Shown in pieces: positions 1-34,284 of a stretch of 34,284 nucleotides of DNA (position 1 is the first letter of the stretch; the number at the start of each line of letters is the position of its first letter). The notes beneath the pieces are model-generated. The model did not search any database and was not told where the DNA came from. It was given only the letters and a program-made list of their open reading frames with translations. Position numbers and translations under genes: made by a program. Location of the stretch: contig DYOQ01000031.1 in NCBI GenBank assembly GCA_020720455.1, forward strand, positions 1 through 34,284, read 5' to 3'. The DNA comes from Bdellovibrio sp. (lineage in GTDB: Bacteria > Bdellovibrionota > Bacteriovoracia > Bacteriovoracales > Bacteriovoracaceae).

Positions 1-852
1 TTAGCAACTAACAGGAAGAAGTATAATCACTCCTGCGCTATCACCTTTCTTATAAATTTTTCGACAAGAGAAACCTGTATGGATTGATGGGTCAAGCGGG
101 TGCTCTTTTACAGCGTCTGTTAGGTACTTTGGACACTCGATCTCTTGAGGAAAAAACTCTGGTCGATCAGGGTTGATTATTTCGAGGTCACCTTTGTCAG
201 AAATAGCAAAACCATAATAGAGGCCATCGAGTTCTTCTATAAAAATAAGTTTATTATCTTCTACTTTTATTGGTAGGCTTTTTGCTGGTATTTTATAAGT
301 TATGATGCTTGATGGGCCAAACATTACATGTACTGTATCTAGAGTATAACGTTCGCTGTTGATATCTGTAATATTTTTAGAAAATATTCCTCCTATCAAG
401 ACTCCTTTTTCTTGGTGATTTTTACAAAAAGAGGTCCACGCAACAGCTATATCACTTTTTTCAGGTTCTTTTTTTTGCCATACAGAGATTGGTATTCCTG
501 AGTTTTTTTTGAAATTATTTAGTTCTTCTGTATTTGATTTGCTAGATGGAATTTTCCTTAACATTTTCAAGAGAGAGTCTTTAAGCTTACCATACTCTTC
601 AGTACAAAAAGCGTCTTCAGGGCATCCAGCAAAAACAATCGGCACTGGTATAGCTTCCTCTTCATCACTATCTTGACTGTTTTTTATATCAGGTATGAGC
701 TCAGCTGGCCGAAGTGGTGCGATCTTTGAGTCCTCTTCGTTTTGTGTGTTATCACTCTCTTCTTTCTTTGTACAAGAGTGAACAAGCAGGAGTGTAAGGA
801 ATGTTGCTAACGTAAAAGTAGTGATGATGTGGAGTGTTTTTTTTGTTTTCAT
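1..852 (-). CDS. Putative lipoprotein of unknown function, Cys-rich
   Basis: About 283 residues. I place the start at the ATG at 852, because the longer frame reading to 951 only adds residues that overlap the upstream ATPase gene, whereas this start gives a clean lipoprotein signal: MKTKK, a hydrophobic stretch and a lipobox-like VHSC with Cys27. An acidic low-complexity linker follows (many E, D and S). The mature part holds six further cysteines, including CPEDAFC and a Cys as the very last residue, so up to three disulfides are possible in the periplasm. I recognise no catalytic motif or family. The start lies one base after the stop of the ATPase gene, so the two are probably translationally coupled and share a transcript. 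The stop codon is at the first bases of the window, so the gene is complete. Function unknown. Confidence 0.75.
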   Translation of the reverse strand: MKTKKTLHIITTFTLATFLTLLLVHSCTKKEESDNTQNEEDSKIAPLRPAELIPDIKNSQDSDEEEAIPVPIVFAGCPEDAFCTEEYGKLKDSLLKMLRKIPSSKSNTEELNNFKKNSGIPISVWQKKEPEKSDIAVAWTSFCKNHQEKGVLIGGIFSKNITDINSERYTLDTVHVMFGPSSIITYKIPAKSLPIKVEDNKLIFIEELDGLYYGFAISDKGDLEIINPDRPEFFPQEIECPKYLTDAVKEHPLDPSIHTGFSCRKIYKKGDSAGVIILLPVSC

Positions 853-853
853 A

Positions 854-2302
854 TTATAAAATTGTCTCAAAATGTTGTTGATTAAAAAATTCAAAAAAAC
901 AGATTGTTCGATCGAAGTACTCATCAATATAGGTCGAAAGTTCTTCTTCACTAGTGTGGATAAGGATTTTTTTCAAACCATACCGAGGAGGTATTTTTAG
1001 TGCCATTTCTTTTCTCCTTACTTCATCTACAACCGATGAGTTAATTTTGTACTGTGATTTAACTTCTATAATATAAAATAGTGATTTAGTTTGAATCAAA
1101 TAATCGATTTGACAACCATCGTGCCTAGTTGTCTTTTTTTGGTAGTATGGGCCAAAATTGATTAATTCAGAAGAAGATATTTTTAATAATTCCATTAGTG
1201 ATTGAGTGTTGTTTATAACAAGGTTTTCTAGTTGATAACCTAAAAAAGCGCTATAATTTTTAATTTCGTCGAGAGAGGTAATATTTAAAATTCCGGCTTT
1301 GATTTTTTTGATATTGGGCCGAATTTGTTTAAGATAAAAACGTAAATAATTGTCAGAAATCCTATAGCGTGTTGATTTGGTAGACTTCTTTGAAGCCGTG
1401 AAATTCCAGCTGTCGTGTGCAGAGACGAAACCACTTAAAATAAGATCGTTCATATATTTTGTATATTTCCCGCTTGGGCCGATCCCTAAGTCAGAAAAAA
1501 TCTCACTAAGTGTCCTAGGGCCATCCATGAGAGATATTACAATATCTTTATAGGTTGACGCTCGTGTATTAAAAATGTCATTAAAAATTCTCTCAAACTC
1601 GCTATAGAATAGGCCACCTTCTTTAAATGACAGCTGGGCCACAAGGGCAGGTATCGAAATAGATTTTTTATATTCCTTGAGGTATCGAGGGACACCGCCT
1701 GAATGTAACAAAAAAAGCAATTTCTCAGATGGACTTGTATCCTTAGAAAAAAAACAGGAAGCATCTTTTAGTGGTAGTTCTCGCAGTAAAATATCTAAAT
1801 TTATTCGTCCCAAAAAATCTGTAGAGTTGAGAATATTGTCACTGATCCAAGAGGTTATGCTCCCACACAGAATAATCGTTAGTTTTTTATTTGTGTGAAA
1901 TTCAGTATCGTATGACTGTTTTAAAATGCTTGTAAATTTAGAATCTGATCCTGCCATCCAAGAAATTTCGTCCAAGAATAGAAGTGTTTTTTTTTGACCA
2001 ATCATTTTTGAAGCAAAAATAAATGAGTCTCGCCAGTTGTTGTAAGATGGTCTTGGTAGTTTAGTTTGTCTGCAAAACTCAGATAAGAAGTTGTCAATTT
2101 GATCTTGGTTAGTTACGCCTTTTGATGGGGCCAGTCCTTGAATTTCAATGTAGTTATTTATGTTTTTTCCAAATTCACGGATCAGTTCGCTTTTGCCAAT
2201 TCTTCTTCGTCCATAACAGGCAATGAGCTTTGCTGTACGTTGTTCTCCAACAAGTACGGCATCTCTTAATTGAGCAAGCTCTTTTTTTCTTCCAATAAAC
2301 AT
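854..2302 (-). CDS. AAA ATPase with C-terminal PD-(D/E)XK-like domain (DUF234/COG1672-type)
   Basis: About 482 residues. The ATG at 2302 is chosen over an upstream start at 2323 because a GGAA ribosome-binding sequence lies about 6 nt before it and family members begin MFIGRKKEL. Seen in order: the N-terminal GR-x-x-EL motif, Walker A GRRRIGKS (Lys37), Walker B LLFLDE near residue 115, a sensor-like LILCGS stretch, a winged-helix-like segment (LSEIFSDLGI), and a C-terminal ID...IIEVK motif with Asp400, Glu413 and Lys415 spaced as in PD-(D/E)XK nuclease folds. This is the architecture of the archaeal-type AAA+ ATPases with DUF234/DUF4143-like tails, found patchily in bacteria and often suspected to be mobile; their biological role is not established. 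It is followed by a coupled lipoprotein gene and preceded by two long palindromes. Nuclease activity is inferred from the motif only. Confidence 0.85.
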   Translation of the reverse strand: MFIGRKKELAQLRDAVLVGEQRTAKLIACYGRRRIGKSELIREFGKNINNYIEIQGLAPSKGVTNQDQIDNFLSEFCRQTKLPRPSYNNWRDSFIFASKMIGQKKTLLFLDEISWMAGSDSKFTSILKQSYDTEFHTNKKLTIILCGSITSWISDNILNSTDFLGRINLDILLRELPLKDASCFFSKDTSPSEKLLFLLHSGGVPRYLKEYKKSISIPALVAQLSFKEGGLFYSEFERIFNDIFNTRASTYKDIVISLMDGPRTLSEIFSDLGIGPSGKYTKYMNDLILSGFVSAHDSWNFTASKKSTKSTRYRISDNYLRFYLKQIRPNIKKIKAGILNITSLDEIKNYSAFLGYQLENLVINNTQSLMELLKISSSELINFGPYYQKKTTRHDGCQIDYLIQTKSLFYIIEVKSQYKINSSVVDEVRRKEMALKIPPRYGLKKILIHTSEEELSTYIDEYFDRTICFFEFFNQQHFETIL

Positions 2303-2315
2303 TAAGGTTCCTTGT

Positions 2316-2353
2316 CGGTGCAAGAAATGAACAATTTGTTATATCTTGCACCG
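2316..2353. repeat. Imperfect palindrome, copy 1, upstream of the ATPase gene
   Basis: The left arm CGGTGCAAGAAATGAACAA faces a degenerate right arm ending ATATCTTGCACCG. The outer 9 bp of the arms pair perfectly (CGGTGCAAG / CTTGCACCG) and the inner part is partly mismatched. It shares its whole left arm with copy 2, 19 nt further on. It lies 14 nt upstream of the ATPase ATG at 2302 and, read on the minus strand, contains a TATAAC sequence (2338-2343) that could be that gene's -10. It could be an autoregulatory operator, a 5' UTR hairpin or a REP/MITE-like element. Confidence 0.75.
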
Positions 2354-2371
2354 GTTGGGTATCTTTGTAAA

Positions 2372-2406
2372 GTGCAAGAAATGAACAAATTGTTCATTTC
2401 TTGCAC
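2372..2406. repeat. Perfect 17-bp-arm palindrome, copy 2
   Basis: GTGCAAGAAATGAACAA, one central A, then the exact reverse complement TTGTTCATTTCTTGCAC: a perfect 35-nt inverted repeat. It is too long for most simple repressor sites and has no T-tract on either side, so it does not look like an intrinsic terminator. It shares the 17-nt left arm with copy 1. It sits between the divergent ATPase (-) and nrdJ (+) genes. Confidence 0.85.
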
Positions 2407-2458
2407 CGGCAGTATTTTGCGACAAGCAGTGTTGTTTATGGCCTGCGCGTTAAAAATG

Positions 2459-2468
2459 CTATATCTGG
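2459..2468. promoter_or_regulatory. NrdR-box-like site 1 (imperfect) upstream of nrdJ
   Basis: CTATATCTGG matches 8 of 10 positions of the NrdR core consensus CwAtATaTwG. It lies 41 bp (about four helical turns) centre to centre from the perfect box at 2500-2509. NrdR is the zinc-ATP-cone repressor of ribonucleotide reductase genes and usually binds paired boxes spaced by whole turns. Assignment is from consensus and from the identity of the downstream gene. Confidence 0.55.
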
Positions 2469-2483
2469 TGTTTCGTCAAATCG

Positions 2484-2489
2484 TTGACA
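2484..2489 (+). promoter_or_regulatory. Candidate -35 element of the nrdJ promoter
   Basis: A perfect TTGACA. No ideal -10 follows at 17 bp. The best partner, TATAGC, is 15 bp away and lies inside NrdR-like box 2. A second candidate pair further down is TTGACG at 2520-2525 with TTTTAT 17 bp later. Which one is used cannot be decided from sequence. Confidence 0.4.
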
Positions 2490-2499
2490 AGAAAAAGCA

Positions 2500-2509
2500 C
2501 TATATATAG
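2500..2509. promoter_or_regulatory. NrdR-box-like site 2 (perfect core) upstream of nrdJ
   Basis: CTATATATAG matches all ten positions of the NrdR core consensus CwAtATaTwG, and the flanks (GCA before, CGT after) partly follow the wider ACAC...GTGT palindrome. It overlaps the likely -10 region, so NrdR binding would block initiation when dATP is plentiful. The gap 2303-2620 holds the two palindromes, these boxes and candidate promoter elements; I see no other gene in it. Confidence 0.7.
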
Positions 2510-2620
2510 CGTATGTTTCTTGACGAAAAACCACTTCACTTGTTTTATTAAGATATAGTAGTATTTTGGATTCTTAAAAACACTGCCGATAGGCCCATGG
2601 ATTGGAAATGAGGAGCAATA

Positions 2621-5600
2621 GTGAAAATTAAACGAGTTTTTACAAAGAAAGGTAAATCATCTTATCAAGGAATGAAGTTCGAGAAACGAATGAGTAGTAT
2701 TCGCGGTACCGACGGAAGAAAAAGCGAAGAGGTGGAGGTGCTTGTACCTTCTGCTTGGTCTCAGGTAGCAACAGATATCATTGCTCAAAAATATTTCAGA
2801 AGAACAGGCGTTCCATTAAAAGACAAAGATGGAAATAAACTTATAGATGATAAAGGCCAATCAGTTCTTGCTGGTGAGACAAGTGCCGCTCAAGTGTTTG
2901 AGCGACTTGCAGGTTGCTGGAGAGGGTGGGGCGAATGTTATAAATATTTTGATACTATAGAAGATGGTGATGCATTTCAATCTGAGCTTGAGTATATGCT
3001 AGCAAACCAGATGTGTGCACCAAACTCACCACAATGGTTTAATACCGGTCTTTTTAGTGCTTACGGTATAGAAGGAAAAGCACAGGGGCATAGTTATGTA
3101 GATCCTGTGAGTGGTAAGCTGATGAAGTCGACTTCAGCATATGAGCGGCCTCAACCTCACGCCTGTTTTATTCAATCAATTGATGATGATTTAGTAAACG
3201 CTGGCGGAATTATGGATCTTTGGATTCGTGAAGGGCGTCTTTTTAAATACGGTTCTGGAACTGGAACAAATTTTTCAAAGATTAGAGGATCAAAAGAGCC
3301 TCTATCTGGTGGCGGGTCATCTTCAGGACTAATGTCATTCTTAAAAATAGGAGATAAGGCCGCGGGAGCTATTAAGTCTGGTGGTACGACAAGACGTGCG
3401 GCAAAGATGGTTACTCTAGATCTTGATCACCCAGATATAGAGGAGTTTATCGAGTGGAAATCAAAAGAGGAGCGAAAAGTTGCAGCTCTTGTTACTGGTT
3501 CAAAAATTTGTAAGAAACACCTTGGCACTGTTTTTGATGCGATCAAAGATGGTAGCGGAGATGATCGTTTTATTGCTAATAAGAATCCTGCGTTAAAGAA
3601 AGCAATGAAAGAAGCTAATCGTGATCACGTTCCAATGAATTACATTGCTCGAGTGGTTGATTTGGCGAAACAGGGTGTGACTGGAGTTCAGTTCGAGGTT
3701 TATAACACCGATTGGAATTCTGAAGCTTATGAGACAGTTTCTGGGCAAAACTCTAATAATTCGATTAGAGTTCCAAACAGCTTCTTTAAACTTTTAGAAG
3801 AGGGTGGAGAGTTTGAACTGATTGGAAGAGTGAACAAGACGGTATTTAAAAAAATACCAGCGAAAGAGCTCTGGGAAAAAATTAATACCGCCGCTTGGAA
3901 TTGTGCTGATCCTGGCCTGCAGTTTGATGATACAATTAACGAGTGGCATACATGTCCGGCCGATGGAAGAATAAATGCTTCGAACCCTTGTTCGGAGTAT
4001 ATGTTTTTAGATAATACGGCCTGTAATTTAGCATCACTTAATTTGCTTAAGTTTTATGATGAAGTTACAGGGATGTTCGACGTCGAAAAATTTATTCATG
4101 CAACTGAGCTTTGGACAGTTGTGCTTGAGATCTCGGTTCTGATGGCGCAGTTTCCTTCTGAAGAGATCGCTCTTCGTTCTTATCAATATAGGACTCTTGG
4201 ACTTGGTTTTGCAAACATTGGTGCTTTGTTGATGGTTATGGGGCTTCCATACGATTCAGAAAAAGGTAGAGCAGTAACTGCTGCAATCTCATCGATCATG
4301 GGTGGAATCTCTTATAAAACCTCTGCGCTTTTGGCCAAAGAACATGGGCCATTTGAAGCGTTTAATCGAAATCGTGAAGATATGTTGAGGGTCATTAGAA
4401 ATCATAAGCGTGCCGCTTATGGAGTTGCCAGTGTGGAGTATGAAGGGCTAAGCGTTAAGCCGGTTATGTTTGATCACTCTAAGGTGGATGCTTATTTATT
4501 AAAGGCTGCAACTAAGGCATGGGACGATGCTTTAGAGCTTGGTGAGAAACATGGTTATAGAAATGCGCAAACTACGGTAGTTGCTCCAACTGGAACGATT
4601 GGCCTAGTTATGGATTGTGATACGACTGGAATTGAACCAGACTTTGCTCTTGTAAAGTTTAAAAAATTAGCTGGTGGTGGTTATTTTAAAATTATCAATA
4701 AGGCAGTTCCATTAGCGCTTAAAAATCTTGGTTATATTTCTTCTCAGATAGATGAGATCATTAAATATGCTGTAGGTAGAGGAAGTTTAGATGGATGTCC
4801 TCATGTTAGTAGCAAGAGTTTAAAAGAGAAGGGATTTTCAGAAGAGGTTATTAAAAAAATAAATGATTCTCTTGGAAGTGCGTTTGATATCTCGTTTGCA
4901 TTTTCTCCATTTATAATTGGTGAAAAATTTCTTCAGGAAAAATTTCATTTATCAAGTGAAGAGATCGCAAGTCCATCTTTAAACATTCTTGAAAAATTTG
5001 GATTCACTAAGAAAGAGATAGAAGAAGCTAATAATTATGTTTGTGGGACAATGACTCTTGAAGGTGCTCCTCATTTGAAAGAGGGCGATTATTCTGTTTT
5101 TGATTGTGCTAGTAAGTGCGGAAGAGTTGGAACAAGAATGATTTCTCCTGCTGGCCACATTAAAATGATGGCATCAGTTCAACCATTTATCTCAGGAGCA
5201 ATCTCTAAAACTGTAAATATGCCAACTGGGGCAACCGTTGGAGATATTGCCGAAGCTTACCACATGTCGTGGAGATTAATGACAAAGGCAAATGCGATTT
5301 ATCGAGATGGATCAAAGTTGTCTCAACCACTTAATGCTCAAGCGTTTGAAGATCTTTCAATGATGGATATGGATGAAATCAGCAAGAGTGAGCAGATTAC
5401 TAAAATTGCGGAAAAAATGGTTGAAAAAGTTATTGAGAAGGTTGTCTATAAGGAGAGAAGTAGTCGCAAAATTCTTCCAAATAGAAGGAGTGGATATACT
5501 CAAAAAGCAAATATTGGAGGCCATAAGATATATTTAAGAACAGGTGATTATAGTGATGGCCAGCTTGGTGAAATATTTATTGATATGCATAAAGAGGGAG

Positions 5601-6127
5601 CTGCTTATCGTTCACTGATGAACTGTTTTTCAATTGCGATCTCTTTAGGTCTTCAATATGGGGTTCCTCTTGAAGAGTTTGTTGATGCTTTTACCTTTAC
5701 TCGCTTTGAGCCAAACGGAATTGTTATTGGACACGATAATATTAAGATGGCGACAAGTGTTATCGATTATATTTTTAGAGATTTGGCAATGAAGTATCTT
5801 GGTAGAAACGATCTTGTCCATGTCAAACCTGAAGATTTAAAATCTGATGCTGTTCATGGAGAGGAAGCGGCGGAAGTGCCACTTCTAGCGATAATGAATA
5901 ACGAAACAGAGCTTCATGCAGATGGGGCCGCTGCAACTGTTAGCGCTCACGCTGTTTATTCAAATGAATCTAATTCTAGAATGGTTTCAGAACAAAAGAA
6001 AAGAGCTGTGGCACAGATGAAAGGTTATGTTGGTGATCCGTGCCCAGAGTGTAATTCTATGACACTTGTAAGAAATGGTTCATGTTTAAAGTGTGATACC
6101 TGTGGATCAACCACTGGCTGTTCATAG
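2621..6127 (+). CDS. nrdJ: Vitamin B12-dependent (class II) ribonucleotide reductase
   Basis: 1168 residues, the usual length of the long NrdJ type. It reduces ribonucleotides to deoxyribonucleotides using adenosylcobalamin to make the thiyl radical, so it works with or without oxygen. The start is GTG at 2621, with GAGGAG eight bases before it. Visible landmarks are [10 protein letters not shown] in the N-terminal part; the redox cysteine pair Cys182 (PHACFIQ) and Cys468 (TACNLASLN); and the finger-loop motif NPCSE with Asn455, Cys457 (radical cysteine) and Glu459. The extreme C-terminus is a cysteine cluster (Cys1141, 1144, 1155, 1158, 1161, 1167) resembling a zinc ribbon followed by a redox tail. 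A separate nrdAB or nrdD is not visible in the window. Upstream NrdR-like boxes suggest repression by NrdR. Confidence 0.96.
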
Positions 6128-6166
6128 GCAGTTTCTTCTCAGGAAGGAGAGATGACTATTTAAATG

Positions 6167-6172
6167 TATAAT
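6167..6172 (+). promoter_or_regulatory. Candidate -10 element for the transglycosylase gene
   Basis: A perfect TATAAT in the 79-nt gap between nrdJ and the lytic transglycosylase, 34 nt before the GTG start. There is no convincing -35 at the right distance. No strong terminator hairpin separates the two genes either (only CCTAG...CTAGG with a 14-nt loop), so read-through from nrdJ is also possible. Confidence 0.3.
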
Positions 6173-6206
6173 TGTCCTAGGGTAGATATAAACACTAGGA
6201 GAGGTT

Positions 6207-7190
6207 GTGCGTTTTGCTTGGTTATTGCTGCTACTAACAGCTTTTTACGGATGTGCTCAGTTTGAAAAAACTGAGAAGGTTCCTAGTAAAGTTCCAATTA
6301 TAAAAGAGAGTAAAAATAATAAAGAACATTCTGGTTCGGTTATCAATCTACGAAAATTGTTTTCAAAAAATAGTTTAGATTTTTTTAAAAAGCGGAAGAT
6401 AAAAGAGAGATCTGAAGTCGAGCTTGTTGAAAATGATGAAGTAAAAAAATGGATAAACTATTTTTCTAATGAGAATAGGAAAACATTTGAAAGATATCTT
6501 CTAAGGGGAACCTCGTATCGAGAGATGATTGAATTGGCCCTTGTAAAAGAGAAAATACCAAAAGAGTTGTACTACCTTGCGATGATTGAGAGCGGTTTTG
6601 TTTTAAATGCAACATCTGATGCAAAGGCCGTTGGTATCTGGCAACTGATAGATTCAACAGCTAGAAGGTATGGATTAAGAGTCGATGATAAAGTTGATGA
6701 AAGATATGATCCATATAAATCAACAAAGGCAGCGGTACAGTATTTAAAAGATCTTCATAATGTTTATCAATCTTGGCCACTTGCCATTGCTGCTTATAAC
6801 TCTGGAGAGAGAAGAGTTTTAAATGCTATTATGAGTAATAATGGGCGTGATTTTTGGGAGATTTCAAAGAAAAAACTGCTTCCTCAAGAGACCATAGATT
6901 ATGTTCCAAAGTTTATGGCGGCACTGATAATTGGAGAGGATCTCGAAAGATTTGCAATAGATCAAAATTTGTTCTTTAAAAATTCTAGGAAACTGGCAAT
7001 GGTTGATTATATGAAATTTGTCAGAAAAAAGGTCACGCCTATTCGCAGTAACCTAGTTCACATGATTACAAGAGGTGAGAGTCTCTTTGACATATCTCGA
7101 ACGTATAAAATATCTATTTCAAGACTTAAAGAGCTTAATGGCATAAAAGGTAGCGGGATCTATGTCGGCCAGATAATAAAGTTAAGGTAA
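6207..7190 (+). CDS. MltD-like membrane-bound lytic transglycosylase with LysM domain
   Basis: 327 residues. The GTG start at 6207 is preceded by AGGAGAGG. A lipoprotein signal ends at YGC (Cys16), which should anchor it in the outer membrane facing the periplasm. A basic, low-complexity linker comes first. The SLT (Slt70-type, GH23) domain lies at about residues 105-225, with the catalytic Glu128 in AMIESGF, then KAVGIWQL and the AAYNSGE motif. One LysM peptidoglycan-binding repeat closes the protein (about 285-327; GESLFDI... GQIIKL). E. coli MltD is longer and has two LysM repeats; this is a short variant. It cleaves the glycan between MurNAc and GlcNAc to give 1,6-anhydro ends. Its last 9 nt overlap the end of the convergent protease gene. 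Confidence 0.9.
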   Translation: MRFAWLLLLLTAFYGCAQFEKTEKVPSKVPIIKESKNNKEHSGSVINLRKLFSKNSLDFFKKRKIKERSEVELVENDEVKKWINYFSNENRKTFERYLLRGTSYREMIELALVKEKIPKELYYLAMIESGFVLNATSDAKAVGIWQLIDSTARRYGLRVDDKVDERYDPYKSTKAAVQYLKDLHNVYQSWPLAIAAYNSGERRVLNAIMSNNGRDFWEISKKKLLPQETIDYVPKFMAALIIGEDLERFAIDQNLFFKNSRKLAMVDYMKFVRKKVTPIRSNLVHMITRGESLFDISRTYKISISRLKELNGIKGSGIYVGQIIKLR

Positions 7191-7973
7191 GATTTGGCGG
7201 TGAACGCAAGGCCCATTTGGCCTCATCTCAATTATTCCTCTGACATTTTCACCAATAACTTTTTTAGGTTGTATTACATTTTTAGTTTTAATGGCACTTG
7301 TTACGGTAGATGAATATTTATCGTTGATGGCAATCTCATCAGCTACATATAGACTTCTCTCTTGAGTTTGAGAGAGAAGGTACGGTTGCATGACAGATTC
7401 AATAGAGTAGTCATAGACATGTTTCAATCCAAGAACATGCCCTAATTCATGAAGAATAACAGAAGGTAAATCGTATGCGCCAAAAGAGGGGTTAAGTGAA
7501 AAAGTGTAAAAACGGTAGTTCATAATTATGTCAGCATGAGTGATTTCTAAGTATTCAGCAGATGTTCCTGGATTTATTTTTCTACCAAAATATTGAGTTA
7601 CTGCTAAAGCATCACTACTGACATTTGAGAACCAGTCATAAGATTTATACACACCTAAAACATTATCAGCGTAGTTAACGATATCACTATAATCTAGGTT
7701 TGGGGTTATTGATGCTGGTGTTCTAAAAAATCTAAAGTTATCGACGGTACTGTTCCAACTACCTTCCATATCGTTAATAGCAGCGACCTCTTCTTCACTG
7801 AAATCAGCAGAGATCATTACGTTTAATGGTAAGTTAGAGTACTCCCATTTTGAGTTTAAACTATTTGTTCCAAGATCAGCTGACCCAGAATTAGCAGGTT
7901 CACTGTTTTGCATTTTACAGCTACTAATGACAAGTAGGTACACTATTAATGTAGTCAGGTATACGCGTCTCAA
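7182..7973 (-). CDS. Matrixin-like (metzincin) zinc metalloprotease lipoprotein
   Basis: About 263 residues. I choose the TTG start at 7973 because AGGGGA lies about six bases before it and it leaves a compact signal: RRVYL, a hydrophobic core, then ISSC with Cys19. A TTG at 8000 has no ribosome-binding site. The protease signature is complete: HELGHVLGLKH gives His175, Glu176, His179 and His185, and SVMQPYL a few residues later looks like the Met-turn, as in family M10A. The region before it (NVMISADFSEEEVAAI) resembles the first strand of matrixins. As a lipoprotein it probably acts in the periplasm or on the cell surface. Predatory bacteria carry many such proteases, but the substrate is unknown. 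It follows glf by 53 nt on the same strand. Confidence 0.88.
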   Translation of the reverse strand: MRRVYLTTLIVYLLVISSCKMQNSEPANSGSADLGTNSLNSKWEYSNLPLNVMISADFSEEEVAAINDMEGSWNSTVDNFRFFRTPASITPNLDYSDIVNYADNVLGVYKSYDWFSNVSSDALAVTQYFGRKINPGTSAEYLEITHADIIMNYRFYTFSLNPSFGAYDLPSVILHELGHVLGLKHVYDYSIESVMQPYLLSQTQERSLYVADEIAINDKYSSTVTSAIKTKNVIQPKKVIGENVRGIIEMRPNGPCVHRQILP

Positions 7974-8026
7974 TTGGTTCCCCTGTTTGTGGGCACTCAA
8001 TTGATCGTCACACTTAGAATATTTCT

Positions 8027-9148
8027 TTAGCTATGAATATAGTTGACTAGTTCTAATGCCTTTAGAATCGTTAGATCCATGTCGTAGTAGGCATAGGTTC
8101 CAAGTCTTCCACCAAATATTACGTTTTCCTGTTCTTTTGCACGCTCTTCATACTTGGCCAAAATTTTTAAATTGTCCTCATCTCTTACAGGATAGTATGG
8201 AGAGTTCTGGTCTGATTCTGAGTATTCGTAAAACACTGTTGTTTTTTTATTTTGATAATTTCTTTCTGGGTGTAGATGGAGCGGTTCATGTACTCTTGTA
8301 TAGGTGACATCATTATCAGCATAATTAATAACGCTTGTTCCTTGAAAGTCGGAGTAGTTCATCACATGTTTTTCAAGACGAATAGATCTCCACTCGAGAT
8401 GTCCAAGTTTGAAATTGAAAAATCTATCAATTGGGCCAGTATAGATAGTTGGAAGCTTTTTTAAATTTTCATCTAAGTCAAAATAGTCACAGTTTGTTTT
8501 TACTTCAATATTTGGTGATGAGAGAAGTTTTTCAAATAGACTTGTAAATCCATGAAGAGGGATGCCTTGCCATCTCGCATGATTAAAATATGTTTCACTG
8601 TAGTTATATCTGATCGGCAATCTTCGAATGATACTTGCAGGAAGTTCTGTTGGGCCCTTTCCCCACTGTTTACTAGTATAGTTTTTTATGAAGGCTTCAT
8701 ATAACGGTCTACCAATAAGTGAGATCGCTTGTTCTTCAAGATTTTTTGGATTTATGTAGTTTTCTTTGGATAACTCTTTTTTTAAAAAATTTTCAACTTC
8801 GTAAGGTTTAAGATTGATGTTATAAAAGGAGTTAATGGTCTCTAGATTTATTGGTAGTTGATAGATTTTGTTTTTGTGAAGAGTTAGAACTTGGTGGTGA
8901 TAGTCATTAAATTGAGTGAATTTTTGAATATAGTTCCAAACCGTTTCATTCGAGGTATGGAAAATATGTGTCCCATACTTGTGGTACTCTATTCCAGTCT
9001 CAGCATCAAGTTCACTAAAACAGTTGCCACCAATGTGGTATCTCTTTTCTACGACAAGAACTTGCTTCCCTTGTGATGCAAGATTTTGCGCTACAACGGA
9101 GCCAAAAAGGCCAGAGCCTACAACTAGATAATCAGGTTTTATTCTCAT
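8027..9148 (-). CDS. glf: UDP-galactopyranose mutase
   Basis: 373 residues, full length for the bacterial family. A flavoenzyme that interconverts UDP-galactopyranose and UDP-galactofuranose, supplying Galf for surface polysaccharide. Seen: the N-terminal FAD-binding Rossmann motif DYLVVGSGLFGSVVA, VVEKRYHIGGNC, the GTHIFHT segment, the Y-T-S-KQWG region, and the C-terminal GRLGTYAYYDMD motif typical of Glf. The ATG at 9148 agrees with the family start; no strong ribosome-binding sequence is visible. No galactofuranosyltransferase or O-antigen genes lie beside it in this window, so the glycan it serves must be built elsewhere. Confidence 0.96.
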   Translation of the reverse strand: MRIKPDYLVVGSGLFGSVVAQNLASQGKQVLVVEKRYHIGGNCFSELDAETGIEYHKYGTHIFHTSNETVWNYIQKFTQFNDYHHQVLTLHKNKIYQLPINLETINSFYNINLKPYEVENFLKKELSKENYINPKNLEEQAISLIGRPLYEAFIKNYTSKQWGKGPTELPASIIRRLPIRYNYSETYFNHARWQGIPLHGFTSLFEKLLSSPNIEVKTNCDYFDLDENLKKLPTIYTGPIDRFFNFKLGHLEWRSIRLEKHVMNYSDFQGTSVINYADNDVTYTRVHEPLHLHPERNYQNKKTTVFYEYSESDQNSPYYPVRDEDNLKILAKYEERAKEQENVIFGGRLGTYAYYDMDLTILKALELVNYIHS

Positions 9149-9211
9149 AGATTTAGAGTATCATACTAAATTTAGAGTTGTTTAAAAACTTTTTATATTA
9201 TATTTATGCTA

Positions 9212-9217
9212 TATAAT
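9212..9217 (+). promoter_or_regulatory. Candidate -10 element for the membrane protein gene
   Basis: A TATAAT in the 110-nt divergent gap between glf (-) and the membrane protein (+), followed directly by the ATTTA pentamer tract. A good -35 is not evident. The surroundings are almost pure A/T, so chance matches are likely. Confidence 0.3.
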
Positions 9218-9220
9218 ATA

Positions 9221-9245
9221 ATTTAATTTAATTTAATTTAATTTT
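9221..9245. repeat. ATTTA pentanucleotide tandem repeat in a 5' leader
   Basis: Four exact ATTTA units followed by a fifth with one change (ATTTT), and preceded by ATATA, which also differs at one base. The tract ends two bases before the AGGAG ribosome-binding site (9247-9251) of the next gene and lies just after a possible -10. Copy-number change by strand slippage would alter the length of the leader or the promoter spacing by 5 bp steps. Confidence 0.85.
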
Positions 9246-9258
9246 TAGGAGTGGAGTT

Positions 9259-10470
9259 ATGTCAGATTTGGCAAAGAGTGTTAGTGAGAAGAGTTATAAT
9301 CCAAACTATTTTTTAAGTTCACTAGGAAATGGTGGATTAGCAATATCTTTTTATATGTATCTTCACTTTTTGGTGCCTCATGTGAAAGAGTTTGGCGGAT
9401 ACGACAAAGTTCCTTTAATTAGCTTTGAAGCGCTAATGAGGGATTTTAAGGGGGATGATATTTTTAGAAAATTCTTGTTGGTGGTAATGATCGGAATGTT
9501 CCTATATTTATCTGCAAGACATTTTAAATATCTTTTTTTCAATTTAAAGCAGTATGAGAATTTTAAAAAAGGTGAGTCTTTTAAAAATTTGCTCGGTAAA
9601 AATGGAGAAATATCCTTAATGGCAATTCCACTAACTTTTGCAATGACTATTAACATCTTTTTTGTTGCAGGAAGCTTGTTTGTCCCTGGTCTTTGGAGCT
9701 TTGTAGAGTATCTTTTTCCAGGCGCAATAATGGGATTTGGCCTTGCCGGTTTCTTTGCGTTAAAAATGTTTTTCAGCTATTTCCAAAACATGTTGGCCAC
9801 AGGAAAATTTGATTGTTCAAAGAATAATAATTTATCCCAGATGATCGCGATCTTTACATTTACAATGGTGGCCGTTGGCCTATCTGCGGCAGCAGCGATG
9901 AGTAATATCAAGGCGACTGCAACGATAGGGATGATCGGTTCAATTTTTTTCTTAACCATCTCGGTAGTTATGGGTTTTGTTCAATTCGTAATTGGTATGA
10001 GATCTATGCTCACTAATGGAATTGATGAAGAATCAAGTGTTAGTCTTTGGGTAGTGGTTCCTATTGTTACGCTATTTGGAATCGCTGTTTTGCGTCTTGT
10101 TCACGGGATTGAATACTATTACGAAACTCATTATTCACACGGTTTTTATTTTGGTATTACGTGGATACTTGTCTCGATTCAAATTTTCTTTCTAATACTA
10201 GGATATGGTGTTTTAAAAAAGATTAACTATTTTAAAAATTATATATTTGGCGATAAGGCGAGTGCTAGTAGTTACGCTCTGATTTGTCCAGGTGTTGCAA
10301 TGTTTGTTTTTGGACTGTTTTTTATCCAGCATGGATTGGTAGAATCTACAGTATTAACGAAGTTTTCACCGCTATATTTTTTAGTGCTGACACCATTCGT
10401 AGCAGTCCAGTTGGTGACGTTCTATATATTTTTAAAACTAGATAAGAAGCACTATTGGAATAAATTGTAA
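9259..10470 (+). CDS. Ten-helix integral membrane protein, possibly TehA/SLAC1-like or TsoY-like
   Basis: 403 residues with about ten hydrophobic segments (near 22-40, 70-88, 114-136, 142-166, 193-213, 220-245, 264-283, 295-318, 337-358, 370-393). The ATG is preceded by AGGAG at a 7-nt distance. The opening YFLSSLGNGGLAISFYMYL and the later LTFAMTINIFFVAG recall the TehA/SLAC1-type anion channel fold and the family named TsoY in some databases; I recognise this only by resemblance and cannot confirm it. There is no cysteine-pair motif and no in-frame TGA, so nothing suggests a selenoprotein form. It stands alone: divergent from glf and convergent with hipA. Substrate unknown. Confidence 0.75.
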   Translation: MSDLAKSVSEKSYNPNYFLSSLGNGGLAISFYMYLHFLVPHVKEFGGYDKVPLISFEALMRDFKGDDIFRKFLLVVMIGMFLYLSARHFKYLFFNLKQYENFKKGESFKNLLGKNGEISLMAIPLTFAMTINIFFVAGSLFVPGLWSFVEYLFPGAIMGFGLAGFFALKMFFSYFQNMLATGKFDCSKNNNLSQMIAIFTFTMVAVGLSAAAAMSNIKATATIGMIGSIFFLTISVVMGFVQFVIGMRSMLTNGIDEESSVSLWVVVPIVTLFGIAVLRLVHGIEYYYETHYSHGFYFGITWILVSIQIFFLILGYGVLKKINYFKNYIFGDKASASSYALICPGVAMFVFGLFFIQHGLVESTVLTKFSPLYFLVLTPFVAVQLVTFYIFLKLDKKHYWNKL

Positions 10471-10506
10471 GGGCCCATATTTCTAAAGCAGTGGAACATC
10501 ATTTAT

Positions 10507-11778
10507 TCATCCTATGACTCGAAAAGCTTTCGCCATCGAGTCTTGCATCCTTCTGGATATTCCCAATTTATTGGCAAACGCTCTCCATTTTAAGGCCGAC
10601 TTTTTAACTTTCTCGATGATTTTCTTTGCTCTTAATTCATCTATTCTAAAATATTCTATAACAGACAAGGCAAGCTCTAAACTTTGAGAATTATCATGCT
10701 CTGAAATATTTAACCTCAGTCCGTTTCCATCTGCATTTGGATTTATGTCGTAAGCAGGAGAAAGCCTCCAACCGGTCTCTTCTAAAATAAAACCATGATT
10801 TCTTAAATGATCATCCACGTTTGAAATGCAAATATTAAGAACAATTCTTCTCCAGAGTTCTTCTAAATCTTCATCTACTTTTGAACCACTACGAATTATG
10901 AACTCTGCTAAGTCAAGATAGCTAACACCTAAAGTATGGCCACTTCCATCTGTTTTTCCTAAACAAGTCATTGCTGAAGCAAAATGGAGTCGACCGTGTT
11001 TTCCTCTGTCAAATCTTTCTGTTAAAAATGTGTAATTGTCATTATTAAACTTCTGGGCCTTGCATGCGGACATATTTATGCCGGCCCCCAGAGCTATTTG
11101 GTAAGCGACCATTTCCCACCCACCAATATTGGTGTCATCATACTTGCTGGGAAATTTTGCAATCCATAAATTTCCCTCTTCATCAACAATGCTTGCTTTG
11201 GGCCTGGCCCCCCCCAAAGAAGAACCTGGAGAAATAAGCATGTTAAGCCATTTTATGTACTCTTTTGAAGTCTCATCTTTAGCTTCTTCAATCTTTAGAC
11301 TGGCCTGTTCTAACTCCCTTAATCTTGCCCACGGAGGCGTTGCAAATTCTGTTTTATTATTTAAGAAATCACCATCTAAATCTAATTTGAATCTTAGTGC
11401 CCCCATTCGGTTGCCATCGTAGACACCTAAAAGATAGTTACTCTCGTGTAGTTTTCTAGGAATTCGGCCCTCATTTCTTGCAAGTACGGCCTCTCGCTTT
11501 TGCATTAAAATCCTTCCCCAACGATCAGGACAAGAATCAGTAAAAATACCAAAGTTTGATTTTCCTTCTTCTAAATACTGATCTCCTGAAAAAAGCTGCA
11601 GGTCAGGATCTAGCTTTTGAGCAAATCCATTTGAAATCCATTTTTTATCATAAGAAAAAGAGAATATTTCTTCCCCCCTCACAACATCAGCAGAAAGAAC
11701 TCCCATTAGCGTCGGGCCATCTATCCCTATCCAATCAGCGTATACGTAAATGTGTTTTCGTTCTTTTTTTGGGGCCAT
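10507..11778 (-). CDS. hipA: HipA-family serine/threonine kinase toxin
   Basis: 423 residues, close to E. coli HipA (440). HipA kinases phosphorylate a protein target (GltX in E. coli) and bring on growth arrest and persistence; the HipB antitoxin neutralises them. Seen: the N-terminal subdomain (LMGVLSADVV, YLEEGKSNFG, SCPDRWGRIL); the Gly/Ser loop SPGSSLGGARPKA (183-195), with Ser183, Ser186 and Ser187 as possible autophosphorylation sites; the ATP-binding Lys208 in LWIAKF; the catalytic NVDDHLRN with Asp322 and Asn327; and the metal-binding Asp344 in SPAYDINP. All key residues are present, so it looks active. It starts two bases after the hipB stop, the usual antitoxin-first order. Its target here cannot be told from sequence. 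Confidence 0.93.
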   Translation of the reverse strand: MAPKKERKHIYVYADWIGIDGPTLMGVLSADVVRGEEIFSFSYDKKWISNGFAQKLDPDLQLFSGDQYLEEGKSNFGIFTDSCPDRWGRILMQKREAVLARNEGRIPRKLHESNYLLGVYDGNRMGALRFKLDLDGDFLNNKTEFATPPWARLRELEQASLKIEEAKDETSKEYIKWLNMLISPGSSLGGARPKASIVDEEGNLWIAKFPSKYDDTNIGGWEMVAYQIALGAGINMSACKAQKFNNDNYTFLTERFDRGKHGRLHFASAMTCLGKTDGSGHTLGVSYLDLAEFIIRSGSKVDEDLEELWRRIVLNICISNVDDHLRNHGFILEETGWRLSPAYDINPNADGNGLRLNISEHDNSQSLELALSVIEYFRIDELRAKKIIEKVKKSALKWRAFANKLGISRRMQDSMAKAFRVIG

Positions 11779-11780
11779 TT

Positions 11781-12101
11781 TTATTCTCTAGTTCTTTTGG
11801 GAGCTCTCTGTTTTGTAAAAAGACCTGCATCTTGAATTTTTCTTCCTAGAACATCATCTTTAGCAACATCTAGAAAATCCTTATCGAGTCTCATCACAAA
11901 CAATACTTGAAAATAACTTCCCATTGAAACACCATCATCACCCTTTTCTATTTTCACTAGAGTAGAGCGACTTATACCAGCACGTTCAGCAATTTGATCC
12001 ATGGAGAGCTTTCTTCTTAAGCGGGCGAGCTTAATATTTTCCCCAAATATCTCTAGTGTTTTCTTGGCCTGTGGTAATATAGGATTCTTTTTAGTTTTCA
12101 T
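11781..12101 (-). CDS. hipB: HipB-like helix-turn-helix antitoxin and autorepressor
   Basis: 106 residues from the ATG at 12101. An upstream ATG at 12131 would add SIWFIIINI, which merely translates the operator DNA, so I prefer the shorter form. An XRE-type helix-turn-helix spans about residues 20-65 (GENIKLARLRRKLSMDQIAERA, then the recognition segment GISRSTLVKIEKG). The C-terminal tail is basic (KRTRE). It should bind DNA as a dimer at the two palindromes just upstream and neutralise HipA. No Shine-Dalgarno sequence precedes this ATG, and the first operator ends 3 bp from it, so the transcript may be leaderless or nearly so. The next gene, hipA, begins two bases after the stop. Confidence 0.9.
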   Translation of the reverse strand: MKTKKNPILPQAKKTLEIFGENIKLARLRRKLSMDQIAERAGISRSTLVKIEKGDDGVSMGSYFQVLFVMRLDKDFLDVAKDDVLGRKIQDAGLFTKQRAPKRTRE

Positions 12102-12104
12102 TAT

Positions 12105-12120
12105 GTTTATAATTATAAAC
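12105..12120. promoter_or_regulatory. hipBA operator 1 (perfect palindrome)
   Basis: GTTTATAATTATAAAC is a perfect 16-bp palindrome ending 3 bp before the hipB ATG. It contains TATAAT, which could be the -10 of a near-leaderless promoter. Its centre is 31 bp (three turns) from operator 2, so two HipB dimers would sit on the same face of the DNA. Confidence 0.82.
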
Positions 12121-12135
12121 CATATCGACATTTTT

Positions 12136-12151
12136 GTATATAATTATAAAC
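12136..12151. promoter_or_regulatory. hipBA operator 2 (one mismatch)
   Basis: GTATATAATTATAAAC is identical to operator 1 except at its third base. Read on the minus strand it also contains TATAAT, giving a second possible -10 with a leader of about 35 nt. The paired arrangement upstream of an XRE antitoxin fits the autorepression known for hipBA. Confidence 0.8.
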
Positions 12152-12204
12152 ATTATTTTTAAATCTCATTTAAGTGATTTGTGTGCCGAAAAATTTAGGT
12201 GTTA

Positions 12205-13914
12205 CTAAATGATTACGCTGTGCAAATCTAGAATTTCGTTTGCGCTATTTAAAATATAGTTAAGCTCGTTCTCTATTCTTCCCTTTGCTTTTGCAATGTA
12301 GGCCTTTGCCACAGCTTTTTTTCGTTCACTTTTTATCGCATCTTTGCATAGAAGATAGCAGTTCATTGTATCACTAGACATTCTGACAAGTCTGGCAGAG
12401 TGGTACTCCGTAAAAAGCTTATCGTTTTTCTCTTTAACGTGGCCAATTGCCACTTCAATGTTAGTTCTAAATCTCTTTACCTGTTCAAATAGATCGGCAA
12501 CAGTGGTAAAGTCGATATCATTTTCATAATCGCTAAACGCTTCTAAAATAAGTCCAGAGGTTACTCCTCCGATTGCTGCAATTACTTGGAGCTGAGTTGT
12601 ACCCTCATAGATATTAGTGATTCTAGCGTCTCGATAGTGTCTTTCAACGTTAAATTCAGTTGTAAAGCCAACTCCACCATGAATTTGAATTGCATCGTAA
12701 CAAACTTTATTTGTCATTTCTGTTGCATAAGATTTTAGAAGTGGAGTGTAAAAACCTGCAAGTTTGGTGTATTTTTTTAGATCGTTTGAAAGATCATTTG
12801 TTAACTCAGGGTATTTTTCGATTCTCTCTTCGATCCCTTCTTTTATATCTACCATTCGAGAAGTTTCGTAGAGCATAGCACGAGCTGCTTCGATACTTGT
12901 CTTCATATCGACAAGCATTTCACTAATAGCAGTAAACTCCATAATTGGTTTTTTAAACTGGCTTCTCTCTTTTGCGTATTTTTTTGCTTCCCTGTACGCT
13001 GCTTCTGCTATTCCTATTGCTTGAGCACTAACTCCAAGTCTGGCCCCATTCATTAGGCTCATTGTATATTTAATAAGTCCCAGTTTTCTCTTTCCAAGAA
13101 GTTCGGCAGGAGCATCGTTAAATTGAAGCTCGCATGTTGGTGATCCGTGAATTCCAAGTTTATGTTCAATTCTTCTAATCTTCATGTGTTCGTCTCGCTC
13201 GTAAACAAATAGCGAGATACCTCTTCCGTCCTTGGTTCCTTCTTCACTTCTTGCCATAACTAGAGAGACTTGAGCAAGACCGTTAGTGATAAATCTTTTG
13301 ACTCCGTTAAGTTTCCATTTTCCGTTTTCAATTTCAGTAGCTTTTAACATGACGGCCTGCAAGTCACTTCCAGCATCTGGTTCAGTAAGTGCCATTGACC
13401 CCATTACTTCACCCGAACAAAACTTTGGAAGAATCCGCTCTTTTTGTTCCTTTGAACCAAATTTAAAAATGGTATCTGCGATCTCTTGTAGTCCAAAAAG
13501 ATTCATCATCGAAGCATCGGCACGAGAGACCATTTCAATTGCTGCTGAATAGATAGTTTTTGGGAAATTAATCCCGCCGTACTCTCTTGGAATTGTAAAT
13601 CCAGTTAGATCGGCCTCCTTCAATCGTTGAAGTGCTTCAGCAGTTCCTTTGGCAAAATAGACCTCACCATCTTTAAAGGTTGCGCCCTCTCTATCTACAT
13701 CCGCTGCTCTTGGTGCAATAAAATTACCAGTGATATCACCAACTACTTCTAAAACTTTTTTATAGTTTTCAATAGCGTCTTCTTTGTTTTTGGGAGCATA
13801 AGGATAAGCATCTTTCTCCTTGAATCCATCCTCTTTTAGTTCGATGATTCTATCAAGATCGATATGGTTCATGTGGAATAAAATATCTTCGTTATCATTG
13901 TAAAAATTTGCCAT
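12205..13914 (-). CDS. Acyl-CoA dehydrogenase
   Basis: 569 residues, longer than the 380-residue core family. It oxidises an acyl-CoA to the trans-2-enoyl-CoA with FAD and hands electrons to ETF, whose genes lie directly upstream. Seen: an N-terminal extension; the middle-domain motif MALTEPDAGSD; the FAD/substrate strand KWKLNGVKRFITNG; the C-terminal helical domain with RSQFKKPI; QIHGGVGFTTEFNVERHYRDARI; and the catalytic glutamate in IYEGTTQLQ. About 120 further residues follow, as in the long very-long-chain-like or aromatic-type members. The start has GGAG before it. The substrate chain length cannot be told from this sequence. Confidence 0.93.
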   Translation of the reverse strand: MANFYNDNEDILFHMNHIDLDRIIELKEDGFKEKDAYPYAPKNKEDAIENYKKVLEVVGDITGNFIAPRAADVDREGATFKDGEVYFAKGTAEALQRLKEADLTGFTIPREYGGINFPKTIYSAAIEMVSRADASMMNLFGLQEIADTIFKFGSKEQKERILPKFCSGEVMGSMALTEPDAGSDLQAVMLKATEIENGKWKLNGVKRFITNGLAQVSLVMARSEEGTKDGRGISLFVYERDEHMKIRRIEHKLGIHGSPTCELQFNDAPAELLGKRKLGLIKYTMSLMNGARLGVSAQAIGIAEAAYREAKKYAKERSQFKKPIMEFTAISEMLVDMKTSIEAARAMLYETSRMVDIKEGIEERIEKYPELTNDLSNDLKKYTKLAGFYTPLLKSYATEMTNKVCYDAIQIHGGVGFTTEFNVERHYRDARITNIYEGTTQLQVIAAIGGVTSGLILEAFSDYENDIDFTTVADLFEQVKRFRTNIEVAIGHVKEKNDKLFTEYHSARLVRMSSDTMNCYLLCKDAIKSERKKAVAKAYIAKAKGRIENELNYILNSANEILDLHSVII

Positions 13915-13935
13915 ATGTTTCTCCGTTCTTCTTAA

Positions 13936-14946
13936 TTAAGCTTTTGCCTTGAATGCTTTAATCATTTTTGGGATGACATCATTTACATCACCAACAATAC
14001 CGTAATGAGCAATACTAAATATCGGTGCCTCTGGATCTTTATTAATTGCAATGATTCTTTTTGATTCGGCCATGCCAGCTCGATGTTGAATCTGTCCAGA
14101 TATTCCACATGCGATGTATAGATTTGGTCTGACCGTAACACCTGTTTGTCCAACTTGATGGTCTTTAATTAAGACGCCAGAATCGACTACTGGACGGCTT
14201 GAACCAACTTCGCCACCAAGCGTTTTTGCTAGATCTTTAACTAGTGCTAGTGCGCTAGTGTCGCTAGCACCCATTCCTGCTGAAACAATAATTTGCGCTG
14301 CTTGCAGATTTACCGCTTTTGCTTCGTCAATAACTTCTAATATCTCAGTCATGAAGTCGCTATCTTTAAGCTTATGTGTAAATGGAACAATCTGCGCTTT
14401 TAGTTTTGTATTTGCTTCTTCTAATTTCATGACTCCTGGACGAACTGTGGCCATGCTCGGAAAACTTTCAGGAGAGACAATCGTTGCGATAATATTACCA
14501 CCAAATGCTGGCCTTATCTGAAGCAGAATATTTTTGAACTCTTTATCTTTAATCGTATGATCGCCAATTTTTAGCTCTGTACAATCAGCAGTTAGTCCAC
14601 ATTTTAGTTCTGATGCTACACGAGGAGCGACATCTCTTCCCATCGTAGTTGCTCCGAATAGAACTATCTGTGGTTTTTGTTCTCGAATGATATCTGCTAT
14701 AATTTTTGCGTAAGGGATGCTGGTGAAGTGTGAGAGTCTTTTATCTTCAGCATAGAAGATTTTTTTACATCCATAGTGTGCTGGAATACTCATCTCTTCT
14801 TTAATTCCGTTCCCAATTAAAATTGCCTCGACCTCTCCGCCTAATGTTGCGGCAAGCCTATTCGCTTCACAAATAAGTTCAATACTGACATTTGCAATTT
14901 TCTTTTTATGTTGCTCAAGAAATACCATGACGTTTTTGGTGCTCAT
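13936..14946 (-). CDS. etfA: Electron transfer flavoprotein, alpha subunit
   Basis: About 336 residues. I set the start at the ATG at 14946, preceded by GAGGAGAAG; the frame extending to 14979 overlaps the etfB end and has no such site. The N-terminal domain is the ETF alpha/beta fold. The C-terminal FAD domain is well marked: SSRPVVDSG, GQTGVTVRPNLYIACGISG, QHRAGM, IIAINKDPEAPIF, and the closing YGIVGDVNDVIP. It pairs with EtfB to carry electrons from acyl-CoA dehydrogenase to the quinone pool via ETF:quinone oxidoreductase, which is not in the window. It lies between etfB and the dehydrogenase gene in one operon. Confidence 0.95.
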   Translation of the reverse strand: MSTKNVMVFLEQHKKKIANVSIELICEANRLAATLGGEVEAILIGNGIKEEMSIPAHYGCKKIFYAEDKRLSHFTSIPYAKIIADIIREQKPQIVLFGATTMGRDVAPRVASELKCGLTADCTELKIGDHTIKDKEFKNILLQIRPAFGGNIIATIVSPESFPSMATVRPGVMKLEEANTKLKAQIVPFTHKLKDSDFMTEILEVIDEAKAVNLQAAQIIVSAGMGASDTSALALVKDLAKTLGGEVGSSRPVVDSGVLIKDHQVGQTGVTVRPNLYIACGISGQIQHRAGMAESKRIIAINKDPEAPIFSIAHYGIVGDVNDVIPKMIKAFKAKA

Positions 14947-14959
14947 TATCTTCTCCTCA

Positions 14960-15829
14960 TTAACCAATGATGTGCTCATCCATTAGTTCATTCATTAAAG
15001 CAGTGATCCCTTCAACAGAAGAACTGATCTCTTTCATATTTTGAGTGGTGAGCACTACATTTTGAACATTTTTTACTTTTGTTGGCGAACCGCTTAGTCC
15101 GCACTGTATTGGATCGGCGTTTATAAACTCAACATTCCACTCTTTAATGGCCGCAATCGTTCCTCCGTCTGTAACGGTTAAGTATGACTCGCTATAACCT
15201 CCGCTACTACTCTCGGTTTGGATATTTTTATAGGCCATAACTCTTTTAGCAGAAGGTGTTCTAGGTTCGTTTGCTTCGCTTGTTACGGTTATTAGTACAG
15301 GGAAGTTACTTTTGATTTTTTCATGGCCATACTCAGTACTTCTTTTAACTGTGATTGATTTTTTATTAACATCAAGAACCTGCTTAACGTTAGATAGTTG
15401 GTTAATTCCAAGTTTTTCTGCGAGCTGCGGCCCAACTTGAGCAGTATCGCCATCAATTGCTTGCCGCCCAGAAAAGATAACGTCGAATTTTCCGATCTTT
15501 TCAACGGCACATTTAAGAGCATACGAAGTTGCTAAGGTATCAGCTCCGGCAAATTTTCGGTCAGAGATTAAGACGCAATCATCGGCCCCACGATACAAAC
15601 ACTCTTTAAGAACATTGGCCGCATTAGGTGGGCCCATTGTAATCGCGGTTACTGTTCCACCAACTCGATTCTTTAATGAGATTGCCTCTTCTAATGCATT
15701 TAAATCTTCAGGATTAAAGATTGCAGGAAGGGCAGCTCTGTTAACTGTCCCATCTGGCTTCATGGCATCCCCTGTAACATTATGTGTGTCAGGGACCTGT
15801 TTAACTGTAACGATAATTTTTAGTGACAT
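14960..15829 (-). CDS. etfB: Electron transfer flavoprotein, beta subunit
   Basis: About 289 residues. The ATG at 15829 has GGAG at a 5-nt distance, better than the GTG at 15835, which overlaps that site. Seen: MSLKIIVTVKQVPDT at the start; FNPEDLNALEEAI, the nucleotide-binding ETF-beta signature region; the GRQAIDGDTAQVGPQLAE segment typical of EtfB; and RTPSAKRVMAYKN. It binds AMP and forms the dimer with EtfA. It is the first gene of the etfB-etfA-acyl-CoA dehydrogenase operon, with gaps of 13 and 21 nt. Confidence 0.95.
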   Translation of the reverse strand: MSLKIIVTVKQVPDTHNVTGDAMKPDGTVNRAALPAIFNPEDLNALEEAISLKNRVGGTVTAITMGPPNAANVLKECLYRGADDCVLISDRKFAGADTLATSYALKCAVEKIGKFDVIFSGRQAIDGDTAQVGPQLAEKLGINQLSNVKQVLDVNKKSITVKRSTEYGHEKIKSNFPVLITVTSEANEPRTPSAKRVMAYKNIQTESSSGGYSESYLTVTDGGTIAAIKEWNVEFINADPIQCGLSGSPTKVKNVQNVVLTTQNMKEISSSVEGITALMNELMDEHIIG

Positions 15830-15856
15830 ATTCACTCCAATTTTTTTTAAGAGGTA

Positions 15857-15886
15857 GTTTTACCCTTTCTAAAAACGGATAATCAA
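15857..15886 (-). promoter_or_regulatory. Weak candidate promoter for the etfBA operon
   Basis: On the minus strand, TTGATT and TAAAAC are separated by 18 bp and lie 28 nt before the etfB start. Each hexamer matches the sigma70 consensus at four of six positions, so this is suggestive only. Confidence 0.3.
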
Positions 15887-15931
15887 GTAGTTTTATGGTT
15901 AAAATGTCATGGCAGGTGCGTCAAGAGCGTA

Positions 15932-17398
15932 TTAGTAGAGATAAGGAGTTTTGAGAAGATCGTTTGTGATAATAACCGAGATATTTTCTCTGTTAAATTT
16001 TATCACCTCACTAAATTGATGACTTTTCTTATCTTTGATTTTTTCCCATTCACTCGCTTTTATCATGGCGACACTTCTTTCATGCGTATTCATTTGCAAA
16101 AATGTATCAACGGATATGGTCTCAGGTGAGATTCCGCATTCAAGGGAGATCATATTTGACATATCGATCTGAGGATAACCATCAACATTGAGCCACGTTT
16201 TTGGTTGTGTTTGAAGAGATCTGACAAAGTTTACTGTTTTAAAAAGCTCAATGTTACGTTTTGATGTGTTTGAGATTGGAAATACCAGCAAAATTAATCC
16301 GGAAATTAAAAAAAGGATCGTTGCGGTATCAAATATTTTGTTAGCGATGCGATCGGAGATATTTTTTAGAGGATAAGCAGCAAGTGCTGCAAGCGCTGGA
16401 TATAGTGGTAACATATAATGGGAATATTTCCACTTCATTAAAGAAAGAGGGATTAATAAAAAAAGAAACCAGCAGAGGAAAAGAGAGTGTAGTGGTTCGA
16501 TTTTTTTTGCCCGAATAGCTTGATAAAAACTTAGTAGTGCAAGCAGTAACCAAGGGCCAGCAAATAGTGTTAGGTGGTAGATGTATGTTAGTGGCCGGTG
16601 ATCATCTTGTGAGCCTCTTGCATTTACTATTGAGTCAAAAAGTTGTCCATCAAGATAACGTTGAAAAATATCAAAGTTATGGGTTAAGTATAAAGATAGT
16701 GGCCAAAGACAAAAGAGTATTATGCCAATAATAAATCCGACAATTGGTGCGAATGTTTTTATTTCAGTCGAAAATTTTTTGTGAAGAAGTAGATGGGTAA
16801 CTAATGCAGGCGCGATTACTAAAGCAAAAGGCCCTTTAATTAGAAGTGCTGCTCCCCAAAAAAATCCAGTCAAAATCCACCATAAATATTTATGTTTTAT
16901 GCTTTCAGTAATCGTGGCGTAGTAGTAGGAGAAATATGTTGCACAAAAAGTAAGGGTTAGCGGAATATCAAGAGCTGGAAACCTGGCCTTCTTAATAAAG
17001 CTCGGCATTAATAAAAAGATAATGCCTGCAAGCAGACCCCATTTTTTGTTTTTTGTCCTGATTAAAAAATAGGCAAGGATGGTAGCGGAAAGAAGAGCTG
17101 GCAGTGCCCCGAAAATTCTTGCTGAAGTGTAGCTGCTTCCAAAAAGTTTAAAGAAGAGGCCTTCGAGGATAAAAATAGTGGGTGGATGCTGATCAAATCT
17201 AGGAAAGTAAGTTTCAGTTATATGTGGAACTAGCCAGTAACCTTTTTCGGCGGCATTTTTTCCAAAAAGAGTATAAAGATAACCGTCAAAAAAAAATCCA
17301 GGAACCCATGCGTTTTGCATATAAAGAATAATGGCCCCTGCCGTTATGAGCAGAATAATTTTTTTTGTTGAAACTAAAGTTGTATCTGTTTGGTACAT
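15932..17398 (-). CDS. GT39/ArnT-like integral membrane glycosyltransferase (PMT_2 family)
   Basis: 488 residues with about eleven or twelve membrane segments. It looks like a dolichyl/undecaprenyl-phosphate-sugar transferase of the ArnT/PMT superfamily, acting on the periplasmic side of the inner membrane. Seen: the first periplasmic loop with the acidic motif (FFFDGYLYTLFGKNAAEKG), YFPRFDQHPPTIFILEGLFFKLFG and SSYTSARIFGALPAL, characteristic of PMT_2; then a string of hydrophobic helices and a short C-terminal soluble tail. Members transfer aminoarabinose to lipid A, mannose to proteins, or other sugars; the acceptor is not evident here. It is divergent from ybeY across an 81-nt gap. No Shine-Dalgarno sequence is clear before its ATG. 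Confidence 0.85.
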   Translation of the reverse strand: MYQTDTTLVSTKKIILLITAGAIILYMQNAWVPGFFFDGYLYTLFGKNAAEKGYWLVPHITETYFPRFDQHPPTIFILEGLFFKLFGSSYTSARIFGALPALLSATILAYFLIRTKNKKWGLLAGIIFLLMPSFIKKARFPALDIPLTLTFCATYFSYYYATITESIKHKYLWWILTGFFWGAALLIKGPFALVIAPALVTHLLLHKKFSTEIKTFAPIVGFIIGIILFCLWPLSLYLTHNFDIFQRYLDGQLFDSIVNARGSQDDHRPLTYIYHLTLFAGPWLLLALLSFYQAIRAKKIEPLHSLFLCWFLFLLIPLSLMKWKYSHYMLPLYPALAALAAYPLKNISDRIANKIFDTATILFLISGLILLVFPISNTSKRNIELFKTVNFVRSLQTQPKTWLNVDGYPQIDMSNMISLECGISPETISVDTFLQMNTHERSVAMIKASEWEKIKDKKSHQFSEVIKFNRENISVIITNDLLKTPYLY

Positions 17399-17407
17399 CG
17401 ATATAAA

Positions 17408-17452
17408 TTATCAGCTAATAGATAACGTGACAAGAGTTTGGCCTGCTGATAA
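17408..17452. promoter_or_regulatory. Inverted repeat in the divergent glycosyltransferase/ybeY gap
   Basis: TTATCAGC at 17408-17415 and GCTGATAA at 17445-17452 are exact reverse complements with 29 nt between them, filling most of the 81-nt divergent intergenic region. It could be a pair of half-sites for a shared regulator. An 8-bp match of this kind can also arise by chance. Confidence 0.35.
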
Positions 17453-17479
17453 CATTAATGGCCAAGGAGAGGGAGTGTA

Positions 17480-18007
17480 ATGAAACTTAGAATTAATTAT
17501 ATTGATAATGGTAAATTGAAAATTTTAGGAATGAGAAGAACTGTTGATGCTGCACAGACCGTGTTTGCTAACTTCATTGTTAAGAGTCGTGATCTTGATT
17601 CTAATCTTATTACTCAGCTAAAAGATATTGAGTTGACGTTTGTTATATGTGGTAAGAAAAAAATTAGATCACTCAATCGTGACTATTTGACAAAAGATTA
17701 TGTAACCGATGTTCTCTCATTTCCTGTTAATGATTCTTTAGTTAAAACTCATCGAAAAAAAACGCGTTTATTTGCAATGGCCGATCTTGGAGATATTTAT
17801 ATCTGCAAAGAGAGGGCAAAAGTTCAGGCAAAAAGATTTGCAATTAGTGAAAAGAGTGAGATCATACATCTTTTAGTGCACGGTTTTTTGCATCTTGTCG
17901 GGTTTGATCATGAGAGATCGAAATCTGATGAGTTGCTGATGGAAAAAAATGAAGCTGCATTGGTTGATGAGATGTCAAAAAGATTGAGAGGAGAACTCAA
18001 AAAATGA
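17480..18007 (+). CDS. ybeY: Endoribonuclease YbeY (rRNA maturation factor)
   Basis: 175 residues. A zinc-dependent single-strand RNase needed for 16S rRNA 3' end maturation and ribosome quality control. The family signature HGFLHLVGFDH is complete (His134, His138 and His144 as the zinc ligands), followed by the ME-x-NE ending usual for the family. The middle also fits: LNRDYLTKDYVTDVLSFP, with the TDVLSFP motif. GGAG precedes the ATG. Its stop codon overlaps the start of prfB (ATGA), so the two are translationally coupled; both serve translation. Confidence 0.95.
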   Translation: MKLRINYIDNGKLKILGMRRTVDAAQTVFANFIVKSRDLDSNLITQLKDIELTFVICGKKKIRSLNRDYLTKDYVTDVLSFPVNDSLVKTHRKKTRLFAMADLGDIYICKERAKVQAKRFAISEKSEIIHLLVHGFLHLVGFDHERSKSDELLMEKNEAALVDEMSKRLRGELKK

Positions 18008-19141
18008 GAGATGCGCTACAGATAGATTTGAACGAAGCGAAATCGACATTAAAAGGGTATAAAGAGAAGTTGCTCCAGTTGCGGAGGGCCCTTTGACATC
18101 GAACCAAAATTAAAGAGATTAAATGAGATTACCGAGTTAGAAGCTCTAACAGGTTTTTGGGAAGATGCTGTGGCAGCGGCCAAAATTCAAAAAGAAAAAG
18201 CTTTATTAAATACGGTCGTTGATAATTTTAAAGATGTAAGTGATGCTTACGATGAATTAGAAATTCTTTTTGAGTATGGTGAAGGTGGAGATGAAGATTC
18301 TGCTGTTGAGGCGGTTTCACTGACACCAATATTTATTACTAAGTTTACTAGTCTAGAACAAAAAGTTCTTCTTGCTGGAGAGAACGATCCCAATAATGCA
18401 ATTGTCTCTATTAATGCAGGGGCCGGTGGAACCGAATCGTGTGACTGGGCCTCGATGCTTCATCGAATGGTAGTGCGTTGGTCTGAGAGTAAAGGGTTTA
18501 AGGTTAAGGTGTTAGATGTTCAACCAGGTGATAGCGCAGGAATAAAATCTTCAGCAATGACAGTTGAAGGGCCATTTGCGTATGGCCTATTAAAGGCCGA
18601 AGTTGGAATTCATCGACTGGTGAGACTCTCACCGTTTGATTCAGCAAATAGAAGACATACCTCATTCGCTTCGATTTTTGTCTCTCCGGAAATTGATGAT
18701 GATATTGAGATAGAGATTCATGACAAAGATATCAGAGTCGATGTTTATCGAGCTGGAGGGGCCGGAGGTCAAAGCGTAAATACCACCGATTCAGCAGTAA
18801 GGATAACCCATCACCCAACAGGCATTGTCGTTACTTGCCAAAATGAGAGAAGTCAGTTGCAAAATAAAGAGCAAGCGTTCAAGGTTCTTCGGTCGAGGCT
18901 TTATGAGCTTGCAATGGAAGAACGAAGAAAAAAAGAGGATGAGATAACTGCTGGCAAAAAAGAGATTGGGTGGGGATCTCAAATTAGATCTTATGTTTTA
19001 CACCCATATAAATTAGTTAAAGACCATCGAACTGATCATGAGACAGGTACAGCAGAAAAAGTTTTGGATGGCGATTTAGATGGTTTTATTGATGCCTTTT
19101 TAAGATGGCGAGCTTTGGATGGTAGTAGTGCAGACAATTAA
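18004..19141 (+). CDS. prfB: Peptide chain release factor 2, with programmed +1 frameshift
   Basis: Read as one gene with a frameshift: 30 codons from the ATG at 18004 to CTT (18091-18093), then TGA in frame. Slipping forward one base reads GAC at 18095 and continues for 348 residues, giving about 378. RF2 recognises UGA and UAA stop codons. Seen after the shift: DIEPKLKRL, FWED, the acidic linker, the anticodon-like SPF in RLSPFDSANRRH, and the catalytic GGQ in RAGGAGGQSVNTTDSAVR. The open frame from a GTG at 18170 is only the downstream part and should not be taken as the start. It overlaps ybeY by 4 nt and lolC by 23 nt. Confidence 0.95.
18083..18097 (+). promoter_or_regulatory. RF2 programmed frameshift site
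   Basis: GGAGG, then GCC, then CTT TGA C. This matches the E. coli arrangement of an internal Shine-Dalgarno sequence three bases before CUU and an in-frame UGA followed by C. When RF2 is scarce the ribosome stalls at UGA and slips +1. The internal SD here (GGAGG) is at least as strong as the E. coli AGGGGG. Confidence 0.93.
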
Positions 19142-20369
19142 GGATTCTATTCTTAAAAATTACCAGTTGCTTCTGATTTTTTTGGGAAATAAATCTGCAC
19201 TCAAAATGGCAATTAGTGTAGTGATGGGGGTTGCCTTTAGCATATCAGTGATTCTTGCTACCATAGGGATTATGGATGGGTTCGTAAAATCATTGAGACA
19301 AGGATTAGCTCGCTCATCTGGAGAGTTGATTATTCATTCTGAATCAGGTTTTTTTAATTATGACAATGAACTAAAATCGGTTTTTGAAAGTTATAACGTA
19401 AAAAATCAAGCTCCAGTTATTGTGACGGAAGGTTTTTTAATTACCGGAGAGACCTCAAAAGGGGTTTTAGTTAAAGGGATCGATAGTTCTTTTGCAAAAG
19501 TAACTGGTCTTAATATTACTCCGGTTGAAGGTGAAGTGGTAATTGGAAAAGAGCTAGCTTTAGCACTTTCGTTAGTGAAAGGTGATAGTGTTGTTATCGC
19601 TTTTGCTAATGGTAATGAACAATTTTCTACTTTGCCTTTGTTAATAAGGTTGAAAATTTCTGAAATTGTAGAGCATGGGATTTATCAAAAAGATTTAAGG
19701 TTTGTTTATATTAATCAAAAGACTCTTCAAGAATCATTAAAGCTTGAGGGAAAAGTTAATACGGTTTTATTAAATGTTCCAAGTGTTAGTGGTGATGCTA
19801 GAACGAACGCTGGCGATAATCGTGATGATTCAGAGATAATAACTAATTTTCGAGCAAAGCTTATTCAAACGCTTCCATTTGACATGGTCGTTAAACCGTA
19901 TTGGAGTGAGTATGAGTATATTGTAGATGCCGTGAAAGTTGAAAAAAATATTATTAGCTTGATTTTGCAATTAGTAGTGATTATTGCGATGTTTAATGTT
20001 TTAGCTTTTTTGATTTATTTAAGAGAGGATAATTTAAAAGAACTTTTTTTGCTTAGAGCTCTTGGCCTTAGTGGTAAAGGTGTTGTGAAGATCTGGGCGA
20101 TTCTTGTTGCAATCATTGGCCCAGTATCGTGCGGACTATCTATAGTTTTCGTGAAATTTTTTGATTACTGTTTGCGTAGTTGGGATATTTTTAAGTTACC
20201 AGGAGATGTTTATACTCTAGGCGGCCCGCTGAAGATATCGCTTGAATTAAATGATTACCTGTTTGTCTTTGGAGTATCACTAGTGTGGCTAATATTAGTT
20301 GTTTTTATTATTAGCTGGAGATTTAGAAACCACCCGATATCTGGCGGTCTGCGAAAGGAGTTTGCGTGA
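19119..20369 (+). CDS. lolC: LolC/LolE-type lipoprotein-releasing ABC transporter permease
   Basis: 416 residues. It should work with the adjacent LolD to pull mature lipoproteins out of the inner membrane for delivery to LolA. The topology is that of LolC/E and MacB: one helix near residues 28-52 (AISVVMGVAFSISVILATIG), a large periplasmic domain of about 200 residues, and three helices near the C-terminus (around 290-315, 325-350 and 375-400). The conserved FNVLAFLIYLREDNLKELFLLRALGLS region before the last helices fits the FtsX/LolCE signature. The ATG at 19119 overlaps the prfB end by 23 nt. The gene overlaps lolD by 4 nt. Only one permease gene is visible, so the complex may be a homodimer, or the partner lies elsewhere. 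Confidence 0.85.
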   Translation: MVVVQTIKDSILKNYQLLLIFLGNKSALKMAISVVMGVAFSISVILATIGIMDGFVKSLRQGLARSSGELIIHSESGFFNYDNELKSVFESYNVKNQAPVIVTEGFLITGETSKGVLVKGIDSSFAKVTGLNITPVEGEVVIGKELALALSLVKGDSVVIAFANGNEQFSTLPLLIRLKISEIVEHGIYQKDLRFVYINQKTLQESLKLEGKVNTVLLNVPSVSGDARTNAGDNRDDSEIITNFRAKLIQTLPFDMVVKPYWSEYEYIVDAVKVEKNIISLILQLVVIIAMFNVLAFLIYLREDNLKELFLLRALGLSGKGVVKIWAILVAIIGPVSCGLSIVFVKFFDYCLRSWDIFKLPGDVYTLGGPLKISLELNDYLFVFGVSLVWLILVVFIISWRFRNHPISGGLRKEFA

Positions 20370-21034
20370 GCAAAAATATTATAATTCGAACAGAGAGGCT
20401 GACAAAAAAATTTGGTAAATTTGTTGCCCTTAACGATATTAATTTAACTTTACTTGAAGGGGAGCAGTACGTAATTAAGGGCCACTCCGGTTCAGGAAAA
20501 TCAACGCTGCTTTATCTCTTAGGAGGGATGGAACGGCCTACTGGTGGAGAGATTTGGTTTCGAGAGAGTACACTTGGTAGTTTGAGTGATGAACTGCTTG
20601 CCAATTACAGGAATAGAGATTTGGGTTTTGTTTTTCAGTTTCACTATTTACTCGCTACGATGAACTGTTTAGACAATATTTTGCTTCCAGCGAGGGTGGG
20701 AAATATAAATAGTAATGAGGTCAAAAAATTTATTATACCACTTGCTCAGACGCTTGGAGTTACCGAGTGCCTATCTAAATATCCGTATGAAATTTCAGGA
20801 GGAGAACAGCAACGCATAAGTCTTTTGCGAGCACTATCACTGAAACCTAAACTGCTACTTTGTGATGAGCCAACGGGTAATTTAGATAGTGAGAACATGA
20901 TTAAAGTCACAGCGATGCTCAAAGAGCTTTCAAAAAATATGGGAACAACCCTTGTGATAGTCACTCACGAAGCAGAGGTCTCGGCCCAGTTTACTAACAT
21001 CATAACCCTAAAAGATGGCCGTTTGCTGCACTAA
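20366..21034 (+). CDS. lolD: LolD-like lipoprotein-releasing ABC transporter ATPase
   Basis: 222 residues, normal for LolD. It hydrolyses ATP to power lipoprotein release by the LolC-type permease next door. Seen: Walker A GHSGSGKSTLL, the Q-loop region FVFQFHYLL, the ABC signature SGGEQQR, Walker B LLLCDEPTGNLD, and the switch His in VTHEAE. The start is a GTG overlapping the lolC stop (GTGA). The MacB/FtsE/LolD ATPases are close relatives; the permease pairing and the lipid A/BAM context favour LolD. No strong terminator follows in the 93-nt gap before bamA. Confidence 0.93.
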   Translation: MSKNIIIRTERLTKKFGKFVALNDINLTLLEGEQYVIKGHSGSGKSTLLYLLGGMERPTGGEIWFRESTLGSLSDELLANYRNRDLGFVFQFHYLLATMNCLDNILLPARVGNINSNEVKKFIIPLAQTLGVTECLSKYPYEISGGEQQRISLLRALSLKPKLLLCDEPTGNLDSENMIKVTAMLKELSKNMGTTLVIVTHEAEVSAQFTNIITLKDGRLLH

Positions 21035-21127
21035 ATTATAAGTACTAATAGATTGTAATAGTGAGAAAAGTACGTTACCGTTTTTGGTCTTTGATATTTT
21101 TTAAGTTGGTATTAGCATGGAGAGCGG

Positions 21128-23443
21128 ATGGTTCATGTGAGGAACGTAAGATTTTTGTTATTTTTATTCTTTTTAATTGTGAAGTCACAGGTGGTTTTAG
21201 CTGAGCCAAAGGTCCAACTTGGCGAACGAAAAGACCTGTTTACTATTTCAAAAGTAGAAGTAGTGGGAATTAAAAAAGTAGAAATAGAGGCAATCAAAGA
21301 AAAGATTAGTTCTAAGCCTGGTCTAGTTGTAGATAATTACATAATTCAAGCTGATATCAAAAAGATATACAAGATGAATTTTTTTGAGTTTGTTGAAGCG
21401 CACGCTGAAGGCAGTGGCCCACGTCGCGTTTTAAAATTTGTTGTTAAAGAGAAACCTATCGTTAGTAAAATTGTTATTGAAGGAAATGATGGGATCGATG
21501 ATGATGAGTTAAAAGGGCAATTAGAAACGAAACAGTTTTCCATTCTCGATATCAACAAAATAAAAAATGATCTAGGGAAGTTGCAAAAACATTATGAAGA
21601 GAAAGGTTTTTATTTGGCATCTATCTCGTATAGATTGAAAACACTTAATAATGAAAATATTGAACTCTATTTTGATGTTAAAGAGTTTCAAAAAGTTAAG
21701 ATTAAGCAGGTTAGTTTTTTAGGTAATAAAGCTTTCTCTGATGATGAGTTAAAAGACATCATGGAAACAAGAGAAGACTCATTTTTTTCAGCGTTATCTG
21801 GCAGTGGTTCTTTTAAAGAGTTCTCTTTCCAAACAGACATAGAAAAGATTAAATATTTTTATCGAACTAAGGGTTATTTGCAAGTCAATATGGGTGTTCC
21901 AGAGGTGACTGTTTCGGAGGATAAAAAATGGGTCTTTATCACTGCAAAACTTAATGAAGGACCGCAGTTTAGTGTTAACGATATCACTTTTCAAGGTGAA
22001 GTTCTTTTTACTGAAAATGAATTAGATAAAAAAATCCAACTTAAAAGAGGAGAGATTTACTCTGAAGCATTGTTAAGAACAGACCTTCAGTTTCTAACTG
22101 AGATGTATCAAGATAAGGGGTATGCGTTTGCTAACGTTCTTAGAAATTTGAAAATCGTTCCTGGTGAGAACAAGGTTGATGTCGAGTTCTCATTTGAGAA
22201 GGGTAAAAAAGCTTATTTTGGGAAGATATTTGTAAAAGGTAATACAAAGACAAGAGATAAGGTTGTCAGAAGAGAGTTGAAAATTAGAGAGGGCGAAATG
22301 TTCACCGGAACAGGCCTTAGAGAGTCTAAAGAGAATGTTAATAGGTTAGGTTTTTTTGAACCAGGTAGTGTAGTGTTTAATACCGTCACACCAAAAGGTA
22401 AAGATGATGTTCTCGACGTAGAGATTAGTGTGAAGGAGCGTAATACTGGGCAGATCTCATTAGGAGCAGGATATTCAACCGCCAGCAAGGAGTTTGTGTC
22501 TGCATCGATTGCGCAGACAAATTTCATGGGTTATGGGCAAAATTTAAGTTTTAGCTTTTCTCACTCGAGCACGACTCAAGTTTTTAACTTAGGATTTACC
22601 GATCCATATTTTCTAGATAGTAAGTGGACATTAGGTGGCGATGTTTATCGTACCAATAATGAAGCTAGCTCTGCTTTTAGTTATCGCAAAGTTGGTTTTG
22701 ACACTAGACTAGGTTATCCGATTGCTGAATATACAAGAGTGTATGGAGTATATAAATTCGAAGATACGACGATAACAAGCCTTGATGACATTACGATAAA
22801 TAAAGAACAAGAGGAAGGGTTGTCGTCAGGGTTAGAGTTAACGCTACAAAGAGATAAGAGAGATAATAGGTTTGAACCGTCTAGTGGTTATTTTACAGCA
22901 GCCTCTGTGGAGTACACAGGACTTGGTGGTGATAAGAAGTGGTTAAAGTCAAATTTAGATGGAAGGTATTATTACAAAGTTGTTGGCGACCTTGTTTTTA
23001 GAAGTAGGTTGAATGTTGCGAAACTAAGCAAAGTTGAAGATAGGCCAGTTCCAAGAACAGAAAAGTTTACTCTCGGAGGTTCCCGAAATCTTAGAGGATA
23101 TGGTTACGATGCAATTGGGCCCAAAAGACAGGTCCCTATTACTAGTGGAACAACGACTATAATTAAAACATTCAATGATGGTGGTTTAATGATGGTTAAT
23201 TCATCGTTAGAGCTTGAACATCCGCTTGCAAGAGAGGCCGGATTGAAGTGGGTGCTTTTTGTAGATGGCGGTAATGTTTTTGAAAAGTATATGGGCCAAA
23301 ACGAGGATTACCAAATTTTTGGTGATTATGGTTTTGGTTTTAGGTGGTTCTCTCCAATTGGCGTTTTGCGTTTTGAGTATGGATACCCAATGAGCGGAGA
23401 AGGGGGAGGACAGTTTCACTTTGATATAGGACAGTTGTTTTAA
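21128..23443 (+). CDS. bamA: Outer membrane protein assembly factor BamA
   Basis: 771 residues, close to E. coli BamA (810). It folds and inserts beta-barrel proteins into the outer membrane. GGAGAG precedes the ATG at 21128. A signal peptide ends near VVLAEP. Five POTRA-like repeats occupy roughly residues 35-420; the last ends near VEISVKERNTG. The rest is the 16-strand Omp85 barrel, with the conserved loop-6 R-G-Y motif in GGSRNLRGYGYDAIGP and a C-terminal beta-signal ending in Phe771 (HFDIGQLF). It opens the envelope operon and is followed by skp after 24 nt, the same order as in E. coli. Confidence 0.96.
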   Translation: MVHVRNVRFLLFLFFLIVKSQVVLAEPKVQLGERKDLFTISKVEVVGIKKVEIEAIKEKISSKPGLVVDNYIIQADIKKIYKMNFFEFVEAHAEGSGPRRVLKFVVKEKPIVSKIVIEGNDGIDDDELKGQLETKQFSILDINKIKNDLGKLQKHYEEKGFYLASISYRLKTLNNENIELYFDVKEFQKVKIKQVSFLGNKAFSDDELKDIMETREDSFFSALSGSGSFKEFSFQTDIEKIKYFYRTKGYLQVNMGVPEVTVSEDKKWVFITAKLNEGPQFSVNDITFQGEVLFTENELDKKIQLKRGEIYSEALLRTDLQFLTEMYQDKGYAFANVLRNLKIVPGENKVDVEFSFEKGKKAYFGKIFVKGNTKTRDKVVRRELKIREGEMFTGTGLRESKENVNRLGFFEPGSVVFNTVTPKGKDDVLDVEISVKERNTGQISLGAGYSTASKEFVSASIAQTNFMGYGQNLSFSFSHSSTTQVFNLGFTDPYFLDSKWTLGGDVYRTNNEASSAFSYRKVGFDTRLGYPIAEYTRVYGVYKFEDTTITSLDDITINKEQEEGLSSGLELTLQRDKRDNRFEPSSGYFTAASVEYTGLGGDKKWLKSNLDGRYYYKVVGDLVFRSRLNVAKLSKVEDRPVPRTEKFTLGGSRNLRGYGYDAIGPKRQVPITSGTTTIIKTFNDGGLMMVNSSLELEHPLAREAGLKWVLFVDGGNVFEKYMGQNEDYQIFGDYGFGFRWFSPIGVLRFEYGYPMSGEGGGQFHFDIGQLF

Positions 23444-23467
23444 CTTTAAATATAAACGGAGATTGTT

Positions 23468-23977
23468 ATGAAAAAAATTATGTTACTGGTTGCGGTTCTT
23501 TGTTTTACTTCTGCTAGTTACGGGTTTGTTGTTGGAAAAGTTGATGTGAAGCAAATTTTAGAGAGCGTAGATGAAGGAGCAAAAGCAAAAACGAAGTTGC
23601 AAGATCTTTTGGCAAAAAAGCAAGGTGAGCTGAAGGGTGAAGAGGAAAAAATTAGAAAAATGCAAGAAGAGTTTCAAAAGCAATCTCTTGTGATGAATGA
23701 CAAAGCAAAAGCTGCAAAACAACAAGAGATCCAAGGGAAAGTAATGGCGCTTCAACAACAGATGGAGAAATCTCAACAAGAGCTTCATGAAAAAGAGAAA
23801 GAGATGATGGGACCACTTCTTCAAAAGCTTAACGATGTAATCGTTCAAACATCAAAAGATGCTGGAGTGGATATTACTTTTGAAGTTAGATCTACTCCGG
23901 TTGTTTATAGTAAGCAGGAAAAAGATTTATCTCCGATTGTTATCAAGGCATATAATAGTAAATACCCAGCAAAATAA
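23468..23977 (+). CDS. skp: Periplasmic chaperone Skp/OmpH
   Basis: 169 residues. A signal peptide (MKKIMLLVAVL, cleaved near SASYG) leads into a short beta segment GKVDVKQILE and a long charged coiled coil rich in K, E and Q (about residues 40-120), the tentacle region of Skp. The end (SPIVIKAYNSKYPAK) fits the family. It forms trimers that hold unfolded outer-membrane proteins on their way to BamA, encoded just upstream. GGAG lies before the ATG. Confidence 0.92.
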   Translation: MKKIMLLVAVLCFTSASYGFVVGKVDVKQILESVDEGAKAKTKLQDLLAKKQGELKGEEEKIRKMQEEFQKQSLVMNDKAKAAKQQEIQGKVMALQQQMEKSQQELHEKEKEMMGPLLQKLNDVIVQTSKDAGVDITFEVRSTPVVYSKQEKDLSPIVIKAYNSKYPAK

Positions 23978-23987
23978 GCAGGTGTGA

Positions 23988-25013
23988 GTGAAAGTTAGTG
24001 ATATTTTAAAGATTGATAAAGGGTTGTCTCTTCTTACTGGGAATGAACAGTGTGAGTTTGAGACAATCTCTTCAATGGAGAATGTTGCTTCATCTAGTTT
24101 AATTTTTGTCAAGAGTCGTAAATTTTTTGATAAGCTAATTGAGAGTAATGTTCGTGGTTTTGGAATAGTGTTAGCAAAAAATTTTTGGGATAGCTATTCT
24201 AAAGAACTGGAACAAATACTTCGCGAGAGGGTTCCTCTCTTTGTAGTTGTTAGCAACAGTTTTGATCTATCAATGTCGCTGCTTTCCAAACTTGCGTATG
24301 ATAAAAAATACCATTCAGTTAGTTTCAATCGGTCTGGTTTAGCAAGCGACCTAGTACAAATTGGAAATGGGTGCGATATTGCCCCTTCTGTATTTATTGG
24401 CGAGGATGTCATAATAGGAGATAACGTAACCGTTATGGCCGGTGCTGTTGTTATGGCAAAATCTAAAATTGGTGATCGGACAACTATTTTTCCAAACGTA
24501 ACGATCTACCCGTTTGTAACGATTGGTAATGGGTGTCGAATTCATAGCGGTACAGTCATCGGTGCAGATGGTTTTGGTTACAACTATGCTAATGGAGTTC
24601 ATCATAAAATTTGGCATTTTGGTGGTGTAGTTATTGGTGATGATGTTGAAATCGGCACTAACTCTTGTGTCGATAGTGGAACATTTAGTCCTACGACAAT
24701 TGGATCTGGTAGTAAAATTGATAACCAAGTTCAAATTGGCCACAACTCTATTCTTGGTAATGGAGTTATTATGTGTGGCCAGTCAGGTGTAAGTGGCAGC
24801 TGTAAGCTTGGTGATTTTGTAGTTCTTGGAGGCAAAGCTGGAGTTGGCCCATCAACAACAATTGGTGCTGGAACCCAAGTCGCAGGTGCCTCAATTGTAA
24901 GTAAAGATTTTGGGCCGAAACGTACGCTTGCAGGTTTTCCTGCGACCGATTTAAAAGATTGGTTAAAAGAGGGCGCAGTTCTTCGCCGTATGTGTAAGAA
25001 AGAAAGAGAGTGA
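23988..25013 (+). CDS. lpxD: UDP-3-O-(3-hydroxyacyl)glucosamine N-acyltransferase
   Basis: 341 residues, family length. It adds the N-linked hydroxyacyl chain in the third step of lipid A synthesis. The N-terminal UDP-binding domain covers about residues 1-100, then left-handed beta-helix hexapeptide repeats (IGDDVEIG, IGSGSKI, and so on) and a C-terminal helix ending LRRMCKKERE. The catalytic His is His252 in VQIGHNSILG (E. coli His239 equivalent). The usual DRG in this region reads DSG here. The start is a GTG at 23988, 10 nt after skp, with only a weak ribosome-binding site. Confidence 0.95.
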   Translation: MKVSDILKIDKGLSLLTGNEQCEFETISSMENVASSSLIFVKSRKFFDKLIESNVRGFGIVLAKNFWDSYSKELEQILRERVPLFVVVSNSFDLSMSLLSKLAYDKKYHSVSFNRSGLASDLVQIGNGCDIAPSVFIGEDVIIGDNVTVMAGAVVMAKSKIGDRTTIFPNVTIYPFVTIGNGCRIHSGTVIGADGFGYNYANGVHHKIWHFGGVVIGDDVEIGTNSCVDSGTFSPTTIGSGSKIDNQVQIGHNSILGNGVIMCGQSGVSGSCKLGDFVVLGGKAGVGPSTTIGAGTQVAGASIVSKDFGPKRTLAGFPATDLKDWLKEGAVLRRMCKKERE

Positions 25014-25025
25014 GTAGAGGTTAGT

Positions 25026-25520
25026 ATGCTTTATAATAAAGAGCAGATTATGAGTTTTATCCCGCACCGGGAGCCTTTTCTTTTTTTAGATAGTATTGAT
25101 GCTATTGAGAAAGAGTGTAAGCCTGTTGTTTGTGGAACAATAAGCGATAACAAGGAGATTGTTGGATTAAATGTTAAAGCAACATTTTTGGCAAGAAAAG
25201 AGCATCCTATTTTTGCTGGCCATTTTCCAGGCAATCCAATTCTTCCTGGCGTTGTTCAGATAGAGATGATGGCGCAAGCGGCCTGTTTTGTTGCGGCATC
25301 TAAATTTTCTACTCCAAGTGGAAATAATGTAGAGGTTGCATTGTTATCGGTTGATGCTGCTCGTTTTAGGCGACCAGTAGTTCCAGATATGATTTTAAAT
25401 ATAGAGGCCGTCTGTACAAAGATTAGAGGGATGATCATGAGTTTTGATGCCAAAATTAGTTGTGATGGAAACCCTATTTCAGAAACTAAACTGTTAGCAT
25501 CATTAAAAGTAAACCATTAG
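25026..25520 (+). CDS. fabZ: 3-hydroxyacyl-ACP dehydratase FabZ
   Basis: 164 residues. It removes water from 3-hydroxyacyl-ACP in fatty acid elongation and competes with LpxA and LpxD for the hydroxyacyl-ACP pool, which explains its fixed place among lpx genes. The hotdog fold signature is clear: IPHREPFLFLD, then GHFPGNPILPGVVQIEMMAQ with catalytic His66 and Glu80 spaced 14 apart as in FabZ. It lies 12 nt after lpxD and 29 nt before lpxA. Confidence 0.95.
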   Translation: MLYNKEQIMSFIPHREPFLFLDSIDAIEKECKPVVCGTISDNKEIVGLNVKATFLARKEHPIFAGHFPGNPILPGVVQIEMMAQAACFVAASKFSTPSGNNVEVALLSVDAARFRRPVVPDMILNIEAVCTKIRGMIMSFDAKISCDGNPISETKLLASLKVNH

Positions 25521-25549
25521 CTATTTAAAAAAACAAAAAAGGAGTTGCT

Positions 25550-26356
25550 ATGAGTAAACCGTTAATTCATCCGACTGCGATTATTGAAGAGGGTGCGGAG
25601 ATTGGTAAGAATGTAAAAATTGGGCCGTACACAATTGTTGGGCCAAATGTAAAGATTGGTGATGGGTGTGATATCCACTCTCATGTTAAACTAGATGGCC
25701 ATTTAACAATGGGTGAGAATAATACTGTTTATCACTGTTGTCTAATTGGTGCCTCACCTCAGGATTTAAGTTATAGAGGTGAACTAACTAGAGTAATTAT
25801 AGGTAGTGGCAATACGTTTAGAGAGTTTGCCTCAATTCATAGAGGGACACTGAAAGAGAAGGGCGAGACGATTATTGGAAACGACTCTCTTCTAATGGCA
25901 TATGTTCATCTTGCTCACGACGTAGTACTTGGTGACAAATGTGTTTTGGCAAACTCAGTAAATTTAGCTGGCCATGTTAAAATTGGAAATAGAGTTATTG
26001 TTGGTGGTGGAACAAATATTGCTCAGTTTTGCCGATTAGGTAATGGTGCGTATATTGGTGGAGCCTCTGCAATTGATAGAGATATCCCTCATTTTTGTAC
26101 AGCTGTAGGAAATAGAATTAAGTTAAAAGGTGTAAATATTATTGGAATGAGAAGACAAGGATTTGAAAAAAATGTGATAACAGAGGTTGTCGATTTTTAT
26201 AGAATTATGGAGTCTGAATTAGAATCATTTGCAATTGGCCCTCGTTCATTTGTTGATAAAAAAGAGATTATTGATGAGTTTAAACATAACGAAACGATTA
26301 TGAACATGGTTGCTTTTATTAAAGAGAGTAAAATAGGAATTGCTAACTTTAGTTAA
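25550..26356 (+). CDS. lpxA: Acyl-ACP--UDP-N-acetylglucosamine O-acyltransferase
   Basis: 268 residues (E. coli 262). It makes the first committed acyl transfer to the 3-position of UDP-GlcNAc, or to the 3-amino group of UDP-GlcNAc3N in species with GnnAB. Hexapeptide-repeat left-handed helix, ASIHRGTL, the active-site segment VHLAHD with catalytic His123 (E. coli His125), and the C-terminal GVNIIGMRRQGF motif. AAGGAG precedes the ATG. The neighbouring oxidoreductase gene makes the amino-sugar substrate a real possibility; sequence alone does not settle the specificity. Confidence 0.95.
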   Translation: MSKPLIHPTAIIEEGAEIGKNVKIGPYTIVGPNVKIGDGCDIHSHVKLDGHLTMGENNTVYHCCLIGASPQDLSYRGELTRVIIGSGNTFREFASIHRGTLKEKGETIIGNDSLLMAYVHLAHDVVLGDKCVLANSVNLAGHVKIGNRVIVGGGTNIAQFCRLGNGAYIGGASAIDRDIPHFCTAVGNRIKLKGVNIIGMRRQGFEKNVITEVVDFYRIMESELESFAIGPRSFVDKKEIIDEFKHNETIMNMVAFIKESKIGIANFS

Positions 26357-26368
26357 ATTGAGGTTGTT

Positions 26369-27331
26369 ATGGGTGGACGTAAACTTAATGTGGTTCAGAT
26401 TGGGTATGGCCATCTAGGAAGGTGGCATCTCCAGAAGATTTTTAATTCGGAGTTTACTAACAATGTCTTCTTAGTAGATCAAAGTGTTGATGCTCTTAAA
26501 AAGGCCAAGGTAGAATACCCTAACTTAGAAATATCGAGTGATATTAGCACTGTTGTTGATAAGGTTGATGCTGCAATCATAGTTTCTCCAACGTCCACCC
26601 ATTTTGATTTTTTAAACTATTTTTTATCTCATGATAAACATGTTTTTTGTGAGAAGCCCCTTACTGAAACATATCAGCAAAGCATCGATATAGAAAAATT
26701 GTATGAAAAAAAGAAAAATTTAGTTGTTCAAGTTGGCCATAGTGAGAGATTCCATAAAATCTGGCAAGATCTTAGTAGGTGGCATGATTTTTTTGCAGGA
26801 GCTGTTACAGCTAGATTAGAGCGAGCTGCCGAATTTAAGGGCAGAGCTACAGATGTTGATTGCGTTCAAGATTTGATGATTCATGACATTGACCTGATGT
26901 TATATCTGTTAAAAGAGATTCCATGCGCTGTTCGGTCAACTGGTTATAAAATTAGAACTACTAAGTGGGACTATGCCTGCAGTGATTTCTATTTTAAGTC
27001 AGGAAAAAAATGTACTGTGATTGCATCAAGAAATCATGTTGAAGAGGTACGAAAGCTAGATGTGACTGGGAGACTTGGCCATTTACAGGTAGATCTATTA
27101 AGACGAAAGTTGTTTGTTGCATCTGGAAGTGAAACTAGTCCAGAAAAATTTGTAGAGACTATTGAATATGAAGCAAGAGACCATTTAGCAATTGAACAGG
27201 ACCATTTTTATAAATCGATAATTTTTGGAGAACCGAGCATTATTACTACTAACGATGGTACAAGGGCCCTTAAGCTTATTGATGCCGTGATTAAAAGTCT
27301 AGAATCTGGCAAAGAGACTGAAATTTATTAA
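26369..27331 (+). CDS. Gfo/Idh/MocA-family oxidoreductase, candidate GnnA
   Basis: 320 residues. The N-terminal NAD(P)-binding Rossmann fold shows GYGHLGRWHL at about residues 12-21, the AAIIVSPTSTHFD segment and the family's EKP motif (CEKPLTE). The C-terminal alpha/beta domain carries DLMIHDIDLML, the conserved HDID helix. It is inserted between lpxA and lpxB and touches lpxB with no gap. In Leptospira and Acidithiobacillus, GnnA of this family oxidises UDP-GlcNAc at C3 and GnnB then aminates it to give UDP-GlcNAc3N. Position and family fit GnnA, but no gnnB-like aminotransferase lies in the window, so I leave the symbol blank. Confidence 0.85.
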   Translation: MGGRKLNVVQIGYGHLGRWHLQKIFNSEFTNNVFLVDQSVDALKKAKVEYPNLEISSDISTVVDKVDAAIIVSPTSTHFDFLNYFLSHDKHVFCEKPLTETYQQSIDIEKLYEKKKNLVVQVGHSERFHKIWQDLSRWHDFFAGAVTARLERAAEFKGRATDVDCVQDLMIHDIDLMLYLLKEIPCAVRSTGYKIRTTKWDYACSDFYFKSGKKCTVIASRNHVEEVRKLDVTGRLGHLQVDLLRRKLFVASGSETSPEKFVETIEYEARDHLAIEQDHFYKSIIFGEPSIITTNDGTRALKLIDAVIKSLESGKETEIY

Positions 27332-28480
27332 ATGAAAAAAAGTTGTTTGATTATTGCTGGGGAAAAGTCAGGAGAGGAGCATTGTGAAACGTTCTACCCT
27401 GAATTAATTTCAGCGTTTCCTCATTGTGATTTTTTTGGAGTTGGTGGCGATCTAATGATTAAGAGAGGATTTCGTACTCTTTTCCACCTTAAAGAGTTTT
27501 CATCGTGGGGTATTAGTGAAGTAGTGCTACGAATTCCTTTTTATTTTAATGCGTTAAAAAAAATTGAAAGTGAAGTTGAGCGAACTGGTTGCCAAGTTGC
27601 TATTCTTATAGATTTTCAAACTTTTAATTTAAAATTAGCAACAAAACTATCAGCAAAAGGGGTTAAGGTACTTTACTATGTCGCCCCTCAGGCATGGGCA
27701 TGGAAAGCGTGGCGAGCACAGGTTCTAGCTAAAACAGTAGATACTCTGTTTACAATTTTGCCATTTGAGAAAGAGTGGTTTTTAGCGAGAGGAGTTAAGC
27801 AGGTACACTCAATTAATCATCCATTACTTCGTTCATATCAAGATAGGCTTAATCACTTTAATAGGGTTGTAACTCATTTTGAGCGTGAAGGGGGAATCAA
27901 AAGAATAGTGTTACTTCCAGGCAGTAGAAATTTTGAAGTCAGAAATCTTCTGCCAGAGTTTTTGGCAGCAATTGAGATTTTAAAGAAAGAGTTTAGGATT
28001 GAGGTTGGTGTTGTTACCACTAGTAGTGTTGAAAATAGAATCTATCTTCCATATTTAAATAGGATTGAGAAACAGTTTAAGAGCGAAGATTTGGCAGACG
28101 CTCTATTGTGGGCAGATGTAGCTTTGGCCGCTAGCGGGACCGTCACTCTTACTTGTGCTCTTTTTCAATTGCCAACGGTTGTTGCTTACAAGACATCGAT
28201 TCTTAATGAGTTTATTTATGAAAATTTTATCTCATATAAGGGGCCAATTAGTTTAGCAAATATTTTGCACCAAGCTCCTGCTTTATTCCCAGAACTTGTT
28301 CAAAATGGCTGTTCTGGATTTAATATTGCAAAAATTGTAAAATGTTGGTTAACAGACCGGCCTCTTTATGAAAAAATTATCTCACAACTTAAGTTAACGG
28401 CAGATTTCTCAAAAGGGAGTGATGGGCCGGAAGTAAAAAAAATGATTGAGGTTTTAAGCTCGAGTGGAGGAGTCGTTTGA
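27332..28480 (+). CDS. lpxB: Lipid-A-disaccharide synthase
   Basis: 382 residues, exactly family size. A GT19 glycosyltransferase that joins UDP-diacyl-sugar and lipid X to form the tetra-acyl disaccharide. Seen: the opening IIAGEKSGEEH (usual form GEASGD; here the Asp is Glu), FGVGGDLM, YYVAPQAWAWKAWR, LPFEKEWF, LLPGSRNFEV, and the sugar-nucleotide segment LAASGTVTLTCALFQLPTVVAYK. It begins immediately after the oxidoreductase stop and overlaps lpxK by 4 nt. Confidence 0.95.
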   Translation: MKKSCLIIAGEKSGEEHCETFYPELISAFPHCDFFGVGGDLMIKRGFRTLFHLKEFSSWGISEVVLRIPFYFNALKKIESEVERTGCQVAILIDFQTFNLKLATKLSAKGVKVLYYVAPQAWAWKAWRAQVLAKTVDTLFTILPFEKEWFLARGVKQVHSINHPLLRSYQDRLNHFNRVVTHFEREGGIKRIVLLPGSRNFEVRNLLPEFLAAIEILKKEFRIEVGVVTTSSVENRIYLPYLNRIEKQFKSEDLADALLWADVALAASGTVTLTCALFQLPTVVAYKTSILNEFIYENFISYKGPISLANILHQAPALFPELVQNGCSGFNIAKIVKCWLTDRPLYEKIISQLKLTADFSKGSDGPEVKKMIEVLSSSGGVV

Positions 28481-29535
28481 GGTATATACTGGTTTTTTTT
28501 CTCTATCCATTTACCTTTTTGTGGGATGGCCTTTATAGATTACGAAGATTTCTCTACCTTGTTGGATTTTTTAACTCTCGTTCTTTTAAGGTTCCGATAA
28601 TATCTGTAGGTAACATTACTTTTGGTGGAACAGGAAAAACACCGTTTATCATTTGGTTGTCTGAATATATAAGAGGCCAAGGAAAAAGAGTGATGATTCT
28701 TTCTCGTGGTTATAAAAGTAAATTTGAAACGAGTAGTGGATTAATCGCTGGTTCTAGTCGGTTTATTGGTGAAGCTAGTGATTTTGGTGATGAGCCTGTG
28801 TTGTTAGCTAGAAGATTAAAAAATGTTCCAATAGCAGTTGGGAAAAAAAGGGCCGATAACTTGGCCCATTACTTTGAAAAGGAGATGCCAGATGTTGTGT
28901 TGCTTGATGATGGCCATCAACATTTGAATCTTAGAAGAGATGCTAATCTTCTACTCTTCGATGCGACCATGAGTATGGAGCGGTATAAAGTGGCCCCGCT
29001 TGGCTATTTAAGAGAGGGAATGAGCTCATTAGGTGATGCAGATGTAATAGTCATCGGACACAGCGATGTCGCTGGTATTGAGCAGGTCACTACACTTAAA
29101 AAGGCAATTAAAGAGTATGTTAGAGATGATGTTATTTGGGCAGAGGTTGGACATCGACCTAAAGGTCTGTTTAATAGAAATTATGATAGAGTTTTTGATA
29201 AAGAAAAAATGAATGGCGTTCACGCTATTGCAATTGCTGGGATTGCGACGCCTGAACATTTTTTTTCTTTATTAGAAAAACTTGGAGTAGTTTTGATTGG
29301 AAAATATCCTTTACCTGACCATCATACTTATACTCAAAAAGAGTTTAGAGAGTATCAAGCAGTTGCTAAACATCACAGTGCGATCGTTGTAACGACAGAA
29401 AAAGATATGGTGAAAATGCGTAAGTTTGTAGAGGATGAAGAGACGCTTTTTTTGCAAATTGATGTCGAATTCTTTTCTGGAGAAGAACAAGTAAAAGAGT
29501 ATATTCAAGGTGTGGTCAGTTATGAAATTTGTTAA
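28477..29535 (+). CDS. lpxK: Tetraacyldisaccharide 4'-kinase
   Basis: 352 residues. It phosphorylates the 4' position of the lipid A disaccharide at the inner membrane. One N-terminal hydrophobic segment, then the P-loop GGTGKTP (Gly50-Pro56), the RGYKS motif and the DDGHQHLNLRRD active-site stretch with its paired Asp. The start is a TTG inside the lpxB stop (TTGA), an unusual start codon supported by the family's N-terminus. The presence of LpxK implies that a phosphorylated intermediate is made, even if the phosphate is later replaced. Confidence 0.94.
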   Translation: MRYILVFFLYPFTFLWDGLYRLRRFLYLVGFFNSRSFKVPIISVGNITFGGTGKTPFIIWLSEYIRGQGKRVMILSRGYKSKFETSSGLIAGSSRFIGEASDFGDEPVLLARRLKNVPIAVGKKRADNLAHYFEKEMPDVVLLDDGHQHLNLRRDANLLLFDATMSMERYKVAPLGYLREGMSSLGDADVIVIGHSDVAGIEQVTTLKKAIKEYVRDDVIWAEVGHRPKGLFNRNYDRVFDKEKMNGVHAIAIAGIATPEHFFSLLEKLGVVLIGKYPLPDHHTYTQKEFREYQAVAKHHSAIVVTTEKDMVKMRKFVEDEETLFLQIDVEFFSGEEQVKEYIQGVVSYEIC

Positions 29536-30589
29536 TTTTGTAAATTTGTCGGCCATTGTTGTGTTGATTGTCTCGTGTGCTACAGGGGAAGATGTTGGTA
29601 AGAGTAGCAAAAAAGTAGATGTGTTAAAAGAGTTTAATGTAGAGAAAGATTTGTCGAAGTTTGAAGTTACCCAGGGCCCGTTAATTGTAAATAAACAAGA
29701 TCTGACACTCCAAAAAACTGCGAAAGTTTCTAACAATAAATATAATAAAAAATCACGAGCGAACATAAGTTTGCCTCAACCTGTTGCTACTTCTGCACCA
29801 ATTGAAGAAAAGAGTAAGGAGCAGATAGAAGAGGAAGAGAAGTTTCTTGGTTTTGACAAAGTATCAGAAACTTTTTGGTCGACTTCAACTCCACGTTGGT
29901 ATCTTGGCGAGAAGACAGTTTTTAGAGTCACATATTTTGGAGTAACGGTTGGTGATATTACAATGGAATCTTCTGATATTGTGTACGTAGGAGGCCTTGA
30001 GGCCTATCGGTATATAGGCAACCTTAAGTCTGCAAAATATTATAGTATGATCTATGCATTAGATGATTCGATTGAAACATTGGTTGATATTAAAAGTAAT
30101 CGGCCTATGAAATACTCAGTAGTTCAAAGAGAGAGCGGCAAAAATGCTGATGACCTTCAGCTTTACGATTTTGCTCAAAAAAAATCCTATTATTGGTATA
30201 AGCGAGACAAGAAGGGGCAGATTAGCAAAACAGAAAAAGAGTCAGCAATACCAACTTATGCTCAAAATATGTTTTCTATTTTCCCATTCATTCGAGGATT
30301 ACCTCTCGATATTGGTAAAGAGTACATAATTCCCATTATGAACAAAGGAAAAGTTTGGCAACTTAGTACTCACGCAGAGGGTACTGAGCAAATTGTTATA
30401 CAAGGGGCCAGCTATAATGCGCTTAAAGTTAGCGCAACAACCGAGATCGATTTGCCAAAGGGTAATCAAGATAAATTTATTTTTTGGTTTGAATCAGACG
30501 AGAGGAGAAAACCTCTTAAGTTTGAGGCAAAGGTAAAGCTCGGTTCTTTGGCCGGTGAGGTTACTAGTTATAGTTCTCCTTCTCCTTAG
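29522..30589 (+). CDS. DUF3108-like lipoprotein
   Basis: About 355 residues from the ATG at 29522, chosen because it gives a clean lipoprotein signal (MKFVNFVNL, LIVSC with Cys19); a GTG at 29510 would spoil it. After a charged, disordered linker (to about residue 110) comes a beta-rich domain: WYLGEKTVFRVTYFGVTVGD, then YSMIYALDDSIETLVD and MFSIFPFIRGLPLDIGKEY. This pattern resembles DUF3108 proteins, periplasmic or outer-membrane beta-barrel-like lipid-binding folds of unknown role. It overlaps lpxK by 14 nt, so it is probably co-translated with the lipid A genes, but I cannot assign a function. Confidence 0.75.
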   Translation: MKFVNFVNLSAIVVLIVSCATGEDVGKSSKKVDVLKEFNVEKDLSKFEVTQGPLIVNKQDLTLQKTAKVSNNKYNKKSRANISLPQPVATSAPIEEKSKEQIEEEEKFLGFDKVSETFWSTSTPRWYLGEKTVFRVTYFGVTVGDITMESSDIVYVGGLEAYRYIGNLKSAKYYSMIYALDDSIETLVDIKSNRPMKYSVVQRESGKNADDLQLYDFAQKKSYYWYKRDKKGQISKTEKESAIPTYAQNMFSIFPFIRGLPLDIGKEYIIPIMNKGKVWQLSTHAEGTEQIVIQGASYNALKVSATTEIDLPKGNQDKFIFWFESDERRKPLKFEAKVKLGSLAGEVTSYSSPSP

Positions 30590-30610
30590 TTCGTGAAAGG
30601 ATTGTTGATT

Positions 30611-31771
30611 ATGGACAAGAGATCCAACGTTCTTTTTTTATGCCTAAGCTCAGGTCGAGGAATTACAGAACGAACTGTTGCAAGAGATATATCTCTTGTT
30701 AGTCACTCAGATGTTAGCAATGAGATTATGCCTTACCTTTATACTGAAAAAAACTCGTACCTAGATAGAATTACTCAAGAGTTTAGTTGTACAAAAGTTT
30801 ATCACCAACCACTAAGATCTAGGCGTATTCCGTTACTTTTTCAAGTTAAGGCCCTTTCTCGAGTTATTAGTAATAATGGTATCGACGTTGTTCATGTATA
30901 TGGTGCAGAGTTGTTGTGGGAAACAATTCTAGCGTTAAGAAATATGCCTTTTATTCCACTAGTGTATTATCACACTAAAAAGCTTGATAGGTATTACCGA
31001 GGACATATCTATTCGTTTCTTCGGAGAAGAGTTGATCTTGCATGGGCAAGTTCATCTTATATGTCAAAAAATCTAGAAGAGTTCATCGGTCTAAGGGCCG
31101 GTAAAATCGCAATTTGTTCAAACCCGCTTGAAAGAAAGAATGAGTACAGTCTCTTTACTAAAGTGCCAAAAGAGTTTTATCTTGGAACTAGAGTGTGCTC
31201 TGAAAATAGAGATTTAGAGAGTGTTAAAACACTACTTCTTGCGATTAAGCAGATTGTATCTCATGATGATATTAAATTAAAAATGATCCTACTTTTTGAA
31301 TCCAACTATGAGAGTAGTTCTTTTGCAAGAGTTGTCTACAATCAAATCATAAAGTTAAATTTGCAGAGTTTTGTTTACTTTTATACCGAATCAAAAATCG
31401 AGCGAGTTATTCACTCGTTTGATCTATGGATTGATATTTCGGATGGTTCTGACTCTATCGATTATGCAGCACTTGCTGTTGGTTCAGCAGTGCCTGTTCT
31501 TATGCCAAAAGATATCATCGCGATGGAACTTTTAAACACTGAATTTGGAAGTGTCGGAGAGGCATACTCTAAAGGTGACACGAGGTCGCTGGCGACTAAA
31601 ATTTTAAAAGTATTTGAAAATATTTCTGTGATTAAAGATACGATTATTAGTTTTGTAGAAAATGGTAGTAATAAATGTGAGAGAGAGTGCCGTTTGCGAG
31701 AGTTGCTTAGCGAATCAGTAAGGTTAAGAAAAAAACGCGAACGTTTTTTCTCAAGAGGTGAGACAAAATGA
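30611..31771 (+). CDS. GT-B-fold glycosyltransferase (GT4-like)
   Basis: About 386 residues from the ATG at 30611, which has AAAGGA nine bases upstream; a GTG at 30593 lacks one. Seen: an N-terminal Rossmann-like domain (NVLFLCLSSGRGITERTVARD, then GIDVVHVYGAELLWE), a middle segment WASSSYMSKNLEEF, and a C-terminal domain with DLWIDISDGSDSIDYAALAVGSAVPVL, the position of the nucleotide-sugar site in GT4 enzymes (the usual E-x7-E motif is not clear). The tail is basic (RLRKKRERFFS), suggesting membrane contact. Its place in the lipid A operon suggests a sugar added to lipid A or core; this is inference. It overlaps dacB by 4 nt. Confidence 0.7.
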   Translation: MDKRSNVLFLCLSSGRGITERTVARDISLVSHSDVSNEIMPYLYTEKNSYLDRITQEFSCTKVYHQPLRSRRIPLLFQVKALSRVISNNGIDVVHVYGAELLWETILALRNMPFIPLVYYHTKKLDRYYRGHIYSFLRRRVDLAWASSSYMSKNLEEFIGLRAGKIAICSNPLERKNEYSLFTKVPKEFYLGTRVCSENRDLESVKTLLLAIKQIVSHDDIKLKMILLFESNYESSSFARVVYNQIIKLNLQSFVYFYTESKIERVIHSFDLWIDISDGSDSIDYAALAVGSAVPVLMPKDIIAMELLNTEFGSVGEAYSKGDTRSLATKILKVFENISVIKDTIISFVENGSNKCERECRLRELLSESVRLRKKRERFFSRGETK

Positions 31772-33225
31772 TTATTACTGTTAGCAAAAAGATAGTTTTG
31801 TTATTGTTTTCGTTGTCATCGTTGGTTGTTGTTTCTTCTAGCGCAACTACGATTAATGAAGAAATAGACTCCTTGATAAAGCAGTCAAAAGAGCCGATGG
31901 AAAATCTAGGTGTCGCTGTTTTTGATCTTGGCGGCGAAGAGTTATACTCGCTAAATGGGACAGATGGGTTTATCCCTGCATCTTTGTCCAAAATTTTTGT
32001 TTCAATTATGGGAGCATCTGTTTTACAGCCAAGTTTTAAACTAAGGACTACTCTCGGTTATGTTGGATCGATTGAAAATGGAGAGTTAAAGGGTGATTTG
32101 TATCTTGTTGGTGGTGGTGATCCTCAACTTTATACCTCTCATTTGAATAATTTTATCTGTGCGCTTAAAAAGAGAGGAGTTAATAAAATTAGTGGCAATT
32201 TTTATTATGTTGATAGCTCTTTGCCGACGGCAACTGTTATTAATGGCCTAGGTGATTTAGATCAGACAGATAATTCAGGAGTTTCTGCTCTTAGTGTTAA
32301 TTACAATAGGTTCTCTTTTTACAAAGAAGATGATGGTTCGCTTACAGAGGTTATGGATTTGCCTGGTATTGAGTTTAAAAGAGTGACGGATAATCTTTCA
32401 GAGGCAAGATTTGAGGCAGTGGAAGAGAGTGGAAATTGGGTCTGGAGATATCGAAGTTATAAATCGCTAGCGATAGATGAACTCCCTGTTAGAGATCCTA
32501 GTAGATTCACAGCAGAGATGTTCAGACAACTTGCTGCCATTCAAAATGTCATCATTCCATCTCCAATGAAAAAAAATGGGTTTGATGTAGATAAATTTAA
32601 TAAAATTTTGTGGCATGAGAGTTACGAGATCATAGATATTATTGCTCAGATGTTAGAGTTTAGTAACAACTTGGTTGCAGAACTTATTCTTCTAGAAGCG
32701 TCTAAAGAGTATCTTGGACAAAAACCGCCATTTCCAGCAGGCCCAGTATTATTAAGTTTTTTAAAAGAGCGTTACCCTAGTGTTGATTGGACAGGCGTCT
32801 ATCTAGATAATGGTTCTGGACATAGTTATGTTACAAAAGTGACACCAAAAGCGTTTGGTAAATTTTTGCAACAGGTCCATAATGTTAATTTTAAAGATGT
32901 ATTTTTTGGAAATCTTTTTTCGATATCAGGCCATAATGGATGGATTAGGAAGAGACTTTATAAAGATGGGTTTGCATTTACCGTTATGGCAAAGACAGGA
33001 ACAATTGATTTTTCTTCAGCAATTGCGGGGTATTTTTTTGGTAAGAGTGGTCAAAAAAAAGCGTTTGTTATTATGAATACCAATAAAAAGAAGCGAGAGT
33101 CGTTAGATGCATTGCCAGCTAATGATCCAAAGAGAGCAGCACTGAAAAAAGAGGTTGGTGGTTGGAAAAATGTCTCTAGAAACTTGCAAGATAGTATAAT
33201 TAAGGTTTTAATTAATAGGTTTTAA
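31768..33225 (+). CDS. dacB: D-alanyl-D-alanine carboxypeptidase/endopeptidase (PBP4, family S13)
   Basis: 485 residues, standard for PBP4. It trims D-Ala from stem peptides and cuts cross-links in the periplasm. The signal peptide ends near VVVSSSA. The three penicillin-binding motifs are present: SLSK (Ser72 nucleophile, Lys75), SNN (299-301), and KTG (409-411, in MAKTGTIDFSSA). Between the first two lies the inserted domain typical of class C low-mass PBPs (GGGDPQLY, then the LSVNYN segment). The start overlaps the glycosyltransferase stop (ATGA). Confidence 0.94.
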   Translation: MIITVSKKIVLLLFSLSSLVVVSSSATTINEEIDSLIKQSKEPMENLGVAVFDLGGEELYSLNGTDGFIPASLSKIFVSIMGASVLQPSFKLRTTLGYVGSIENGELKGDLYLVGGGDPQLYTSHLNNFICALKKRGVNKISGNFYYVDSSLPTATVINGLGDLDQTDNSGVSALSVNYNRFSFYKEDDGSLTEVMDLPGIEFKRVTDNLSEARFEAVEESGNWVWRYRSYKSLAIDELPVRDPSRFTAEMFRQLAAIQNVIIPSPMKKNGFDVDKFNKILWHESYEIIDIIAQMLEFSNNLVAELILLEASKEYLGQKPPFPAGPVLLSFLKERYPSVDWTGVYLDNGSGHSYVTKVTPKAFGKFLQQVHNVNFKDVFFGNLFSISGHNGWIRKRLYKDGFAFTVMAKTGTIDFSSAIAGYFFGKSGQKKAFVIMNTNKKKRESLDALPANDPKRAALKKEVGGWKNVSRNLQDSIIKVLINRF

Positions 33226-33244
33226 TGTGTAAGGAGTGTTAATT

Positions 33245-34284
33245 ATGTCCACAAGGATTAAAGTTCTAGTTCTTTTTTTATTGGTAGTTGGTTTTGTTTT
33301 TTCATGTCATCAAGATGTTCAATCTAAAGCAAATTTTCTTTTCAACCAGATTGCTACGAAGCAAGGGGTTGTTGCAACTGTTGGTAATATCGAGATAACA
33401 GAGAAAGAGTTTTATGATGGGATTGAGAGCGATTTATATGAAGCGGAGATGAAGATTTTTTCCCTTAAAGAAAATCGTTTGAAGGCCATTGTTCTAGAGA
33501 AGCTAATGGACGCTGACCCAAGAAAAAATGGACTTTCTAGTGATGATTACCTAGCAAAGTTTATCAGCAAGGATCGAGATGTTTCAGAAAAGGAGATCGA
33601 AAAATTTATTCAAGAGAGAAGTATTCCAAAGGAGCATGTTAATGATGGATTAAAAGACAGAATAAAAAAATTCCTTCAAATGGAAGATAAAAAAGTGGAC
33701 GTTGAAAAGTGGCTTGCAAAGGAGACAGAAAAAAATCCTGTTAAAGCTTTTTTTGGAAAACCAGAAAGACCAAAATTTGATGTTGTAATTGGAGAGAATG
33801 TTCCAATGGTTGGTGGTAAAAATGCAAAGGTAACTATTGTTGAGTTTTCTGATTTCCAGTGTCCATTTTGTGTTAAAGGTCATGAGGTAGCAGCTGAGAT
33901 AAAGAAAAAATATGGAGATAAGGTAAAAATCTATTTTAAAAATATGCCTCTTTCTTTCCATAATCATGCCCAAGGTGCAGCAGAGGCTGCGATGTGTGCA
34001 AACCTAGAGGGTAAATTTTGGAAAATGCATGATTGGATGTTCACTCATCAAAATAAGCTAGATGCTGAAGGACTTAAAGAGGGTGCAAAAGCGATGGGCC
34101 TAAACAGCAAAAAATTTGATGCATGTCTAGATTCTCACGAAATGAAGAGTGTTGTTCAAAAAGATATTGCTGATGCAACAAAATCTGGTGTCAAATCAAC
34201 ACCAACTTTTTATGTGAATGGGGTTTTAGTTCAAGGCGCTCAGCCGATTGAAGTTTTTTCAGAAATTATTGATGCTGAATTAAA
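33245..34284 (+). CDS. DsbA-like thioredoxin-domain lipoprotein (3' end cut by the window)
   Basis: Open from the ATG at 33245 (AGGAG upstream) to the window end without a stop, at least 346 codons. A lipoprotein signal ends at VFSC (Cys21). Residues 40-150 resemble the N-terminal chaperone part of SurA/PrsA-like proteins (VATVGNIEITEKEFYDGI). Then comes a DsbA/thioredoxin_4 domain: VTIVEFSDFQCPFC with a CPFC active site, FKNMPLSFHNHAQGAAEAAMCA, and the cis-Pro segment STPTFYVNG. This fusion of a SurA-like region and a Dsb domain on a lipoprotein suggests disulfide or folding work in the periplasm beside BamA/Skp. The stop probably lies just beyond the window. Confidence 0.85.
   Translation, partial: MSTRIKVLVLFLLVVGFVFSCHQDVQSKANFLFNQIATKQGVVATVGNIEITEKEFYDGIESDLYEAEMKIFSLKENRLKAIVLEKLMDADPRKNGLSSDDYLAKFISKDRDVSEKEIEKFIQERSIPKEHVNDGLKDRIKKFLQMEDKKVDVEKWLAKETEKNPVKAFFGKPERPKFDVVIGENVPMVGGKNAKVTIVEFSDFQCPFCVKGHEVAAEIKKKYGDKVKIYFKNMPLSFHNHAQGAAEAAMCANLEGKFWKMHDWMFTHQNKLDAEGLKEGAKAMGLNSKKFDACLDSHEMKSVVQKDIADATKSGVKSTPTFYVNGVLVQGAQPIEVFSEIIDAEL

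Follow-up and report, generated by a model that had tools for sequence, protein, structure and literature searches.

The window analysed here, a stretch of 34,284 nucleotides from a Bdellovibrio sp. genome, carries on its reverse strand a gene whose predicted product joins a STAND-type AAA ATPase to a winged helix and a PD-(D/E)XK tail, with two related palindromes immediately ahead of it (Table 1). Gene and palindromes sit between orf1, which encodes a lipoprotein-like product, and nrdJ (2621-6127), which looks like a class II ribonucleotide reductase gene. Two NrdR-box-like sites (atgctatatctggtgt and agcactatatatagcgtatg, within 2450-2535) and a 14-bp inverted repeat (2466-2479 / 2520-2533) lie upstream of nrdJ. 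At the other end, the ATPase stop codon is about 1 bp ahead of the ATG of the lipoprotein-like downstream gene (850-856), so read-through into that gene is likely. Elsewhere in the window there is a HipA-like kinase gene (10507-11778), and next to it a small ORF (11781-12131) occupies the position expected of a HipB-like partner; both were named by eye.

Table 1. Positions of the gene, its predicted protein domains and the palindromes within the window
Feature	Position	Strand	Remarks
PDC-S27 gene for a STAND-type AAA ATPase with winged helix and PD-(D/E)XK tail	854..2302	-	482 aa (P0001)
PD-(D/E)XK motif region, E359 - D400 - E413xK415	1058..1228	-	motif conservation
Winged-helix domain, residues 265-315	1358..1510	-	AF2 model; HTH_5 matches in homologues
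Turn and recognition helix codons, residues 274-289	1436..1483	-	residues 276, 277 and 279 covary with private box
Walker B region LFLDE, residues 108-112	1967..1981	-	LDE conserved among homologues
Walker A GRRRIGKS, residues 31-38	2189..2212	-	conserved among homologues
Proximal palindrome, imperfect, same half-site	2316..2353		left arm, gene strand: GTGCAAGATATAAC (possible -10)
Distal palindrome, perfect, 17-nt arms, 1-nt centre	2372..2406		half-sites GTGCAAGAAA / TTTCTTGCAC

The window gene is assigned to PDC-S27, a single-gene anti-phage candidate, because its product matches the PADLOC profile of that name nearly end to end (E 5.2e-69; residues 2-450 of 482 against profile positions 4-451 of 474). 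All 66 aligned homologues also match this profile. Pfam additionally identified AAA_14 in P0001 (5e-7), and a PDB sequence search with the protein returned nothing useful. An AlphaFold2 model of P0001 was obtained with a pLDDT of 94 and a pTM of 0.91, and a fold search, which covered residues 1-358 well, gave 2qen (Z 21.1) and 2fna (Z 20.4) as neighbours, followed by plant NLR, CED-4 and Orc1/Cdc6. In the model, the predicted winged helix comprises helices 265-272 and 278-289 and wing strands 293-300 and 305-315, and HTH_5 was independently detected in 7 of the 66 homologues. The PD-(D/E)XK-like tail noted in the original prediction proved to be real by motif: E359, D400 and E413 are invariant across 66 sequences and K415 is nearly so, a signature by which the P0001 tail is assigned to the PD-(D/E)XK superfamily.

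The two palindromes of the window

Translation most likely starts at the ATG at 2302, which has an SD-like AAGGAA, rather than at a TTG at 2323, and with this start both palindromes lie upstream of the coding region. The perfect and the imperfect palindrome were present as originally described, with one 17-nt arm (GTGCAAGAAATGAACAA) common to both, and their centres are 54.5 bp apart, which is the family value. About 7e-5 perfect palindromes with 17-nt arms would be expected in the window by chance, and the distal copy is the sole palindrome there with arms of at least 13 nt (spacer up to 12). Terminators had been considered unlikely, and in agreement no terminator-like site or T-tract was called at either palindrome. 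A possible -10, TATAAC, can be seen by eye in the imperfect left arm of the proximal palindrome on the gene strand, but a promoter scan of the window called no promoter overlapping the palindromes, TATAAC included. An Rfam search of the window returned no family.

In its own 2.7-Mb genome (G000), the 17-mer is confined to these two palindromes. When two mismatches were allowed, two single matches were found elsewhere in the genome, equal to the control count, and no near-exact copy of the window palindrome was found in viral contigs.

Upstream repeats across the gene family

A contig search with P0001 as the single query found no relative, whereas an alignment or profile query of named genomes was successful. 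The best 80 loci taken from it belonged mainly to Chlamydiae, Verrucomicrobia, Legionellales and other Gammaproteobacteria, Alphaproteobacteria, Dependentiae and Desulfobacterota, and adding further loci brought the set to 238 genes, of which 173 remained after redundancy was removed at 90% identity. PDC-S27 homologues also occur on plasmids and phages. A distant homologue is situated among the head-tail genes of Wolbachia phage WO (L287, 2300-3949), where two ACC(A/G)CGG...CCGCGGT copies lie about 56 bp apart, each enclosing TATAAT. Among 97 related genomes, five carry the gene, with up to 17 matches each, some of them broken, and six matches were found in the window's own genome. In two relatives (L299 and L301) the orf1 homologue adjoins nrdJ and the ATPase is absent between them, and in three further relatives an orf1 homologue lies near nrdJ. 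Judged by gene order, the ATPase is a predicted single-gene block that was gained or lost as such.

A perfect inverted repeat with 9-nt arms and a span of 28-50 was found at most 160 nt upstream of 70% of 171 non-redundant homologues. By the same criterion, the regions upstream of neighbouring genes gave 6% and those downstream of PDC-S27 genes 8%. For spans of 28-44 the frequency was 62%, against 2.6% in dinucleotide shuffles, and the spans concentrate at 30-48 with few beyond. About 10% of homologues have no inverted repeat even at 9/10 arms, and no clear repeat was seen for two haloarchaeal plasmid homologues. The letters of the repeat vary by gene (TATCACC, GGCACG, TTGACTTG, TATCCGC and TCATAAA, with GTGCAAG in the window), and on comparison across many bacterial phyla, what the family shares is the architecture of the upstream palindrome and not its sequence. 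A search for the palindrome upstream of homologues, as originally proposed, thus had a divided outcome, the window sequence being absent and the architecture present. To take absence of the palindrome sequence from close homologues as refutation would have misled, since the architecture persists.

EM alignment of the half-sites gave the consensus (T/A)TGtcGATTTnnnG, read from inner to outer. Of 194 adjacent facing pairs of half-sites, 172 have their centres 17-18 bp apart, and 61 of 66 distances between tandem palindromes, measured centre to centre, fall at 53-55 bp. A check independent of the EM, made on 74 loci with two same-type repeats, returned a distance of 53, 54 or 55 in nearly all, together with a second cluster near 108 that represents third copies. 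The two arms agree with each other at 0.72-0.99 at motif positions 8-17 and are near-random inside, and agreement confined to these positions is as would be seen for a protein footprint. Unpaired half-sites also occur in the family. TATAAT with up to one mismatch was found at chance levels in the linker (18 vs 17.6) and in the leader (47 vs 41.8). The exact hexamer TATAAT showed a mild excess (10 vs 4.1) in the stretch from the last palindrome to the ATG. A -10 that always overlaps a palindrome was rejected for the family, in which the -10 keeps no consistent place with respect to the palindromes.

The site is also nearly exclusive to the gene. Across 30 genomes, the TATCACC-type palindrome was found at 12 loci, and gene coordinates place a PDC-S27 gene immediately after it at 11 of these; a reversed-pattern control gave no matches in the same genomes. 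For the palindromes tested, this near-exclusive position next to PDC-S27 counts against both a REP-like element and a regulon. The twelfth locus (L306, about 1501-1587) has an orphan pair of palindromes, 55 bp apart, and no PDC-S27 gene; the DUF4143 gene next to the pair has other repeats of its own.

Covariation between protein and site

Mutual information was computed between the private box positions (11-13 and 15-17) and the protein columns, and scored against permutations. S277, K279 and P276 were the top three of 482 covarying columns, and the best 11-residue window was 274-284. Residues 276, 277 and 279 form the start of the predicted recognition helix of the winged helix. The same three columns remained the top three when boxes were shuffled within clusters of related proteins at three cut levels, the clusters being defined without the winged helix and the control of relatedness being coarse. 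Residue 279 lies at the 99th percentile of column entropy, beside conserved positions.

The pairings involve particular bases. Lysine at 276 goes with G at box position 12 in 37 of 44 cases and with T at position 13 in 41 of 44, while V, L or I at 279 goes with T at position 16 (34/41) and D279 with G at the same position (11/13); the half-site register was chosen by fit (EM), and some loci may be misassigned. The resulting residue-to-base table looks like a code. A crude comparison of pairwise box similarity with whole domains had been nearly flat, and the signal appeared only after EM registration of the half-sites. Orthogonality among paralogues within one genome did not exceed what divergence would predict, leaving selection for orthogonality unsupported. 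One genome (G138) has four paralogues (L226, L233, L234 and L240) with the boxes CGTGCC, CGTGAC, TGTGAC and TGTGCC, which are single-base differences in combination.

A proposed private operator and its alternatives

As the simplest account, we propose that each PDC-S27 protein probably reads its own private operator and autoregulates. The family palindromes, their geometry, their near-exclusive link to the gene and the protein-DNA covariation were established by computation, and because the palindromes recur across the family and their differences in letters track the recognition helix, the most likely reading is that the gene is controlled by its own product, bound at the palindromes. Of the three options raised in the original prediction, autoregulation is the best supported, with repeats only 5' of the gene and private letters that covary with the recognition helix. 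The idea that the palindrome is the protein's DNA substrate survives in so far as the protein very likely binds there; the mobile unit to which the idea was tied is unsupported.

According to this operator model, the recognition helix of the PDC-S27 winged helix would read a half-site of roughly 10 bp, composed of a T-tract core and a locus-specific part (TTTCTTGCAC in the window). One dimer would cover one palindrome, with its half-sites 17-18 bp apart, and two dimers would be placed 54-55 bp apart, a distance of about five helical turns that would put both on one face of the helix. The bound protein would hold down its own expression until infection or another signal changes its ATP/ADP or oligomeric state. 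Binding of the protein to its own palindrome is a prediction well supported by the covariation, the position of the palindromes points to repression, and we infer the dimer stoichiometry and the link to defence.

A simple repressor would not require a spacing as strict as 54-55 bp, which is a counterpoint to autoregulation, and such rigidity combined with a free linker suggests that the two dimers touch. With this spacing, the DNA may control activity as well as expression. An explanation built on this feature is that the tandem palindromes hold the ATPase-nuclease on DNA in a fixed inactive oligomer, like a STAND switch tethered to DNA, so that release or rearrangement activates the nuclease and transcription control is secondary. 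We consider this unlikely, given that a pure platform has no need of the strictly 5' position near the start codon, although the rigid distance between palindromes (53-55 bp in 61/66), the free linker sequence, promoter elements without a fixed place and a fold related to STAND NTPases and Orc1/Cdc6 all speak for it. Orc1/Cdc6 proteins bind inverted origin boxes close to their own gene, and this structural kinship, together with the intact PD-(D/E)XK motif, would also suit a protein that cuts or melts DNA at its own palindrome. However, cutting would be self-damaging at a site that lies beside the protein's own chromosomal gene and nearly nowhere else, and no replication initiator gene was seen adjoining the site; we judge a nuclease target or origin-like site very unlikely.

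Two further explanations fare worse. The repeats might act in the transcript as hairpins, in translational control or as an RNA antitoxin, and in some genes they lie where the 5' leader is likely to be, with arms that could form stems of roughly 10 bp closed by loops of about 14 nt. Against this, the covariation points to the recognition helix of the winged helix, the palindromes keep a helical-turn spacing, arm mismatches show no clear excess of G-T over A-C (76 vs 55), unpaired half-sites exist and the window contains no Rfam family, making an RNA element highly improbable. Equally, the palindromes might belong, as ends or as dispersed substrates, to a mobile unit or a REP-like element employing the ATPase-nuclease, as had been raised originally. 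The patchy distribution (5/97 related genomes, up to 17 matches, broken copies), the presence or absence of the single gene between orf1 and nrdJ and the homologues on plasmids and phages fit such an element, yet the 17-mer occurs at one locus only in its genome, which speaks against a REP-like repeat, and terminal repeats are missing 3' of the gene despite its gain or loss as a single-gene block. As downstream repeats are at background across the family (8%), the palindrome is not dispersed and Pfam and PADLOC searches found no transposase or integrase domain, we regard this origin as extremely improbable.

In the portion of the published description that we draw on, PDC-S27 is an ATPase fused to a PD-(D/E)XK domain, a single-gene candidate with thousands of copies in bacterial and archaeal genomes and no known mechanism, and experimental validation is pending for most such defence candidates (PMC12988326). 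That portion makes no mention of upstream palindromes or of a DNA-reading winged helix (PMC12988326), and in the literature that was partially covered we found neither a mention of upstream repeats for the PDC-S27 family nor a description of an ATPase-nuclease family with the reader in the effector and an own site for each copy. We put forward, as a tentative and somewhat doubtful generalization, that a large STAND ATPase-nuclease family may be controlled by binding a private, fast-diversifying, rigid tandem palindrome beside its own gene, with the effector acting as a DNA-anchored sensor, a specificity code readable from sequence and many such pairs per genome. A gene-specific site with fixed geometry names for each protein its DNA ligand, the reading residues and the expected assembly, and it is a direct handle by which binding, regulation and triggering can be tested together. 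If the residue-to-base table holds, the family would offer a series of naturally occurring DNA-binding domains whose specificity is readable.

Several known systems resemble parts of this arrangement. The archaeal AAA ATPases 2qen (P. abyssi PABY2304) and 2fna (SSO1545) have the same fold over P0001 residues 1-328 at about 18% identity, but the matches end before the PD-(D/E)XK tail and the entry titles name no DNA ligand. Orc1/Cdc6 proteins are alike in their AAA domain and winged helix (Z about 14), whereas the P0001 family differs in its gene-private boxes and its nuclease tail. The PDC-S01/DUF4143 ATPases have a related architecture, and some have private inverted or direct repeats upstream, which are less regular (perfect 9-nt inverted repeats in 11/26 and 2/10). 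The window's own genome has 40 DUF4143 matches of the PDC-S01 type in 2.7 Mb (e.g. L321-L339), some with direct or inverted repeats upstream. Finally, RptR binds repeated sites before a defence locus and represses the promoter of that locus (PMC12255303). RptR is a small protein of its own that serves as regulator, and its site is conserved; PDC-S27, in contrast, would carry the reader inside the putative effector itself, and its site differs from gene to gene.
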